Source: Cyanobium sp. Morenito 9A2
GTDB lineage: Bacteria > Cyanobacteriota > Cyanobacteriia > PCC-6307 > Cyanobiaceae
Reading direction: 5' to 3'
Assembly: GCF_024345575.1 (NCBI RefSeq)
Contig: NZ_JAGQBJ010000004.1
Span: 124,001 to 188,000, forward strand
Length of the DNA stretch: 64,000 bases
The translations under genes and the position numbers were made by a program. The notes under the pieces are model-generated. The model was not told where the DNA came from. It did not search any database and saw nothing but the letters and a program-made list of their open reading frames with translations. Within the stretch, counting starts at the first letter, position 1. Each line of letters starts with the position of its first letter. Shown here piece by piece: positions 1-64,000 of this stretch.

Positions 1-2
1 CC

Positions 3-827
3 GACGAGCTGGAGACCATGATCGAATCCAACAGCGTCACCGGCTTGATGCCCGATGAGCGCAACATCCTCGAGGGCCTTTTTTCGTTGCGGGACACCCC
101 GGTGCGCGAGGTGATGGTGCCGCGTTCCGGCATGGTCACCCTTCCGATCGGTGTGCGCTTTGCCCAGATGATGGAGGCGGTGCATGCCACTCACCACGCC
201 CGCTTCCCGGTGATCGGTCAGTCCCTCGACGACGTGCGTGGCCTGCTCGACCTGCGCCGCTTGGCTGAGCCCATTGCTCGGGGCGACTTGCAGAGCGACA
301 CCCCTCTGGCCCCCTACGTCACGCCGGTGCTGCGGGTCCAGGAAATCACCCCCCTGGCCGACCTCCTGCCTGTGATCCGCAGCGGGCACCCCCTGGTGGT
401 GGTGGTCGATGAGCACGGGGGCACCGAGGGCCTCGTGACCGTGGCTGACCTCACCAGCGAGATCGTGGGGGAAGAGGAAGACCCGCAATCGGATCAGAAC
501 GATCTGCAGCAGGTCCACGACGACACCTGGCTGGTGGCGGGGGATCTCGAGATCTTTGAGCTCAACCGCCAGCTCGGTCTGCACCTGCCCGAAGCCGATG
601 GCCATCACACCCTGGCGGGGTTCCTTCTGGAGCGCCTGCAGCACATACCCTCCGCCGGTGAAAGTCTGCGCTGGCAAGGTCACAGCTTTGAGATCCTGGC
701 CATGGACGGCCCCCGCATCGATCGGGTCCAGATCGTCCGGCGCTCCAGCGGAGACACACCTGAGGAGCGACCCTCGGACCGCCCCCAGGACCGCTCCAGT
801 GAACGATCGGCACGTGAGGGGGGCTGA
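3..827 (+). CDS. CBS-domain CorC/HlyC-family protein, 5' end outside window
   Basis: The reading frame is already open at base 3, so the N-terminal part of the gene (normally a DUF21 membrane domain) lies upstream of the window. What remains is a CBS pair, starting with a V-R-E-V-M-V-P-R motif about 30 residues after the first in-window Met, followed by a CorC_HlyC transporter-associated domain (around V-A-G-D-L-E-I-F-E-L-N). The tail is rich in Arg, Ser, Pro and Asp. Proteins of this family are linked to Mg/Co efflux or ion homeostasis at the membrane; the substrate here cannot be read from sequence. The call rests on the order of the CBS and CorC_HlyC domains. Confidence 0.85.
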   Translation, partial: DELETMIESNSVTGLMPDERNILEGLFSLRDTPVREVMVPRSGMVTLPIGVRFAQMMEAVHATHHARFPVIGQSLDDVRGLLDLRRLAEPIARGDLQSDTPLAPYVTPVLRVQEITPLADLLPVIRSGHPLVVVVDEHGGTEGLVTVADLTSEIVGEEEDPQSDQNDLQQVHDDTWLVAGDLEIFELNRQLGLHLPEADGHHTLAGFLLERLQHIPSAGESLRWQGHSFEILAMDGPRIDRVQIVRRSSGDTPEERPSDRPQDRSSERSAREGG

Positions 828-870
828 TCGTTGATAATTCCACCATGGGTGTCCGGTGGACAGTGACGCA

Positions 871-1875
871 ATGACCGATGCCATGACCCCGGTGAAGGTG
901 GGCGTCATCGGCATCGGCAACATGGGCTGGCACCATGCCCGGGTGCTCAGCCTGTTGCGGGATGCCGAGCTGGTGGCCGTTGCTGACCCCGATGCGGAGC
1001 GGGGCCAATTGGCGGTTGAGCAGTTTCAATGCCGCTGGGTCGCCGATTACCACGAGCTTCTCGGTGAGGTGGAGGCTGTTTGCATCGCGGTGCCGACCCT
1101 CCTGCACCATCGGGTGGGCATGGCCTGCCTGAAGGCAGGCGTGCACGTACTGATCGAAAAGCCGATCGCCGCCAGCCAGGAGGAGGCCGCCGAGTTGATC
1201 CAGGCGGCCGAATCTGCCGGCCGGTTGCTGCAGGTGGGCCACATCGAGCGCTTCAACCCTGCGTTCCGCGAGTTGCTCAAGGTGGTGGCCAATGAAGATG
1301 TGGTGGTCCTCGAAGCCCGCCGCCACAGCCCCAACGCCGACCGGGCCAACGACGTGTCGGTGGTGCTGGACCTGATGATCCATGACATCGACCTGGTGCT
1401 TGAGCTGGCGGGGGCGCCGGTGGTGCGCCTGGCGGCCGCTGGGGGCTGCAGCTCCGAGGGGCCGATCGATTACGTCAATGCCACCCTGGGTTTCGCCAAC
1501 GGTGTGGTGGCCAGCCTGACGGCCAGCAAGATGGCCCACCGCAAGATCCGCAGCCTCAGTGCCCATTGTCGGGCCAGCCTGGTGGAAACCGATTTTCTTA
1601 ACCGCAGCCTGCGTATCCACCGGCGGGCACACCAGTCGATTTCCGCCGACCATGGCGAATTGCTCTATCGCAACGATGGCTTCATCGAGGAGGTGATCAC
1701 CACTTCCATCGAGCCGCTCTACGCCGAGCTGGAGCACTTCCTCCAGTGCGTCCGGGGGCGGGAGACCCCGGCTGTGGATGGTTTGCAGGCTTCCAGGGCC
1801 CTACAGCTGGCCGATCTGATCGAGCAGGCGGTCGAGCAGCCCGCCCGCTGCATGGCCCTCAAGGTGCCGATCTGA
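871..1875 (+). CDS. Gfo/Idh/MocA-family NAD(P)-dependent oxidoreductase
   Basis: A Rossmann nucleotide-binding motif, V-G-V-I-G-I-G-N-M-G, lies at the N-terminus. It is followed by the E-K-P-I-A stretch typical of the Gfo/Idh/MocA family, where the Lys contacts the nicotinamide. The C-terminal half is the family's alpha/beta substrate domain, including H-D-I-D-L-V-L-E-L. Members oxidise or reduce sugars and sugar nucleotides, often for cell-surface polysaccharide; the substrate here is unknown. ATG at 871 is preceded by a GGTGGA purine stretch, and an in-frame GTG at 856 is the alternative. The gene follows the CBS protein after a short gap. Confidence 0.85.
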   Translation: MTDAMTPVKVGVIGIGNMGWHHARVLSLLRDAELVAVADPDAERGQLAVEQFQCRWVADYHELLGEVEAVCIAVPTLLHHRVGMACLKAGVHVLIEKPIAASQEEAAELIQAAESAGRLLQVGHIERFNPAFRELLKVVANEDVVVLEARRHSPNADRANDVSVVLDLMIHDIDLVLELAGAPVVRLAAAGGCSSEGPIDYVNATLGFANGVVASLTASKMAHRKIRSLSAHCRASLVETDFLNRSLRIHRRAHQSISADHGELLYRNDGFIEEVITTSIEPLYAELEHFLQCVRGRETPAVDGLQASRALQLADLIEQAVEQPARCMALKVPI

Positions 1876-1921
1876 ACGCCGGGGGCCTGTCCCGCAGGGG
1901 AGCTTCAGCCGTGGGCTGAGT

Positions 1922-4900
1922 TCAGCCCAGCTGGGTGAGTTCCTTGAGGGCGAGGATCTGCCAGCGGCGGCAGTTCGCCGGCGAGGCCCCGTAGAACTGC
2001 TCCCAGGCCTCTGCCTTGTGAAGGGCATAGCTGGCGGCGTTCTTGTCGGCGTGGTTCTGCTGCCAGCCCACGCGAACGGCGTGGCCGATCACCACATCCA
2101 AGGCCAGATAATCATCGAACTGCACCTGTGGGTTGGCTTCCACGAAAGTGATCAGTGAGATCAGCGTCTCGGTGCAGAGCTGCCGGTACTCGGCAGCCTC
2201 GATCTTGCTCAGCAGATGCTCCACCAGGGTGGCGAAGTTGCGCTCTCCAGAGGTCATCTCTGCAAGCAGCGCGCACTCCAGTCGGTTGCGCCGCTCCAGC
2301 TTGTCGCCGATCACCAGGCCTTTGCAGTGGTGCAGGAGGTCCCAGATGCCGGCATAGAACTCCCGCGGCACCCGTTGCAGCGCCCCCTGCCGCTGCCGCT
2401 GCTGCAGCCAGTCGCCGCCCCTGGGCAGCTCTTCGAGTGGATCGGGCACGTCCCAGCGCACCCGCCCACTCACGTGAAGCTGCTCCTTGCGTTGGAGAGC
2501 CGCCCGGGCGTGGTCGCTGTCGGCCAGCACCGCCCGAAGGCGGCGGTGAATGGCGTGGGGTGGCAGGCCGCAGAGGGCCTCGAAGGCCTCGTCGGGGGCG
2601 AGGTCCCGTTCGCTGGCCAATTCGCCGGTGAGCAGCAGCAGCAGTTGTCCCAGTTGCAGGGTGAGGCTGCCGCTGAGCAGGCCTGGCTCCAGCCGGGCGA
2701 GACCATCAAGGGCCAGAAGCAGTTCCTGCTGGAGCATGCGCTCGCGACCGTCTTCACCGCTGTAGCGCTCGATCATCGCCGCGATCGCCAGGCTGCCCTG
2801 GGGCTGGCTGATCAGCGATTCATGGGTGTAGTTACGTCCCACCACCACCTGCTTCTGGCGCACGAGCAAATCGGTGAGGGCATCTTCGAGCTGCGGATGA
2901 ATCAGCCCGATTACCCCGGCGCAACGCCGCACCACGCTCCAGTCGGCCTCGGCCAGGGCCCGGTGGTAGATCGCTTCCACCAGGGCCAAGAGTTTCACAG
3001 GCCCCCGGCTGGAGGGGCCCTGGAGGATGGCGTTGAGGCCCAGCCGGCGCACCAGTTGCTCGAGCAGCTCCGCCTGCTCCGGCAGGGAGGTGCTCTGCCA
3101 GAGCCGCTGGGCCAGGTCGGCCACGGCGACGGCTTCAAGTCCGAGCTCAAGTTCCTGCCGAGCCGTCAGCTGCTGCCGGCTGGTGCTGGCCCGCAGCAGC
3201 GGGCCCACGTTCTCCTTGGGCGAGATCTCCACGCCCGCTTCGGGCGGCAGCGCCACAGAGGTCAGCTGATCCACGACCGCCTCGAGGCTGGCCAGCTCCA
3301 CGGGCACCGATTCGAGCAGGCCGCTGCGCAGGCTCTCCCCCAGGCGCAGGAAGGCTTCGGGGTCGCGCTGGAACGGCCCTTCGGCCACAGGGATCAGCAG
3401 CAGGGGGACACCGCTGCCGCGCCAGTGGCGTTGCAGGTGACGGAGTTCGCTGCCGACGGTCTCCACCAGCTGTTCCGGGTCATCGGCCAGGTAGAACGTG
3501 CCCTCTTCCAGCACCGCCGGCAGGAAGGCCAGGGTGTCCTCCCCGTGGGTGTAGAGCCGTGCTGTGGCCATCGCTTCCATGCGCACCGGTGGATGCCCCC
3601 CCAGTCCCAGACGGGGATTGCGTCCCACCCTGGCCATGCGCTCGGAGAGTTCCTTTGAGCTGGCCACCCGAAGCTTGACCGCGCCACCCTTGGGCGCCGT
3701 GACAGGAAGCCCCGCCGCGCTGAGGACATCGGCGATGGCTTCGGTGGCGGGCACCAGGCCCACCAGCACCTTTTCGGCCCCCAAGGACCGGCCCTGGCGG
3801 CGGCCGCAGGGGTCGAGATCGCTGGGCAGCAGCAGCCCCTGGAGCATCAGGTCCCCCAGCCAGGTGAGGCTCTGGGTCCAAAGCAGGGGCACATTGGGGT
3901 TGGCCACGCGGGGCTGGCTGCCCGGCCCCGCCCGTTCGGCTTCGAGCGCCGTTCCTGGCACCAGGTAGAGCTCCGGCAGCAGGGGGACCCCGTCGACCAT
4001 CACGCTCACGGCATCGAGTCGCGAGCGCCAGAGCCAGGCTTCCTGCCAGCGCTCCTCGCAGCAGGCTGTGACCAGCTCGTAGGCGAAGAACAAGGGCCAC
4101 TCGCATTCGATCGCCGTGAAGGCGGCCAGTTCCTCGCGCTCGTAGTGCAGGCGGTTGTGGTCTTCGACCACTGTCTGGTGACCGTCGCGGGGGAAGCGTT
4201 TGTAGCCGTAGGCCCCTCCCAGCACCTCGCGGATCTTGGCGCGCGTGCGCTGGATCAGGCGCGGATCCTCCACCGCCCAGGCGGGGTAGCCGATCACCGA
4301 AAGGCAGGCGCTGTCAACTTCCTTGCTGGCGGATTCCCGCGGCAGCAGACCCTGCAGGGCGCGGCGCAGGCGCACGATCGCGTCGTGGGGAATGTGGAGG
4401 CGGCTGCGGCCATCGCCGTGGGGCCCGTAGAGGTCGAGGCCGTCGAGGGCCTCCAAAGCCGCCTTGACCAGGCCGATCGAGCTGGCGTTGCGCTCGGGCA
4501 GACCATGGTTGCCCTTGTCACCCCGCTCCCAGATGCCGTAATCCGCCACCCGGTAGGCCCTGGCAACGTAGTAGACGAGGTTCTGCAGGAAATCCCGCTC
4601 GTGACTGGTCTGCACCACCACCAGGCCGGCGCGGGTCAGCTGGGCGATCTGCAGCAGGAACAGTCCGGTGGCATCCAGTTGCAGGTGGCCCCAGCCGTCA
4701 TCGGGCACCACCGGGTTTCCTGTGGCGGTGTCGAACTTGGCATGGATGGCATCGAGGGGGGCCAGGCTGTGCTTGAAGCGCTCCACCTTCGGTGCCTGAC
4801 GCAACATGGCGTTGAGCAGCCCGCGCATCAGCTGCAGCACGCGTTGCTCCAGTTCGAACACCCTGGTGGAAGGGCCCCCGAGGCGCCGGTGGGCCAGGGC

Positions 4901-5200
4901 CAGGCCCCAGACGCATTGAATGGAGTAGACGCAGTCCCGCACCCAGGCATCGCCGTAGTTGCCGTGCACCGTGTGGGCCGTGCTGGCGGGGAGCAGGCCG
5001 GTGATCGGGTGCTGACGCCTGAGCACCACTGCCTCGATCTGCCCGTCCAGGTCGTTCAGCGTGCACCGCGCTTCGGCCTCGCTGAGCTGCCGCGGGGCAT
5101 CGGGCAGCTCGGCTGCGGCGAAGGCCTGGGGCAGGGTGGGGGTGCCCGTGGAGTGGGCCGTGCCTGCACGGGCACGATCGGCGCGGGTGAAGGTCATCCG
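1922..5200 (-). CDS. GH15-type / phosphorylase-kinase-alpha-like large protein
   Basis: This protein of about 1,090 residues has an (alpha/alpha)6-barrel glycosidase-like N-terminal half, with signatures such as G-N-Y-G-D-A-W-V-R-D-C-V-Y-S and a later D-G-H-Q-T-V-V-E-D-H-N-R. The helical C-terminal half resembles the regulatory part of eukaryotic phosphorylase kinase alpha/beta subunits. Cyanobacterial homologues are annotated as GH15 or phosphorylase-kinase-like; a role in glycogen or oligosaccharide metabolism is inferred. The open frame reaches 5284, but I place the start at the ATG at 5200 because the 28 preceding residues are low complexity and overlap the divergent glycosyltransferase start at 5278. 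Confidence 0.75.
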   Translation of the reverse strand, partial: RMTFTRADRARAGTAHSTGTPTLPQAFAAAELPDAPRQLSEAEARCTLNDLDGQIEAVVLRRQHPITGLLPASTAHTVHGNYGDAWVRDCVYSIQCVWGLALAHRRLGGPSTRVFELEQRVLQLMRGLLNAMLRQAPKVERFKHSLAPLDAIHAKFDTATGNPVVPDDGWGHLQLDATGLFLLQIAQLTRAGLVVVQTSHERDFLQNLVYYVARAYRVADYGIWERGDKGNHGLPERNASSIGLVKAALEALDGLDLYGPHGDGRSRLHIPHDAIVRLRRALQGLLPRESASKEVDSACLSVIGYPAWAVEDPRLIQRTRAKIREVLGGAYGYKRFPRDGHQTVVEDHNRLHYEREELAAFTAIECEWPLFFAYELVTACCEERWQEAWLWRSRLDAVSVMVDGVPLLPELYLVPGTALEAERAGPGSQPRVANPNVPLLWTQSLTWLGDLMLQGLLLPSDLDPCGRRQGRSLGAEKVLVGLVPATEAIADVLSAAGLPVTAPKGGAVKLRVASSKELSERMARVGRNPRLGLGGHPPVRMEAMATARLYTHGEDTLAFLPAVLEEGTFYLADDPEQLVETVGSELRHLQRHWRGSGVPLLLIPVAEGPFQRDPEAFLRLGESLRSGLLESVPVELASLEAVVDQLTSVALPPEAGVEISPKENVGPLLRASTSRQQLTARQELELGLEAVAVADLAQRLWQSTSLPEQAELLEQLVRRLGLNAILQGPSSRGPVKLLALVEAIYHRALAEADWSVVRRCAGVIGLIHPQLEDALTDLLVRQKQVVVGRNYTHESLISQPQGSLAIAAMIERYSGEDGRERMLQQELLLALDGLARLEPGLLSGSLTLQLGQLLLLLTGELASERDLAPDEAFEALCGLPPHAIHRRLRAVLADSDHARAALQRKEQLHVSGRVRWDVPDPLEELPRGGDWLQQRQRQGALQRVPREFYAGIWDLLHHCKGLVIGDKLERRNRLECALLAEMTSGERNFATLVEHLLSKIEAAEYRQLCTETLISLITFVEANPQVQFDDYLALDVVIGHAVRVGWQQNHADKNAASYALHKAEAWEQFYGASPANCRRWQILALKELTQLG

Positions 5201-5277
5201 GTGGGGAGGGTGCGGATGCGGCGGTTGGGTGGGGCGCTGATCCAGCCATAGATTCTCACCTGCTGCCCAGGGCATCG

Positions 5278-6018
5278 ATGGCATCCATGACGACCGACCG
5301 GGTGCCGGAGCTAGGGGTGAGGGCCCAGGTGCTCGGGGTTCCCGTGGACGTCTGTGCCGATGTGCGCGCCGCGGCGATCGCCTTGCACACCCATGGCGGT
5401 GGTCAGCTGGTGACGCTGAACGCTGAGATGACCATGGCGGCCCGGGCGGATCGTGCTCTGGGGGAAGTGATTACGGCGGCCCAGCTGGTGATCCCCGATG
5501 GAGCTGGTGTGGTCTGGGCCCTGGGTCGCCAGGGGTTCAGGGTGCGGCGCAGCCCGGGCATCGAGCTGGCCCACGAGCTGCTGGCCCATGGCGTGCAGGC
5601 AGGCTGGACCGTTGCCCTGGTGGGGGCTAGCCCGGAGGTGATGGGGGCGTTGAAACGGCAGTTGCTGGAGCACTGGCCGTCGCTGAAGCTGGCCTTCGCC
5701 CTGCACGGCTTTCAACCGAAAGAAGCCTGGCCCGCCCTCGAGCGGGAGCTTTTGGAGGCCCGGCCTGATCTGGTGCTGGTGGCCCTAGGGGTGCCCCGTC
5801 AGGAACTCTGGATCCACCGACTGCATCAGGGCCAGCTGGGTCTGTGGATGGGAGTGGGCGGCAGCTTCGATGTTTGGGCTGGGCACAAAAAAAGAGCCCC
5901 TGGCTGGATGGGAGCTCTGCGGATCGAATGGCTACATCGGCTGATTCAAGAACCGAGCCGCTGGCGGCGGATGCTTTCCTTACCGGCCTTCGCCTGGGCG
6001 GTGCTCAAGGGTGCCTGA
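5278..6018 (+). CDS. WecB/TagA/CpsF-family glycosyltransferase
   Basis: The protein has 246 residues, the usual length for GT26. Family signatures include T-L-N-A-E-M near residue 45, P-D-G-A-G-V-V-W-A-L-G-R-Q-G near 75, and the late G-V-G-G-S-F-D-V-W-A-G block. These enzymes transfer an N-acetyl-mannosamine-type sugar to a lipid-linked acceptor during teichoic acid, capsule or exopolysaccharide synthesis. The acceptor in this organism is unknown. The ATG at 5278 and a second in-frame ATG at 5287 are both possible. It is divergent from the GH15-like gene, so the two may share a promoter region of about 77 bases. Confidence 0.88.
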   Translation: MASMTTDRVPELGVRAQVLGVPVDVCADVRAAAIALHTHGGGQLVTLNAEMTMAARADRALGEVITAAQLVIPDGAGVVWALGRQGFRVRRSPGIELAHELLAHGVQAGWTVALVGASPEVMGALKRQLLEHWPSLKLAFALHGFQPKEAWPALERELLEARPDLVLVALGVPRQELWIHRLHQGQLGLWMGVGGSFDVWAGHKKRAPGWMGALRIEWLHRLIQEPSRWRRMLSLPAFAWAVLKGA

Positions 6019-6115
6019 CTCGTTGGCCAAGGGGTGGGATCTCAGGAAGCCAGCACCTTCTCCTTTCCGCCTTTGACAGGGCTGTTGAGCCCGCAGTTCG
6101 AGGACTGGAGTGCAT

Positions 6116-6259
6116 TCAGCGGAATCCCACCGAGGCCTGCCACACGAAAGCGAGCAGCAAAAAGAACAGGGGGATGATCGGCAGGATGTCGACCAGGGGA
6201 CCGAAGGCCTGGTAAGCCTCAGGCAGCTGGGCCAGCAGATGCAGATTGAAAGCGACCAT
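6116..6259 (-). CDS. psbK: Photosystem II reaction centre protein PsbK
   Basis: This is a 47-residue single-span thylakoid protein of the PSII core. The C-terminal part, with [17 protein letters not shown] followed by a hydrophobic span ending in [10 protein letters not shown], is almost the family consensus. The open frame reaches back to 6298, but the ATG at 6259 gives the normal PsbK length and avoids overlap with tgt. It lies directly downstream of tgt on the same strand, an order common in marine picocyanobacteria. Confidence 0.96.
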
Positions 6260-6291
6260 CCCTAAAGCTGAACGAGGTCCGAAATCGGACG

Positions 6292-7434
6292 CTACCACGT
6301 GTGTGCAGCTGGTGAGCCCGGTTCCCAGGGAGCGAAATCCTCCGAAAAGATCCCCTCGGCGATCGCCAGTGCCATCGCGCCGGTGAAGCGGATCAGCTGG
6401 GTGAGGTTGTGGAGGCTGAGCAGGGTGCGCCCGAGCAGTTCCTGGCTGCGCACCAGGTGGTGCAGGTACGCACGGCTGTGGCCGCGGCAGGCCAGGCAGG
6501 GGCAGCTGGGATCGAGGGGGGTGTGGTCGTGGCGGAAGCGGGCGTTGCGCAGGTTGAAGCGCTCACCCCCCACCAGGGCAGTGCCGTGGCGCCCCAGGCG
6601 GGTGGGCAGCACGCAGTCGAACAGATCGATGCCCTGGGCCACGGCGATCGCCATCTCCCGCAGACTGCCCACCCCCATCAAATAGTGGGGTTTCTGCTCG
6701 GGCAGCAGCGGGCCCAGCTGGCGCACCACCCGGTGCATCTCCTCCACCGGTTCCCCCACACTCACCCCGCCGATGGCGACGCCCGGCAGGTCGAGGGCCG
6801 CCACCCCCCCCAGGGAACGCTCGCGCCAGTGGGAGTAGACCCCTCCCTGAACGATGCCGAACAGGGCCTGGTCGCGGCGGCTGTGCACGGCACAACAGCG
6901 CTCCAGCCAGCGCTGGGTGCGCCCACAGGCCTCGGCCACGTCGTTTTCGCTGGCGGGGTACGGAGGGCACTGGTCGAAGGCCATGGCCACATCGGCGCCC
7001 AGGGCCATCTGGATCTCCATCGAGCGCTCCGGCGTGAGGCTGATCCGGGCCCCGTCGCGGGGGGAGCGGAACACCACACCCTGCTCGTCAATGCGATTGA
7101 TCGCCCCGAGGCTGAACACCTGGAAACCACCGGAATCGGTGAGCAGCGGGCCGCTCCAACCCATGAACCGATGCAGCCCGCCAGCCTCCTGCACCACCTG
7201 CTCGCCTGGTTGCAGGTGCAGGTGGTAAGTGTTCGCCAGCACCATCTGGGCGCCGGTCTCAGCCAGTTGAGAAGCGGTGACGCCCTTGACCGTGGCGGCG
7301 GTGCCCACGGGCATGAACCGGGGCGTCTCTACCACCCCGTGGGGGGTGTGGAAAAGAGCGGTGCGCGCCCGGGTGCGGGGGCAGCGGGCGGTGATCTCGA
7401 AGGCGAAGGCGGCCCCCTCAGCCGGGCGAATCAA
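6292..7434 (-). CDS. tgt: tRNA-guanine transglycosylase
   Basis: The enzyme exchanges guanine 34 of GUN-anticodon tRNAs for the queuosine precursor. Diagnostic blocks are all present: R-F-M-P-V-G-T near residue 40, the catalytic region [27 protein letters not shown] near 265, and the zinc-binding C-x-C-x2-C with a following His (C-P-C-L-A-C-R). The length of about 380 residues is normal. The only upstream start is TTG at 7434, close to the family's usual N-terminus. It is probably cotranscribed with psbK, whose start lies about 30 bases past this stop. Confidence 0.95.
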
Positions 7435-7506
7435 CGAAGGCAGGCAGGGAGGGTGTCGAACCTAGGTCGCGCCGCGGCAGGATCAGCCCCTTCCGCAAGG
7501 CTGGCG

Positions 7507-8295
7507 ATGCCCCTGCAGCGGCCGAAGGCGGCTCCTGGCTGGCTGGGGGATCTGGCGGGTGCCTGGATCTTCTACAGCGTGCTCCCCCTGGGGGCCTGGC
7601 CGCGGCCGCGTTTTGAGCGCATCGCCCGCTTCGCCCCCTGGGTCGGCCTGGTGATCGGCTCGTTGCAGGCGCTGCTGTGGTGGGCCAGCGTCGGCCGGAT
7701 TCCCGTGGCCGCCCAGGTGGCCCTGGTGGTCGCCCTGGGCCTCTGGCTCAGCGGCGGTCTGCACATGGATGGGGCCATGGACACCGCTGATGGATTGGGG
7801 GCCGGGCCCCGTTGCCTGGAGGCGATGGAGGACAGCCGGGTGGGGGCGGCCGGGGTGCTGGCTCTGGTGCAGCTGTTGCTGCTTCGGGCGGCGGCCCTGT
7901 TCAGCCTGGCGGCGCTGGTGCCGGCGCTGGTGCCGTTCGCTTTGATCGCCGCTTCCGTCTGGGGGCGAATGGCCCCCCTGGTGGCCATGGAGCGGTTCCC
8001 CTACCTGCGACCGGAGCCGGAGGGGTCAGCAGGTTTCCATCGTCGCCATTGGCGTGGGCTGGGGCGGGAGCTGCGCCCCAGCCTGGTGTTGCTGGGCTTC
8101 TGGGCGGGCTTGGGGGCCGTGGGTGCCTGGCCTGGAGTGCTCTGGAGCGGTGGGCTGCCGGCGCTCCTGGTGCCCCTGGGGCTCGGGCGACGGCTGGGGG
8201 GGCACAGCGGCGACAGCTACGGCGCTTGCGTGGAATGGAGCGAAGCCTTGGCTCTGGCCGTCATGGCTCTGTTGGTGGTGCTGGGGTGGGCCTAG
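7507..8295 (+). CDS. cobS: Adenosylcobinamide-GDP ribazoletransferase (cobalamin synthase)
   Basis: This integral membrane protein of 262 residues catalyses the last joining step of cobalamin synthesis, linking alpha-ribazole to adenosylcobinamide-GDP. The family motif G-G-L-H-M-D-G-A-M-D-T-A-D-G-L near residue 85 provides the metal-binding acidic residues. Hydrophobic segments and a C-terminal G-G-H-S-G-D-S-Y-G-A-C-V-E block complete the match. The longer open frame upstream is antisense to tgt and is not used; ATG at 7507 is taken. Its 3' end overlaps the convergent histidine kinase by 35 bases. Confidence 0.93.
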   Translation: MPLQRPKAAPGWLGDLAGAWIFYSVLPLGAWPRPRFERIARFAPWVGLVIGSLQALLWWASVGRIPVAAQVALVVALGLWLSGGLHMDGAMDTADGLGAGPRCLEAMEDSRVGAAGVLALVQLLLLRAAALFSLAALVPALVPFALIAASVWGRMAPLVAMERFPYLRPEPEGSAGFHRRHWRGLGRELRPSLVLLGFWAGLGAVGAWPGVLWSGGLPALLVPLGLGRRLGGHSGDSYGACVEWSEALALAVMALLVVLGWA

Positions 8296-9412
8296 GTGCA
8301 GCGCCGGCCGGCGGCAGCTCCAGGCAGAAAGCGTTCCCGGCGCGCGGCAGGGTTGGGTCAATGGCTGCGGGGGGCACCACCAGGCGCAGGTCGCCGCCGA
8401 GGGAGCGGGCCAGATCTCTGGCCAGGGCAAGACCGAGGCCGGTGCCGGCGAGGCCTTTGCCGCGGGCGCCGCGCACACCCCGGCCGAAGATCGCTTCGCG
8501 CTCGTGCGGGTCGATCGGGGTTCCGCCATCCCAGACGGTGAGCCGCAGGCCTGCCTGCAGGGATTGGGCCAGCAGGCCCACCTCAGCCTCCGGGGGGCTG
8601 TAGCGGAAGGCGTTTTCCAGCAGATTGGCCAGGATTTCGGCCACAGCCCCTGGCTCTCCTTCCCAGGAGGGGAGTGGATCGCTGGTGTGCCAGCGGCGGC
8701 CCTGGAGGGCGGCGGTGGCGGCGGCCCTCTGCAGCAGCGGGGTCAACAGCTCCTGCAGGCCCGTTTCGCTCCGGGCGGCAAGGGAGGGTGGGAGGAGGAG
8801 CGGTTGGGGTTCTGTCGGACCGGAGGCCAGCTGCAGCGGCCCTGCCAGCCGATCGATCGCATCCACGTAGCGGTTGAGTTGCTGCTCTTCGGCCAACAGG
8901 CCCTTCACCAGAAGGCGGTTGGCCTGGTCGCCATCGAGCCGCCGCAGCAGCAGCTGGCCGAAGGTGCGCAGGGCCGCCAGGGGGTTGCGCAGTTGATGCA
9001 CGAGCAGGCGCAATTGCTGGTCCTGGCGTTGCAATTGATCGCGAAGGCGCTGCTGTTCCAGATCGAGGCAGAGGGCCAAGGTGAGCCCATTGGCGGTGGC
9101 CTGCAGGCGCTGGGTCAGGGGTTCGGACCAGGGCAACTGGTCGGTCTCCACCCGCAGGGCCCCCAGCAGGACCTGCTCATGGCGCAGGGCCAGCCAGCGG
9201 CGCTGGGCATCCGGAAGGCGCAACTCGGTGTCATGTTCGACCGCTGGGAGGGGTGCGCCGTCGTGGGGCCAGGCGCCAACGGGCACAAGCGAGGGCTTGC
9301 CGTCGGGGGTGGGCAATGCCAGGTAGACCACCAGGGAACGAAGGTCCAAGCGGTCGGTGAACTGGGCCAACTGCTGCTGGAGCAGGGCAAGAAACCTTTC
9401 GGAGACCTGCAT
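8261..9412 (-). CDS. Two-component sensor histidine kinase (soluble)
   Basis: The protein has 383 residues and no membrane segment. Residues 1-115 look like a divergent GAF/PAS-type sensor region. The dimerisation domain has the phospho-acceptor H139 in H-Q-L-R-N-P-L. The ATPase domain shows an N-box (N-L-L-E-N-A-F-R-Y-S near 263-272), a G1-type W-D-G-G-T box near 294, and the G2-type G-T-G-L-G-L-A-L-A box near 323. No response regulator is adjacent. Cytosolic GAF-HisKA kinases of this size in cyanobacteria include Hik2 (the chloroplast CSK relative); orthology is possible but not shown. The 3' end overlaps cobS convergently. Confidence 0.88.
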   Translation of the reverse strand: MQVSERFLALLQQQLAQFTDRLDLRSLVVYLALPTPDGKPSLVPVGAWPHDGAPLPAVEHDTELRLPDAQRRWLALRHEQVLLGALRVETDQLPWSEPLTQRLQATANGLTLALCLDLEQQRLRDQLQRQDQQLRLLVHQLRNPLAALRTFGQLLLRRLDGDQANRLLVKGLLAEEQQLNRYVDAIDRLAGPLQLASGPTEPQPLLLPPSLAARSETGLQELLTPLLQRAAATAALQGRRWHTSDPLPSWEGEPGAVAEILANLLENAFRYSPPEAEVGLLAQSLQAGLRLTVWDGGTPIDPHEREAIFGRGVRGARGKGLAGTGLGLALARDLARSLGGDLRLVVPPAAIDPTLPRAGNAFCLELPPAGAAPRPTPAPPTEP

Positions 9413-9460
9413 TCAAGGGCTCGGTCGCGGAAGTGGCAGAAAAATCTTCCGGATTGGACG

Positions 9461-9488
9461 TTCGAAATCCGGGAAAAAGTCTTAAGAT
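9461..9488 (+). promoter_or_regulatory. Possible promoter for the DUF3155 gene
   Basis: In the 368-base gap between the histidine kinase and DUF3155 there is an AT-richer stretch with TTCGAA (9461-9466), a 16-base spacer and TAAGAT (9483-9488), which fits the TANNNT -10 form. If used, the DUF3155 transcript would carry a leader of about 285 bases. The match to -35 is poor. Confidence 0.35.
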
Positions 9489-9757
9489 GGCGTATCGACC
9501 AATACTTTGCAGCCCGGAAGCGGACCGCAGGGTTTCCGTCGTGACCGTCCTTGTTGCGATCCCCTTGCAGCGAGGCTACAGCAGGGGCTGTCGGCCCCCT
9601 CTGCCGTGCCTGGCTCACCCCAGGCCAGCGCGTCACGGAGGGGAGTCCTGAAGCCCTTCTCGGCTCGACAGACGTATGGGCGTGCCGGGCCTCCTCCTGG
9701 GGGTGGCTCTGCCGTGGTGGTTCGTCCTGCGACCACCCACCCTGTTCCTCCTTAAGC

Positions 9758-9773
9758 CTCCCTTCAGCGGGAG
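9758..9773 (+). promoter_or_regulatory. Hairpin covering the ribosome-binding site of the DUF3155 gene
   Basis: CTCCC (9758-9762) is exactly complementary to GGGAG (9769-9773) with a 6-base loop. GGGAG is also the Shine-Dalgarno-like element, 7 bases before the ATG at 9781. The pairing would occlude the ribosome-binding site. Only 5 base pairs are present, so it may be fortuitous. Confidence 0.35.
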
Positions 9774-9780
9774 TGGTCCT

Positions 9781-10152
9781 ATGTCCAAGAAGCGCAAGCG
9801 GATTAGTCGCCGTCGTCTCGCCGGCCAGAGGGTTCTGGCCCACGTGCCGACCCACAACCTTGAAACCGGTGAGCACAAGCCCGTTACCGCTGCCCGGCGC
9901 TACATCGCTGAATCGGCACTGGCGGCACCGGCCATTCTCAATGTGCGCCGCAATGAGCACACCACCGATCGCTTCTTCTGGGGCGAAAAAGGCCTGTTCA
10001 GCGCCCAGTACGCCGAGGAGAATCACTTTCTTTTCCCCTCCCTGCGCCTGATCGTCGATCGAATTGGTGAGGAAACCCTGTTCGCTGGCCTCGAGTCCGC
10101 CGGCTCCGATGATTGGGAGGAGATGGAGGAGTACGAGTACGCCTTTGTCTGA
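9781..10152 (+). CDS. DUF3155 family protein
   Basis: The protein of 123 residues has a strongly basic N-terminus (K-K-R-K-R-I-S-R-R-R), a highly conserved middle (N-V-R-R-N-E-H-T-T-D-R-F-F-W-G-E-K) and an acidic tail (D-D-W-E-E-M-E-E-Y-E). This matches DUF3155, a cyanobacteria-restricted family with no assigned function. The opposite charges at the two ends suggest binding to nucleic acid or another protein, which is inference. ATG at 9781 has a GGGAG element 7 bases upstream. It sits alone, preceded by an unusually long untranslated region. Confidence 0.85.
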   Translation: MSKKRKRISRRRLAGQRVLAHVPTHNLETGEHKPVTAARRYIAESALAAPAILNVRRNEHTTDRFFWGEKGLFSAQYAEENHFLFPSLRLIVDRIGEETLFAGLESAGSDDWEEMEEYEYAFV

Positions 10153-10184
10153 AGTCCCATCCCATCGGCACGGCAGAAGTCATT

Positions 10185-10219
10185 CCAGGGACATGGTCAA
10201 CACACGACCTTGCCCCTGG
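10185..10219. terminator. Possible bidirectional hairpin between convergent genes
   Basis: CCAGGG (10185-10190) pairs with CCCTGG (10214-10219), and an inner GGTC/GACC pairing (near 10195 and 10206) extends the structure; TTTC follows. It lies in the 69-base gap between the convergent DUF3155 and esterase genes. The T-run is weak. Confidence 0.35.
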
Positions 10220-10221
10220 TT

Positions 10222-10815
10222 TCAGCGACGGCTCTGTTTCAGGAAGTCCCTCAGGACGGGGAACAGCATCGGGTCGATCGTGTGGCCGCCAGAGAATCCG
10301 CGCAGCTCCACATCGCCGCCGGAACCCTTCAAACGCCGGGCTACTTCCTCGCTGGCCCCGTAGGGAACCACCGGGTCATCGGTGCCGTGGGTGAGCAGCA
10401 CCCGCGTCAGCGGGGCTTGGGGCTGCCAATCCTGATGGGGATAGCCGCTGCAGGCGATCAGTCCGGCAATCGGTAAGCCACTGGCCACATCAAGGCCCAT
10501 GGCGGCTCCTTGGGAGAAGCCCAGCACGCTTGTCCGCTCAAGCGGGACACTTGCCCCCAGGGCGATCAGTCGTTCCTCTAGCAGGGCCCGTGCCGCCGGC
10601 AGTTTCGTCCAGTCGATGGGCTGCAGGTCGTACCACTGGCGGCCCACCCCCAGCGGATGGGGTTCCGGCGCCCGCAGGGCCACCACTTCGGTGTCGCCAC
10701 CGACGAGCAGCTCCCCCAGCTCCAGTAGATCGTCGGCATCGGCCCCCCAGCCGTGCAGCAGCACCAGGCGGTGGCTGGCCCCGGCGGGGCCGGTGCGGAG
10801 TTGATCGTCGGCCAT
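10222..10815 (-). CDS. Phospholipase/carboxylesterase-type alpha/beta hydrolase
   Basis: The protein has 197 residues. It shows the oxyanion-region H-G-W-G-A-D near residue 21, nucleophile elbow G-F-S-Q-G-A (serine near 99), acid residue in T-H-G-T-D-D-P-V-V-P-Y, and catalytic His in S-G-G-H-T-I. This is the dienelactone-hydrolase/acyl-protein-thioesterase-like branch. The predicted reaction is hydrolysis of a small carboxylic ester; the substrate is unknown. There is no signal peptide, so it should be cytoplasmic. It is divergent from purH with about 50 bases between them. Confidence 0.86.
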   Translation of the reverse strand: MADDQLRTGPAGASHRLVLLHGWGADADDLLELGELLVGGDTEVVALRAPEPHPLGVGRQWYDLQPIDWTKLPAARALLEERLIALGASVPLERTSVLGFSQGAAMGLDVASGLPIAGLIACSGYPHQDWQPQAPLTRVLLTHGTDDPVVPYGASEEVARRLKGSGGDVELRGFSGGHTIDPMLFPVLRDFLKQSRR

Positions 10816-10866
10816 AGATGGTTCAGCTCTGCTGCGTAGGTTGGGGCGACAGCCTCAGCGATCGAG

Positions 10867-12450
10867 ATGGCGCCCACTGCCCTTCTGAGTGTGTCTGAGA
10901 AGGAGGGTCTGGTGCCGTTGGCCGAAGCGCTCCATCACACCCACGGTTACCGACTTCTCTCCAGTGGGGGCACGGCCGCTGTGCTGGAGGCCGCGGGTCT
11001 GCCGGTGACCCGGGTGGCCGAGCACACCGGGGCGCCTGAAATGCTCGGCGGGCGGGTCAAGACCCTGCACCCGCGCATCCACGGCGGCATCCTGGCCAGG
11101 CGCCAGGACCCTTCCCACCAGGCCGATCTGCTCGCCCAGGGGATCGATGCCATCGACGTGGTGGTGGTGAACCTGTATCCGTTTCGGGAAACGGTGGCCG
11201 ATCCGGAGGTGCTCTGGGAGACGGCGATCGAGACCATTGACATTGGCGGGCCGGCGATGGTGCGGGCCGCGGCCAAGAACCACGCCGATGTGGCCGTGCT
11301 CACCAGCCCTGGCCAATACGACGGCTACTTGGCGGCCCTGGCGGCAGGCGCGGTGGATGGGGCCTACCGGACGCAGCTGGCCCTGGCCGCCTTCCGCCAC
11401 ACGGCCAGCTACGACGCTGCCATCAGCGCCTGGATGGGGGAGCGCCTGGCCGCTGGAAGTCCGAGCACCGACGAGGCCCCAGCGACTTTCGTGCTTTCCC
11501 TCCCCCTGCGCCAGGTGTTGCGCTACGGAGAAAACCCGCATCAGAGCGCCCGTTGGTACTCCGACCCCAGGGCCGGGTGGGGGGAGGTGGAGCAGCTCCA
11601 GGGCAAGGAGCTCAGTTACAACAACCTGATTGATCTGGAGGCCGCCGTGGCCACCGTGTGCGAATTCGGCTACGGCGAAGGACGGGTGGAACCGGCAGGC
11701 GGCGAGCGGCCCGCCGCTGTGGTGGTCAAGCACACCAATCCCTGCGGCGTGGCCACAGGCGGCAGCACTGCCGAGGCCCTCAAGCGCGCCCTCGATGCCG
11801 ATCGTGTCTCGGCCTTCGGCGGGATCGTTGCCTTGAACGCCCCGGTGGATGGGGCGGCCGCGGAGCACCTGGCCGGCCTGTTCCTGGAGTGTGTGGTGGC
11901 GCCAGCCTTTAGCCCGGAGGCTCGGGAGCGGCTGGCGGCCAAGGCGAACCTGCGCCTGCTGGTACTCAGCCCTCAGGCGGTTCGGCGCGCGGCTGATCAG
12001 CAGTTGCGCAGCGTGCTCGGGGGGGTGCTGGTGCAGCAGCTCGACGATCAGCCGGTGGAGGAGAGCGCCTGGCAGGTGGTGAGTGAGCGTCTACCCACGG
12101 CAGAGGAGTTCGAGGATCTGCGCTTTGCCTGGAGGCTGGTGCGCCATGTGCGCTCGAACGCGATCGCGGTGGCCCGCTCCAACTGCAGCCTGGGCATCGG
12201 CGCCGGCCAGATGAACCGGGTGGGCTCGGCCCGCCTCGCCCTGGAGGCGGCCGGCGACGGGGCCCAGGGGGCCGTGCTGGCCAGCGATGGCTTCTTCCCC
12301 TTTGATGACACCGTGCGCCTGGCGGCTGGCCACGGCATCACCGCGGTGATTCAGCCCGGCGGCAGCGTGCGCGATCGCGATTCGATCGTCGCCTGCGATG
12401 AGCTGGGCCTGGCCATGGTCACGACCGGGCGCCGCCACTTTCTGCACTGA
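10867..12450 (+). CDS. purH: Bifunctional AICAR formyltransferase / IMP cyclohydrolase
   Basis: This enzyme carries out the last two steps of de novo purine synthesis. The N-terminal MGS-like cyclohydrolase domain (residues 1 to about 150) has L-S-V-S-E-K-E-G and G-G-R-V-K-T-L-H-P-R-I-H-G-G. The C-terminal formyltransferase domain carries V-K-H-T-N-P-C-G near residue 290, with the catalytic Lys-His pair, and ends in F-F-P-F-D-D-T-V and I-Q-P-G-G-S-V-R-D. The length of 527 residues is typical. ATG at 10867 matches the usual N-terminus. Confidence 0.97.
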   Translation: MAPTALLSVSEKEGLVPLAEALHHTHGYRLLSSGGTAAVLEAAGLPVTRVAEHTGAPEMLGGRVKTLHPRIHGGILARRQDPSHQADLLAQGIDAIDVVVVNLYPFRETVADPEVLWETAIETIDIGGPAMVRAAAKNHADVAVLTSPGQYDGYLAALAAGAVDGAYRTQLALAAFRHTASYDAAISAWMGERLAAGSPSTDEAPATFVLSLPLRQVLRYGENPHQSARWYSDPRAGWGEVEQLQGKELSYNNLIDLEAAVATVCEFGYGEGRVEPAGGERPAAVVVKHTNPCGVATGGSTAEALKRALDADRVSAFGGIVALNAPVDGAAAEHLAGLFLECVVAPAFSPEARERLAAKANLRLLVLSPQAVRRAADQQLRSVLGGVLVQQLDDQPVEESAWQVVSERLPTAEEFEDLRFAWRLVRHVRSNAIAVARSNCSLGIGAGQMNRVGSARLALEAAGDGAQGAVLASDGFFPFDDTVRLAAGHGITAVIQPGGSVRDRDSIVACDELGLAMVTTGRRHFLH

Positions 12451-12526
12451 GCTCCATGCGTTCAGGTGCGGGTGGCTGTCGTAAAGGGACCTGCCGGTTT
12501 AGCTTCGCCTGCATTGCTCCACACCC

Positions 12527-12988
12527 ATGCCCGACGCCCTCGCCTACAGCCTCAACTTTGTCCATCCCCTGCTGATGGCAGTGCTGGGGGCCCTGTCGCT
12601 TTATGCCCTTTATCTGGGCGTCAAGGCCAAGCGCACCCGCCTGGCCGAGCCCGAGCAGCGCAAGGATCTGATCAAGGGCAAGTACGCCCAGCGCCATTTC
12701 AAAGTGGGCAGCCTGGTGCTGGCGCTCACGGTGCTCGGCAGCTTTGGGGGCATGGCTGTCACCTACATCAACAACGGCAAGCTGTTTGTCGCCCCGCACC
12801 TGTTGGTGGGCCTGGGCATTGCCAGCCTGATCACACTGGCGGTGGCGCTGGTGCCCCAGATTCAGCAGGGCAACCTGATGGCGCGCAAAGTGCATGTGGG
12901 TCTCAACATGACTGCCCTGACCTTGTTTCTCTGGCAGACCTTCACGGGACTTCAGATTGTGGCGAAGATCCTGACCCCTCCGGTCTAG
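12527..12988 (+). CDS. DUF4079 family membrane protein
   Basis: The protein of 153 residues has about four hydrophobic spans (around 12-28, 62-78, 86-105 and 125-145) and conserved histidines on or near the spans (H13, H57, H90, H118). This matches DUF4079, which is widespread in cyanobacteria and related to b-type cytochrome-like four-helix proteins. Heme binding is an inference from the histidines. It lies 76 bases after purH and converges on the DUF1997 gene. Confidence 0.82.
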   Translation: MPDALAYSLNFVHPLLMAVLGALSLYALYLGVKAKRTRLAEPEQRKDLIKGKYAQRHFKVGSLVLALTVLGSFGGMAVTYINNGKLFVAPHLLVGLGIASLITLAVALVPQIQQGNLMARKVHVGLNMTALTLFLWQTFTGLQIVAKILTPPV

Positions 12989-12998
12989 GACCCCAGCT

Positions 12999-13634
12999 CT
13001 AGAACTGCGCCCGTCGCCTGGGTGGGCAATCCAGAGCATGGGAGGCGTGGAAATCTTCCTGCACTTTCCAGGTGAGCTTGCGGGAGATCTGCCGCACGAT
13101 CTGCCGCAGCAAGTGGTCGCCGCTGCTCTGTACCAGGGCCTCCGGTAGAAGCCCAATCAAACTGGGCAGCTTGATCCATACACTCAGATCCAACTCCCAG
13201 CGGACCTGCGTCAGGGGGCTGGGGGGGGCGTCGTCCAGGCTGTCGATGTGGTCGTCGAGCCTGAGGCAGGCGTTGAACTCCACGTCGTACAGGTCCGTGA
13301 GTTCAGCCTCCTCGGCGGCTGCCAAGGGAACGGTGACGATCCGGTACACCCCGGCGCGCTGGGGGAGCAGTTCCAGGCCGATGCTGGGCTCCACCTCGAA
13401 GCCGAAGTTGCCGAAGCGGCCCAGGGTTAGGGCGTAGCCGCTGGCACCAATCGGAGCCACCTTCATCGGCGCGGCGCAGCGGCGGAACCAGCCCTCGTGG
13501 CGGTCGAGATAGGTGGTCACCACCTCTGAGGGGGCTCTCATCTCCATCAGATCCGCAAACTGGCTCCTGTAGCAGCGCACCCGGCTGTCGGTGCTGTGGC
13601 GGAGCCCAGGGGCGGAGCCCGTGGGCGGTTCCAT
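12999..13634 (-). CDS. DUF1997 family protein
   Basis: The protein has about 211 residues and contains the family pattern Y-L-D-R-H-E-G-W-F-R-R-C-A-x-P-M near residue 50 and F-G-F-E-V-E-P-S-I-G-L-E-L near 95. DUF1997 proteins of cyanobacteria and plastids are uncharacterised; the fold resembles lipid-binding START-like folds, which is only a suggestion. ATG at 13634 is preferred over TTG at 13673. It is tail-to-tail with DUF4079, separated by 10 bases. Confidence 0.8.
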   Translation of the reverse strand: MEPPTGSAPGLRHSTDSRVRCYRSQFADLMEMRAPSEVVTTYLDRHEGWFRRCAAPMKVAPIGASGYALTLGRFGNFGFEVEPSIGLELLPQRAGVYRIVTVPLAAAEEAELTDLYDVEFNACLRLDDHIDSLDDAPPSPLTQVRWELDLSVWIKLPSLIGLLPEALVQSSGDHLLRQIVRQISRKLTWKVQEDFHASHALDCPPRRRAQF

Positions 13635-13747
13635 GCGGGTCAGGGAAGGGGTCAACGGGCTCCGATCTCCCAAAGGTTCTGATGGAGCTGTCAGTGAGCA
13701 ATTTAGGCGCTCAGCGAGCGCTCACCCCAGCCTGCTGTGCCAGCGGA

Positions 13748-14944
13748 TCAGGCTTCGCTCAGGGCGATGAGCTGGCGGATGATGTCCTCCACCACCCGAT
13801 CAGGGGTGGAGGCACCGGAGGTGATTCCCACCCTCAGGGGGCCATCGGGGAGGAAGGGCTCGACGGTTTCCAACTCAGCCCCCAGGGGCTTGTGCTCAAT
13901 GCGGTTTCCCGGGCCGATGCGCTCGGGGGTGTCGATATGGAAGGAGCGGATGCCCCGGCTGACGGCGATTTCCTGCAGGTGGGTGGTGTTCGAGGAGTTG
14001 TAACCGCCGATCACCACAATCAGATCGAGGGGTTCGTCCACCAAGGAGAACATGGCGTCCTGGCGCTCCTGGGTGGCATCGCAGATGGTGTTGAAAGCCA
14101 GAAAGTGGTCATTGAGATCGGCCGGACCGTAGTGCTCAAGCATCGTGCGCTCGAACAGACGGCCGATCTCCTCGGTTTCGCTCTTGAGCATGGTGGTCTG
14201 GTTGGCCACCCCCACCCTCGCCAGGTCCCGGTCGGGGTCGAAGCCGGGGGAGCAGGCGTTGGCGAAGCGGGCCATGAACACCTCCCGTTCGCCCTGGCCG
14301 CGGATGTAGTCGCAGACCATGCGCGCCTCCGCCAGATCCAGCACCACCAGATACGTGCCTGCAAACGAGCTGGTGGCGAGGGTTTCCTCGTGCTTGACCT
14401 TGCCGTGAATGATCGACGTGAAGGCGTGTTTCTTGTGCTTCTCCACGGTGTTCCACACCTTGGAGACCCACGGGCAGGTGGTGTCGACAATGTGGCAGCC
14501 ACGCTCGTTGAGCAGTTGCATCTCCTGCACCGTGGCGCCAAAGGCCGGCAGGATCACCACATCACCAATGCCCACCTCGGAGAAATCCTTTACCCCTTCC
14601 TCCACGGCGATGAATTGGACGTTCATTTCGCGCAGGTGATCGTTCACCGAGGGGTTGTGGATGATCTCGTTGGTGATCCAGATGCGCTCGCTGGGGTAAT
14701 GGCGGCGGGTTTCGTAGGCCATGGCCACCGCCCGTTCCACCCCCCAGCAGAAGCCGAAGGCCTCAGCGAGGCGCACGCTCAGGCGCCCGTGCTGGAGCTG
14801 GTATCCGTTCTCCCTCAGGCTGGCAATCAGATCGCTCTGGTAGGCCTGCTCAAGGCTGCCTGCAACCTCATCGGCCCGTCCAAAACCACGGCGGTTGTAG
14901 CGCTCGGAATGGTGGAGCGATCGCTTGAAGGCGCGGGTATCCAT
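13748..14944 (-). CDS. ispH: 4-hydroxy-3-methylbut-2-enyl diphosphate reductase
   Basis: This is the final step of the MEP isoprenoid pathway, giving IPP and DMAPP for carotenoids, chlorophyll phytyl chains and quinones. The three cluster cysteines are visible: C66 in [10 protein letters not shown]157 in V-D-T-T-C-P-W-V, and C288 in N-T-I-C-D-A-T-Q. The 398-residue length and the N-terminal extension before L-A-E-A-F-G-F are typical of the cyanobacterial/plastid IspH branch. The open frame runs on to 15289, but the ATG at 14944 (M-D-T-R-A-F) is the family start and the upstream part is antisense to the amt 3' region. Confidence 0.95.
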
Positions 14945-15012
14945 CAGGTCGCCATCTGTTGCAGCAGACTCTATGGGCCAGTGGGCTTGGGCTGACGCGA
15001 AAACCGCTGACA

Positions 15013-15043
15013 TGAAAACACCCACGGTGGAAACCGTGGGTGT
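15013..15043 (-). terminator. Rho-independent terminator of amt
   Basis: An 11-base-pair perfect stem (15018-15028 with 15033-15043) closes a 4-base loop. On the minus strand it is followed by TTTTC (15017-15013). It lies 44 bases past the amt stop codon and in the right orientation. Confidence 0.85.
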
Positions 15044-15086
15044 GGGTGGTGAGCCAAGCGAGTTTGGCTTTGACTGGTGGGATGGA

Positions 15087-16547
15087 TCAGGTGGAAATGG
15101 TGTTGAAGTCTGGGTAGGCCTCCATGCCGTGCTCACCGATGTCGAGGCCTTCCAGTTCTTCCGTTTCAGTGACCCGGATGCCGCCCGAGACGGCTCCGAG
15201 CACCGCCCACGTGATGAATGACGCCACGACGACGAACACGGCGTAGGCCAGAGCACCAAGAATCTGGAGACCCAGCTGGGCGAAACCATGGCCCAACAGC
15301 AGGCCCTTGTCCGAGTTGAACAGGCCTACCGCCAGGGTGCCAAAGATGCCGCAGGTGCCATGGACCGACCAGGCGCCCACGGGATCGTCAATGCCGAGCT
15401 TGTCGACGATCGCGACAGAGAACACCACCAGCAGGCCGGCAAGAAAGCCCACCACCCAGGCCGCTGGCATGGAGTAGCCGTCACAGCCTGCTGTGATCCC
15501 GACGAGACCAGCGAGAATGCCGTTGATGGTCATGGTGAGGTCAGGCTTTCCGCCGGTGATCTGCGACAGGATCGTGGCGGCGATGGCGCCGCCGGCTGCC
15601 CCCAGGGTGGTGGTGACCGCGATGTAAGGAACGGTCTCGTTCATGGAGAGCACCGAGCCCGGGTTGAAGCCATACCAGCCAATCCAGAGGATCAGACAGC
15701 CCAGGGTGGCGATTGCAAGATTATGGCCAGGAATGGCCTGGGGTTTGCCGTCCATAAACTTTCCGATGCGGGGGCCGAGAATGATCGCCCCAACGATTCC
15801 TGCCCAGGCGCCCACGGAGTGCACAAGGGTGGAGCCGGCGAAGTCGATGAAGCCGATCTGGTTCAACCAGCCATCGGCGTTCCATTTCCAACTGCCGGCA
15901 ATTGGGTAGACGAAGCCCACCAGAACGAGCGAGAAGACCACGAACTCGCCGAATTTGATCCGCTCGGCCACTAGGCCCGAGACGATCGTGGCGGCGGTGC
16001 CTGCGAAAGCGACCTGGAAGAGGAAGTCGACACTGGGTACCAGGGCCCCATCCTTGACCATGTCAGGGGTGACGGCAGGGTCGAAGAACAAACCGAGAAA
16101 TCCGCCCTTGCCGAAGAAGAGCCAGCCCGGAACAACTGCCTCTCCGTACATCAGGGAGTAGCCGATGATCCAATAGGCGCTGGCCGCCAGGGCGAAAACG
16201 ATGAGGTTCTTGGCCAGAATGTTGACCGCGTTCTTCTGTCGGCACATACCGGCTTCCACCATCGCGAAGCCGGCATTCATGAAGATCACCAAAATGGCGG
16301 CGACCAGCAACCAGAGGTTGTTGATCAGGAAGGCAGGGGTGAGTTCCGGCAGATCGGCGGCGTGGGCCGAGAGATTGAACAGGCCAAGCCCGAAGAGGGC
16401 CACGGGCACACAGGCCAGCCAGGTCAGGGTGCGGGGGTTGCTGAGGCCCCTGATTTTGCCCGCCAGCACAGCAGGGGTCTCCAGCAATGTGGCGTCCCTC
16501 AGGCGTTTGGGTCGCTGGCGATAAGGGACGGATGGAGCAGCAGTCAT
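15087..16547 (-). CDS. amt: Ammonium transporter
   Basis: The protein has 486 residues. An N-terminal hydrophobic segment ending near A-H-A fits a signal peptide, and the body has the 11-span Amt/MEP/Rh fold. Family signatures include [16 protein letters not shown] (first pore His) and the late [11 protein letters not shown] (second His). It conducts ammonium/ammonia through the cytoplasmic membrane and is usually under NtcA and PII control in cyanobacteria. A candidate NtcA box lies about 100 bases upstream, and a strong terminator follows. Confidence 0.95.
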
Positions 16548-16645
16548 GGAGCGGACTCTCCCGATCGAAAAAGACCAACGTTGGGAATTTAACGATTTTC
16601 AGAGCATATTGGGTATGCAATTGTCGCCAAAAATGGACATTTTTG

Positions 16646-16659
16646 GTTGCAATGGCTAC
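16646..16659 (-). promoter_or_regulatory. Weak candidate NtcA site upstream of amt
   Basis: GTT-N8-TAC on the plus strand keeps the GT-N10-AC core of the NtcA consensus GTA-N8-TAC. It overlaps the last codons of sfsA and is centred about 105 bases before the amt ATG. No TANNNT box at the ideal 22-base spacing is visible; the nearest, TATGCT at 16608-16603, is 37 bases away. Confidence 0.3.
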
Positions 16660-17474
16660 CGTTCTGCCATCTCATTGGCGTCGGATGCCGCCAGAGGATC
16701 CCGGCGTTCCACGGCGGTCACGCCGAGCCAATGCACCGCATCGGCTTCGAAGCCATAGCGGAGGGGGAGTATTTCGACGCCACGGTCGAGTGCCAGGCGG
16801 AACAGCTCTCCATAGCGCCGATCAGCCCGGTCCCCCGGAGCGAAGCGGTCCACGTCGGCGCGACTGAGGCAGGGCACCAGGACGCCGCGGGCTTCTGGCA
16901 GCACCTCCGCCAGTTCCACCAGGTGCTTTTGCCCGCGTTCGGTCACGGTGTCCGGGAACAGAGCCATGGTGCCCTCGCTCCAGGTGGTGTTCTTGACCTC
17001 TAAGTAGATCGGCCGCGGGTCCGGCGCTGCTTCGCTGGGGGTGAGCAGCAGGTCAATGCGGCTGCGCTTGCCGGCGCCGTAGGCCACCTCGGGCCGGATC
17101 GCGCCGATCGGCCCCAGCCAGGGCTCCAGGAGTCCCGCCTCGATCGTGGCCCGCACCAGGCGGTTGGGCAGGGCCGTGTTCACCCCCACCCAGATCGGGG
17201 TCCCATCGGCTCCGGGCACCTCCGCCTGCTCCCAGGTCCAGGCCAGCTTGCGCTCGGGCCGGGGGTCGTGGCGCAGGCGCACGCGGCCGCCGGGGATCAG
17301 CACGCCGGTCATCGGGCCGGTGTTGGGGCAGTGGGCCGTCACCAGCTGGCCATCGGCCAGTTCAATGTCCGCCAGGAAACGCTTGTAGCGCTTGCGCAAC
17401 ACCCCCTCCACCAGGGGCTCGAAACGGAGCACGGGAACGGGGGCCGATGGGTGGGCGGGGGCCTGCGCGGACAT
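16656..17474 (-). CDS. sfsA: SfsA-family DNA/RNA nuclease-like protein
   Basis: The protein has 272 residues and matches SfsA along its length: R-Y-K-R-F-L-A-D near residue 29, H-C-P-N-T-G-P-M-T-G near 48, G-K-R-S-R-I-D-L-L-L near 134, and Y-L-E-V-K-N-T-T near 155. The last two hold the PD-(D/E)xK-type residues (D, E, K). The E. coli protein was named for sugar-fermentation stimulation; a nuclease fold is known, but the cellular role is unclear. Its promoter region overlaps the divergent murJ start. Confidence 0.92.
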   Translation of the reverse strand: MSAQAPAHPSAPVPVLRFEPLVEGVLRKRYKRFLADIELADGQLVTAHCPNTGPMTGVLIPGGRVRLRHDPRPERKLAWTWEQAEVPGADGTPIWVGVNTALPNRLVRATIEAGLLEPWLGPIGAIRPEVAYGAGKRSRIDLLLTPSEAAPDPRPIYLEVKNTTWSEGTMALFPDTVTERGQKHLVELAEVLPEARGVLVPCLSRADVDRFAPGDRADRRYGELFRLALDRGVEILPLRYGFEADAVHWLGVTAVERRDPLAASDANEMAER

Positions 17475-17542
17475 GGAGGTGGGGTGAGGGGTTGGGTGCG
17501 GTGGAGAATCAGCCCACCTGCGCGGCCGGCGGTCAGACCCTG

Positions 17543-19168
17543 ATGGCGAAGTCCCTGCGCCGCATCGCCCTGATCGTTGCGGTGGCCACGGCCCTGAGCA
17601 AGGTGGCCGGCCTGGTGCGCCAGCAGGTGATCGCCGCCGCCTTTGGAGTTGGCGCGGCCTATGACGCCTACAACTACGCCTACGTGCTCCCGGGGTTCCT
17701 GCTGATCCTGCTGGGGGGCATCAACGGTCCGTTCCACAGCGCCATGGTCAGCGTGCTGGCCCGGCGTCCCCGCGCCGAGGGGGCCCATGTGCTGGCGGCG
17801 ATCAACACCTTGGTGGGGGTGGCTCTGATCGGGGTGACGATTGTGCTGGTTGTGGCTGCCGACCCGCTGATCCGGCTGGTGGGGCCGGCCCTGGCGCCGG
17901 ACATCCACGCCAACGCCGTGATCCAGCTGCGCTGGATGGCGCCGATGGCCCTGTTCGCGGGTCTGATCGGCCTGGGCTTCGGGGCCCTCAACGCCGCCGA
18001 TGAGTTCTGGCTGCCCTCGGTGAGCCCGCTGCTCTCGAGCGTGGCGGTGATCGGAGGCCTGGGGATCCTCTGGTGGCAGCTGGGCCCCACCATCGCCGCC
18101 CCCGACCAGGCGCTGCTGGGGGGGGCGGTGCTGGCGGGCTCGACCCTGCTGGGGGCGGTGCTGCAGTGGCTGATCCAGCTGCCGGCCCTCGCCCGTCAGG
18201 GGCTCGGCCAGCTCCGCCTGGTCTGGGACTGGCGCCACGAGGGGGTGCGGGAGGTGTTGCAGGTGATGGGGCCGGCCACCCTCTCCTCGGGGATGCTGCA
18301 GATCAATGTGTTCACCGATCTGTTCTTCGCTTCAGGGATCCTCGGGGCGGCGGCGGGCCTCGGCTATGCCGGTCTGCTGGTGCAGACACCCCTGGGGCTG
18401 CTCTCCAATGCCCTGCTGGTGCCGCTGCTGCCCGTGTTCGCTCGGCTCACGGCGGCGCAGGACCGGCCTGAGCTGATCGGTCGCATCCGCCAGGGGTTGA
18501 TGCTCTCCACCGCCAGCATGCTGCCTCTGGGCGCTTTGTTCGTGGCCCTGGCCGGGCCGATCGTGGCACTCGTCTACCAGCGGGGCGCCTTCAACGGCGG
18601 CGCCACGGCCCTGGTGACCGGGTTGCTGATGGCCTACGGGGTGGGCATGCCGGCCTATCTGGGGCGGGATGTGATCGTGCGGGTCTTCTATGCCCTGGGC
18701 GATGGCACCACCCCCTTCCGCTTTTCGATGGCGGGCATCGGCCTGAACGTGGTCTTCGACTGGACCCTGGTGGGCGGCCCCACCCCCTGGGGCCTGCAGC
18801 TGCCGGCCCTCAACTTCGGCGCCCCCGGGCTGGTGCTGGCGACGGTGGCGGTGAACCTGATCACCTGCCTGGGGCTGCTGCTCGCCTTGCAGAAACGTCT
18901 GGGGGGACTGCCGTTGCGGATGTGGGGTCGCGACAGCCTGCTCCTGCTTTCGGCGGCCGCCGGTGCGGGCCTGGGGGCCTGGGGACTTTCGCTCGCCGTG
19001 GCCTGGCCAGAGACCTTGATCGGTCGGCTGGTCGAAACCAGTCTCTGTGGTGCGGTGGGCCTGGTGATCTACGGGGTCATGGCAAGCGCCATCGGCGTAC
19101 CGGAGGCCCGCGAGCTGACCAACGCTATTCGCCACCGCGTGCGGTCACTCCTGCCCTGGGGCTCCTGA
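17543..19168 (+). CDS. murJ: Lipid II flippase MurJ (MviN family)
   Basis: The protein of 541 residues has about 14 predicted membrane spans and the MviN signature at the start: residues following M-A-K-S-L-R-R-I-A, then L-S-K-V-A-G-L-V-R-Q-Q-V-I-A-A-A-F-G-V-G. It moves lipid II, the peptidoglycan precursor, across the cytoplasmic membrane. Charged pocket residues in helices 1, 2 and 8 of the family appear conserved (for example R in G-L-V-R-Q). ATG at 17543 is chosen; the upstream open frame overlaps sfsA. Confidence 0.94.
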   Translation: MAKSLRRIALIVAVATALSKVAGLVRQQVIAAAFGVGAAYDAYNYAYVLPGFLLILLGGINGPFHSAMVSVLARRPRAEGAHVLAAINTLVGVALIGVTIVLVVAADPLIRLVGPALAPDIHANAVIQLRWMAPMALFAGLIGLGFGALNAADEFWLPSVSPLLSSVAVIGGLGILWWQLGPTIAAPDQALLGGAVLAGSTLLGAVLQWLIQLPALARQGLGQLRLVWDWRHEGVREVLQVMGPATLSSGMLQINVFTDLFFASGILGAAAGLGYAGLLVQTPLGLLSNALLVPLLPVFARLTAAQDRPELIGRIRQGLMLSTASMLPLGALFVALAGPIVALVYQRGAFNGGATALVTGLLMAYGVGMPAYLGRDVIVRVFYALGDGTTPFRFSMAGIGLNVVFDWTLVGGPTPWGLQLPALNFGAPGLVLATVAVNLITCLGLLLALQKRLGGLPLRMWGRDSLLLLSAAAGAGLGAWGLSLAVAWPETLIGRLVETSLCGAVGLVIYGVMASAIGVPEARELTNAIRHRVRSLLPWGS

Positions 19169-19180
19169 GGCCTGGAGGGC

Positions 19181-19450
19181 CTAGGGCTTGATGTCGCTGA
19201 GCCGGACCACGCGCTCCTCGCGAACCTGAACCGGAACCTCCAGGTGACTGCGGCCCACCATCTGGGGCCCATCGACCGAGTAGATCCTCGCTTCGATGCC
19301 GAAGTCGCGGAAGGCGGATTCAAGTTCCTGGATGAGGGCTCGCTCCACCTGGGCCTCGGCGTCCACCACCTTGCCGATCAGGCGGCTCCCCAGGCGACCG
19401 ATGCGCTGGCGGACCACCTCGCGGGCATTGGTCACCTCGATCACCAGCAC
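19181..19450 (-). CDS. Conserved hypothetical protein (89 aa)
   Basis: This small soluble protein has alternating beta-like and helical stretches: V-I-E-V-T-N-A-R-E-V-V-R-Q-R-I-G near the start and H-L-E-V-P-V-Q-V-R-E-E-R-V-V-R-L near the end. It looks like one of the short proteins conserved across marine and freshwater Synechococcus, but I cannot name a family. The start is GTG at 19450 or 19444. It is convergent with murJ, 12 bases apart. Confidence 0.65.
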   Translation of the reverse strand: MLVIEVTNAREVVRQRIGRLGSRLIGKVVDAEAQVERALIQELESAFRDFGIEARIYSVDGPQMVGRSHLEVPVQVREERVVRLSDIKP

Positions 19451-19540
19451 GAACCCTCTGCAGGTGGGGCCACCCTATCGGCCGCCCTGCTGATGGGGCC
19501 GAATCGTGGCCGCCAACAGCCCGGAGAGGGTTGGTGAGGG

Positions 19541-19831
19541 TCAGGGCCCGAACTCCTGCAGCACATCCTCGAGGTCTTGCAGCTGGCCGGCGGGCACCAG
19601 TCGGGCCAGCGGCAGGCGGCCACTGCCGCCGCCGATCGACACCTGAACGGCCTCAAGCGCCTGACGGGCACAGATCACAGGTCCCAGCTCAAGCCGCGCG
19701 GCGCATTCCCCTGCCAGTTCTTCGGCCAGGCCCGCATCCCCCAGGTAGAGGTGCCAGCTGGCCACCTGGACGTAGAGCCGATCGGCGAGGGCGTTGCGCA
19801 GATCGAGCAACTGGTCAGCACTGAGGGTCAT
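19541..19831 (-). CDS. DUF3181-like small protein
   Basis: The protein has 96 residues. The segment A-D-R-L-Y-V-Q-V-A-S-W-H-L-Y-L-G-D-A near residues 15-32 and the later G-G-G-S-G-R-L-P-L-A-R-L-V-P agree with my recollection of DUF3181, a cyanobacteria-only family. The function is unknown. It has no membrane span or signal. ATG at 19831 gives the usual length. The 90-base gap to the previous gene on the same strand holds nothing recognisable. Confidence 0.65.
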   Translation of the reverse strand: MTLSADQLLDLRNALADRLYVQVASWHLYLGDAGLAEELAGECAARLELGPVICARQALEAVQVSIGGGSGRLPLARLVPAGQLQDLEDVLQEFGP

Positions 19832-19853
19832 GGGGCGACGGCCGGGCTTGTCG

Positions 19854-20105
19854 TCAAGATGGTGGCCCCTGGGCGGGCTGGGGCCTCAGGTTCAGCACCA
19901 GGGCCAGGTGCGTCGCCAGCACCGCGCCCCAGCCGAGGGTCAGCAGATTCAGATGGGACCAGGGATGTCTCAGGCCCTGAACCACCCAAAGGCCGCTGTT
20001 CAGAGCGGCGAACAAGGCGGCGTGCAGGGTGAAGTTCACGATCCGCTCAAAGTGGCGGTAGGTGGGGTCGGCAGGATCGGCGGGGCCGTACCAGCGGATC
20101 GGCAT
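19854..20105 (-). CDS. 2TM-domain-like small membrane protein
   Basis: The 83-residue protein has two predicted membrane helices (about 26-44 and 52-70), preceded by [12 protein letters not shown] and joined by a short H-P-W-S-H-L-N loop. This resembles the 2TM-domain family found in histidine kinases and small bacterial membrane proteins. The function is unknown. It lies directly upstream of the DUF3181-like gene on the same strand and may be cotranscribed with it. Confidence 0.65.
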
Positions 20106-20250
20106 GGGTGGGATCCGCCTGGCGGATGGGGCATGGACACTGATTGTGCCGCCCGTGAGGCGGGGCTCCCCTGGACGACTCCTGCGGACGGCGCCAGTGG
20201 CGCGCGGAGTTGACGGATGGGCCCCCCTTGCGTCAAGAATGGCCTTGCAG

Positions 20251-20324
20251 GCGCTTGTAGCTCAGCGGATTAGAGCATCTGACTACGGATCAGAGGGTCG
20301 GGAGTTCGAATCTCTCCAGGCGCG
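20251..20324 (+). tRNA. tRNA-Arg (anticodon ACG)
   Basis: A 74-base cloverleaf can be drawn: acceptor GCGCTTG pairs with CAGGCGC, the D arm follows GTAGCTCAGC, the anticodon stem TCTGA/TCAGA holds loop CTACGGA with ACG at 20285-20287, and the T arm has GGGAG-TTCGAAT-CTCTC. The discriminator is G and CCA is not encoded. A34 would be edited to inosine by TadA. Confidence 0.97.
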
Positions 20325-20332
20325 CTTGTCTC

Positions 20333-20355
20333 ACCGCCCCCCGGGGCGGTTTTTT
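20333..20355 (+). terminator. Rho-independent terminator of tRNA-Arg
   Basis: ACCGCCCC pairs with GGGGCGGT around a very short loop, followed at once by a run of six T (20350-20355). It begins 9 bases after the tRNA and is correctly oriented. Confidence 0.93.
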
Positions 20356-20463
20356 ATGGCCGTTCGCGCTCCGGGGTTCCGGCCCGCTGGCGATCTGGCC
20401 CCCAGGAGAGTGATCCCCGGGGCGGATTTCTTACGATCATGTGACGACGGTGGCAGCACAACC

Positions 20464-21753
20464 ATGGCGAATTCCTCGCGCACGGCCCTCAATCAGTCGT
20501 TGGCCCACGCCGACCCCGCCATCGCGGCCCTGATCGGCAAGGAGCGTCACCGCCAGCAGAGTCATCTCGAGCTCATCGCCAGCGAGAACTTCACCTCCCA
20601 GGCGGTGATGGAGGCCCAGGGCTCGGTGCTCACCAACAAGTACGCCGAGGGCCTGCCCCACAAGCGCTACTACGGCGGCTGTGAGCACGTCGATGCAATC
20701 GAGGATCTGGCGATCGAACGGGCCAAGCAGTTGTTCGGCGCCGCCTGGGCCAACGTGCAACCCCACAGCGGTGCCCAGGCCAACTTCGCCGTCTTCCTGG
20801 CCCTGCTCCAACCGGGCGACACCATTCTGGGAATGGATCTCTCCCACGGCGGCCATCTCACCCATGGTTCGCCCGTGAACGTGTCGGGCAAGTGGTTCAA
20901 GGCGATTCACTACGGCGTCGACCCCACAACCGAGCAAATCAACGTCGACACCGTGCGCCAACTGGCCCTGGAGCACAGGCCAAAACTCATTGTCTGCGGT
21001 TATTCGGCCTACCCGCGCACGATCGACTTCGCCGCCTTCCGTGCCATCGCCGATGAGGTGGGTGCTTACCTGCTCGCAGACATGGCCCACATCGCCGGTC
21101 TGGTGGCCACGGGTGACCACCCGAGCCCGATCCCCCACTGCCACGTGGTCACCACCACCACCCACAAGACCCTGCGGGGTCCCCGCGGTGGTCTCATCCT
21201 CACGGGCGATGCGGATTTCGGTAAGCAGTTCGACAAGGCCGTCTTCCCCGGCAGCCAGGGCGGCCCCCTGGAGCATGTGGTCGCCGCCAAGGCGGTGGCT
21301 TTCGGAGAGGCCCTGCAGCCCTCCTTCCGCTCCTACAGCGCCCAGGTGGTCGCCAACGCCCAGGCCCTGGCGCGACGGCTGATTGAACGGGGGATCCGCG
21401 TGGTCTCCGGCGGCACCGATAACCACCTGGTGTTGCTGGATCTGCGCTCCGTGGGCCTCACGGGTAAGCAGGGCGATGCACTGGTGAGTGACATCAACAT
21501 CACCGCCAACAAAAACACCGTGCCCTTCGATCCCGAATCCCCGTTTGTCACCAGTGGCCTGCGCCTGGGCAGCGCTGCTCTCACCACCCGTGGCTTTGAT
21601 GCGGAGGCCTTCATCGAGGTGGCCGATGTGATTGCCGACCGGCTGCAGCACCCCGAGGATCCGGCCATCGAGCTCCGCTGTCGGGAGCGGGTGGCGGCCC
21701 TGGCGGCACGGTTCCCCCTCTACGGCGCGGCCCGTGAACTGCAGCCCGTTTGA
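20464..21753 (+). CDS. glyA: Serine hydroxymethyltransferase
   Basis: The protein of 429 residues is a PLP enzyme interconverting serine and glycine with tetrahydrofolate, feeding one-carbon units and photorespiration. The PLP-binding lysine is K235 in [14 protein letters not shown]. Other blocks are [15 protein letters not shown] near 60 and A-D-M-A-H-I-A-G-L near 205. The ATG at 20464 matches the family start; the open frame upstream runs through the tRNA. Confidence 0.97.
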
Positions 21754-21825
21754 TGGAGAGGCCAGGCTTCCTAAGCTTCTGTTGAGCACCACGAACCCTT
21801 CAGGGAACTCCACCGCTCCGCCCGC

Positions 21826-23022
21826 GTGACGATCACCAGCAACCCTGTTGCCGTCGCGATGGTCACCTTCGTGAGCGCGGCTCTCCTCACTGCCGTGATC
21901 GTGCCCTTGGTGCGCCGCTTGGGCTTGCGCTGGGGCCTGATCGACCAGCCCGATGCGCGCAAGCAACACACCACACCGATGGTGCGGCTCGGCGGGGTTG
22001 GCATCGTGGCGGGCTTTGCCCTCGCCCTGGCACTGGTGTGGTCCCTGGGCTGGTTCGGGAGCCTGGAGCCTGCCAAGGACCAGTTGATCTGGACCACTCT
22101 CGCGGGGTCCCTCTGCTTTTTCGTGATTGGCCTCGGCGACGACCTGTTCGCCCTGCCGCCCCTGCCGCGGCTGGCGGCCCAGGTGGCGGTCGCGATGGCC
22201 GTCTGGACTCAGGGGGTGCGCATCGGAGCCCTGGATCTGCCTTTCAACCTGGCGGGAGGGGCGTTTGGGTCGATCGGCCTGCCCGATGGCCTGAGCTTGC
22301 TGGCCACGGTGATCTGGCTGGTGGGAATCACCAACGCAATCAATTGGCTTGACGGGCTTGATGGCCTGGCGGCCGGGGTGGGCGGCATCGCCGCCATCGG
22401 GCTGATCTCCGTGAGCTTCAGCCTCCACCAAAGCGCCGCCGGGGTGCTGGCGGCGGCCCTGGCGGGGGCCTGCCTGGGGTTCCTTCGTTACAACTTCAAC
22501 CCCGCCCGCATCTTCATGGGCGACGGGGGCTCCTACTTCCTTGGCTTCGCCCTGGCCTCGATCAGCATCGTCGGGCCCGCCAAGGGGCTCACCACCGTCA
22601 GCGTGCTGCTGCCGTTGCTGATCCTCTCGCTGCCCCTGGCCGACATGTCGGCGGTGATCATGGGGCGTCTCAGCGCCGGCCGCTCCCCCTTTTATCCCGA
22701 CCGCCGCCACCTGCACCACCGGCTCCTGCGGGCGGGCTTCAGCCACCGGCGCACGGTGGTCTTGATCTACGCCTTCACCCAGTGGCTCGCGGCCCTGGCC
22801 CTGGTGCTGGCCAACGCCGAGCTGCGTTTTCTCTGGCTGGGCCTGGCCACGGGAGTGCTGATCGGGGTCATTGTCGTCAGTCGTGACCAGATGGCTGCAC
22901 TCGTGGGCAATGAGCCCGCCGAGGCTCAGCCCGAGGCCGCTTCCCCGGAACGCTCCCCCATGCCCGACCCTGAGAGCTGCGCTGGCAAGGGCTCCTCGGT
23001 CGGGATCGATCCGCTTCCCTGA
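21826..23022 (+). CDS. WecA/MraY-family polyprenyl-phosphate N-acetylhexosamine-1-phosphate transferase
   Basis: The protein of 398 residues has about 11 spans and cytoplasmic motifs of glycosyltransferase family 4: D-x-P-D-A-R-K-Q-H-T near residue 45, G-L-G-D-D near 104, N-x-x-N-x-x-D-G-L-D-G-L near 170, [11 protein letters not shown] near 225, and the H-L-H-H-R-L basic loop near 304. The last feature favours the WecA/TagO branch over MraY. It starts lipid-linked glycan synthesis by loading an N-acetylhexosamine phosphate onto undecaprenyl phosphate. The start is GTG at 21826. Confidence 0.9.
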
Positions 23023-23041
23023 TGCGTTCACTCCAGTTGCC

Positions 23042-24337
23042 GTGACCACCACGCTGCGCGCTTCCGGTACCGAAATCCTCTGCATTGGCACTGAGCTGCT
23101 GCTCGGTTCGATCCTGAACGGCAATGCCCGCTGGCTGGCCGAGGAGCTGGCGGCCCTGGGGCTGCCCCACTACCGCCAGACCGTGGTCGGGGACAACCGG
23201 GGGCGGCTGATCCAGGCGGTGCAGGAGGCGATGTCCCGCAGTTCACTGCTGATCTGCACGGGAGGGCTGGGGCCCACCCCCGATGACCTCACCACCGAGG
23301 CGATTGCCGCAGCGTTCGGCGTCGCGCTGGAGGAGCGTCCGGAGGTGTGGGCCGACATCCAGACCAGGCTCTCAAAGCGGGGCCGGCCGATCGCCGCCAG
23401 CAACCGCAAGCAGGCGCTGCTGCCGATCGGGGCCGAGGTGCTGGCGAACCCCACCGGAACGGCGCCGGGGATCCTCTGGAGCCCCAAGCCCGGTTTCACG
23501 GTGCTCACCTTCCCCGGTGTGCCCAGTGAGCTGCGCGCCATGTGGGAGCAGACCGCCCGCCCTTGGCTCCGGGAGCGCTCTCTGGAGTTCGGAGGCGCTG
23601 GCGGTGTCTTCGCCAGCCGCACCTTGCGCTTTGTGGGTGTCGGTGAATCGAACCTGGCCGAGCGGGTGTCTGATCTGCTGGAGGGTGAGAACCCCACGGT
23701 GGCTCCCTATGCCGGCCTGGGGGAGGTGAAGCTGCGCCTCACCGCTCGGGCCGCGTCGGAGCCGGCGGCGGCGGCCTTGCTGGCACCCGTCGAGGCGGAG
23801 CTGCGCGCACGCACGGGTGCGCTCTGCTTCGGTGCCGACGACGACAGCTTGGCCTCCGTGGTGTTGGAGCTCCTGCGTCAGCGGGGCGAGACCCTGGCGG
23901 TGGCGGAATCCTGCACCGGCGGCGGCCTCGGGGCGGCACTGGCGGCGGTGAGCGGGGCCTCAGATGTGTTTCTTGGCGGCGTGATCGCCTACGCCAATGC
24001 CGTGAAACAGCAGGTGCTGGGGGTACCCGGGGAGGTGTTGGACACCCATGGAGCCGTGAGCGATCCGGTGGCCCAGGCCATGGCTGAGGGGGCCCGGCAG
24101 CTCACCGGAAGCACCTGGGCGATCGCCGTCACCGGCATCGCCGGCCCGGGGGGCGGCAGCGAGGCCAAACCCGTGGGCCTGGTGCATCTGGCGGTGGCCG
24201 GTCCCGATGGTTGCGCCAGCGAAGGGGTGCGCTTCGGTGCGCGCCGAGGCCGCTCGGGCGTCCAGGCGCTCACGGTCGTGGAGGCCCTCGACCGCCTGCG
24301 CTGGCGTTTGCTCAAGGGAGACGCGAAGCACCCATGA
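23042..24337 (+). CDS. cinA: CinA-family nicotinamide-nucleotide amidohydrolase
   Basis: The protein has 431 residues and two domains: an N-terminal MoaB/MogA-like (COG1058) domain with I-G-T-E-L-L-L-G-S and [11 protein letters not shown], and a C-terminal amidohydrolase domain from about residue 270 with V-A-E-S-C-T-G-G near 287 and T-G-I-A-G-P-G-G-G. The C-terminal domain deamidates NMN in pyridine nucleotide recycling; the family is also linked to competence. GTG at 23042 is 19 bases after the previous stop. The stop overlaps an ATGA at 24334. Confidence 0.94.
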
Positions 24338-24341
24338 GGCC

Positions 24342-24503
24342 ATGGGCCCACGGCTGTGCCCCCAAGGTCTGGCCGTGGTGGCTGGGCTGGCGTACGCGCG
24401 CTCCAGGCTGTCGATGCGCGCCCGCGGCCAGGTGTTGGCCGACGCCAGGGGCCGCCGCTGCTCCTTTGAAGATGCATTTGAACTGTGCCTCAGCTGGACC
24501 TGA
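24342..24503 (+). CDS. Possible small ORF between cinA and leuC
   Basis: A 53-codon frame starts at ATG 24342 just after the cinA stop. Its last part (R-C-S-F-E-D-A-F-E-L-C-L-S-W) looks more like a protein than its start does. A competing frame starts at ATG 24334, overlapping the cinA stop, and runs to 24627; a third starts at GTG 24485 and runs to 24667. None is recognised. The 366-base gap between cinA and leuC otherwise holds only the leuC leader, so at most one of these is likely real. Confidence 0.25.
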   Translation: MGPRLCPQGLAVVAGLAYARSRLSMRARGQVLADARGRRCSFEDAFELCLSWT

Positions 24504-24703
24504 TCGGCCGACCGGTGCGCTTGGAGCGTCAACCCGGCACGGTGGTGGCCCTTCCTGTGAGGGGGATCACGATTGTTCCCGCCGGGACAGCGTTCCCTTG
24601 GTGGTTCGGATGGTGGGGTTGCCCTGACCGGCGGCCCTCCGTCTGTCGGCGCCCCGGCCCCTTCTAGGCTCAGCTTCTGGATGAACCGCAGCAGGAGGAC
24701 GAG

Positions 24704-26113
24704 GTGAGCGCCGGCACCCTCTACGACAAGGTCTGGGATCTGCACACCGTGGCGGAGCTGCCCGGCGGCTCCACCCAGCTGTTCATCGGCCTGCATCTCA
24801 TCCATGAGGTCACCACTCCCCAGGCCTTTGATGGCCTGCGTGACCTGGGGCTTGGGGTACGCCACCCCGAGCGCACCGTCGGCACGGTGGATCACATCGT
24901 TCCCACCACCTCCCAGGCCCGACCCTTCGCCGATCCCCTGGCCGAGGCGATGCTCGCCGCCCTTGAGCGCAACTGCGCCGAGTACGGCATCACCCTCCAT
25001 GGCCTTGGCAGCGGCCGCCAGGGAATCGTGCATGTGATCGCCCCCGAGCTCGGCCTCACCCAGCCGGGCATGACCGTCGCCTGCGGCGATTCTCACACCT
25101 CCACCCATGGGGCCTTCGGGGCGATTGCCTTCGGCATCGGCACCAGCCAGGTGCGTGATGTGCTCGCCAGCCAGAGCCTTGCCCTCGGCAAGCTCAAGGT
25201 GCGGCGCATCTGGGTGGAGGGGCGCCTGCCGAAGGGCGTCTACGCCAAGGATCTGGTGCTTCACATCATCCGCATCCTCGGGGTCAAGGGGGGTGTGGGC
25301 TACGCCTACGAATTTGCGGGCCCTGCGATCGACGCCCTCTCGATGGAGGAGCGCATGACTCTCTGCAACATGGCGATTGAGGGCGGTGCCCGTTGCGGCT
25401 ACGTCAACCCCGATGCCACCACCTTCACCTACCTCAAGGGCCGCCCCGCCGCCCCTGTGGGCGAGGCCTGGGAGCGGGCTATGCGTTGGTGGAGCACCCT
25501 GGCCAGCGGAGCCGATGCGGTCTTCGATGACGAGGTTCGATTTGATGCCAGCGCCCTCTCTCCCACGGTCACCTGGGGGATCACCCCTGGCCAGGGCATC
25601 GGTGTGGATGAGACCGTGCCCACCCCCGAGCAGATCGAGCCCAATGAGCGTCCGATTGCCGAGGAGGCTTACCGCTACATGGATCTGGTGCCGGGAGCAC
25701 CGATCGCCGGGCTACCGGTGGATGTCTGCTTCATCGGCAGTTGCACCAACGGTCGTTTGAGTGATCTCCAGGCCGCTGCTGTGGTGGCCAGGGGACGCCA
25801 TGTGGCCCCTGGGATCCGGGCCTTCGTGGTGCCGGGCTCCGAGCAGGTGGCGGCTGCCGCCGAGGCCGAGGGCCTCGATGCGGTGTTCAAGGCGGCTGGC
25901 TTCGAGTGGCGCGAACCGGGCTGCTCGATGTGTCTGGCGATGAACCCCGACCGGCTGGAGGGCCGCCAGATCAGTGCCAGCTCCAGCAACCGCAATTTCA
26001 AGGGACGCCAGGGATCGGTGAGCGGCCGCACCCTGCTGATGAGCCCGGCGATGGTGGCTGCCGCCGCCGTCACCGGCCACGTATCCGATGTGCGCACCCT
26101 GCTGGCTTCCTGA
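24704..26113 (+). CDS. leuC: 3-isopropylmalate dehydratase large subunit
   Basis: The aconitase-type isomerase acts in leucine synthesis with LeuD. The [4Fe-4S] ligands are C347 (G-S-C-T-N-G-R), C407 and C410 ([10 protein letters not shown]). The substrate-binding block [13 protein letters not shown] is at about 127. The length of 469 residues is normal. The start is GTG at 24704 with a strong AGGAGG at 24693-24698, five bases upstream. leuD follows after 9 bases. Confidence 0.97.
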
Positions 26114-26122
26114 GGTCCAACC

Positions 26123-26764
26123 ATGAGTGCTTTCGTCAATTTCCCCGCCGGTGCCATTGAGCGCATCGAGGGCCGGGCCCTGGTGCTGAGTGGCGATGAC
26201 ATCGACACCGACCGCATCATCCCGGCGCGGTTTCTCAAATCCGTGACCTTTGATGGCCTCGGCGAGCAGGTCTTCGCCGACGACCGCCTCGAGCTGAAGG
26301 GCACCCATCCCTTCGATCGCCCCGAGCACGGGGGGGCGCGCATCCTTGTGGCCAATCGCAACTTCGGCTGCGGCTCCAGCCGTGAGCATGCCCCCCAGGC
26401 GCTGATGCGCTGGGGAATCCGGGCGATCGTCGCCGAGAGCTACGCCGAGATCTTCTTCGGCAACTGCCTGGCCCTGGGGATTCCCTGCTTCACTGCTCCC
26501 CACGAGCAGGTGCTGAGCCTGCAGGCGGTGGTGATCTCCGATCCGGCCCGGAGCTTCACCATTGAGGTGGGTGCCGGTCGCCTGCAGGTGGAGGCTGGCG
26601 CTGGGGAAACCGCCGCCTTCTGGGATCTGAAGCTGGCGGGCGGTGCCAGGCAGATGCTGCTCAGCGGTCAGTGGGATGCCACTGGACAGTTGCTGGCTCA
26701 CGACGCGGAGCTGCGCGCCACCGTCGCCCGCTTGCCTTATCTCAACAGCTTCGCTGCTGCCTGA
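26123..26764 (+). CDS. leuD: 3-isopropylmalate dehydratase small subunit
   Basis: The 213-residue swivelling subunit completes the LeuCD enzyme. It shows D-D-I-D-T-D-R-I-I-P-A-R-F-L-K near residue 24, G-C-G-S-S-R-E-H-A-P near 82, and E-S-Y-A-E-I-F-F-G-N-C near 105, all substrate-contacting family blocks. It is cotranscribed with leuC, with which it is separated by 9 bases. The ATG at 26123 is unambiguous. Confidence 0.96.
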   Translation: MSAFVNFPAGAIERIEGRALVLSGDDIDTDRIIPARFLKSVTFDGLGEQVFADDRLELKGTHPFDRPEHGGARILVANRNFGCGSSREHAPQALMRWGIRAIVAESYAEIFFGNCLALGIPCFTAPHEQVLSLQAVVISDPARSFTIEVGAGRLQVEAGAGETAAFWDLKLAGGARQMLLSGQWDATGQLLAHDAELRATVARLPYLNSFAAA

Positions 26765-26876
26765 GTTCGGTGCGGCCATCGGACCTTGCGGAGTGGAATC
26801 CGCCCGGCCTGGCTTTGTGACGGTTGGGTGATTGGCCATCAGAGTGGAACAAGACAAGCCCGAGGAGGCCTCAGCC

Positions 26877-27431
26877 ATGGCCGCTCCCTTTCCCTGCGCC
26901 TGGAACCGCCTGCTGCTGGGGGCCGCGGCCGCCGTCGCTCTGTTCCCAGGGGCGTCCCTGGCGGCCACCGCCTTGCCCTCACCTGAGCCCGGCTCTGTGC
27001 CGATCACTGTGCAGCCGTTCAGCGCAACTGCTGCGGGCCAGGCGGCTCCGGCCTCTGCCCTGGCTCCCTGGCCCGCCTGTCGGGGGTGCGATCTGCACGG
27101 CGCTGATCTGCGCGGCCTTCACCTGATCGGACTGGATCTGCGCGAGGCTGATCTCCGTGGCGCTGATCTACGGGGCGCCAATTTGGAGGGCGCTGATCTG
27201 AGTGGCGCCCGGCTGGCGGGTGCCCGGCTTGAAGACGCCACCTTCACCAATGCCGATTTGGCCGCTGCCGATCTGCGCGGCGCCGACCTGAGCGGGGCGG
27301 TGGCGATCCATGCCCTCACCCCCGGAGCGCGCACCGAGGGGATTCGCATCGCCGGCGCCGATCTCTACGGCAGCGATCTGGTGACCGGCGGCCCCGACGA
27401 TGGCCCCTCGCCCTTGCCTCCCCTCCCTTGA
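26877..27431 (+). CDS. Exported pentapeptide-repeat protein with CxxC
   Basis: The protein has 184 residues. A signal peptide occupies about residues 1-29 (R-L-L-L-G-A-A-A-A-V then an A-S-L-A cleavage region), so it is likely lumenal or periplasmic. A Pro/Ala-rich linker leads to C68-R-G-C71, followed by about 16 A(D/N)LxG pentapeptide units to residue 168, forming a right-handed beta-helix. The second half has an interruption (about 141-158). ATG at 26877 has GAGGAGG (26862-26868) eight bases upstream; the longer frame starts with TTG at 26832. The function is unknown. It converges on the DUF3769 gene. Confidence 0.86.
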   Translation: MAAPFPCAWNRLLLGAAAAVALFPGASLAATALPSPEPGSVPITVQPFSATAAGQAAPASALAPWPACRGCDLHGADLRGLHLIGLDLREADLRGADLRGANLEGADLSGARLAGARLEDATFTNADLAAADLRGADLSGAVAIHALTPGARTEGIRIAGADLYGSDLVTGGPDDGPSPLPPLP

Positions 27432-27436
27432 TTGAT

Positions 27437-30400
27437 TCAGAAGGGCCTCTCGCCCACATCCGTGCCGGGATGGACGGGCACAAAGGGCACACCCGTACCG
27501 GTGAAGCTGAAGTCGTTCAACTTCACCCGCACGCCACCCAGTCTCTCGTAGGGGCTGTAGTAAACGCTGAATTCGTAGGCGCGCCTCTGCCACTTGAGCT
27601 CCACATAAGACCCCGTTAGGTCGCCGTAATTGGCTGAGCGTCCGTCCACATTCACGCCGATGCCGCCGCTGAGCACGAGGGGGCCGTAAATCTGCTGACT
27701 GAGGCCGACGCCAATGGTGGCCAGATCCACGGCCCGATCGAAGCTGAAGGGGCTCAGGCCGTTGCGCAGGCTGCCGCCGCCGGTGATCGTGAGCTGGGTG
27801 TAATCGAGGAAGGGCTTGCTGAAGTGCCCCAGGGTCAAGGTGGGGCCGGCCGAGAGGCTCACCAGGTTCTGGTGCGCCCCGGTGCCGTAATAGGCCATGT
27901 TGACGGTCAGGTTGGTGTTGAAGGTGAGCCCGGGCACGATGGCTGTTCCCACATTGCGGTAAGCACCGGTGGCGGTGAGCGGCAGCGGCTTCCCTGTCCA
28001 GACCGGTAGGGAACTGTTGATGGCGATCACACCGCTGCCGCGCCAGAGGTCGGTGAAGTTGATGCTCTCAAACTGGTTGCTCTGGAAACTACCCACCCCC
28101 AGTCGCCAGATGTAGCTGCTGCTGAGGCGCCCCCAGTTGGGGAGGTTCCCCCGTTGTTCCAGGGAAACGCCATAGGCGGAATAAACATCCTGCTCCCCCA
28201 GGGAGCCGTTCCAGGTGCGGTAGCGGTAGGCTCCGAAGACCCGGGCTGTGCTGAGCCCAACCACCGGAAGGGCGATGGACCGGCTCAGGTCGCCCCAGCT
28301 GCGGGTGCCGTTGGCGAGATTCTTGGGGTTGAAGGTGGAGATGCTCAAGTTGGCATCGGCGGTGAATCCCAGAACGGGTCCCTTGTACGTGGCAACGAGT
28401 CCGAACAGATCGGAGAATTCGGCGGGCTGGCTGCTCGGTTCGGCACCGGCTGATTGGCCTGGGAGGACGTAACTGTCGGTGGTTCCAAGGCGAGCTCTCT
28501 GCCAGAGGAACTGGGGCTGAAGTGCGAGTTCTCCCTTGGAGCCGATCTTGATTGGCCTCAGCTGCCTGCCGACGAAGTTGCCGTCCCTGTCCTCACCGTC
28601 ATTGCCGAGCACCCAGCGGTTCTCCACCTCCTGTTTCTTCTGGATGCGCTGGTTGCGGCTGACCGGGATCGGAATCTGATCCTCAAGAATGAGCCGGTTG
28701 CGGTCTGCGCTCAGCAAGATGTCGCCGTTTGGCTCCTGCCGGGCCACAACGTTCTCTGCATCCAGCCAGGCCTGGACAGGGGTGAACGGATCGTTGGTCA
28801 TGCCGATGCGGTCGGCCTGCCAGCCATCGGGTGTGATCGTGAGCTTGGCGGCCTGGAAGCGCCAACGACCCACCGTCCCACTCACCAGTTTCTTGTTGTC
28901 GGCCGTGTTCTGGGTCTGGATCTGGGGAGGTCGAACGCCACCGAAGGAGACCTCGGTGTCCGATGCGGTGAAGAAGCTGTTGCTGCCGGTGCCGAAGCGG
29001 CGGCCGGCGGTGACACCTTGGCGCTGGGTGATGGAACCGATGCGCTGGTCGAGCTGCTCGATTGCCCGGGTGCGCGCCGCATTTTGTTCGCTGGGGGTGA
29101 GGGGCTTGGTGGCCTGGCCCGAGCCAGGAGCGCTTGGGGCGGTGCTGCTGCCTTGGGCGTTGCGAGGCGGGGAGGGCGCGCCACTGGGGGCAGGCCCCAT
29201 GGCCACCTGTTCCAGTGCTTCTGCCAGGGTGCGTACCCGCTGGCGATTGCCGCGATCGGGATCCGGGCAGCCCAGGGGAGGGGCCAGCGCCACCTGTAAC
29301 GGTTCGTTCTGTCCCGAATCACGGCCGAAGCGGTAGCGCAGGCCCAGCAGGTAGGCATTGCTGCCCTCGCTCACACCGCTGTAGAGGCCATAGGCGCCAG
29401 AGCGGTGGTGGATGCGTCCCACCACCGACCATTGGGGCGAGACGAGGGCCTCAATCTCGAAGCCCAGATAGTTCAGAAACTGGGTGAAGTTCTCTCGGTA
29501 GGTCTTCTCGTAGAGGCTGTTCTCAGACAGCAGGCTGACCCCCTGGACGAAGGCGACGCTGAGCCTGGGCAATAGCCAGGCCCGGATGCCGATCCCCGCA
29601 GTCAGTTCTGCGTAGGTCTGGCCCGGGTTCGTGGAGAAGGGCACCGCCTGGTTGAAGCCACCGCCGCGGTCGGGGTTGGCCCTGTGGCCCATCAAGGTGG
29701 AATCGAATTCGAGGGCGAAGGGTCCGGCTTTGTAGAGGCGGCGGTTGAGGCCAATCCCCAGCAGGTATTCCGGCCGCATGCGCCCCTGGAAGACGAAGGT
29801 CTGGCCAAAGTTGGTGTCGATGGCCTGGCCGGCCCAGAGGGTCGCTGCCCAGGGATAGGGGTGCCAGTTGGGCACCGGAGGCACCTTGGGCGGGCAGGCC
29901 ATCGGCTGCTCAGGGCCCAGGGGGAGGCTGGGGATGGCCTCCAGATCCAAATCCTGCTTCGACTGCTCCAGATCGAGGTAGCCGTAGACCTCTTCGGCCT
30001 CGCCGCGCTGGTCGTTGAGGTTGTAGCGCAGGCGGCTGGCCTGCAGGTATTGGTTGCCGCGCTGGAAGCGCACGGTGCCGCTGGCGTAGAGGGTGCCGCT
30101 GATCGCGTCGTACTCGATCCGATCGGCAAGGATGCGCCCCCCCGCCAGGAGGGCGCGTACCTTCCCCGTCGCCACTGCCCGGTTGAGCAGGGTGTCGAGG
30201 GACTGTTCGTTGGCAGTCAGTTGGATCTCGGCCGGAAAGGAGCCCGATGATGGGTCCGTGACGGCCACGGAGGGGCTGTTGGTTGGCCCGGCGGCTTTGG
30301 GCTGCTCCGCGCTGAGGACGGGTGGCAGAGGAGGCGGTGGCTCCTGGGGCAGTGATCCATCAGCCCCAGGAGCCACCGCGGATACACGGCCTGATGGCGG

Positions 30401-30556
30401 ACTTGGCGTTGAGCCCTGGGCCAGATCGTCGGAAAAGGGGGCGTCTGCGGAATCTCCGCCCAGAGTCTCCGCCCGGACGCCAATGGTGAATCCGACGCAG
30501 GCAACGGTTCCCAGCAGGCCCAGAGCCAACCCAGCTGGAAGACGATCGATCACCAA
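27437..30556 (-). CDS. DUF3769 family outer-membrane protein (OstA/LptD-like)
   Basis: The protein has 1,039 residues: a signal-like N-terminus (about 1-29, ending V-R-A), a Pro-rich linker to about residue 100, an OstA-like segment (I-L-A-D-R-I-E-Y-D-A-I-S-G-T-L-Y-A-S-G-T near 143) and a long C-terminal region of amphipathic strands with alternating aromatic residues and an aromatic-rich end, as in outer-membrane beta-barrels. This matches DUF3769, considered a cyanobacterial LptD-like protein. LPS export is inferred from homology. It is downstream of psbI on the same strand. Confidence 0.8.
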   Translation of the reverse strand: MVIDRLPAGLALGLLGTVACVGFTIGVRAETLGGDSADAPFSDDLAQGSTPSPPSGRVSAVAPGADGSLPQEPPPPLPPVLSAEQPKAAGPTNSPSVAVTDPSSGSFPAEIQLTANEQSLDTLLNRAVATGKVRALLAGGRILADRIEYDAISGTLYASGTVRFQRGNQYLQASRLRYNLNDQRGEAEEVYGYLDLEQSKQDLDLEAIPSLPLGPEQPMACPPKVPPVPNWHPYPWAATLWAGQAIDTNFGQTFVFQGRMRPEYLLGIGLNRRLYKAGPFALEFDSTLMGHRANPDRGGGFNQAVPFSTNPGQTYAELTAGIGIRAWLLPRLSVAFVQGVSLLSENSLYEKTYRENFTQFLNYLGFEIEALVSPQWSVVGRIHHRSGAYGLYSGVSEGSNAYLLGLRYRFGRDSGQNEPLQVALAPPLGCPDPDRGNRQRVRTLAEALEQVAMGPAPSGAPSPPRNAQGSSTAPSAPGSGQATKPLTPSEQNAARTRAIEQLDQRIGSITQRQGVTAGRRFGTGSNSFFTASDTEVSFGGVRPPQIQTQNTADNKKLVSGTVGRWRFQAAKLTITPDGWQADRIGMTNDPFTPVQAWLDAENVVARQEPNGDILLSADRNRLILEDQIPIPVSRNQRIQKKQEVENRWVLGNDGEDRDGNFVGRQLRPIKIGSKGELALQPQFLWQRARLGTTDSYVLPGQSAGAEPSSQPAEFSDLFGLVATYKGPVLGFTADANLSISTFNPKNLANGTRSWGDLSRSIALPVVGLSTARVFGAYRYRTWNGSLGEQDVYSAYGVSLEQRGNLPNWGRLSSSYIWRLGVGSFQSNQFESINFTDLWRGSGVIAINSSLPVWTGKPLPLTATGAYRNVGTAIVPGLTFNTNLTVNMAYYGTGAHQNLVSLSAGPTLTLGHFSKPFLDYTQLTITGGGSLRNGLSPFSFDRAVDLATIGVGLSQQIYGPLVLSGGIGVNVDGRSANYGDLTGSYVELKWQRRAYEFSVYYSPYERLGGVRVKLNDFSFTGTGVPFVPVHPGTDVGERPF

Positions 30557-30674
30557 GTCTGCCGAAGCGGGGCTGATCCTCCCATGGGGGTGATGGGCGT
30601 CAGGGCGGGCAGGGGTGAGTGATCAGACCGGCCCAGGGTGGCTGCCGAAGGGCCCAACAGCTGAGCCGCTTCGT

Positions 30675-30794
30675 TCAGTCTTCGAGGTCCTTGCGGCTTG
30701 GGGTGCGGCTGGGATCGCTGGCCAAAAAGCCGAACACGAAGATGCCGATGAAGAAGAAGACAACGGAGTAAACCGAAACCTTGAGGGCGAGCAT
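30675..30794 (-). CDS. psbI: Photosystem II reaction centre protein PsbI
   Basis: This 39-residue gene was found by translating the short gap. It begins M-L-A-L-K-V-S-V-Y, has a single hydrophobic span rich in V, F and I, then [19 protein letters not shown]. This is the PsbI pattern (membrane span, F-G-F-L-S-S-D-P, basic then acidic tail). PsbI binds next to D1 and CP43 in PSII assembly. ATG is at 30794 and TGA at 30675-30677. Confidence 0.96.
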
Positions 30795-30894
30795 GGTCCG
30801 TCCGGCGGGTGACAGGGAGTGACAGGAGCCCGGTGGGCCCGGAACGACCCTGAGGCAGCGGCATCATCCTATGGGTCACCGATGACGATCAACG

Positions 30895-33800
30895 ATGGCG
30901 GAGGGCCTCCAGGCGGTGCTTCGCCCTTGGATTGAAACGTTTCGGTCTCGATCCAGCCGGGATCTTCACCCCCACTGGCGGATTCAGCGCCCCGACGGCC
31001 TCGGTCCGCTGGCCCTCGACGACCCCTGGGGCTCGAAGCACCGGCCCGACTGGTTCGAGCGGGGCCTGATCATCTGGCCCCGCGGCGGCCAGACGCTTCA
31101 ACTGGCCCAAACCCTCGTCTGCCCCCAGAGCTGGCGGGCCTGGGGGCAGCTGCGAGCCAGGCTGGCCCTGCGTTGGTGGGCCGAGGCGGCGGAGCTGCGG
31201 GCGGATGGGGAGACCGTGCACCGAGGTGATCTCTTCGACACCGCCTGCCGCTGGCCCCTTCCCGAGCGCTGGTGGGCCGGCAAGCCGTTGGAGCTGGAGC
31301 TCAGCCTGCGCAGCCCCCTCCATGACGATGGCGCCCTCCTCCTCAGCCGGCTCGAGCTTGAGCCCTGCGAATCGGGCGATCCGCAGGGGGTGCTGCTGGC
31401 CCCAACCCTGGAATTATTGACGCTGCGGGATGGGGGCCAACCTTTCGAAGCGCAGCTCTGCGAAGGGCTGGCGGCCCTCGATCCCTCCTCCCCGGTGGCG
31501 CCTGTGGCGGCCACTGGGTTGCTGGCTGCACTGGCTGATGACACCGGCCGTCCACCCGTTGTTGTGCCGGGCTTTCACGTGCTCGGGCATGCCCATCTTG
31601 ATCTCGCCTGGCTTTGGCCGGTGGCTGACACGTGGCTGGCGGCGGAGCGCACCTTCCGCTCCGCCCTGGAGCTGATGGAGCGCCACCCGCAGCTTCATTT
31701 CGGCCACTCCACGCCTGCCCTTTACGCCTGGCTGGAGCGGCACCGACCTGACCTGTTCGCCGCCATTCGCTCGGCGATGCGCGCGGGCCGCTGGGAGCCG
31801 ATCAACGGCCCTTGGGTGGAAAACGACTGCGTGCTGATCAGCACCGCCTCCCTCTTACGGCAGTTCGAGGAGGGTCAGGCCTTCAGCCGCTCTCGGTTCC
31901 CCGAGTGGGAGGCCAGCCTGGCCTGGCTTCCCGACAGTTTTGGCTTCGCCGCTGGCCTGCCCGCCGTGGCCGCTGCCACCGGGGTGCGTTGGTTCTGCAC
32001 CCACAAGCTGGCCTGGAACGCCACCAACCCCTTCCCTCACCGACTCTTTCGCTGGCGCAGCCCCTGCGGCGCTGAGGTGCTCGCCCTGATGACGGCGCCG
32101 ATCGGCACTGATGGCGACCCGGTGGCGATGGAGCGCTACCGCCAGGAGTGGCGCCGGGGCACCGGTCTGGAAACAGCCCTCTGGCTGCCAGGGGTAGGGG
32201 ACCACGGCGGCGGGCCCACCGCCGAGATGCTCGAGCAGCTGGAGCTCTGGCAGCGGCAGCCCCTGGCGGCGACCCAGCGCCACGGCAGCCTGCGCACCTA
32301 CCTGGGGGAGCTCGAGCCCCACCGCGAGCGGCTGCCGATCTGGCGCGATGAGCTCTACCTGGAACTTCACCGGGGCATTGCCACCAGTCGCCCCGATCAG
32401 AAGCGCCACAACCGCAGCCTGGAACGGCTGCTGCGGGAAGCTGAGCTGGCGGAGGCACTGTCGGTGTCGAGCTCCATCGCTGGGACCGCCGAAGGCGTAG
32501 ATCTCACCGACGCCTGGCACACGCTGCTGTTCCAGCAGTTCCACGACATCCTTCCGGGCACGGCCGTGCCGGAGGTGTTTGAGCAGGCCGAGCCCCAGTG
32601 GCGCCAGGCCAGGCGCCAGGCGCGACGCCGACGGGATCAGGCCCTCGGGGAGTGGTTGGCACCCTGGCCCCGACCCATGTCGAATGCCTGGTGGTTGGTG
32701 CAACTGCAGGCCCTTGATGCCGCGCCGCTCACCGTCCGGCTGCCCCGGGGCGACTGGCGCCGGGCCGATGGATCGCCCCTGCCGCGGCAGCCGGCCAGCT
32801 CCGGTGGCGACTGGGTGCAGCTGAGCGGGCCCCGGGGGGTGGCGGCGCTGGTCCTGGAGCGCCGGCCCCTGACCAGCGGCCAGGACGAGCGAGGCGACGT
32901 TCCGGCGGCCATCGACGCTCCGGTGATCAGCCGTTCCAGCGGCATGGGGGGGCGCCACTGGCTGGGCAACGGCCTGGTGTCCGCCCAGGTGGGGCCCGAT
33001 GGGGTGGAGCAACTCTGGAACCAGCGGGGGATGGCCCAGTTGGAGGGGCCGCTGGAGTGGCGCCGCTGGGGCGATCGGGGTGCCTTCTGGGACGCCTGGG
33101 ATCTGGCCGATGACTACCGCGCCCATCCCTTGCCGCTGCACTGGGATGGCCCCCCGGAGCCCCTGGAGCAGGGGCCTCTCTGTGCGGGTTTCCGCTGGCG
33201 GGGGCGCTGCGGCACCAGTGCCCTGCGGCTGGAGCTGCGCTTGCGGGCCGGTTGCCCCTGGGTGGAGTTGATCCTGGCGGTGGACTGGCGCCAGACCCAT
33301 GAGTTGCTACGCCTGGAGGTGCCCCTGGCCCAGCGGGCCGTGCGCTGGGCATCAGATACCAGTGGTGGCCTGATCGAGCGGCCCGCCGAGGCCCATACGG
33401 CCCGTGAGCGCAGTCGCTGGGAGCTGCCGGCGATCAGCTGGCTCGCAAGCCAGTCCGTCGATGCGGGCGGTCTGGCGCTGCTGCTCGATGGTCCCCAGGG
33501 GGTGTCGGCCACGGCGGAGCGGCTGGGGGTGTCGCTGCTGCGGGGGCCCACCTGGCCCGACCCGGGCGCCGATCGGGGCCATCAGCGGTTGCGACTGGCG
33601 CTGCTGCCGCTGGTGGCGGGCTGGCGCGCGGGGGCGGTGCCGCAGCAGGCGGTGCGATTCCGTGCACCGATCTGGCTGAGGCCTGCCCCTGGACCGGCCG
33701 GCTCGGTTGCTTCAGCGGACTCGGCACAAGCGTTGAAAGGAACTCAACGGTCAGAGTCGCCGTCCGCTCCGTGGGAAGGCTTGCATCTGGGCCATCCCGA

Positions 33801-34011
33801 TCTGCAGTTGCTGGGGCTCAAGCAGGAGACCGCTCCGGAGAAGGAGCCGGTGCTGCTGCTCAGCGTTCAGAATCTGGGCCCCTGCCGCCGCTGGCTGCAG
33901 TTGCCTCGGGGCTGGAGGGTGCTGGAGCGGATGGGGCCGGCCGGCGATGGGTCCCTGGTGCGCCCCTGGCAGTTGGCCCGTTGGCGGATCTGCTGCGAGG
34001 GCTCACGCTGA
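30895..34011 (+). CDS. GH38 alpha-mannosidase
   Basis: The protein has 1,038 residues. The zinc-binding G-H-A-H-L-D motif places H232, H234 and D236 at the expected GH38 N-terminal position. The catalytic region W-L-P-D-S-F-G-F lies near residue 345, and H-D-I-L-P-G-T near 550 gives the later metal-site His. The C-terminal half is the beta-rich GH38 domain. Predicted activity is release of alpha-mannose from glycans, either storage, envelope or scavenged; there is no signal peptide, so it should act in the cytoplasm. The N-terminal 200 residues are beta-rich. It sits between psbI and psbN, on the opposite strand to both. Confidence 0.88.
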   Translation: MAEGLQAVLRPWIETFRSRSSRDLHPHWRIQRPDGLGPLALDDPWGSKHRPDWFERGLIIWPRGGQTLQLAQTLVCPQSWRAWGQLRARLALRWWAEAAELRADGETVHRGDLFDTACRWPLPERWWAGKPLELELSLRSPLHDDGALLLSRLELEPCESGDPQGVLLAPTLELLTLRDGGQPFEAQLCEGLAALDPSSPVAPVAATGLLAALADDTGRPPVVVPGFHVLGHAHLDLAWLWPVADTWLAAERTFRSALELMERHPQLHFGHSTPALYAWLERHRPDLFAAIRSAMRAGRWEPINGPWVENDCVLISTASLLRQFEEGQAFSRSRFPEWEASLAWLPDSFGFAAGLPAVAAATGVRWFCTHKLAWNATNPFPHRLFRWRSPCGAEVLALMTAPIGTDGDPVAMERYRQEWRRGTGLETALWLPGVGDHGGGPTAEMLEQLELWQRQPLAATQRHGSLRTYLGELEPHRERLPIWRDELYLELHRGIATSRPDQKRHNRSLERLLREAELAEALSVSSSIAGTAEGVDLTDAWHTLLFQQFHDILPGTAVPEVFEQAEPQWRQARRQARRRRDQALGEWLAPWPRPMSNAWWLVQLQALDAAPLTVRLPRGDWRRADGSPLPRQPASSGGDWVQLSGPRGVAALVLERRPLTSGQDERGDVPAAIDAPVISRSSGMGGRHWLGNGLVSAQVGPDGVEQLWNQRGMAQLEGPLEWRRWGDRGAFWDAWDLADDYRAHPLPLHWDGPPEPLEQGPLCAGFRWRGRCGTSALRLELRLRAGCPWVELILAVDWRQTHELLRLEVPLAQRAVRWASDTSGGLIERPAEAHTARERSRWELPAISWLASQSVDAGGLALLLDGPQGVSATAERLGVSLLRGPTWPDPGADRGHQRLRLALLPLVAGWRAGAVPQQAVRFRAPIWLRPAPGPAGSVASADSAQALKGTQRSESPSAPWEGLHLGHPDLQLLGLKQETAPEKEPVLLLSVQNLGPCRRWLQLPRGWRVLERMGPAGDGSLVRPWQLARWRICCEGSR

Positions 34012-34036
34012 TCGCCCCAGAGCGCCTGCGCCACGC

Positions 34037-34174
34037 TCAGTCGTCGTGGTCGTCGAAGGGATCGGTGAGGCCCTTTGAGGGCGGGCCGAAGGCTGTGTAG
34101 AGACCGAATCCGGTGAGGCCGAGCAGCACCGCCAGAACGGCGAGGGCGATCGGAATGGCAGGGGAACTTTCCAT
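34037..34174 (-). CDS. psbN: PsbN protein (photosystem II assembly)
   Basis: This 45-residue gene starts M-E-S-S-P-A, has one membrane span, then G-F-G-L-Y-T-A-F-G-P-P-S-K-G-L-T-D-P-F and an acidic end. The G-L-Y-x-x-F-G-P-P-S-K block identifies PsbN, which is needed for PSII assembly and repair although it is not a subunit. It is divergent from psbH across a 132-base gap, as in most cyanobacteria. Confidence 0.96.
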   Translation of the reverse strand: MESSPAIPIALAVLAVLLGLTGFGLYTAFGPPSKGLTDPFDDHDD

Positions 34175-34306
34175 GGCTGGGGTCGGGTTCAAGGGAGCGG
34201 GCAGCGGGGTGGCGTTCCGTCACAAGTCCCGGCAGCGACCACCCCCCCGGTGGCATGACCCTTACAGTACCCAGATAGATCCCCTGACAGAGAGGACAGA
34301 ACCTCT

Positions 34307-34507
34307 ATGGCCCAACGCACTCGCCTGGGAGATCTCCTCCGCCCCTTGAATTCCGAGTACGGCAAGGTCGTGCCCGGCTGGGGAACCACCCCAGTCATGG
34401 GTGTGTTCATGCTCCTGTTCTTCGTCTTTCTGCTCGTGATCCTGCAGGTGTACAACAAGTCGCTGCTGCTCGACGGCATCACTGTGAACTGGAACCCCCT
34501 GGGCTGA
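34307..34507 (+). CDS. psbH: Photosystem II protein PsbH
   Basis: The 66-residue single-span PSII subunit has [19 protein letters not shown] at the stromal side, a membrane helix rich in F, L and V, and an end of [13 protein letters not shown]. This is the PsbH consensus. A possible -10 (TACAGT, 34263-34268) lies upstream. tatA follows after 18 bases and may be cotranscribed. Confidence 0.97.
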
Positions 34508-34525
34508 CGCCCGGCCCTTCACCCC

Positions 34526-34981
34526 ATGAACATCTTCGGGATCGGCCTGCCGGAATTGGCGGTGATCGCCGCCATCGGGCTGTTGGTGTTCGGTCCCAAG
34601 CGCCTGCCCGAGCTGGGCAAGACCCTGGGACGCACCTTGAGGGGTTTCCAGTCGGCCTCAAGTGAATTCGAACAGGAGTTCCGCCGCGCCATCGACACTG
34701 AGACCGTTTCAGCGGTTTCTCTGTCTGCAGAAACCCTTGCCGCCGAAACGCTTGCCCTTGCTGAGGAGACGGCTGCCGCCGATGCCCTAAGTGAAGGTCC
34801 AGCCATGAACGCTTCGGAAACGGATGCGCCCTTTGCGGATGGCCTCCGGCCAGGACCTCGAGCTCAAGAGCTCTCCAGTGCGCCACCGGCGAGCGCTGAT
34901 TTCCGTCCCAACCATACGTCTGGATCCGATGATGTCAGTGTCGCCTCGAGGGAGGGATCCGCTCCCAGCCCAGGGAACTGA
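34526..34981 (+). CDS. tatA: TatA/E-family twin-arginine translocase subunit
   Basis: The protein has 151 residues. The N-terminal hydrophobic helix (about 1-20) is followed by the F-G-P-K-R-L-P-E-L-G-K hinge and an amphipathic helix (to about 52), which is the Tat A/B/E core. The remaining 100 residues are acidic, Ala/Ser/Pro-rich and probably disordered. It forms the pore of the Tat export system for folded proteins to the lumen or periplasm. It lies 18 bases after psbH. Confidence 0.9.
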   Translation: MNIFGIGLPELAVIAAIGLLVFGPKRLPELGKTLGRTLRGFQSASSEFEQEFRRAIDTETVSAVSLSAETLAAETLALAEETAAADALSEGPAMNASETDAPFADGLRPGPRAQELSSAPPASADFRPNHTSGSDDVSVASREGSAPSPGN

Positions 34982-35092
34982 TGGTTCCTGGGCTTTTCTG
35001 CCCCGCTGGACACGCCGCCGCCGGCGGGTTCCATCCCTTCCGAGCCTCGACTGCTGGCGTGCTGTTGCCGGGTGACCCCGGTGCGGCGCTGA

Positions 35093-35761
35093 GTGTCCCA
35101 TTCGCCCATGGCACCCGTGCCCCTTGCGCCGCTCCAGCTGCTCGTTGGACTCGGTAACCCTGGCTCCGACTACGAAGCCACCCGCCACAACGTCGGGTTC
35201 ATGGCGCTTGAGCGGTTGGCGGCCCAGGCCGGGGTGCGCTTTCGCACCCAGGCCAAGCTCCATGGCCAGTTGGCTGATCTGCCCCAGGGCTCCGCTCGCC
35301 TGCGGTTGCTGATGCCCCAGACCTACATGAACGAGAGCGGTCGCTCGATCCGGGCCGCCCTCGACTGGTTCCACCTTCGGCCCAGCCAGGTGCTGTTGAT
35401 CGTCGATGACATGGACCTCCCCCTGGGGCGCCTGCGCCTGCGGGCCTCCGGTGGCGCCGGGGGCCATAACGGTCTGCGCAGCGCCATCGCCCACCTCGGC
35501 ACCCAGGACTTTCCGCGTCTTCGCATCGGCATCGGCGCCCCGGCCCTTAATCCCGAAGAACGCCGGGCGCGCACCGTCTCCCATGTGCTCGGTCGCTTCA
35601 CAGCCGCTGAGCAGCCGCTGGTGGGCGCCGTGCTCGAAGAGGTGCTGGTGGGGCTGACGTTGATGCAGCGCCTGGGGCTGGAGCGGGCGGCCACCCGCCT
35701 GAACAGTTATCAGGGGGCGGCGAGTGGCAATCTGAGACAGGAGTCGCCCCCACCGCGCTGA
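35093..35761 (+). CDS. pth: Peptidyl-tRNA hydrolase
   Basis: The enzyme frees stalled peptidyl-tRNA. Key blocks: L-V-G-L-G-N-P-G-S-D-Y-E-A-T-R-H-N-V-G (with the catalytic His in R-H-N), L-M-P-Q-T-Y-M-N-E-S-G near 80, D-D-M-D-L-P-L-G near 103 (catalytic Asp), and G-G-A-G-G-H-N-G-L-R-S near 120. The length is about 220 residues. The start is GTG at 35093 or, equally plausible, ATG at 35108, nearer the family N-terminus. Confidence 0.96.
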   Translation: MSHSPMAPVPLAPLQLLVGLGNPGSDYEATRHNVGFMALERLAAQAGVRFRTQAKLHGQLADLPQGSARLRLLMPQTYMNESGRSIRAALDWFHLRPSQVLLIVDDMDLPLGRLRLRASGGAGGHNGLRSAIAHLGTQDFPRLRIGIGAPALNPEERRARTVSHVLGRFTAAEQPLVGAVLEEVLVGLTLMQRLGLERAATRLNSYQGAASGNLRQESPPPR

Positions 35762-35793
35762 GCCGTCTTCCCACCACCACTGCGGAGCTTCGT

Positions 35794-36015
35794 GTGCTGC
35801 ACCAGAGCTTCAGCCGCCGGCTGCTCGAGGGGGAGGTCAGCGCCGGTGGCTTCCACTGGACTTTCAGCTGGGCCTTCGATCGCGGGGAGCTCAGCGTCGA
35901 GCCCTCCCTGGGGCGGGCCTTGATCCAGGACGCCCTGTTGCGTTTCCTGCTGCAGGCGGACTACCAGCTTGAGCCTGGGGGCGATTACGCCTTCACCGTG
36001 CGGGCTCGCTTCTAA
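35794..36015 (+). CDS. DUF3146 family protein
   Basis: The protein has 73 residues from GTG 35794. The pattern F-L-L-Q-A-D-Y-Q-L-E-P-G-G-D-Y-A-F-T-V-R-A at the end and L-S-V-E-P-S-L-G-R-A-L near the middle agree with DUF3146, a short cyanobacterial family. The frame upstream also reads like family sequence (L-P-T-T-T-A-E-L-R-V), with no ATG, GTG or TTG in it until well inside pth; a CTG at 35758 is the only nearby candidate, so the true start may be non-standard. Confidence 0.75.
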   Translation: MLHQSFSRRLLEGEVSAGGFHWTFSWAFDRGELSVEPSLGRALIQDALLRFLLQADYQLEPGGDYAFTVRARF

Positions 36016-36458
36016 CGGAGCCGCTCCAGCGGGCGACCCAAATGACGCTCCAGCAGCAGTTGGGCCGCCACGTCGTCCCAGTCCCGGGGCGGTAGGCGCA
36101 GACCCTCCGGCAGCAGGCGCCGCCAGCCGCGGGGCGGTTCCAGTTGCCAAAAGCGTTGGCGTGCCGCCTGGGTGCTCCCCCGCTCATCGATCAGGATCAC
36201 GGGCGCCAGGGCACCCAGCCGCTGCCTCCAGGCGCCACTGCCGGTGCCGTTGCCCAGCAGCACCGCCGCCAGTGGATCCTCGGCCTGCCAGTGCTGCAGC
36301 CGCTGCCAGCACTCCTCCGGTGAAACCACCAGAGCCTCGATCACCCGCCGCCGGAGGGGATCGCTGCGCACCAGACCGCACTTGCAGCGGCCGGGGTCGA
36401 GCGCGGCAAGCGGCCCGGCTGTGGCCATGGCCAGGGGCGCCGTTGCTGCCGGGTTCAT
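36012..36458 (-). CDS. YqgF/RuvX-like RNase H-fold nuclease
   Basis: The protein has 148 residues. An N-terminal L-A-A-L-D-P-G-R-C-K-C-G-L-V places a metal-binding Asp after a beta-strand as in YqgF. A later L-I-D-E-R-G-S-T and C-terminal R-D-W-D-D-V-A-A-Q-L-L-L-E-R-H supply the further acidic residues. The family includes pre-16S rRNA processing and Holliday-junction resolvase-like nucleases. ATG at 36458 overlaps the stop of the upstream DUF3084 gene (ATGA), so the two are an operon. It converges on DUF3146 with a 4-base overlap. Confidence 0.75.
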   Translation of the reverse strand: MNPAATAPLAMATAGPLAALDPGRCKCGLVRSDPLRRRVIEALVVSPEECWQRLQHWQAEDPLAAVLLGNGTGSGAWRQRLGALAPVILIDERGSTQAARQRFWQLEPPRGWRRLLPEGLRLPPRDWDDVAAQLLLERHLGRPLERLR

Positions 36459-37666
36459 GGCCGCGGGCCGCTGCGCGTGGTTGTGGCGGGGCCGTTGATC
36501 CAGCGCAGTTCGACGGTGATCGGATCGGCGATGTCGCTGTCTCGGACCGAAACCGTTTCCAGGCGAACGGCCTGGCCCGGCGGCCGCGCGCTCAGTTCAT
36601 TCCCCAGGCGGTTGAAGCTGGCCGCGTCGAACTGGACCCCATCGGCGAGGGAGCCCTGACCCTGGGCCCGGGTGAAGGTGGCGGCCATCAGCAGATTCAA
36701 ACGGCTGCGCACCTGCTCGGGGCTGCGCTGGTCGTCCTCAAGCAGCGTGGAGGCCATGACCTCGCCGCGGCGCATCACCTGGCGGTTGGGGCGGACATCC
36801 GGGAAGGCCAGCACCTGTTTTTCTCCCAGGAGCACATTCGCGACGGAGATGATGCTGACCACCCAGGATCCACCCTTGGTGATCACCCCCTGCAGCCGAG
36901 TGATTTCACTGCGCGGCACCAGCAGGATCTGGCGGTTGGCCGTTTGACCGGGTAGCACGCGCTGGTAGGCCACCAGGTTCGCCTGCCGCAGCAGTGCCTC
37001 GATCACGGCCGTGGCCTGGGAGGGCTTCTCCAGGTTGATCTTGGCGGTGGCCAAGGGCTGACCGCTGCTGATCACGACGTCGCCGCGGCGCAGGTCGACG
37101 AGCTTGGTCTCCAGCCGTTTGAGTTCCTGGGCACCGGACGCGATGCGTTGGTTCACGCGCGCCAGTTCAGCCTCATTGCGTCGGATGTCGGCGTCCTTGG
37201 CGGCGATGTCACGGCTGAGCAGATCGCGCTGGCGCTCGAGTTTGAGCCGTTGCTGTTGCAGCGGGCGCAGTTCGCTGCGCAGCTTCAGGGCGCGTTGATC
37301 GGCTTTGCCGAGTTGTTGTTGGGCCTGGTTGAGTCCTTGTTCCGCCCTCTGGGTTGCGTGCTGGGCCCTCTGAATCTCCGCTTGGCTGCGGGTGAGATCC
37401 GTGCGGCTGTCCCGCAGCTTGCGCTCCAACTGATCGAGCTGGAACAGGCCCACCCGCAAGCGTTCGCTGACCAGAAGCATCAGCCCCAACGAGACTGCGC
37501 TGATCAAACTGCCCGTGAGCACTGTGATCAGCACCGCCGTCTTGCGGGGGCGCAGGTTGAACAGGCTCAGCCGCGCCTTGCCCACGCGGCTGCCAAGGCG
37601 GTCACCGAGGGTCGAGAGCACTCCGCCAAGCACCAGCAGAGCCAGGATCAGCAGCCAGCCGGACAC
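36455..37666 (-). CDS. DUF3084 family membrane-anchored coiled-coil protein
   Basis: The protein has 403 residues. Residues 3-20 and about 46-66 form two membrane helices, linked by a basic loop (G-S-R-V-G-K-A-R-L-S-L-F-N-L-R-P-R-K). A long coiled coil follows (about 75-190, rich in Q, L, R and E), then a beta-containing C-terminal domain. This is DUF3084, widespread in cyanobacteria and of unknown function. The start is GTG at 37666. The stop overlaps the start of the YqgF-like gene. Confidence 0.85.
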   Translation of the reverse strand: MSGWLLILALLVLGGVLSTLGDRLGSRVGKARLSLFNLRPRKTAVLITVLTGSLISAVSLGLMLLVSERLRVGLFQLDQLERKLRDSRTDLTRSQAEIQRAQHATQRAEQGLNQAQQQLGKADQRALKLRSELRPLQQQRLKLERQRDLLSRDIAAKDADIRRNEAELARVNQRIASGAQELKRLETKLVDLRRGDVVISSGQPLATAKINLEKPSQATAVIEALLRQANLVAYQRVLPGQTANRQILLVPRSEITRLQGVITKGGSWVVSIISVANVLLGEKQVLAFPDVRPNRQVMRRGEVMASTLLEDDQRSPEQVRSRLNLLMAATFTRAQGQGSLADGVQFDAASFNRLGNELSARPPGQAVRLETVSVRDSDIADPITVELRWINGPATTTRSGPRP

Positions 37667-37749
37667 GGAAGCAAGCGGAGGTTCTCAGTATCCATCCGAA
37701 TCAACCCCGCCTGAGGACTGAGGTCGGGGGTGCTGGAACTGGGGGTGGC

Positions 37750-38490
37750 TCAGCTGAACTTCTTGGCCAGGGCGACCGGATCGAACACGGTGATTTTTTT
37801 GCGATCGATCTGCAGCAGACCAGCGTTGCGCAGGTCCCCTAGCAGACGCGTGATCGTGACACGCGTGGAGCCGATCGCTTCGGCGATGGCCTGGTGCGAG
37901 AGGCGCAGATCGATGGTGATGCCCTCAGGGCCGGGCACCCCGAAATCGCGGCAGAGCACCAGCAGAAAGCTCACCAGCCGCGAGGACATGTCGCGGTGGG
38001 TGAGGGTTTCGATCATCGTCTCCGTCTGCAGGATGCGCGAGGAGAGGCCCTGGAGCATCAACAGCCCGACGGTGGCATCCGCCTCGATCGCCCGGCGCAC
38101 GGAGGTCGCCGGCGCCGCGACCATCTCCACCCGCGTGAAGGCCACGGCGTGATAAAAGCGGTCGGAGCGCTGGCCGGTGAGCAGGGACAGCACCCCGAAC
38201 AAGCTGTTCTCACGCAACAGGGCGACGGTGATCTCTTCGCCCGACTCGTAGACCCGTGAGAGGCGCACGGCCCCGCGCCGCAACAGATAGACGCGCTCGG
38301 CAGGATCGCCGGGAAAGAAGATCGTTTTGCTGCGTTCCACCGTTTCCACGGTGCTGCCGCTGAGTCCCTTGATCACCTCCAGCAAGGTGGGGGGCGGAGT
38401 GGAACCGGCGGCACCCGTGGAGGCCAGGCCGCTTGTTCCCGACGAAGGGCTACTGCTGTAGCGGCTGAACCCGCGGGTGGCGCCGACCAT
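37750..38490 (-). CDS. ntcA: Global nitrogen regulator NtcA
   Basis: This CRP/FNR-family activator of nitrogen assimilation binds 2-oxoglutarate. The effector domain carries [16 protein letters not shown] near residue 53 and [16 protein letters not shown] near 103. The dimer helix runs to about 175. The helix-turn-helix at 198-220 ([15 protein letters not shown]) is the NtcA consensus. The N-terminal 45 residues are longer than in most NtcA proteins and Ser/Gly-rich. ATG at 38490 is used; TTG at 38493 adjoins it. Confidence 0.97.
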
Positions 38491-38511
38491 CAAGGCGGTG
38501 CAATTGGTCGG

Positions 38512-38553
38512 AAGCTACGGATCGAACCTAGCCATCCCTGTAGCCATTGACAC
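38512..38553 (-). promoter_or_regulatory. NtcA-activated promoter upstream of ntcA
   Basis: On the minus strand GTG-N8-TAC (38553-38540) is followed after exactly 22 bases by TAGCTT (38517-38512), fitting the canonical NtcA class II layout GTA-N8-TAC, N22, TA-N3-T with one mismatch in the box. The expected start of transcription, near 38505, is about 15 bases before the ATG. This points to autoregulation of ntcA. Confidence 0.8.
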
Positions 38554-38628
38554 CATTCGTCAGGGGAGGGCCACAGGCGCCCTGTCCGCCGGCGCGGACC
38601 GTCGCGCTAGGGATGGTGTGCAGGAGCC

Positions 38629-38656
38629 TTGTCGAGCCGGTCGACACCGCTACATT
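38629..38656 (+). promoter_or_regulatory. Possible sigma-70-type promoter for the BtuR-like gene and dcd
   Basis: TTGTCG (38629-38634), a 16-base spacer and TACATT (38651-38656) lie about 130 bases before the BtuR-like start. The rest of the 290-base gap between ntcA and this gene holds only the ntcA promoter and unremarkable sequence. Confidence 0.35.
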
Positions 38657-38789
38657 CAGGTTCCGACCCCTGGTTTCAACCGCCTCAGTCCGGCCCTGTT
38701 TCGCCTGTCCATCCAGGGGGCCTGCCCCCTCCTTGTGCGCCCGCCACGGCGCCTGAGCCGACTCCCACCCCGTTCCTTTTCCTGTGCCG

Positions 38790-39341
38790 ATGACCGCCAG
38801 CCTGCGCAAACCCGGCCTCGACCACGGCGCCCCCCGCCCCCGGCCCAACCTGCGCCTGGTGAGCCAGCAGGAGGGATTGCTGCAGATCCACACGGCCCCC
38901 TTCCGTGGCAGCTTCGATGGCGTGTTCAGCCAGGCGCTGCGCACCGCCGGCCTGGGCAGCCGGGTGTTGATCAGCCAGTTCCTCAAGGGCGGGGTGGAGC
39001 AGGGCCTGGAGCGCAGTCTCTGGCTCTGTGGTCGCCTGCAATGGTTGCGCCCCGATGTGGCTGGCTGTCTGGAGCACCCCCCCGCCAGTGAGCAGGAGCG
39101 CCTGGCGGTGCAGGAGATCTGGGCCTTCAGTCGGGAGCAGCTGCTGGCTGGTTCGGTCGGGCTGATGGTTCTCGATGAGCTGGGCTTGGCCGTCGATCTG
39201 GGCTATCTCGAGGCCGACGAGGTCAGTGAGACCTTGGAGCGGCGTCCTTCGCATCTGGATGTCATCCTCACCGGGCCGTCGATGCCGCCGCCGCTGATGG
39301 CCATGGCCGACCAGGTCACCCAGTTGCGTCGGGGGAGCTGA
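38790..39341 (+). CDS. BtuR/CobO-like P-loop-fold protein with degenerate Walker A
   Basis: The protein has 183 residues from ATG 38790 (GTG 38784 is an alternative). The fold features of cob(I)alamin adenosyltransferase are present: S-Q-A-L-R-T-A-G-L-G-S-R-V-L near residues 47-60, Q-F-L-K-G-G near 63, V-L-D-E-L at 127-131 (Walker B) and H-L-D-V-I-L-T-G-P near 155. However, the Walker A site reads A-P-F-R-G-S-F instead of GxGKGK(S/T). ATP or corrinoid binding is therefore doubtful. The stop overlaps the dcd start (TGATG), so they are cotranscribed. Confidence 0.75.
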   Translation: MTASLRKPGLDHGAPRPRPNLRLVSQQEGLLQIHTAPFRGSFDGVFSQALRTAGLGSRVLISQFLKGGVEQGLERSLWLCGRLQWLRPDVAGCLEHPPASEQERLAVQEIWAFSREQLLAGSVGLMVLDELGLAVDLGYLEADEVSETLERRPSHLDVILTGPSMPPPLMAMADQVTQLRRGS

Positions 39342-39934
39342 TGCTCAAGTGCGACCGCTGGATCAATGAACAGGCCGCGGCCGGCCTGCTGGAGCCGTTC
39401 CAGCCCACCTTGGTCCGCCATCTCGACCCGGAAAACCGGACGGCTCCGGTGCTCAGCTACGGATGTTCGTCCTACGGCTACGACCTGCGGCTCTCGCCGA
39501 AGGAGTTCCTGATCTTCCGCCACGTGCCCGGCACGGTGATGAACCCCAAGCGGTTCAATCCCGCCAACCTCGAACCCGCCGCCCTGCACCAGGATGAAGA
39601 CGGGTCGTTTTACATCCTGCCGGCTCACTCCTACGGGCTGGGTGTGGCCCTGGAGAAGATGAAGGTGCCGGCCAACATCACTGTGATCTGTCTCGGCAAG
39701 AGCACCTACGCCCGCCTGGGGATCATCGTCAACACCACCCCCGCCGAGGCCAGCTGGGAGGGTCACCTCACCCTTGAATTCAGCAATTCCTCCGGCGCCG
39801 ATTGCCGCATCTACGCCAATGAGGGGATCTGCCAGCTGCTGTTCTTCGAGGGGGATCCCTGCGAAACCACCTACAACGACCGCGCCGGCAAGTATCAACA
39901 CCAGCCGGAACGGGTGACCCTGGCGAAAGTCTGA
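39341..39934 (+). CDS. dcd: dCTP deaminase
   Basis: The enzyme makes dUTP from dCTP for thymidylate synthesis. The 197-residue protein has S-Y-G-C-S-S-Y-G-Y-D-L-R-L near 40, F-Y-I-L-P-A-H-S-Y, G-K-S-T-Y-A-R-L-G near 118 (substrate and Mg contacts), P-A-E-A-S-W-E-G-H-L-T near 131 and a late Q-L-L-F-F. ATG at 39341 overlaps the preceding stop. It works with ThyX, encoded 0.9 kb away. Confidence 0.94.
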   Translation: MLKCDRWINEQAAAGLLEPFQPTLVRHLDPENRTAPVLSYGCSSYGYDLRLSPKEFLIFRHVPGTVMNPKRFNPANLEPAALHQDEDGSFYILPAHSYGLGVALEKMKVPANITVICLGKSTYARLGIIVNTTPAEASWEGHLTLEFSNSSGADCRIYANEGICQLLFFEGDPCETTYNDRAGKYQHQPERVTLAKV

Positions 39935-40204
39935 GCGCCCGGGGGCTGGCCCGCTGAGGAGGACTTCGGCTTCCCGTGGCCCTGGGGCCGTTCGCTGGCC
40001 CCGGTCTTGACCCTGATCCATGGTCGGAACTGGGCTGTGGTTCCCCCCTAGAGGCTCCGGTGGCCGCCAATCTGGCCCCAGCCCGTCGGCCAAGGGAGAA
40101 GTGAAGTGGGCCCTCACCTGGTCGCTATCAACCGTGCCGTCCGGTGCCTGCGCCGATGGACCAGCCCCGGTGAGCTCCGCTTCGATGCAGGCGTCCTGCG
40201 GTTG

Positions 40205-40825
40205 GTGACCAAGGATGAGCTCCCTGTCCGTCCGCTTTGGCGGCGGCTTTTCGATCGGAAGGCCTGGGTTCGGCGGCGGGCTCATGGACTCTGGGCCGTC
40301 GCCCCTGTCGCGGCAGCACTGCCGCTGCTGGCCGGCAGTGGTTCGGCGCCCGCCGCCGTGCCCCTGTCAGTGGAGTACCCGGTCACCCGGGTGGCGGCGA
40401 AGGTGCTCTCCGTGGTTGATGGAGACAGCTTGATAGTGGCTGCCCAGGGCAAGCGGCTCAAGGTGAGGCTGGCCTGCATCGATGCCCCTGAGCTCAGTCA
40501 AGCCCCCTGGGGGATCAGCTCGCGCGCGGGCTTGCGAGCCCTGTTGCCCCCAGGCAGCGCGATCCTGCTCACCCCCCTGGGGACGGACCGCTCTGGGAGA
40601 ACGGTGGCCAAGGTGCTCAGCGAAAGAGGCAACATCGGTTGGCTGTTGGTGCGGGGCGGCCAGGCCCTTGTCTACCGCCAGAACCTGCACCGCTGCGACC
40701 GGGCCGGTTTCCTCGCCACTGAACAAAAAGCCCAGCGCCAGCGCCTGGGGCTCTGGGGCCAACCGCCGCTGCCGCTGGCCACCTGGGAGAGGCGCTGGTG
40801 TCGGCGCCAGGGGGGCGGTTGCTGA
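40205..40825 (+). CDS. Staphylococcal-nuclease-like thermonuclease, membrane-linked or exported
   Basis: A SNase domain occupies the C-terminal part. It has V-V-D-G-D-S-L, R-L-A-C-I-D-A-P-E (metal-binding Asp and catalytic Glu region) and a late L-V-Y-R. A hydrophobic stretch (A-V-A-P-V-A-A-A-L-P-L-L-A-G) preceded by R-R-R-A-H looks like a signal or anchor, so action outside the cytoplasm is likely. The frame is open from GTG 40106, but GTG 40205 (or TTG 40202) puts the hydrophobic stretch nearer the N-terminus. The start is uncertain. Confidence 0.78.
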   Translation: MTKDELPVRPLWRRLFDRKAWVRRRAHGLWAVAPVAAALPLLAGSGSAPAAVPLSVEYPVTRVAAKVLSVVDGDSLIVAAQGKRLKVRLACIDAPELSQAPWGISSRAGLRALLPPGSAILLTPLGTDRSGRTVAKVLSERGNIGWLLVRGGQALVYRQNLHRCDRAGFLATEQKAQRQRLGLWGQPPLPLATWERRWCRRQGGGC

Positions 40826-40850
40826 GCACGGGGTTGGCCGTCCACGCCGC

Positions 40851-41573
40851 TCAGGGCGCCAGCCGCGCTTTGTGCAGACGGGTCTTCTCGTACCAGGCGC
40901 CAATCTGGGGCGCCCAGGCCATGAAATGGGGCCAGAGCAGGTCGCAGAGCTGGCGGATCTCGTCCTGGGCATCGAGCTTGGCCCGCAGGTCCATGAAGTG
41001 GAGGAAGGCCCGCAGGCTGAAGCTCACCACGAAGTGTTGGCGGTAGTCGAAGGGCAGGATCCCGCGGGCGTGCTCCTCGGCAAAACCTGCATCGAGCAGG
41101 TCGCGGTAGCGCTCGGCGGCGGCGCGGCAGAGGTCCAGGTCCTTGGCGCGCTCCTCAGCGGTGTAGGCATACTTCTTGCCCTGGCGGTCGCTGTAGTTGC
41201 CGACGGGGCGCAGGTAGACGACCTCTTCGAGCTCCAGTTCGCCGTTGGCGGCACGGCGGATCCGATCGCCTGTGTAACGCATCGACTGCACATCGAAGCT
41301 CACCCCCACCCGGTGGGTGCGCGCCTGCTGCATCACCGAGTGGGGAAACCAGCCGACGTTGAGCACGATCTGGCCGTGCTCCAGCGGGCCGTAGTGACCG
41401 CGCTCGCCCGCCAGCAGACGTTTGACGCAGATCTCACCGGCTTTGGTCTCGTCAGGCCATTGGGCCCGATCGGCCGCCACGAACTCCTCGGAGTAATCCT
41501 GGTGCATCGCCGCGTAGACGCACTGCTGGGGGTTGGGGGTGGCGGCGATCAGCTCGACCCGGAAACGGTTCAT
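40851..41573 (-). CDS. thyX: Flavin-dependent thymidylate synthase
   Basis: The enzyme methylates dUMP using FAD and methylenetetrahydrofolate. The 240-residue protein has the ThyX signature R-T-H-R-V-G-V-S-F-D-V-Q-S-M-R-Y at 85-100, preceded by L-E-H-G-Q-I-V-L-N-V near 64, and a helical C-terminus. This variant motif is the cyanobacterial form. No thyA is seen in the window. The start is ATG at 41573. Confidence 0.94.
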   Translation of the reverse strand: MNRFRVELIAATPNPQQCVYAAMHQDYSEEFVAADRAQWPDETKAGEICVKRLLAGERGHYGPLEHGQIVLNVGWFPHSVMQQARTHRVGVSFDVQSMRYTGDRIRRAANGELELEEVVYLRPVGNYSDRQGKKYAYTAEERAKDLDLCRAAAERYRDLLDAGFAEEHARGILPFDYRQHFVVSFSLRAFLHFMDLRAKLDAQDEIRQLCDLLWPHFMAWAPQIGAWYEKTRLHKARLAP

Positions 41574-41630
41574 GGGGGCGGTGGGGCAGGCAATGCCGGC
41601 CGCACCCTAGGGCCGTTGATGCGGGGCGCT

Positions 41631-42194
41631 TCAGCCGTGGCTGCGGGGGCCGGCCAGGGCTGCCGCCGCTCCCTGGGCAATGGGGCTGGTGCTGCCGATG
41701 CCGGCCAGGCGGGGCAATGGGGTCTCGGCGATCAGTGCCCCGGCGAGGGCCTCGAGTTCGCTGCGGCTCCGGGCGCCCAGGGAGCGGCCGATCGCTTGCC
41801 CCTGGCCATCAAACAGCTCCAGCTGCGGAATGCCGTTGACCTCATAGCGCTCCAACTCCCCCTGCCAGCGGGGGTTGTCCACGTTGAGCAGCACCACGTC
41901 AAGTTCACGGTGGTGTTGATCCTCGATCACTTCCATGGCTGGAGCCATCGCCCGGCAGGCCTCGCACCAATCGGCGTAGAACTCCACGAGGGTGGGCCGG
42001 CCATCGCTCAGGGCCACGGGTAGATCGAGCGACTGTCGGGCCAGGCGCTCCAGGGGGGCCTCCCGGCGCAATCCCCCCTGGAACAGGAACACCAGCACGG
42101 CCAGGAGGACGGCCACCACCGCCAGCAGAAAGCGCTCCCGTTGACCCAGGGCAGCGGCGGCAGGGGAAGGGGAAGGGGAAGGCTCGCCGGTCAC
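41631..42194 (-). CDS. Membrane-anchored thioredoxin-like protein (TxlA/HCF164 type)
   Basis: The protein has 187 residues. One membrane anchor (about 22-39) is followed by a thioredoxin fold with W76-C77-E-A-C80 and a cis-Pro region in G-I-P-Q-L-E-L-F. The tail after about residue 150 is Ala/Gly-rich. Such proteins pass reducing power from CcdA to lumenal or periplasmic targets, for example in cytochrome maturation. The non-standard C-E-A-C site suggests a particular partner set, which is inference. It is divergent from the NIL-ferredoxin gene. Confidence 0.88.
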   Translation of the reverse strand: MTGEPSPSPSPAAAALGQRERFLLAVVAVLLAVLVFLFQGGLRREAPLERLARQSLDLPVALSDGRPTLVEFYADWCEACRAMAPAMEVIEDQHHRELDVVLLNVDNPRWQGELERYEVNGIPQLELFDGQGQAIGRSLGARSRSELEALAGALIAETPLPRLAGIGSTSPIAQGAAAALAGPRSHG

Positions 42195-42261
42195 GCTTGA
42201 GCGCTGGATAGAGGTCGGACCACTCTGGCAGCGCTAAGGTGGTCCCTATGGGTTGATCCGC

Positions 42262-42714
42262 GTGAAACGCCGCCTCACCCTTCATTTCCCCCGCGAAGCG
42301 GTGCACCAGCCGATCACCTATCGGTTGGCGGTCGATTTCGACATCGCCGCGAAGATCCTGCGCGCCCAGGTGGCTCCGAACCAGAGCGGCACCATGGTGG
42401 TGGAGCTCTCCGGAGACATTGATGAGCTCGATGCGGCCGAACTCTGGCTGGAGAGCCTGGGCCTGGGCTTGAACCGTGCCCCTGGCGAGATCCGCATCGA
42501 TGCATCCCGCTGCGTCGATTGCGGCATCTGCACCAGCCTGTGCCCCAGCGGCGCCCTCAGCAGTTTTGCCCCGAGCTGGCGCCTGCAGTTCGATGCCCAG
42601 CGCTGCCTGGTGTGCGAGCAGTGCATTCCCAGTTGTCCGCTGGAGGCCATTGCCCTGGTGCTGGACCAGCCGCCAGTCGCCGATACGGTGCCATCGGTGG
42701 CTCGGTTGCCCTGA
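42262..42714 (+). CDS. NIL-domain 4Fe-4S ferredoxin
   Basis: The protein has 150 residues. Residues 1-72 form a NIL (ferredoxin-like, MetN-type) domain. Two 4Fe-4S motifs follow: C84-x2-C87-x2-C90-x3-C94-P and C115-x2-C118-x2-C121-x3-C125-P. It is an electron carrier or cluster protein; the NIL domain is otherwise seen as an amino-acid-sensing domain in the methionine importer ATPase. GTG at 42262 gives the normal start; TTG at 42253 is the alternative. Confidence 0.88.
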   Translation: MKRRLTLHFPREAVHQPITYRLAVDFDIAAKILRAQVAPNQSGTMVVELSGDIDELDAAELWLESLGLGLNRAPGEIRIDASRCVDCGICTSLCPSGALSSFAPSWRLQFDAQRCLVCEQCIPSCPLEAIALVLDQPPVADTVPSVARLP

Positions 42715-42759
42715 CTCCCCTGAATCCATGACCCCTGCCTGCCCTGAGAATCCCCCGGC

Positions 42760-43263
42760 GTGAGAACCATCTTCCGCACCTTGACCCTGCCCATTCGCGC
42801 ACCGATGACGCTGCTGCTTCTGCTGGTCAGCGTCTACATGGGAGCCCATTGGATGGTGGCCCACCAGCAGCTCCCTGGCGGGGAGGAAGCGCGGGCGGCC
42901 TGGTTGGTCTATGGGCTGTACTGGCCCTTCCAGTGCCTGCAGACCGTGCTCGTGGTGATGGTCTGCACCATCCCCGATCTGCTGCTGCGCCAGTTGTCGC
43001 TGCTGATGTCCTCCAGCAAGGTGACCACCCTGGTGGTGACCCTGCTCCTGGTGATCACAGGAGGCCTTTACCTGCTCCACCTCAATGTGCTCGCCGACGT
43101 GGCGATATTGGCCAGTGCCGTTCTGCTGGCCCGCCTCGATCTGGCCCGATTGCGCGTGGTGCCTCCTCCGTTGCTGGGGGCCACCACCCTGAGCTTTTTG
43201 GTGTTGGCGGGCATGGGGGTGGGGGCCCATCTTCAGGCCGAGAACCTGATCAAGGCCATCTAG
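42760..43263 (+). CDS. Hypothetical multi-pass membrane protein
   Basis: The protein of 167 residues has about five hydrophobic spans (roughly 17-35, 53-72, 86-102, 106-125 and 142-158) and few charged residues. I do not recognise a family, though its mix of spans and short loops looks like a conserved picocyanobacterial membrane protein. The start is GTG at 42760, 45 bases after the ferredoxin. Its stop overlaps the convergent lytic transglycosylase stop. Confidence 0.65.
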   Translation: MRTIFRTLTLPIRAPMTLLLLLVSVYMGAHWMVAHQQLPGGEEARAAWLVYGLYWPFQCLQTVLVVMVCTIPDLLLRQLSLLMSSSKVTTLVVTLLLVITGGLYLLHLNVLADVAILASAVLLARLDLARLRVVPPPLLGATTLSFLVLAGMGVGAHLQAENLIKAI

Positions 43264-45275
43264 CAGCTGGGTTCTTTGTCCCTCTGTAGGTAGCTCCAAC
43301 GGTTCCCGAGCACCTTTTTGACATACAACCGCGTTTCCGGGTAAGGGATCGCTTCCACCCAGAGCTCGGGATGCTGCCGGAGCAGAGGGCTGATCCAGCC
43401 CTCAACGGCTCCGGGGCCAGCGTTGTAGCTCGCCACCGCCAGCAGAGGGTTGTCCTGCCAGCGGGCGAGCAAGTGGCGCAGGTATCGGGCCCCGAGGGGC
43501 ACGTTGGTCACGGGGTCCTTGAGGGCTTCCAGGGAGAGCGGCCGGCCGGCCAGCTCGGCGGCGGTTTCCGGCATCAGCTGCATCAGGCCCACGGCCCCGA
43601 CCGAGGAGCGCACTGCTGGGGTGAACCGCGATTCCTGCAGGGCCACCGCCAACAGCAACGCCGGATCCACCTGCTCGCGGAGGCCCGCGTCCAGGAACAG
43701 GCGCTCGAAGCGCACCGGGTGGAGGTCATGGTCGAACCCTTGCCGGGTCTGACAGCTGCCCGCGGGGAGTCGCAGGTGGGCCTGTTCCAGTTGGACCAAA
43801 CCTGTCCAGTCATCCCCCACGCCCTGGCGCAGCCGTCCCTCCACCCCCAGCTCGGCGGGGGTGGTCAGGGGCTGGTTGCGGCGCCGGTCGCGCCAGCGTT
43901 CCCAGGCCTCCAGGGGTTGATCCAACCGCCAGAGTTCATCCAGCACGACGCCGCCACTGGCCAACGGCCTCCACGGGGTAGGCGCCAGGGCGTGCAGCTT
44001 CGGGGGCTTCAGCGCCTTGGCCTGGCCCAGCTGCAGGGCCGCCCGCCAGCCGTAGTAGCCATTGGGGGCCACCTGAAGCAGTTGCTCCCAGGTGGTCCGA
44101 GCGGCCGGCTCCTGGCCCAGCTGCCGCAGCACATAACCCAGCCAGAACTGCTGGCGGGCCGCCAGGGGGGCCGCCAGCTGGGCTGGCTCGAGTCGGCGCA
44201 GCACCTCGGCGGCCTCGGTCCACTGGCCCTTGAGCAACCGCTCCCGGGCCAGCTCCCACTGCAGATCCCAGCTGGCGGGATCCCGGGGCCAGCGCCGCAG
44301 CACGGTCCGCCAATCCGCCCGTTGCTCCAGCACCAACCTCGCCTGCACAGGGGCCGTCGCCCGCAGCCGGGCCGGCAGCTGGGCGAGCCGCGCCAGGGCG
44401 GTTGGCCCGTCCTGCTGGCTGAGGAGCCGGGTGGCCTCGAGGGCCTGGGGCGACTGCGGCCAGCGTTGGGCCAGGGCCAGCAGCCGCCGCTCCCCCTCCT
44501 GCTTCCGGGGGGCATCGGCCTTGAGCAGGGCCTTGCCAAGGGTCATGGCCCCGTCGGCCACCAGCCCCTCCTCGGGGCCCAGGCAGTCGAGGGCCGTGGC
44601 GCCATCCCCCAGTTCTGCGAAGGCCAGCGCCAACGTTCGCCGCTCTCCTGGCGTCAGGCCCGGTGCCTTGGCGCTGCAGGCGTGGCGCAGCCGTGGCTCA
44701 GCGCCTGGCCAGCGCGGGCCCCAGCGGGCCAGATGCAGAGCCCCCTCTCGCTCTGGGCCTGGCGACGGCCCCAGTTCAACGGCGGCGGCCAGGGCGGCCG
44801 GATGCGCCGGAAAGCGGCGCAGCAACAGGAGTCGCTGGGTCGGCGTTTGCCGGCCGAGGGCGTAGAGGGCGTCGGCGCTGGCGGGATCCTGGGGGAAGCG
44901 CTGCAGCACTGCGCCCCAGAGGGCCTTGGCCTCGGTGCCGCGGCCCAGGCGCTCGGTCGCCAGGGCTTGAAGTTTCAGGGCCACGGCCGCCAGGGGGCTT
45001 GAACCCCAGCCCTGCCCCGCCAGCAACCGCCGTTGGGCCTTTGGGTCCCCCTGGGCCCGGGCCACCAGCAGCAAGCTGGCCTCGCGGCGCCGCTGCGGGT
45101 CCACCTCGCCGTGGCGCACCCAGCTCAGCTGTCGGCCTGGGCTGGCTGGGGTGAGCGCTGCTCGCTGCTGCAGGGCCCAGCGGCCGGCCAGCAGCAACGC
45201 CAGGCTGCCGGCGCAGGTGAGGGCGATCAGCAGGGGCCCCTGGCGCTGGGCCGTGGGGGCGGGCGGTTCGCTCAC
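43260..45275 (-). CDS. Soluble-type lytic murein transglycosylase (SLT domain)
   Basis: The protein has 671 residues: an N-terminal membrane anchor or signal (about 12-30), a long alpha-helical superhelix (about 40-500), and a C-terminal goose-lysozyme-like SLT domain with catalytic E548 in A-L-Q-E-S-R-F and G-A-V-G-L-M-Q-L-M-P near 560, then A-S-Y-N-A-G-P-G-A-V near 617. It cleaves peptidoglycan strands to 1,6-anhydro products. The start is GTG at 45275. It is followed, on the opposite strand, by glmM and an amino-sugar kinase. Confidence 0.9.
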   Translation of the reverse strand: MSEPPAPTAQRQGPLLIALTCAGSLALLLAGRWALQQRAALTPASPGRQLSWVRHGEVDPQRRREASLLLVARAQGDPKAQRRLLAGQGWGSSPLAAVALKLQALATERLGRGTEAKALWGAVLQRFPQDPASADALYALGRQTPTQRLLLLRRFPAHPAALAAAVELGPSPGPEREGALHLARWGPRWPGAEPRLRHACSAKAPGLTPGERRTLALAFAELGDGATALDCLGPEEGLVADGAMTLGKALLKADAPRKQEGERRLLALAQRWPQSPQALEATRLLSQQDGPTALARLAQLPARLRATAPVQARLVLEQRADWRTVLRRWPRDPASWDLQWELARERLLKGQWTEAAEVLRRLEPAQLAAPLAARQQFWLGYVLRQLGQEPAARTTWEQLLQVAPNGYYGWRAALQLGQAKALKPPKLHALAPTPWRPLASGGVVLDELWRLDQPLEAWERWRDRRRNQPLTTPAELGVEGRLRQGVGDDWTGLVQLEQAHLRLPAGSCQTRQGFDHDLHPVRFERLFLDAGLREQVDPALLLAVALQESRFTPAVRSSVGAVGLMQLMPETAAELAGRPLSLEALKDPVTNVPLGARYLRHLLARWQDNPLLAVASYNAGPGAVEGWISPLLRQHPELWVEAIPYPETRLYVKKVLGNRWSYLQRDKEPSC

Positions 45276-45323
45276 GCGGTTCTTGGCAGTGTTGGCATTC
45301 TGGGGAGCCGCGATCGCACCCCG

Positions 45324-45554
45324 ATGCCCCTGCCCCCGGCCCTGAGCGATCGACTGCCCCCCTGGCTGGGCCGCCTGCCCGGGGCTTCCCAGCGCCGCCG
45401 CGCCCTGATGGTGTTAGCGACCGCCGGGCTGGTGCTGCTGCTGCGCTCCTGGTGGCCGCTGCTTCTACTGCCCGGCTGGGTGGTGGGCGGCCTGCTGCTC
45501 TGGGCGGTGATCGAGTTGTTGCGCTGGGCCTGGTGGCCCAGGCGCTGGCGTTGA
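45324..45554 (+). CDS. Small hypothetical membrane protein
   Basis: The 76-residue frame has two closely spaced hydrophobic stretches (about 25-37 and 40-63), flanked by basic residues and rich in Trp and Leu. No family is recognised. ATG at 45324 is taken; the open frame upstream is antisense to the lytic transglycosylase. It lies 55 bases before glmM. Confidence 0.5.
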   Translation: MPLPPALSDRLPPWLGRLPGASQRRRALMVLATAGLVLLLRSWWPLLLLPGWVVGGLLLWAVIELLRWAWWPRRWR

Positions 45555-45608
45555 GCTCCTGGGGCTCCGGTGGGTCGGCTTAGCCTCATCGCCAGCCGAG
45601 CCGCCGCG

Positions 45609-47009
45609 ATGCCCGATCTGCCTCCCCCGCCGGTGGGTCCCCCCTTGGGACCGGCCGTCGCGGGCTTCGGCACCGACGGCATCCGCGGCCGGGTGGGCAC
45701 CCAGCTCACCCCCGCCCTGGCCCTGCAGGTGGGCTACTGGTGCGGCCAGGTGTTGCCGCCCCAGGGTCCGGTGGTGCTGGGCTCCGATTCGCGCACCAGC
45801 GGCCCGATGGTGGTGGCGGCGCTGAGCGCCGGGCTGAGCGCGGCCGGGAGGGAGGTCTGGGATCTGGGGCTTTGCCCCACCCCGGCGGTGCCCGGCACGA
45901 TCCGGCGCCAGGGGGCGGCCGGTGGCCTGATGGTCTCCGCCAGCCACAACCCCCCCCACGACAACGGCATCAAGGTGTTCGGCGCCTCCGGCGCCAAGCT
46001 CGATCGCACGCAGCAGCAGGCGATCGAGGCCGGCCTGCGGGGGGAGTCCAGCGCCGAGTTGGTCCCTCTGGCGGAGCTGAGCTGCGGCGCCGTGCGCGAC
46101 CGCCGCGACCTGCTGGGCGACTACCGCGAGGGCCTGATCGCCAGCGCCTGTGGCCGGCGGCTGGAGGGGGCAAAGATCGTGCTCGATCTCTGCTGGGGCT
46201 CGGCCACGGCCTGCGGCGCCGAGGTCTTCGAGGCCCTCGGGGCCGACCTGACGGTGCTGCACGGTGTCCCCGATGGCCGCCTGATCAATGTGGGCTGCGG
46301 CAGCACCCACCTGGAGGCCCTGCGGCGGGCCGTGCTGGAGCGGGGGGCGGCCATGGGCTTCGCCTTCGATGGCGACGCCGATCGCATGCTGGCGGTGGAC
46401 GGCCAGGGCCGGGTGGTGGATGGGGATCAGATCCTCTACCTCTGGGGCGGCGCCCTGCTGGAGGCGGACCAGTTGCCGGACAACCGGCTGGTGGCCACGG
46501 TGATGTCCAATCTGGGCTTCGAGCGTGCCTGGGAGCAGCGGGGTGGTGTGCTTGAGCGCACCGCCGTGGGCGATCAGTACGTCCATGCCGCCATGGAAAG
46601 CTCCGGCGCGGCCCTGGGCGGGGAGCAATCGGGTCACATCCTCTCGGCCCGCCACGGCATGAGCGGCGATGGGCTGCTCACGGCCCTCCAGGTGGCCACG
46701 CTGATCGCAGGCAGGGGAGGTTCCCTCGCAGACTGGCTGGACACCAGCTTCAGGCCCTACCCCCAGATCCTGTTGAACGTCACCGTTCCCGATCGCCAGC
46801 GGCGCCAGCAGTGGCAGAGCTGCGAACCCCTGCGCGCCGCCGTTGAGCAGGCCGAGGCCTCGATGGCGGGATCCGGACGGGTGCTGGTGCGGGCCAGTGG
46901 CACCGAGCCCCTGCTGCGGGTGATGGTGGAGGCCGCTCAGCAGCGGGAGGTGGAGCACTGGTCACGCCACCTGGCGGACCTGGCCGATGCGAGCCTCAAC
47001 CGCAGCTGA
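45609..47009 (+). CDS. glmM: Phosphoglucosamine mutase
   Basis: The enzyme converts glucosamine-6-phosphate to glucosamine-1-phosphate for UDP-GlcNAc. The 466-residue protein has F-G-T-D-G-I-R-G near residue 20, phospho-serine S112 in S-A-S-H-N-P-P-H-D-N-G, the metal loop D-G-D-A-D-R near 256, G-G-E-Q-S-G-H near 338 and R-A-S-G-T-E-P near 430. This fits GlmM rather than the related phosphomannomutases. ATG at 45609. The stop overlaps the convergent kinase by 14 bases. Confidence 0.93.
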   Translation: MPDLPPPPVGPPLGPAVAGFGTDGIRGRVGTQLTPALALQVGYWCGQVLPPQGPVVLGSDSRTSGPMVVAALSAGLSAAGREVWDLGLCPTPAVPGTIRRQGAAGGLMVSASHNPPHDNGIKVFGASGAKLDRTQQQAIEAGLRGESSAELVPLAELSCGAVRDRRDLLGDYREGLIASACGRRLEGAKIVLDLCWGSATACGAEVFEALGADLTVLHGVPDGRLINVGCGSTHLEALRRAVLERGAAMGFAFDGDADRMLAVDGQGRVVDGDQILYLWGGALLEADQLPDNRLVATVMSNLGFERAWEQRGGVLERTAVGDQYVHAAMESSGAALGGEQSGHILSARHGMSGDGLLTALQVATLIAGRGGSLADWLDTSFRPYPQILLNVTVPDRQRRQQWQSCEPLRAAVEQAEASMAGSGRVLVRASGTEPLLRVMVEAAQQREVEHWSRHLADLADASLNRS

Positions 47010-47979
47010 GCAGGGCAGTGGCCACCTGCAAGGCCCCCGCCAGGGCATCGTCCGTGGGTTCCTTGAGCCGTGAGGCGGGCAGGGCTCTCTGGAGCGCGGC
47101 CGCGAAACAGCTCCTGAGCTGATCCAGGTGCGTGAGCGCCCCACCCGTGGGGAAAACGGCAGGGGCCTCCAGTTCCAGATGCCCAGCCACCCCGGCAACC
47201 AGCCGCACCAGAGCGTTGGCGGAGTGTTGAACGATCGCCAGGGCCCCTGGATCGCCCTCGGCCGCCAGCCGGTTCACGGCCGGGGCCAGGCGGGCAAAAC
47301 CGGCGGGCGCAAAGCCGGGCGTCACCACCTGGGCTTTGATCCACTGGCCCGTGATCGCGGCTCCGGTGATCCCCTCGGCGTCCGCCAGGGCCGCCCAGAG
47401 ACGCGCGCGCAGGGGGCTCTCCGGCAGGCGCCCGTCGGCCATGCGCAGGCTCAGGGCCAGGCCATCGCGGCCCAGGTCCATGGCTGATCCGGCCCCATCG
47501 AGTTGCCAGCCCCAACCGCCGCAGCGGTGCTCGCGGCCGTGGCCGTCCTGCCCCAGGGCGATCGAGCCCGTGCCGCTGATCACCAGGATGCCCGCCCCGT
47601 GGCCGCAGGCCCCCAGCAGGGCCGTGCGCTCATCACCGCTGGCCCGCACCCGCTCCAGCGGCACCCCCAGGGCGGTGGCGATCAGGGCCTGGCCCCGCTG
47701 CTCCAGGTCGGTGCCGGCCTCAAGGCCGCTGGCCCCCACGGCGGCGGCCCCCAGGGCCAGACAACCATCCGAGCCTTCTTCGAGCGCACCGCGGGCGGCG
47801 GCATAGCTGAGGCGCAGGGCGGCCAGGAACCGCTCCTCGCCCCCGCTGGCCGCCAGATGGCTGATCCCTGGGCCTTCACCGCTGGCCACCGGCTGGATCA
47901 GGCCGTCGGTCGTCACCAGGGCAAGGCGACAACTGGTGTGGGTCTGGCCGGCATCGAAGCCAGCGATCAGGTGCTCCAT
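46996..47979 (-). CDS. BadF/BadG-type ATPase, probable N-acetylglucosamine kinase
   Basis: The protein has 327 residues of the ASKHA (actin/hexokinase) fold. The phosphate-1 loop reads A-G-F-D-A-G-Q-T-H-T near residue 6, phosphate-2 I-L-V-I-S-G-T-G-S-I-A near 130 and G-G-W-G-W-Q-L-D-G-A-G near 151. The adenosine motif is F-P-T-G-G-A near 287. The D-G-A-G-S block is typical of GlcNAc or glucosamine kinases. The substrate is inferred, supported by the neighbouring glmM and a lytic transglycosylase. Confidence 0.82.
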   Translation of the reverse strand: MEHLIAGFDAGQTHTSCRLALVTTDGLIQPVASGEGPGISHLAASGGEERFLAALRLSYAAARGALEEGSDGCLALGAAAVGASGLEAGTDLEQRGQALIATALGVPLERVRASGDERTALLGACGHGAGILVISGTGSIALGQDGHGREHRCGGWGWQLDGAGSAMDLGRDGLALSLRMADGRLPESPLRARLWAALADAEGITGAAITGQWIKAQVVTPGFAPAGFARLAPAVNRLAAEGDPGALAIVQHSANALVRLVAGVAGHLELEAPAVFPTGGALTHLDQLRSCFAAALQRALPASRLKEPTDDALAGALQVATALLSCG

Positions 47980-48015
47980 GGGCCCAGGGCAGTGGTGAGC
48001 GGCGGCGGGATGGGC

Positions 48016-49329
48016 TCAGGCTTCCCTGGCGGAGCGAACGGTTGACGCCAGCGTGGCCAGGCAGAACCAGCCGGTGAGCTGCACCTCCGGGCGGAAGAAG
48101 ATCGTGTCGGCGATCCCCTGCGTTCCCAATCCCGCGATCGCCGCCAGGGCCGCCAGGGCGGGCAGGGCGAAGGCCGCCTCTCCCTTGAGCTGAGCGAGGG
48201 CGAGGCGCACGCTGGTCCAGAGCAGGCCCAGCACCGCCAGCAGCCCGGGAAGGCCCCCTTCCACCAGCAGTTCCAGGGGCACCGAGTAGGCGCTCAGGGC
48301 GTTGAACTTGGGCTGCTGATAGAGGGGATAGATCGCGTTGAAGGCCTTGTTGCCTGGGCCGATGCCCAGCCAGGGCCGGTCGTAGATCATTTCGATCACC
48401 GCATTCCAGACGTTCACCCGGAAGTTGTTGGAGCTGTCCTCGCGGCCCACCACAAGGCTGAGCAGACGAATCCGCAGCGGTTCCACCAGGGCGACCGCCA
48501 CCACCAGGGCCGCCACCGCCAGCAGCAGCAGCAGCAGTGGCAGCAGGCGCCGCCAGAGGGGCGGCCAGTGGCGGGTGGAGCGCAGCACCAGCAGCAGGGC
48601 GATCATCCCGAGGGAGGCCACCATGCCAAGCCAGCCGCCACGGCTATAGCTCAGGTAGGTGGCGGCGGCGCCCAGCACCAGGGAGGTGAGGGCGAACAGG
48701 CGCAGGGCGGGCCGCTTCCAGCGGATCAGGGCCACCACCGCCAGGGGGAGGATCGGCAGCAGGTAGCCCGCCAGCAGGTTGGGGTTCTCCAGGGGTCCGT
48801 AGATGCGGATCGTGCCGTCGGCCACGGAGTTCGGGTCGGCCCAGCGGGCCAGTTCACCGGTGTCGCCGTAGAGCTGGCGGATCCCGATCACAGCCGAGGC
48901 CAGCTGGCCCGCGAGCAGGGCCGCCACGATCCGGTCCCACCAGATTGGCGCCTCCGCCAGCAGCTGGCGCATCAGTGCATAGACCCCCAGGTAGCTCACC
49001 AGCTTGAACAGCCCCTGCAGGGCTTCCTTGGGCACCGGCGAGAAGCCGGTGGCGAGCACGCTCACCCCGAGCGCCAGGAGCAGCCAGCCACTGATCGCTC
49101 CGATCGGCCCCGGCGGGGTGCGCAGGGCCCAGAGCACCCAGAGCAAGCCTGAGGCCAGGATCAGCAGAGTCAGGCCCCCACGGGTGACCAGAGGCATACC
49201 CGCCATGAGAGCGCAGAGCACCAATCCCGCCACAGTGGGGAGTTGGCGAGCCAAGGGCCCCTCGGAGGATCCGGTCAGCAACCCTTGCCAGCGCAGCAGT
49301 AGGGGGACAGGTGCGGGAGCGGGGGACAT
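48016..49329 (-). CDS. IctB / O-antigen-ligase-family membrane protein
   Basis: The protein of 437 residues has about ten to twelve spans and a large external loop (about 280-330) with G-I-G-P-G-N-K-A-F-N-A-I-Y-P, as in IctB. IctB was first proposed to be involved in bicarbonate accumulation; the fold is that of the O-antigen ligase/Wzy family, so a glycan-joining role is also possible. The start is ATG 49329, immediately after the trmB stop (TGA ATG), so it is translationally coupled. Confidence 0.85.
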   Translation of the reverse strand: MSPAPAPVPLLLRWQGLLTGSSEGPLARQLPTVAGLVLCALMAGMPLVTRGGLTLLILASGLLWVLWALRTPPGPIGAISGWLLLALGVSVLATGFSPVPKEALQGLFKLVSYLGVYALMRQLLAEAPIWWDRIVAALLAGQLASAVIGIRQLYGDTGELARWADPNSVADGTIRIYGPLENPNLLAGYLLPILPLAVVALIRWKRPALRLFALTSLVLGAAATYLSYSRGGWLGMVASLGMIALLLVLRSTRHWPPLWRRLLPLLLLLLAVAALVVAVALVEPLRIRLLSLVVGREDSSNNFRVNVWNAVIEMIYDRPWLGIGPGNKAFNAIYPLYQQPKFNALSAYSVPLELLVEGGLPGLLAVLGLLWTSVRLALAQLKGEAAFALPALAALAAIAGLGTQGIADTIFFRPEVQLTGWFCLATLASTVRSAREA

Positions 49330-50070
49330 TCAGGCGTTGGAGGGGGCCACGGCGGCCAAGGCCAACGTGGGTGTGGCGGGATTATCGGCGGCCTCGCGGG
49401 CGGCCTCCAGGGTGGCCAGGTCGCAAAGGGGCTGCGTGTTGCGGCGGTAGAGCACCCGGTACACGGGCAGCCCCTGGGCATGCACGTGCTGTTCCCGCTC
49501 GGTGGCCACCGCCAGGGGGTTGTCTGGCCGCCAGGGACGGCTGTCAGTGGCGGGCCGATCGAAACAGCCGCTGGCCTCGATCAGGGACACCATCGGCTCG
49601 ATCACACCGAGCACGTCGCTCTGCACAAACAGCTCCCCCGCCGATGCCCCTCCCTCCAGCGCCGCGGTGAAGGCCCGCAGCAGCGCCGGTTGCAACACCC
49701 GCCGTTTGTGGTGCTTTCGCTTGAACCAGGGATCGGGAAACTGAAGGCTGATGCGCCTCAGCAGGCCGCTCGGTAGTGCCCCCAGCCAGTCCTGAAGGTT
49801 GACGTTGGCGTTACAGAACAAAAAGCGCAGGTTGGTCAGCCCCAGGGCGAGGCGATCCGCTTCGGCGGCCCCCACCAGGCCGCGGCGGATCTCCACCCCC
49901 AGAAAATTCTGCTCGGGAAAGCGTTGGGCCATCGCCAGCAGGAAGCGTCCGCGGGCGCAGCCCACATCCAGATGCAGCGGTTGCTCCGGCGCAGCGAACA
50001 GCTGCGCGGGGGACGGCAGGAGCAGAGGCTGCTGATAGAGCCGGCTCAGGGGGTTGACGTGCTGACGCAC
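49330..50070 (-). CDS. trmB: tRNA (guanine-N7)-methyltransferase
   Basis: The SAM-dependent enzyme methylates G46 of tRNA. Key blocks: [12 protein letters not shown] (motif I), N-F-L-G-V-E-I-R near 65, [14 protein letters not shown] near 128 (catalytic-site stretch of TrmB) and a late T-E-R-E-Q-H-V. GTG 50070 (M-R-Q-H-V-N-P-L-S) is the best family start; GTG 50073 adjoins it. The 8-base gap to the FIST stop and zero gap to ictB mark an operon. Confidence 0.93.
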
Positions 50071-50077
50071 CACGGGC

Positions 50078-51349
50078 TCAGGTCCCTTGGCTGGCGTCGT
50101 GCACCAGGAAACCCCAGCTGGCGGTGTAGCCGTGCAACTGGGTGCTGCCCGCCAGGGGGCCGATCTCGCCGTTGCAGAAGGCCCCGGCGATCGGCAGTTC
50201 TGCAAACAGGGCCCGGGCCACGCTCACATCCCCGTCGGGCTCGCCGTAGAGCCCCCGGCCCCGGCCCAGGCAGGCAAACAGCAGGGCCAGCAACGGTTGG
50301 GGCTCCCGTTGCTGTTGGCTCGCGAGCAGGTGCTGGAGTTCCGCCTTCGAGGCGGCGGCGTCCCGCAGCTGGAACTGCACCTGCTGGCCCACCCGCATGC
50401 GCTCGGCCACGGCCACGGCGCCATTGCGTGGGTCGACCCCCAGCAGGTTGCGCACCAGAAAGGCGTCATCGCCTTTGCTGCCCTGGAGGCTGAAGGCGTT
50501 CTGCGCCACCCCCAGGAAGAGGGAGTGGCGCACCAATTCCCGTTCGCTCGGGGTCAGGGTCTCCAGGATCGTCTGCAGGCAGCCCACGGGTGTGTTGCGC
50601 TGGTCACCGGCGCTCAATTGCAGCACCACGTTGCGCTCGGCCCGCTCCACTTCAAACACCGGTCCGATCGGCCGGCAGCCTTGGGCCACCACAGGGTCCA
50701 GGCGCCAGGACCCGCCGATCATGCAGCCCACGGCGCCGCAATGCACCCGATCATCCAGCAGCAGCGAGCCATGGTTGGCGCTGTGCCCTCCGGCGATACC
50801 CCCCACTTTGGGCAGCCCAGGGAAGGCGTAATCCAGCCCATTGATCAGGTCGTTAAGCCCGGAGCTGGTGGGATCGACGAACAGCAGCATGGATCGCCCC
50901 AGGGCGGGGTCGGCTCCGACCCAATCGATCCAGGGCTGGACGGCCCCATCGAGATCGGGAAGCCGGTCGGTGTCGAGGGCGAAGGTCTGAAGTTCGGCGC
51001 CCGGGAGCCGCAGCAGCGTGACTCCAAGGGCGGGCTGCCGCTCCAGTTCGTGGCTGGCACCTCCTGCGTCTGTGACCACCACGCCCGCTCCGGCACAGCC
51101 GATCCACTGGCGGGCGTGCAGGCGCGCGCGCAGCAGGGGCAGCAGCCGAGGCAGGTCGCTGGCGTAGCTGGTGGAGCAGAACACCAGGGCGAGATCGGCG
51201 GGCCGCTCGCCGCTGAACTCCCGGCAGTCGAGGTCGCGCCCCAAGGCTGCCACGGCCGTCTCCAGAGAGGCGTCGCTGGCGGTGGCAGTGCGGCAGAGGG
51301 CCGACTCGCCATCCGCTCGCCGCCAGGAAAGCAAGGGGAACGGAACCAT
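50078..51349 (-). CDS. FIST-domain signal protein
   Basis: The protein has 423 residues: a FIST_N domain (about 1-240), with A-L-V-F-C-S-T-S-Y near residue 48 and G-G-I-A-G-G-H near 190, and a FIST_C domain (about 260-390), ending in [14 protein letters not shown] proteins sense small ligands, proposed to include amino acids, and are often partnered with kinases or cyclases; none is adjacent here. ATG at 51349. It is the first gene of the FIST-trmB-ictB run and is divergent from DUF3177. Confidence 0.88.
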
Positions 51350-51407
51350 GGGCGGACCCTACTGCTGCAGGGCGCCACAGATAATGGCGCCTTCCCGAAC
51401 CACAGCT

Positions 51408-52022
51408 GTGCCGGATCTGCTCTATCGCACCCTGGTGTGGCTTGATTACCGCCTGGCGGTTGTGTTCGCTGTCGGACTGCCGTTGGTGCTGCTGATCTGG
51501 GCCGTCGTGCGCCGGGAAGGGGCGATGCAGCGCCTGCTGACGATCTACTGGAAGGTGGCCAGCCTGCTGGTGGTCACCGTGCTGTTGATGACCGACGGCA
51601 AACCCCTGGGCTATCTGCTGGGGGTGGTGGCCCAGCTGCTGATCATCAGCTCGCTGTGGTTCTGGGTCGACATCAACGAGGAACTGGCTGATCTGCCCCC
51701 CTGGCGCCCGTTGCCGTTCACCGTGCGGGCCTGGCGCTGGGGGCTCACCGTGTTCGCTTCGATCGGTGCAGGCTTCAGCGCCACCGCCCTGGGCTGCGCC
51801 TGGGGTCCGGTGTCGCGGCCCGCTTGCCAGGTGTGGTTGGAGGCCCCCAAGGGACTCAACGTGGGATTGACCCGTGTGTTTGATTTCGTTTTCGGGGCCG
51901 ATTGGACGCCGCCCTTTGCCGCCTTCGTGGGCTACCTGGGTCTGGTGGCCTATGTGGTGGGTCTGTTGCAGTGGCTGCTGGTGCGGTTGCCGAAGCAGGG
52001 GCGCGTGGCCGGGGAGTTCTGA
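51408..52022 (+). CDS. DUF3177 family membrane protein
   Basis: The protein of about 204 residues has several spans (about 15-32, 48-64, 71-87, 109-126 and 175-193). Its N-terminal motif L-V-W-L-D-Y-R-L-A-V fits DUF3177, a cyanobacterial family of unknown function. GTG 51408 gives P-D-L-L-Y as in homologues; ATG 51384 is the alternative. The stop overlaps the next ATG (TGATG), giving coupling to the following gene. Confidence 0.82.
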   Translation: MPDLLYRTLVWLDYRLAVVFAVGLPLVLLIWAVVRREGAMQRLLTIYWKVASLLVVTVLLMTDGKPLGYLLGVVAQLLIISSLWFWVDINEELADLPPWRPLPFTVRAWRWGLTVFASIGAGFSATALGCAWGPVSRPACQVWLEAPKGLNVGLTRVFDFVFGADWTPPFAAFVGYLGLVAYVVGLLQWLLVRLPKQGRVAGEF

Positions 52023-52321
52023 TGCTGGCGGCCCTCGAATCGATCAGCCGTGGGCGTCCCGATCGGGTGCTGCGGCTCCGGGGCACCCTGCCCGCTGCGG
52101 ACGATGGGGCGAGCGAAGCCTTTGAGCTGCTCATCTTCCGGGGGGTTTCCAGCAGCGTGACCCACCCCACGGCTTTCGATCCCGACCAGCCGGCCCTTCC
52201 CGAAGGAGCGGAGATCAGTGGCGCCGAGCTGCTGGAGGCTCCGCTGCGATCGGGGGCCGAGCGGATCTTGGCGGGGCCCATGGCCGCTGGGCCGTTCCTG
52301 GATCCTGCTGCCTGGGTTTAG
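52022..52321 (+). CDS. Conserved hypothetical protein coupled to DUF3177
   Basis: The protein of 99 residues has R-V-L-R-L-R-G-T-L-P near the start, a central F-E-L-L-I-F-R-G-V-S-S-S-V-T-H-P-T, and P-D-Q-P-A-L-P-E-G. It is soluble. I recognise the pattern from cyanobacterial genomes, next to ileS, but cannot name a function. The start overlaps the DUF3177 stop. It converges on ileS with a 22-base gap. Confidence 0.72.
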   Translation: MLAALESISRGRPDRVLRLRGTLPAADDGASEAFELLIFRGVSSSVTHPTAFDPDQPALPEGAEISGAELLEAPLRSGAERILAGPMAAGPFLDPAAWV

Positions 52322-52343
52322 CCGAGGATCTGCGCCACCAACC

Positions 52344-55295
52344 TCAGCTCAGCACCCCGATGCAACGGCCGCAGAGCAGGGGATGGGCGGGATGGTGGCC
52401 CACATCGGATTCGATGTGCCAGCAGCGCTCGCACTTGCAGCCCTCGGCTTGGGCGATGCGCACCGTGAGGCCTTCTTCGCTGGCTTCGGCCAGGGGGGTG
52501 GCGATCGGCTCACCCCCCAGCGTCAGCTTCGACACCAGCAGCCAGTCGGCCAGGTTGTCCACCTCGGGGTTGGGGCTGGCCTGCAGCCAGGTCAGGGCCA
52601 TCCTCCAGGGCTCACCGGCTGTCCCTTCCTCGATCACCAGATGCACGTTTGCCTCGAGCGAGGAGCCGATCGCCCCCTGGTTGCGGGCTCCCTCCAGCTG
52701 ACGGTTCACCTGGGCGCGCAGCTCCCGCAGCCGTGCCACCGCCCCAAGCCTCGCCGTTGCCTCCTCTCCGTCGCCAAGCCAGCGCCCGTTGGCGGGAACG
52801 GTGGGCCAGCCGCGCTCGAACACCGAGCGCTCTGCCACGGGGTAGGGCAGGTTCTGCCAGATGTCCTCGGCCATGTGGCTGAGCACCGGGGCGATCAGCC
52901 CCGCCAACCGCTCCACCACCAGCGAGAGCACCGTCTGGCAGGTGCGGCGCCGGAACGACGAAGCGCCGCTCACATAGAGCCTGTCCTTGGCGATGTCGAG
53001 GTAGAAGTTGGAGAGGTCGACGACGCAGAAGTTCTGCAGCGCCTGGAAAAAGCGGTAAAACTCGAAGCTTTCGAAATGACCGCCCACCTCACCGATCAGC
53101 AGGGCGGTGCGCTGCAGCATCCAGCGGTCCAGCAGGGGTAGATCGGCGATCGCCACGGCATCACCGCCTTCGCTGATGGGCCGCGGGTCGAAGTCGTGGA
53201 GGTTGCCGAGCAGGTAGCGGGCGGTGTTGCGCACCTTGCGGTAGACATCCGCCAGCTGCTTGACGATTCCCGGCCCCAGGGGCACGTCGGCGGAATAGTC
53301 GACCGAACTCACCCACAGCCGCAGCACATCGGCGCCATAGGCAGGCTCCTGCTTCTCGTTCTTCCCCCCCTCGACGAGCACCGCCGGATCGACGACGTTG
53401 CCCAGTGATTTGCTCATCTTGCGGCCCTTCTCATCGAGGGTGAAGCCATGGGTGAGCACGCGCCGGTAGGGGGCGGTGCCGTTGACGGCCACCGAGGTGA
53501 GCAGGCTGGATTGGAACCAGCCCCGGTGCTGGTCGGAGCCCTCCAGGTAGAGGTCGGCGGGGTAGTTGAGGCCCTCTCCCAGGCCACGGCCGTCGCGGAG
53601 GCCCCCGAGCACGCCGGCCCAGGAGGAGCCTGAGTCGAACCACACATCCATGGTGTCGGTGCCCTTGCGCCACTGCGCCGCCTCGGCGGCCCGATCCGGC
53701 GGCAGCAGCTCGGCCTCGCCCCGCTCCCACCAAATGTCCGAGCCGTGCTCGGCAATCAGTTGTTGCACGTGGGCGAGGCTGGCCTGATCGAGCAGCACCT
53801 CACCGGTGCTGCGGTGATAGAAGACCGGGATCGGCACCCCCCAGGTGCGCTGGCGCGAGATGCACCAGTCGCCCCGGTCGCGCACCATCGCCTCGATACG
53901 GTTGCGGCCGCTGGCCGGCAGCCACGCCACCTGCTCGATCGCGTCGAGGGCCTGGGCGCGGAAGCCCTCCACAGAGGCGAACCATTGTTCGGTGGCCCGG
54001 AAGATGGTGGGTTTCTTGGTGCGCCAGTCGTAGGGGTAGCGGTGGGCGTAGCGCTCCTGCTTGAGCAGGGCGCCGGCGGCCTCCAGGGCCTCGATGATCG
54101 TGCCGTTGGCGTCCTTGAGCACGTTGAGCCCTGCGAAGGGGCCGGCCTCGGCGGTGAGGGTGCCGGACTCGTCCACGGGGCAGAGCACCGCCAGGCCGTA
54201 CTTCTTGCCGGTGTTGAAGTCGTCGACGCCGTGGCCGGGGGCCGTGTGCACCAGCCCCGTGCCGGTTTCGGTGGTGATGTAGTCGCCTCCGAGCACCACT
54301 GGGCTGAGGCGCTCCAGCAGCGGATGGCGGTAGTGGATCCCCTCGAGCTCGGCGCCCTTGAGCGAGACGATCGGCTCCAGTTCAAGCCCCAGCACGCCGC
54401 GAAGGCTCTCCACCAGCTCGGCGGCCACGATCAGCTGACGGGCTGATCCAGCGCCTGCGGCATCGCCCACCACCCGGCAGACGGCGTAGTCGAGGGCGCC
54501 GTTCACCGACACCGCCAGGTTGGCGGGCAGGGTCCAGGGGGTGGTGGTCCAGATGGCCACGGCGAGGGCACCGGCCTCGGTGGCGACGCCGGCAGCCGCC
54601 AGCTTCGAGCCCAGTGCCGCCGGCACCGCCGTCACCGGAAAGGCCACGTAGACGCTGGGGGAGGTGTGGCCGTCGGGATACTCCAGTTCGGCCTCGGCCA
54701 GGGCGGTGCGGGAACTGGGGCTCCAGTGCACGGGCTTGAGGCCCCGGTAGATATGGCCCGCCAGCACCATGCGGCCGAACACCTCGATCTGGGCGGCCTC
54801 GTAGGACTTGTCCAGAGTCAGGTAGGGGCGTTCCCAATCGGCCCAGATGCCCCAGCGCTCAAAGCCCGCCTTCTGGATCGCCACCTGCTCGCGGGCGTAG
54901 GCCTGGGCCTTTTCGCGCAGGGAGGTGGGGGTGAGCGCCTGGCGCTCGTCGCTGCTCAGGCTCTGGAGCACCTTGAGTTCGATCGGCAGCCCGTGGCAGT
55001 CCCAGCCGGGCACGAACCGGGCCCGCTTGCCTTGCAGCAGGGCGTGCTTGTTGATGATGTCCTTGAGGATCTTGTTGAGAGCGTGGCCCACGTGCAGGGC
55101 CCCGTTGGCGTAGGGGGGACCGTCGTGGAGCGTGAAGGTCGCGCCGGGATTGTCGCGGCTCAGCTGTTCGTACAGGCCCCACTCCGCCCACAGGGCCTGC
55201 AGTTCCGGCTCGCGCACCTTCGCGTTGGCCCGCATCCCGAAGGGCGTCTGCAGCAGGTTCAGCGTGTCCTTGTAGGAGACCGGGCTGGCGGTCAC
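52344..55295 (-). CDS. ileS: Isoleucine-tRNA ligase
   Basis: This class I aminoacyl-tRNA synthetase has 983 residues. The HIGH motif is the H-V-G-H of A-L-H-V-G-H-A-L-N-K near residue 70, and the KMSKS motif is G-R-K-M-S-K-S-L-G near 630. The editing domain carries T-T-T-P-W-T-L-P near 250, and a C-terminal zinc finger has C-E-R-C-W-H and L-C-G-R-C. Full length and intact. The start is GTG at 55295. Confidence 0.97.
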   Translation of the reverse strand: MTASPVSYKDTLNLLQTPFGMRANAKVREPELQALWAEWGLYEQLSRDNPGATFTLHDGPPYANGALHVGHALNKILKDIINKHALLQGKRARFVPGWDCHGLPIELKVLQSLSSDERQALTPTSLREKAQAYAREQVAIQKAGFERWGIWADWERPYLTLDKSYEAAQIEVFGRMVLAGHIYRGLKPVHWSPSSRTALAEAELEYPDGHTSPSVYVAFPVTAVPAALGSKLAAAGVATEAGALAVAIWTTTPWTLPANLAVSVNGALDYAVCRVVGDAAGAGSARQLIVAAELVESLRGVLGLELEPIVSLKGAELEGIHYRHPLLERLSPVVLGGDYITTETGTGLVHTAPGHGVDDFNTGKKYGLAVLCPVDESGTLTAEAGPFAGLNVLKDANGTIIEALEAAGALLKQERYAHRYPYDWRTKKPTIFRATEQWFASVEGFRAQALDAIEQVAWLPASGRNRIEAMVRDRGDWCISRQRTWGVPIPVFYHRSTGEVLLDQASLAHVQQLIAEHGSDIWWERGEAELLPPDRAAEAAQWRKGTDTMDVWFDSGSSWAGVLGGLRDGRGLGEGLNYPADLYLEGSDQHRGWFQSSLLTSVAVNGTAPYRRVLTHGFTLDEKGRKMSKSLGNVVDPAVLVEGGKNEKQEPAYGADVLRLWVSSVDYSADVPLGPGIVKQLADVYRKVRNTARYLLGNLHDFDPRPISEGGDAVAIADLPLLDRWMLQRTALLIGEVGGHFESFEFYRFFQALQNFCVVDLSNFYLDIAKDRLYVSGASSFRRRTCQTVLSLVVERLAGLIAPVLSHMAEDIWQNLPYPVAERSVFERGWPTVPANGRWLGDGEEATARLGAVARLRELRAQVNRQLEGARNQGAIGSSLEANVHLVIEEGTAGEPWRMALTWLQASPNPEVDNLADWLLVSKLTLGGEPIATPLAEASEEGLTVRIAQAEGCKCERCWHIESDVGHHPAHPLLCGRCIGVLS

Positions 55296-55363
55296 GGCGC
55301 CGGGGGCAGCAAGTGGGGATTATCGACCCTGGGGTGGGCAGGACCCGCTTCCCGCTTGGGGGT

Positions 55364-56020
55364 TCAGCCTGCGTTGGCCTGGTCCGGGTGTTCCACCGGG
55401 TCCGCTTCTGGGCCGTTGTGGGCCTCGATCAGGGCAGCGATGGCGGCAAAGGAACTCACCTCGACGGTGTCGGGCTCACGGCTGGTTTGCTGGTTCTGCT
55501 CGATGGCGGCGGCCCTTGGTGCAGCCTCCCCAGCCTCCGCGGTGTCGGCGCCGCTTTCGTTGTAATCCGCGACCGGTGGCGCATGAACCGCTTCGGTTTC
55601 CGGCCGCACCCAGCGCTTGGCGGCGGCCTTCGGCTGGGGCGCGAGGGCCCGGCGCAGTTGTGCGGCGGCCTGGGCCCCCTGGCCCAGCAGCAGGCCCAGG
55701 CTTGAGGCCAGTTCCGAGAGGCCCGTGCGCCAGCGCTCGCTCGAGGTCAGCCGTTGTTGCTCCTCGGGGCTGAGCTGAGACCAGCGCAGCTGCACCACCT
55801 CCGTTCCCAGTCGGCCGATCAGCAGTCCACCGCAGAGCACCGCCAGCATCGGCGCGCCCGTGAGCCGGTCGGCGCTGGTGACCAGCACCAGCCCCAGCAG
55901 CAGTACGACGGCGCCCCAGAAGGCATCGCGGGGGCGGCTCAACTCGTTGGCCAGCAGGGGGAGCAGCAGGGCCAGCACACCCAGCAGTAACGCCAGGGTG
56001 CCGCCGACGGTGGCCAGCAT
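55364..56020 (-). CDS. Ycf66 family membrane protein
   Basis: The protein of 218 residues has three N-terminal hydrophobic segments (about 5-23, 34-49 and 54-72), with A-D-R-L-T-G-A-P near 51 and V-Q-L-R-W-S-Q-L near 77, as in Ycf66. The rest is a charged Ala-rich tail (to 218). Ycf66 is conserved in cyanobacteria and many plastids; its function is unknown. ATG at 56020. It lies between ileS and tRNA-Leu. Confidence 0.8.
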   Translation of the reverse strand: MLATVGGTLALLLGVLALLLPLLANELSRPRDAFWGAVVLLLGLVLVTSADRLTGAPMLAVLCGGLLIGRLGTEVVQLRWSQLSPEEQQRLTSSERWRTGLSELASSLGLLLGQGAQAAAQLRRALAPQPKAAAKRWVRPETEAVHAPPVADYNESGADTAEAGEAAPRAAAIEQNQQTSREPDTVEVSSFAAIAALIEAHNGPEADPVEHPDQANAG

Positions 56021-56074
56021 GGATTCGCGGAGCGCTTGTCCGCCATTCTGAGTCGGTCCCTACAGTCGGCGCCT

Positions 56075-56156
56075 GCCCACCTGGCGGAATTGGTAGACGC
56101 GCTGGTTTTAGGTACCAGTGGCTTAGGTCGTGGGGGTTCAAGTCCCCCGGTGGGCA
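56075..56156 (+). tRNA. tRNA-Leu (anticodon UAG)
   Basis: A type II tRNA of 82 bases. Acceptor GCCCACC pairs with GGTGGGC. The anticodon stem CTGGT/ACCAG holds loop TTTAGGT, with TAG at 56109-56111. A long variable arm (TGGCTTAGGTCG region) precedes the T arm GGGGG-TTCAAGT-CCCCC. The discriminator is A. It lies 55 bases upstream of crtR on the same strand. Confidence 0.97.
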
Positions 56157-56214
56157 TCGAACGGTTTCTCCTTATGGTGGTTCGGCGATTGGTTGGCAGG
56201 TGCGACTCCGGGCG

Positions 56215-57240
56215 ATGACGCAAGCACTGCACACCGCTCCTGATCTGTCCCCAGTCCTCGACCAGCTTCCCCATGGGCAGCGCTCGGTGCCGCGGGAGTT
56301 CCTTGATGCGCCTTCCCCCTGGAATCCCACGGTGGGCCTGTTCCTGGGGGGCTATGGCCTGGCGGCTCTGACGATCTGGGGCTGGTTCGTGGGCGGCTGG
56401 CCCCTGCCGGCGCTCCTGGCCACGGGTTTTCTGGCCATGCACCTGGAGGGCACCGTCCTCCACGACGCTTGCCATAACGCCGCCCACCCCCATCGTTTCT
56501 GGAACGCGCTGATGGGCCACGGCTCGGCGTTTCTGCTGGGCTTCAGTTTTCCGGTGTTCACCCGGGTGCATCTGCAGCACCACGCCCATGTGAACGATCC
56601 CAAGAACGACCCCGACCACATCGTGTCCACCTTCGGGCCGCTGTGGCTGATCGCCCCTCGGTTTTTCTATCATGAAGTGTTCTTTTTCCGCCGCCGCCTG
56701 TGGCGCCATAACGAGCTGTTGGAGTGGGGGCTGGCCCGGGGCCTGTTCCTGGCGATCGTGATCGCTTCGATCAAGTACGGCTTCATCGATTTCGTCTTCA
56801 ACTGCTGGTTCGCCCCTGCCCTGATGCTGGGGGTCACCCTTGGGCTGTTCTTCGACTACCTGCCCCACCGGCCGTTCCAGTCGCGCAACCGCTGGCATAA
56901 CGCCCGGATTTACCCCGGCAGGCTGATGAACCTGCTGATCCTGGGCCAGAATTACCATCTGGTGCACCATCTCTGGCCCTCGATTCCCTGGTTTGAGTAC
57001 CAGGCGGCCTACAGGGCCACCAAGCCCCTGCTCGATGCCAAGGGCTCACCCCAGCGGCTGGGCATCTTCGAGAGCCGCACCGACACCCTCAACCTGCTCT
57101 ACGACATCCTGCTGGGCATCCGCAGCCACCGTCGGCGGCGCAGCAAACTGCGTCCCTTGGCGGCGTTGATGCCCAGTTTCCGCGCCCGGCGTCATGTGCT
57201 CGAACTGTTGCATCGCACGGCGGTGTCGCCCCTGCGCTGA
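56215..57240 (+). CDS. crtR: Beta-carotene 3-hydroxylase
   Basis: This membrane di-iron hydroxylase makes zeaxanthin from beta-carotene. Histidine boxes are H83-D-A-C-H87 (with H91), H119-L-Q-H122-H123 and H248-L-V-H251-H252. The 341-residue length and multiple spans fit the CrtR branch of the fatty-acid-desaturase-like superfamily. ATG at 56215 is chosen; the upstream frame start is GTG 56200. Confidence 0.93.
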   Translation: MTQALHTAPDLSPVLDQLPHGQRSVPREFLDAPSPWNPTVGLFLGGYGLAALTIWGWFVGGWPLPALLATGFLAMHLEGTVLHDACHNAAHPHRFWNALMGHGSAFLLGFSFPVFTRVHLQHHAHVNDPKNDPDHIVSTFGPLWLIAPRFFYHEVFFFRRRLWRHNELLEWGLARGLFLAIVIASIKYGFIDFVFNCWFAPALMLGVTLGLFFDYLPHRPFQSRNRWHNARIYPGRLMNLLILGQNYHLVHHLWPSIPWFEYQAAYRATKPLLDAKGSPQRLGIFESRTDTLNLLYDILLGIRSHRRRRSKLRPLAALMPSFRARRHVLELLHRTAVSPLR

Positions 57241-57269
57241 GCCCATCTGCACCGAGTTTCTGAGGTGGT

Positions 57270-57563
57270 TCAGTCCGCCAGGATCTTGGGCACCCGGAAG
57301 AAGTCCCCTTCCCGCTGGGGGGCCTGGTCGAGCAGGGCCTCGCGCACCGGGGTCGGCTCCACCAGGTCCTCCCGGGTGGTGTTGACCACCTCCACGGCCC
57401 GGGTGGTGGGAGGCACCCCGGCGGTGTCCACCTGCTCCAGGTGGGCCACGTACTCCAGGATCCGCTCCAGCTGGCCGGTGTAGGTGGCGATCTTTTCTTC
57501 GGGAAGATCCAGGCGGGCCAAATGGGCCACCTTGCGGACGTCGTCGGCTGTGATCCTGCTCAT
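57270..57563 (-). CDS. gatC: Glutamyl/aspartyl-tRNA amidotransferase subunit C
   Basis: The 97-residue protein has [10 protein letters not shown] near residue 9, [11 protein letters not shown] near 32 and the C-terminal [10 protein letters not shown]. It stabilises GatAB for transamidation of mis-charged Gln/Asn tRNAs. The open frame starts at 57596, but ATG 57563 gives the M-S-R-I-T start normal for GatC. gatA and gatB are not in the window. Confidence 0.92.
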
Positions 57564-57608
57564 GGCATCTCGAAGGCCCGCGCCAGGGACCGGCATCTGT
57601 GGGCGAAC

Positions 57609-58406
57609 CTAATCGGCGGTGCTCGCCTCTTCGCCCAGGAAGCCCTCCAGATCAGCCGCCAGGGCGGTGGCCGCCTCATCGAGGAAGCGTGCCCCATGGG
57701 CCGGGGAGGCGAGAAAGGGATCGGAGCCCATTCGCCCGTCGGGGTGGCGGCGCCGGAAATCCTCAGGCCCATGGATTGGCCCGGCCGGTGCCGGCTCCGG
57801 CAGGGGGCGCTGTTTGGCCACCAGGCTGGGTTCCAGGTGCAGGGTGAGGGCGATTTCGCTGGGGGTGGCATGGTGACCCTCCCGCTCTCCGTAAAGCGCC
57901 TGGGCCGTGCGCATCACCGGGCCGGCTGTGAACCAGTTGGCCAGTTTGAAGCGCAGGCGCCCGGCGTTGGCAAGGCCGCGGCTGGCGGCCGTGGCGTGGG
58001 CCTGGGCAAAGGCCGCCCGGGCGGTGGCGATGTTGCCGCCATGGCCGTTGATCACGTAGATGCGCTCAAAGCCATGGCGCGCCAGGGACAGCACCACGTC
58101 GTGGAGCACCGCCAGCAGGGTGGAGGGCTGGAGACTGATCGTGCCGGCGAAACCCAGGTGGTGTTCGGCCATGCCGAAAGCCTGGGCGGGGGTCACGAGC
58201 ACGCCGCTGCGGCGTCCTACCTCCAGGGCCACGGCCTCGGCGGTGAGGGCATCGGTGCCGATGGCGCCGGTGGGGCCGTGCTGCTCGGTGGAGCCCAGGG
58301 GCACGATCACCCCTTTCTGGTGCTCCAGGTAGGCCTCCACTTCCGGCCAGCTGCGCAGTTGCAGGCGGATCGCTTCAGTGGTGGTGGACGGGATCGGATC
58401 AGACAC
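57609..58406 (-). CDS. Creatininase-family amidohydrolase
   Basis: The protein has 265 residues. Metal-binding signatures include P-L-G-S-T-E-Q-H-G-P near residue 36, with Glu and His ligands, G-T-D-A-L-T-A near 50, N-G-H-G-G-N near 120 and H-H-A-T-P-S-E near 178. In bacteria the family covers creatininase and enzymes of mycofactocin or riboflavin/F420-type cofactor routes; the substrate here is unknown. It is probably cotranscribed with gatC. The start is GTG 58406. Confidence 0.85.
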   Translation of the reverse strand: MSDPIPSTTTEAIRLQLRSWPEVEAYLEHQKGVIVPLGSTEQHGPTGAIGTDALTAEAVALEVGRRSGVLVTPAQAFGMAEHHLGFAGTISLQPSTLLAVLHDVVLSLARHGFERIYVINGHGGNIATARAAFAQAHATAASRGLANAGRLRFKLANWFTAGPVMRTAQALYGEREGHHATPSEIALTLHLEPSLVAKQRPLPEPAPAGPIHGPEDFRRRHPDGRMGSDPFLASPAHGARFLDEAATALAADLEGFLGEEASTAD

Positions 58407-58516
58407 GGCGGGTGGTAAAGCGCGCGGACGGTTTGTACGCGAATGGAACCATCATCCCTAGGATCAGGATCGACCGGACTGGATCCGGACGGAGCCCACC
58501 AGGCACCGGAGGCCCG

Positions 58517-58816
58517 ATGCTTCACCGCAAGCTCCAGCGCTTCTGTCATGAGAAGCGCCCGGTATGGGTGTTTGTGAAGGACCAGCAGCGCTGGATCGAA
58601 CAGGCCCTCGTGATCGAACTGGAGGGAGACATGGTCACCCTGCGCTACGACGACGAAGACGACGATGAGCTGCACAGCTGGGAAGAGAGCCTGCGGCTCG
58701 ATTCGATCGGTGCGGTGAGCACCAGGCTGGCCTTCTTCAGCCGCACGGCCCTCGCCGAGGACCTGGAAGTCGCCGAAGATTGCCCCGAATCAGAGCAGCT
58801 GCGCAGCCAGAGCTGA
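58517..58816 (+). CDS. Conserved hypothetical protein, DUF6679-like
   Basis: The 99-residue protein begins M-L-H-R-K-L-Q-R-F-C and has W-V-F-V-K-D-Q-Q-R-W-I-E then G-D-M-V-T-L-R-Y-D-D-E-D-D. The second half contains S-W-E-E-S-L-R-L-D-S-I-G-A-V. This matches my recollection of the cyanobacterial DUF6679 family, of unknown function. ATG at 58517 has a CCGGAGG element just upstream (GGAGG, about 5 bases before). The frame runs open to 58412, which is not used. Confidence 0.75.
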   Translation: MLHRKLQRFCHEKRPVWVFVKDQQRWIEQALVIELEGDMVTLRYDDEDDDELHSWEESLRLDSIGAVSTRLAFFSRTALAEDLEVAEDCPESEQLRSQS

Positions 58817-58858
58817 AGGTCTGGCCGGCGAGCGGATCACTGCAGCAGTGAGTGCGGC

Positions 58859-59002
58859 TCAGTGGGCGGTGCCGTTGCCGTCGTAGTCGTCGGTGTCGTA
58901 GTAGCCGCCACGGGTGCCGAAGAAGACCGTGGCCAGGACGAACAGGCCGCTGCCGGCCAGCAGCACCGTGCCGAGGTTGAAGCCGGAGAGCGCAAGGGAC
59001 AC
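58859..59002 (-). CDS. Small membrane protein with acidic Gly-Tyr tail
   Basis: This 47-residue frame was found by hand. After GTG 59002 comes a short segment and one hydrophobic span (L-L-A-G-S-G-L-F-V-L-A-T-V-F-F), then G-G-Y-Y-D-T-D-D-Y-D-G-N-G-T-A-H at the C-terminus. That tail recalls a small protein conserved in picocyanobacteria, probably thylakoid-associated. I know of no assigned function. The stop is the TGA at 58859-58861. Confidence 0.72.
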   Translation of the reverse strand: MSLALSGFNLGTVLLAGSGLFVLATVFFGTRGGYYDTDDYDGNGTAH

Positions 59003-59084
59003 GGAACCAGAGCGTTGATGGACGCCATTCTGGCGCGCTGCATCGACCTTTTCACTAGTGCTTATCAGGAGGGGCCTTGCCCCT

Positions 59085-59480
59085 TCAATAGGGGCGGTAC
59101 GACTTCTCTTCGCCCAGGGCGGAGCCGTGGCGCTCGTTGAGCTGCCGTTTCAGTACCGCCCGCCGGTCGTTGGTGACGTAAACCGAGCGCGCCAAGGCAA
59201 TGAACGCGGCGCCGAACTCCTGCCGGCGCTCCTGCTCGCGGATGTTGTCTTCGATCGCCCAGAGCTTCAGGTTCACCGCCTTGAGCGCCTCCCGCAGCGC
59301 CGCATCGATGGCCAGGCCTGAATCAACCAGGCTGCTGTTCAGTAGCGCCAGTTCCCTTCGCACGTTGGCCTGAGCCGTCCCCTCGAGCCGCTCGACTTTG
59401 ATCTCCAGGATCGTGATCTTGTCAATCAGCTCACCCACGGAGACGGGGATCGTGATCAGGGCGGGATCAACTGCTCCCAT
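59085..59480 (-). CDS. DUF6165 family protein
   Basis: The 131-residue protein has [20 protein letters not shown] near the start, N-V-R-R-E-L-A-L-L near 50, and [15 protein letters not shown] near 107. It is highly helical and matches DUF6165, which often sits near polysaccharide or glycosyltransferase genes; no function is assigned. The frame is open to 59984, antisense to mpg. ATG at 59480 is chosen, with GAGG about 9 bases before it. Confidence 0.78.
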
Positions 59481-59513
59481 GCCGATGGCCTCGGGGGCAA
59501 GCATCATGGCGCC

Positions 59514-60164
59514 GTGAACCACACCATCCCTGCGGGCGTGAGCCAGGCGTTGCCGCGGGCCTTTTTCGCGCGAGCCGCCGAGCAGGTGGCTCCCGAACTG
59601 GTGGGTTGTCTTTTGGTGCGCCGGCGTGCCGATGGTTCCCACCGCTGGGGTGTGGTGGTGGAGACGGAGGCCTACGACCAGAGCGAACCGGGCTGCCACG
59701 GCCATCGCCGGCGCTCTCCGGGCAACGAGACCCTGTTCGGAGCGCCCGCACGCTTCTACGTTTACGTGAGTTACGGGATCCATCACTGCGTGAATGTGGT
59801 GACCGGCCATAACGACTGGGCCAGCGGTGTGCTGCTGCGGGCCGTGGCCCTGCCCGCCCTGCCGGAGGTCCATGAGCGCAGTGCCGCGGGCCCCGGCCTC
59901 CTGGCCCGCTGGTTCGGCCTCGATCGCACCGATGACGGCCGACCGGCCACCCGGGCCCGTGGCCTCTGGCTGGCCCCGCGTCACCCGGGGCTGCCTGAAC
60001 CCCTGGAGTTGGTCCAGACCACTCGGATCGGGGTCTCCCTGGGCCAGGAACTGCCATGGCGCTGGTACCTGCGCCGCAGCCGCAGCGTCAGCCGCCGTGC
60101 CCCAGGCGATCGCCCGCCGCCGCCCCAGCAGGCCTGGAGTCTTCGTGGGGTGCTGGCCCCGTGA
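59514..60164 (+). CDS. DNA-3-methyladenine glycosylase (AAG/MPG family)
   Basis: The protein has 216 residues and matches the human-type AAG family: V-V-V-E-T-E-A-Y (catalytic Glu near residue 50), [15 protein letters not shown] near 61, and [15 protein letters not shown] near 82. It excises alkylated purines from DNA as the first step of base excision repair. The start is GTG 59514. Its stop overlaps the pyrB start (GTGA), giving coupling. Confidence 0.9.
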
Positions 60165-61198
60165 GCGGCTGGAGCCATCGCCATGTGATCGATCTGGCGG
60201 CCTTCAGTCGCGAGGATTTCGCCACCGTGCTGCAGCTGGCCCAGCGTTTCCGCAACCTGCCCAGCAGCGGTTCCAGGCGGTTGCCAGCTCTGCAGGGGCG
60301 GCTGATGGTCTCCCTCTTCTTCGAAGCCAGCACGCGGACACGCAGCAGCTTTGAGATGGCGGCCCGGCGCCTTTCGGCTGATGTGCAGAGCTTCTCTCCC
60401 GCCTCCAGCTCCCTGAGCAAGGGGGAGAGCTTGCTGGACACCGCCCGCACCTATGTGGCCATGGGTGCCGATGTGCTCGTGGTGCGCCACGGCTGCGCCG
60501 GGGTGCCCGCCAGTCTGGCCCGGGCCCTTGAGGCCAGCGGTGAACGCGTGGCGGTGCTCAACGGCGGCGATGGCCTCCACAGTCACCCGAGTCAGGGGCT
60601 CCTGGATCTGTTCACTCTGGCCCGTCACTTCGCCCCCGAAGACCCGACACCTGAGGCCCTGTCCGGTCGGCGCATCGTGATCGTTGGGGATGTGCTCCAT
60701 TCAAGGGTGGCCCGCTCCAACCTCTGGGCCCTGACGGCCTGTGGCGCCGAGGTGGTGCTCTGCGGACCGCCCACCCTGCTGCCGGAGGCCTTTGCCGCCT
60801 TCGTGGATGCGCCGCCGCCGGGTCAGGCCGACGATCCGGTGCGCGGCCGCGGCCGGGTGCGGATCGAGCGAGAGCTGGAGCGGGCCCTGGAGGGAGCTGA
60901 TGCGGTGATGACCCTGCGCCTGCAGAAGGAGCGCATGCACCAGCACCTGCTCACCAGCCTGGACACCTACCACCGACAGTTCGGGCTCGACCATGCCCGC
61001 CTGGCACGCCTGGGTCCGTCGGTGCCGGTGCTGCACCCTGGGCCGGTGAACCGCGGCGTGGAGCTCAGCGGGGCTTTGCTCGATGACCCCGCTCGCAGCT
61101 TGGTGGAGGAGCAGGTGCGCAACGGCATCCCGATCCGCATGGCTCTGCTCTATCTGCTCAGCGCCATCGACCAAGACAACAGCAGAGAGCTGCGCTGA
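60161..61198 (+). CDS. pyrB: Aspartate carbamoyltransferase catalytic subunit
   Basis: This enzyme commits carbamoyl phosphate and aspartate to pyrimidines. The 345-residue protein has [12 protein letters not shown] near residue 51 (carbamoyl-phosphate site), L-S-K-G-E-S, R-H-G-C-A near 110, [10 protein letters not shown] near 141 and H-P-G-P-V-N-R near 292. GTG at 60161 overlaps the mpg stop by 4 bases. No pyrI is adjacent. Confidence 0.95.
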
Positions 61199-61585
61199 CG
61201 GGTGGCGATCGCTCGGAGCCATTTGAACAGAAGCCTGAAGTGGGTGTCCTGGCTCGGCATGGAGGGCTGAGGGGCCAGCCCCAGGAGCTGCCTGCCCCTG
61301 ATCTGCAGACCGTGCCATCGGCCACAGCCTGCAGCCGCCCCGGCACGGTCACCCAGCGGCCCATGGGCACCACCGGGCCCGCCATCCCTGGTCGGAGCAA
61401 GCCCATCGCCGTGGGCCCCTAGCGGCTGAGATCGCCGATCACCCGGATGATTGGGCGACTTGGCACCCAGCCCTCAGGCTCCGCCTGCACGCGGCCCCCT
61501 TGATCCCACGGGCAGCCGCAGGAGTCGACCACCAGCCCCTGCGCTTCAGCGGTCATCCGCCCACTGCTTGTCCCTGCTTCCAACC

Positions 61586-61615
61586 GCGTCACCGGGCCTA
61601 AGGGCCCGGTGACGC
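61586..61615. repeat. Perfect 13-bp inverted repeat
   Basis: Bases 61586-61598 are exactly complementary to 61603-61615 around a 4-base TAAG loop. Both arms are very GC-rich. No T-run follows on either side, so it is not a classic intrinsic terminator. Confidence 0.9.
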
Positions 61616-61993
61616 CCGGGGGAGGCCCGAAGGCCAGTTTCGGCGGCGGTGGTAGTGCTCGCTGGGCATGGCCCCTGGTGCAATCGATTCCCGGGATGGA
61701 CCAGCGCGATGCGCGCATCGCAGGCATCGAGTTGCCTGACGTGCTCCCCAGGGGCACGGCGCATCAACTCCTCCACTGAACCTGCCTGTGCGCAACCCCA
61801 GGAACCTCCGCCTTGAGTCCCTCCCCGTCTGGAGCCCTTGGCGGTGGCCCTGATCCAGGGTGGGCTCCGCCTCCTCCAGGACCCCAGCGCCTGGTGGCGG
61901 ATCGCCACCGCATCGACCAGGGCCCTCATCACGGGTGCACGGCTTGCCCGTCGGCATGGGCCGCCTAGGCGCTCGGGGCTCCCGTTGTCTGCA

Positions 61994-62242
61994 TCAGGTG
62001 GTTGTCGCTGCAGCCTGGCCCTGGAACTGGATCTGCTGCGCCTTCGGATCGATCCCGTTCACCTGACCCCACAGGGCCTCAGTGATGGGCAGCCGCCCCA
62101 CCAGCGGCCTCTCCAGGGTGGCCACATCGGCTGCGGTCAGCTGTCCCGTGGCTACCCGGACGAGCAAGGGCTGGCTCAGGTTGACGTGGCTGCGGTCGTT
62201 CGGGGTGACTCGCACGTCATGGTGCGCCGGCCCGCCCCCCGG
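61994..62242 (-). pseudogene. Possible remnant of a decayed gene
   Basis: A minus-strand frame reads through 62242-61994 with protein-like content. It starts near L-P-G-G-G-P, then V-R-V-T-P-N-D-R-S-H-V-N-L and L-E-R-P-L-V-G-R-L-P-I-T. It has no standard start further upstream; GTG 62215 is the first. A second frame upstream (from about 62335) begins M-E-R-D-H-V-P-T-G-L-D-P-P-L and overlaps it out of phase, with a run of six Gs (plus-strand C) near the switch. This could be one frameshifted gene. I do not recognise the product. Confidence 0.3.
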
Positions 62243-62392
62243 TAAAGCCGAGACCCCACGAACACCCCATCGGAGCGGCCTTGCCGGCGCTCAAGGGGCG
62301 GATCCAACCCAGTGGGAACGTGATCCCGCTCCATTGCTTCCGGGTTGGGAGTTCCGCGATGGTAGGCAGGTGCCCAAGGGAGGAGGGGGAGC

Positions 62393-62731
62393 TCAGAGCA
62401 GCTTGAACCCATCCAGCAGGAGGCCGTAGAGCAGGCCAATCCGGGCCATGTCGAGCAACTGCAGGCCCAGGGGATCACCCCCCACCAGCAACAGCGGCCG
62501 CCGCAGGCGGATGGCGAGTTCGACAAAGGCCACGCATACCAGGGCCGCCACCGGATCGAGGAGGGACAGGGCGCCGGTGATCGAGGTGATGGCATTGCCG
62601 CAGGCGAAGGCGCTCAGCAGCACGATCAGCAGAAGGGAGCCACGCCGCCAGGGGTTGGTGGCCCAGGCCTGGAGTCGTGCGCCTGAGCGCTCAAGCCTCA
62701 GGTGCAATCGGGTCTGCTGCGCTCGAACCAC
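62393..62731 (-). CDS. DUF565 / Ycf20 family membrane protein
   Basis: The 112-residue protein has A-T-N-P-W-R-R-G-S-L-L-L near residue 24, a first hydrophobic segment, then T-G-A-L-S-L-L-D-P-V-A-A-L-V near 52, and L-L-L-D-G-F-K-L-L at the very end. This matches Ycf20 (DUF565), conserved in cyanobacteria and plastids. Plant homologues are linked to non-photochemical quenching, so a role in light protection is possible. The start is GTG 62731. Confidence 0.82.
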   Translation of the reverse strand: MVRAQQTRLHLRLERSGARLQAWATNPWRRGSLLLIVLLSAFACGNAITSITGALSLLDPVAALVCVAFVELAIRLRRPLLLVGGDPLGLQLLDMARIGLLYGLLLDGFKLL

Positions 62732-62864
62732 GGCCCCGGCAGGAAAGAAGGGGCAGAACGTTCACCAGGATGATCCCCATCACCTGACCAGGCGTCCTGC
62801 CAACCCTTGTTTACACCATTTCTGGCGTGATGGAGGCATTCAGCCACCACCGATAGGGGATTCC

Positions 62865-62893
62865 AATAAAACAGCCCGGGCATGGCCCGGGCT
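62865..62893 (-). terminator. Rho-independent terminator of the 66-residue gene
   Basis: A perfect 9-bp stem (62873-62881 with 62885-62893) with a 3-base loop is followed on the minus strand by GTTTTATT (62872-62865). It lies about 100 bases after the stop of the small gene at 62991. The rest of the 259-base gap to Ycf20 shows no gene. Confidence 0.85.
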
Positions 62894-62990
62894 GGAAGGA
62901 TGGGGACACGCTCAGCAAAACGTCGGGTGATGGATGCACCAGGCAAGCCGTCAGAGCCCCCCCCGTCAGTCAAGGCTTGAGCGTACGCTT

Positions 62991-63191
62991 TCAGTTGTCG
63001 GCATCCTTGTTCTTGCGGGAGCCCTTGCCTTCGAGGAGTTCCAGCAGAGCCTCCATCTGGGCCATCACGCCACGGACTTCCCCGGCCTCGGGGAGCAGTC
63101 CGTCGTCCATCACACCTTGGTGCATTTCCCGCAGTTCCTGACGGATGTAGCGCAGATGGCTCACCACCTGTTCGCGCTTGGACTGCGACAT
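62991..63191 (-). CDS. Conserved small helical protein
   Basis: The 66-residue protein begins M-S-Q-S-K-R-E-Q-V-V-S-H-L-R-Y-I-R-Q-E-L-R-E and continues with G-L-L-P-E-A-G-E-V-R-G-V-M-A-Q-M. It is predicted to be entirely helical with a basic tail (K-G-S-R-K-N-K). The pattern is familiar from marine Synechococcus genomes, without a known role. ATG at 63191. A strong terminator follows. Confidence 0.7.
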   Translation of the reverse strand: MSQSKREQVVSHLRYIRQELREMHQGVMDDGLLPEAGEVRGVMAQMEALLELLEGKGSRKNKDADN

Positions 63192-63280
63192 GGAGAAACG
63201 GCGCCTCGATCGACCTCTCTTTTACCCCATCGCCGACCCATCCCAGACCGCCTGCGCCAGAAAGCCAGGGCGCTGGAGTC

Positions 63281-63442
63281 TCATGGCTCCCCGAACTGGC
63301 GCTTGGCCGCCTCATAGAAAGCCTGATCGATGGCCGTAAGCCCGTCCTCTCGGGCGAGGGCCTCGATCCGACGCCGTACGACCGGGCGCACGAAAAAAGG
63401 CACCTCCTTGAGCTGGAATTCTGCTTGTGGGGTCCATTGCAT
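63281..63442 (-). CDS. Small stand-alone PCP_red-domain protein
   Basis: This 53-residue gene was found by hand. Its sequence has W-T-P-Q-A-E-F-Q-L-K-E-V-P-F-F-V-R-P near the start, then R-R-R-I-E-A-L-A-R-E-D-G-L-T-A-I-D and A-F-Y-E-A-A-K-R-Q-F-G. The spacing W, A, V-P-F-F-V-R, R-x-x-I-E-x-x-A-R matches the short helical PCP_red domain found at the C-terminus of light-independent protochlorophyllide reductase subunit B. Here it stands alone. ATG at 63442. Confidence 0.78.
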   Translation of the reverse strand: MQWTPQAEFQLKEVPFFVRPVVRRRIEALAREDGLTAIDQAFYEAAKRQFGEP

Positions 63443-63525
63443 TCGACTAAGCAAGGATGGGGGGGATGGCAGCCAGCTTGGTGGCCCCTTGGAGATGAAG
63501 GGACGAGAAATTGATCGTCAGCGGT

Positions 63526-63936
63526 TCAATCCTCGCTGCGGATCACCAATTCTGAGCTTTTCAGATAATAGTTGTAGGTTTTGCCGCTGCGCTCACAGTT
63601 GAGGTCCCTGGCGGCATAAGATTTCAACGGTGTGGTAACGATATGGGTGGATGAGGTGTAGTCGTCATCGTACTTGACCGTGAGAGTCGGTGATTTGTTT
63701 TGGCCTGGAGTTTCGTATTCCCAGAGCATCTTGGTCCATCTGCCCGGGTCAGCGGTATCCTCGTTCCAGGCCCCTGAATCGCCCCAGCGGTACTGGAATT
63801 TGATCTTGGTGCCGGTGTTGGTGCCCAGGCAGGTCAGGGCATATCTCTGCTGTTGTGAGTAAGAGGGCAGGGATGAAAATGTTGAAAGTGTCAGGAGGCT
63901 CAGGGAGAGGATGAGCCGTAGACGGTTATGGATCAT
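63526..63936 (-). CDS. Hypothetical exported protein of unusual composition
   Basis: The protein of about 136 residues has a signal peptide (about 1-27, L-I-L-S-L-S-L-L-T-L-S, then S-L-P-S-Y-S). The mature part is rich in Tyr, Thr, Lys and Asp, and has two cysteines (in L-T-C-L-G and L-N-C-E-R) that could form a disulfide. No family is recognised. The coding region is visibly AT-richer than the rest of the window, which suggests transfer. ATG 63936 or the preceding ATG 63939 may be the start. Confidence 0.7.
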   Translation of the reverse strand: MIHNRLRLILSLSLLTLSTFSSLPSYSQQQRYALTCLGTNTGTKIKFQYRWGDSGAWNEDTADPGRWTKMLWEYETPGQNKSPTLTVKYDDDYTSSTHIVTTPLKSYAARDLNCERSGKTYNYYLKSSELVIRSED

Positions 63937-64000
63937 CACTGACGGACTGATAGGGATTGTTGGATGATCAATTAGAAGCGTTGCGATGTCAAGCGATGGT

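Follow-up and report, generated by a model that had tools for sequence, protein, structure and literature searches.

A rare cyanobacterial family of small exported proteins with a predicted beta-sandwich domain, and the probable gain of one member at a variable site beside tRNA-Ala(CGC)

The closest described counterparts of the exported protein considered here are the transthyretin / 5-hydroxyisourate hydrolase fold, the PepT extracellular domains, the CBM25 starch-binding modules, and DUF1036 (PF06282). CBM25 modules are rich in aromatic residues, as is the exported protein, and the DUF1036 proteins are small exported cyanobacterial proteins with a C-x-N/G-x-T look at the N-terminus. With respect to its genomic site, the comparable systems are genomic islands at tRNA genes, which are marked by insertion at the tRNA 3' end, differing cargo, an integrase, and a duplicated tRNA end.

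The gene lies at the end of the window, a stretch of 64,000 nucleotides from Cyanobium sp. Morenito 9A2 (genome G000, contig C21, positions 124001-188000). Coordinates below are those of the window. Locus L004 comprises positions 180000-199999 of the same contig and extends past the window end; adding 55999 to an L004 position gives the window position. The following features concern the gene and its product.

63526-63939, minus strand: exported-protein gene, an open reading frame of 137 amino acids, supported by five homologues and codon statistics
63529-63849, minus strand: sequence encoding the conserved mature domain of 107 amino acids with its two cysteines
63856-63939, minus strand: signal-peptide-like stretch, read by eye from the sequence
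63964-63992 (L004 7965-7993), minus strand: promoter-like site TTGACA-17-GATCAT, directly upstream of the exported-protein gene

The reading frame starts with GTG, and an alternative ATG is present one codon downstream. By eye, the N-terminus resembles a signal peptide, with basic residues (HNRLR), a hydrophobic core, and a likely cleavage near SYS/QQQ. The protein contains only two cysteines, at positions 37 and 115, both in the mature part. A preliminary description of this DNA had pointed out a signal peptide and two cysteines, and a hydrophobic start and the two cysteines are visible in the sequence. It had also placed the gene at 63526-63960. The gene is real, but the proposed end takes in upstream DNA, as the reading frame reaches only to 63939. 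The promoter-like site is weak evidence, with one found against 0.4 expected; because it is located directly upstream, the exported-protein gene may possess a promoter of its own and be driven by it.

Homologues were found in five further genomes, so that the family has six members (G000, G038, Cyanobacteria bacterium RI_101 (G546), G888, G935, and G982), all from cyanobacteria. Mature-domain identity to the G038 and RI_101 proteins is 51% and 53%, ungapped over 107 columns, and 33-35% to the G888, G935, and G982 proteins. The window, G038, and RI_101 proteins come from three genera. Both cysteines (C8 and C86 of the mature domain), four tryptophans, and further Gly, Pro, Asp, and Tyr residues are kept in six of six members. 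The N-termini of the members are hydrophobic by eye; in G038 the start of the reading frame is uncertain. In pairs for which dS could be estimated, dN was below dS, with values of 0.08 and 1.14 (ratio about 0.07) for G888 and G935. Homology, conservation, and the excess of dS over dN together indicate that these are working proteins of one family rather than products of chance reading frames. A chance or decaying open frame might be suspected near the decayed sequence that the region does hold (61203-62390), but the frame is intact, its mature domain aligns ungapped to two intact homologues, and dN is below dS. As far as sequence can tell, the homologues refute this explanation, and we consider it highly improbable.

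Neither the exported protein nor its homologues had a match in Pfam or NCBIfam. PHROGs, searched with the window and G038 members, and PADLOC, searched with the window and G888 members, also gave no match, and sequence searches of the PDB returned nothing below E 0.26. The protein had been called an orphan that matches nothing. This is correct for Pfam, NCBIfam, PHROGs, and PADLOC, but not for the cyanobacteria, where the five homologues are 33-53% identical. We regard the group as small, rare, and cyanobacterial, a family that is new in the sense that no entry of the four collections describes it, and otherwise of an ordinary kind.

An AlphaFold2 model based on the six sequences has eight strands and a short helix (pLDDT 84.7, pTM 0.77). 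A model of a second member has the same strand order at lower confidence (pLDDT 75.0). The prediction for the mature domain is a beta sandwich of eight strands, transthyretin/Ig-like in type. Foldseek found no match in the PDB at E <= 0.001. VIA-align 2 comparisons group the protein with Ig-like and transthyretin-like sandwiches. For both models the best match was the PepT2 extracellular domain, with Z 8.6 and an rmsd of 2.7 across 91 residues, and scores of about Z 6-7 were obtained with transthyretin-like proteins, TssJ, CBM25 modules, and other structures. The best match in a viral fold search was an uncharacterised Pandoravirus protein (E 1.6e-3). Since common arrangements can reach such VIA-align scores, we take from them the architecture and no function.

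The comparison with the described systems is in line with this caution. The transthyretin / 5-hydroxyisourate hydrolase fold compares with the predicted sandwich at scores within the range of common arrangements (Z 6.1-7.1, rmsd 3.0-3.5). Identity to transthyretin and the PepT extracellular domains in the VIA-align rows is about 2-11%, with no evidence of a common active site, and no Pfam or NCBIfam match to transthyretin / 5-hydroxyisourate hydrolase was obtained among the six members. The CBM25 sandwich is similar (Z 6.4 and 6.3 for 2laa, also in the range of common arrangements); none of the six members had a CBM25 match in Pfam at E <= 5. Membership in DUF1036 was considered and rejected. 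The domain was not listed for any of the six members at E <= 5, and an hhalign comparison with eight real DUF1036 members scored 14.1, a value exceeded by 7 of 60 column shuffles. As a separate observation, DUF1036 has three matches in G009, a genome of the window's taxonomic family (contigs C6 and C47; loci L100, L105, and L106), and 2 of the 61 genomes listed for that family have any DUF1036 match.

The distribution of the family is patchy. Strong matches were present in 2 of 149 relatives (own genome included), in 2 of 399 genomes of the order, in 5 of 388 genomes of the class, and, with a two-sequence profile, in 2 of 386 genomes of the phylum. Weak profile matches were set aside (13 of the 15 genomes listed for the phylum, and 5 of 10 and 4 of 9 for the class). 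The gene is found in one of three genomes of the G038 genus, in one of five genomes of the G546 genus, and in one of 50 genomes of the G546 family. In the G888 family it occurs in three of 38 genomes, which are all three species of genus g256 examined. In two of these, G888 and G935, the gene order is crtB, family gene, rpiA; in the third, G982, the contig begins at the family gene and rpiA is next. The gene looks long settled in this genus. Among the four known settings of the family there is no neighbour in common.

Phage or plasmid origin was also considered and not found. The window protein had no match in 50,697 phage records (tblastn, E <= 1), and the RI_101 protein none in plasmids and phages at E <= 1. 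With the G888 protein, a search at E <= 10 gave chance-level matches only, in seven plasmid and five phage records (best E 0.9 and 0.4, respectively). Three scans of viral contigs brought up no relative. Two scans of genome contigs from 84,980 species found none in one case and only RI_101 in the other; the DNA patterns used reach the closer subgroup only, and absence outside the cyanobacteria is not implied.

A PCP_red gene and tRNA-Ala(CGC) flank the exported-protein gene, the tRNA with its 3' end towards it, and the region has the following features.

62991-63191, minus strand: conserved gene of 66 amino acids, which anchors the site on its left side in relatives
63281-63454, minus strand: PCP_red domain gene (PF08369, E 4.8e-16), conserved and adjacent on the left, in the same orientation as the exported-protein gene
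63443-64000, no strand: variable site, continuing past the window as far as the tRNA-Ala(CGC) 3' end, without counterpart in G001

In relatives, the order of genes is aspartate carbamoyltransferase-like, DUF565, 66-aa gene, PCP_red, tRNA-Ala(CGC), DUF2555, coaBC-like, and psbO-like, names that are based in part on Pfam matches. The site is empty in G001, which was the one further species of the genus compared. The alignment stops at window position 63442 and resumes at the tRNA, and the interval measures 257 bp as compared with 1,316 bp in the window genome. The site was compact, with the 66-aa gene close by, in 25 of the 29 loci of relatives (L007-L035). In the 22 relatives with both, 174-691 bp separate the 66-aa gene from the tRNA, as compared with 1,569 bp in the window genome. 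Of the 29 loci, three yielded no tRNA, and four had no 66-aa gene within reach. These four are in G036, G019, G024, and G035, and cargo was read in the first three. An RTX calcium-binding repeat protein is encoded in G036 (L053 10969-11826), and a UPF0114 protein with a second membrane protein (UPF0259 match below the cut-off) in G019. The site of G024, which belongs to another genus, holds a 7-kb stretch in which, at L056 1733-7651, an RTX-like frame accompanies four different transposase genes.

No remnant of the family was detected by tblastn with the six members against seven sites (best E 0.059). The compactness of the site in 25 of 29 relatives, the unrelated cargo or transposases in others, and the lack of a remnant together indicate a variable, insertion-prone site. 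Insertion at a tRNA 3' end and differing cargo are as in tRNA-site genomic islands, but an integrase was not recognised among the reading frames read between the exported-protein gene and the tRNA, and the tRNA end had no match among the repeats listed. More generally, the interval between PCP_red and tRNA-Ala(CGC) stands out as a place where this cyanobacterial group takes in accessory genes. Beyond the window, between the exported-protein gene and tRNA-Ala, there is also a GC-rich frame of 160 amino acids with a signal-like start (L004 8256-8738, minus strand). It had no Pfam match, and in the loci searched it had chance-level matches only.

The exported-protein gene has a GC content of 0.527 and a GC3 of 0.676. 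Host genes (80 genes of at least 220 amino acids, drawn from some 196 kb of contig C21, shadow ORFs filtered out) have a GC content of 0.677 and a GC3 of 0.829. The 5' flank of the gene is AT-rich as well (GC 0.46), and among the 128 non-overlapping 500-base bins of the window, the final one has the lowest GC content, 0.518. The earlier impression that the gene and its flank contain more A and T than the rest was therefore accurate. In the 196 kb of contig, 500-bp stretches with GC below 0.50, and thus lower than at the window end, are seen at about 28.2-29.5 kb and about 74.5-75.4 kb of G000 contig C21; with two other places of this kind, the dip is uncommon without being unique.

We further considered how much of the deviation stems from the protein itself. 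The same protein written in host codons is expected to have a GC content of 0.587 and a GC3 of 0.833 +/- 0.031. Of the 15-point GC deficit, about 9 points are thus due to amino-acid make-up and about 6 to codon choice. None of 5000 draws with host codons had a GC3 as low as that of the gene, but when host genes were cut into 240 pieces of the gene's length, 10 had a GC3 shift of equal or larger size. The picture is less clear with the unfiltered gene set (ORFs including shadow frames), where 52 of 352 pieces had a GC3 as low. The shift in codon use and composition is real, and it is moderate, not extreme. Codon use differs among the homologues. In the GC-rich genome of G038, the whole reading frame is shifted (1 of 5000 draws), but the mature part hardly (460 of 5000); in G888 the shift is upwards; and in RI_101 and G935 codon use is normal for the host. 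The unnamed homologues thus share with the window protein the cysteine pair, the four tryptophans, and, in the second modelled member, the strand order, but differ in gene neighbourhood and, for RI_101 and G935, in the absence of a codon shift.

These data allow two accounts of how the gene came to its place. It could be an ancient cyanobacterial gene that was lost many times, with AT-richness reflecting amino acids and no recent transfer. All members found are cyanobacterial, all three species of genus g256 keep the gene, two of them between crtB and rpiA, and amino-acid make-up alone already lowers the expected GC, as described above. In addition, in a tree of the six sequences, uniting the two members from the taxonomic family of the window as one clade costs nothing significant (AU p 0.435), so that the tree leaves transfer and vertical descent with multiple losses undecided. 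However, the four settings without common neighbours, the look of an insertion site (compact in 25 of 29 loci, other cargo in three), and a GC3 that stays low once the protein sequence is allowed for do not fit easily with descent and loss, and we consider this account unlikely, although it deserves to be kept in view. The comparison of sites and the patchy distribution favour gain, and the sequence data give good support to the view that the exported-protein gene was gained at a variable site. The preliminary description had named shifted composition and patchy distribution as what would support transfer, and both were observed; normal codon use and presence in all close relatives, which would have spoken against it, were not. 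Gain at a variable site is thus most likely, but it need not be recent, given that identity to the closest homologues is no more than 51-53% over the mature domain.

In the reading that we propose, the gene was gained by horizontal transfer, as accessory cargo. Removal of the signal peptide would leave a single transthyretin/Ig-like beta-sandwich domain, probably pinned by a disulphide bond between its sole two cysteines. The protein may then act outside the cytoplasm, either at the envelope or in the cell's surroundings, as a non-enzymatic binding protein, and its ligand might be a saccharide or another envelope component. Taken as a whole, the description of a rare-family, small, exported, disulphide-held beta-sandwich binding protein, acquired horizontally as accessory (niche) cargo, appears to us reasonably probable. 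Points against the binding function are that the fold matches are weak and name no function, and that the branches of the family have no common neighbour. Moreover, some invariant tryptophans, such as W23, point to the hydrophobic side by strand alternation and may belong to the core, so that a conserved tryptophan need not mark a binding face.

Ig-like folds also serve in secreted inhibitors, and a small, exported, patchily distributed protein at a cargo site could act in competition as a secreted antagonist or inhibitor carried on an island, in the manner of a bacteriocin or a protease inhibitor. The lack of a match to an immunity gene, an export gene, or an inhibitor family, and the stable position between housekeeping genes in genus g256, argue against such a role, and we regard it as very doubtful. 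A broader proposal, in which the four-tryptophan, secreted, disulphide-held beta-sandwich family spreads via insertion-prone sites and confers new extracellular binding (to the surface polysaccharide of a neighbour or of the cell itself) or antagonism, seems quite unlikely to us. Returning to the binding protein, attachment to a surface component would bear on cell-surface differences among strains of the group. Otherwise the exported protein would be one of many rare accessory proteins. In either case, a small, conserved, and unclassified exported protein now has a six-member alignment and a predicted fold.

The gene had been said to lie next to a decayed stretch. Such a stretch exists, but it is a separate insertion at a distance of about 1.1 kb, and three conserved genes lie in between.

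61203-62390, no strand: the "decayed stretch", a 1,188-bp insertion absent from G001

The insertion lies cleanly between the aspartate carbamoyltransferase-like and DUF565 genes, which are adjacent in G001, and no gene was recognised in it. Its six separate ORFs had no Pfam match, three of its six read-through frames gave only a weak tPilZ match below the cut-off, and no plasmid match was obtained. It does contain a 96-bp match (75%) to contig C5 of its own genome, and a 95-bp match is present in G001.
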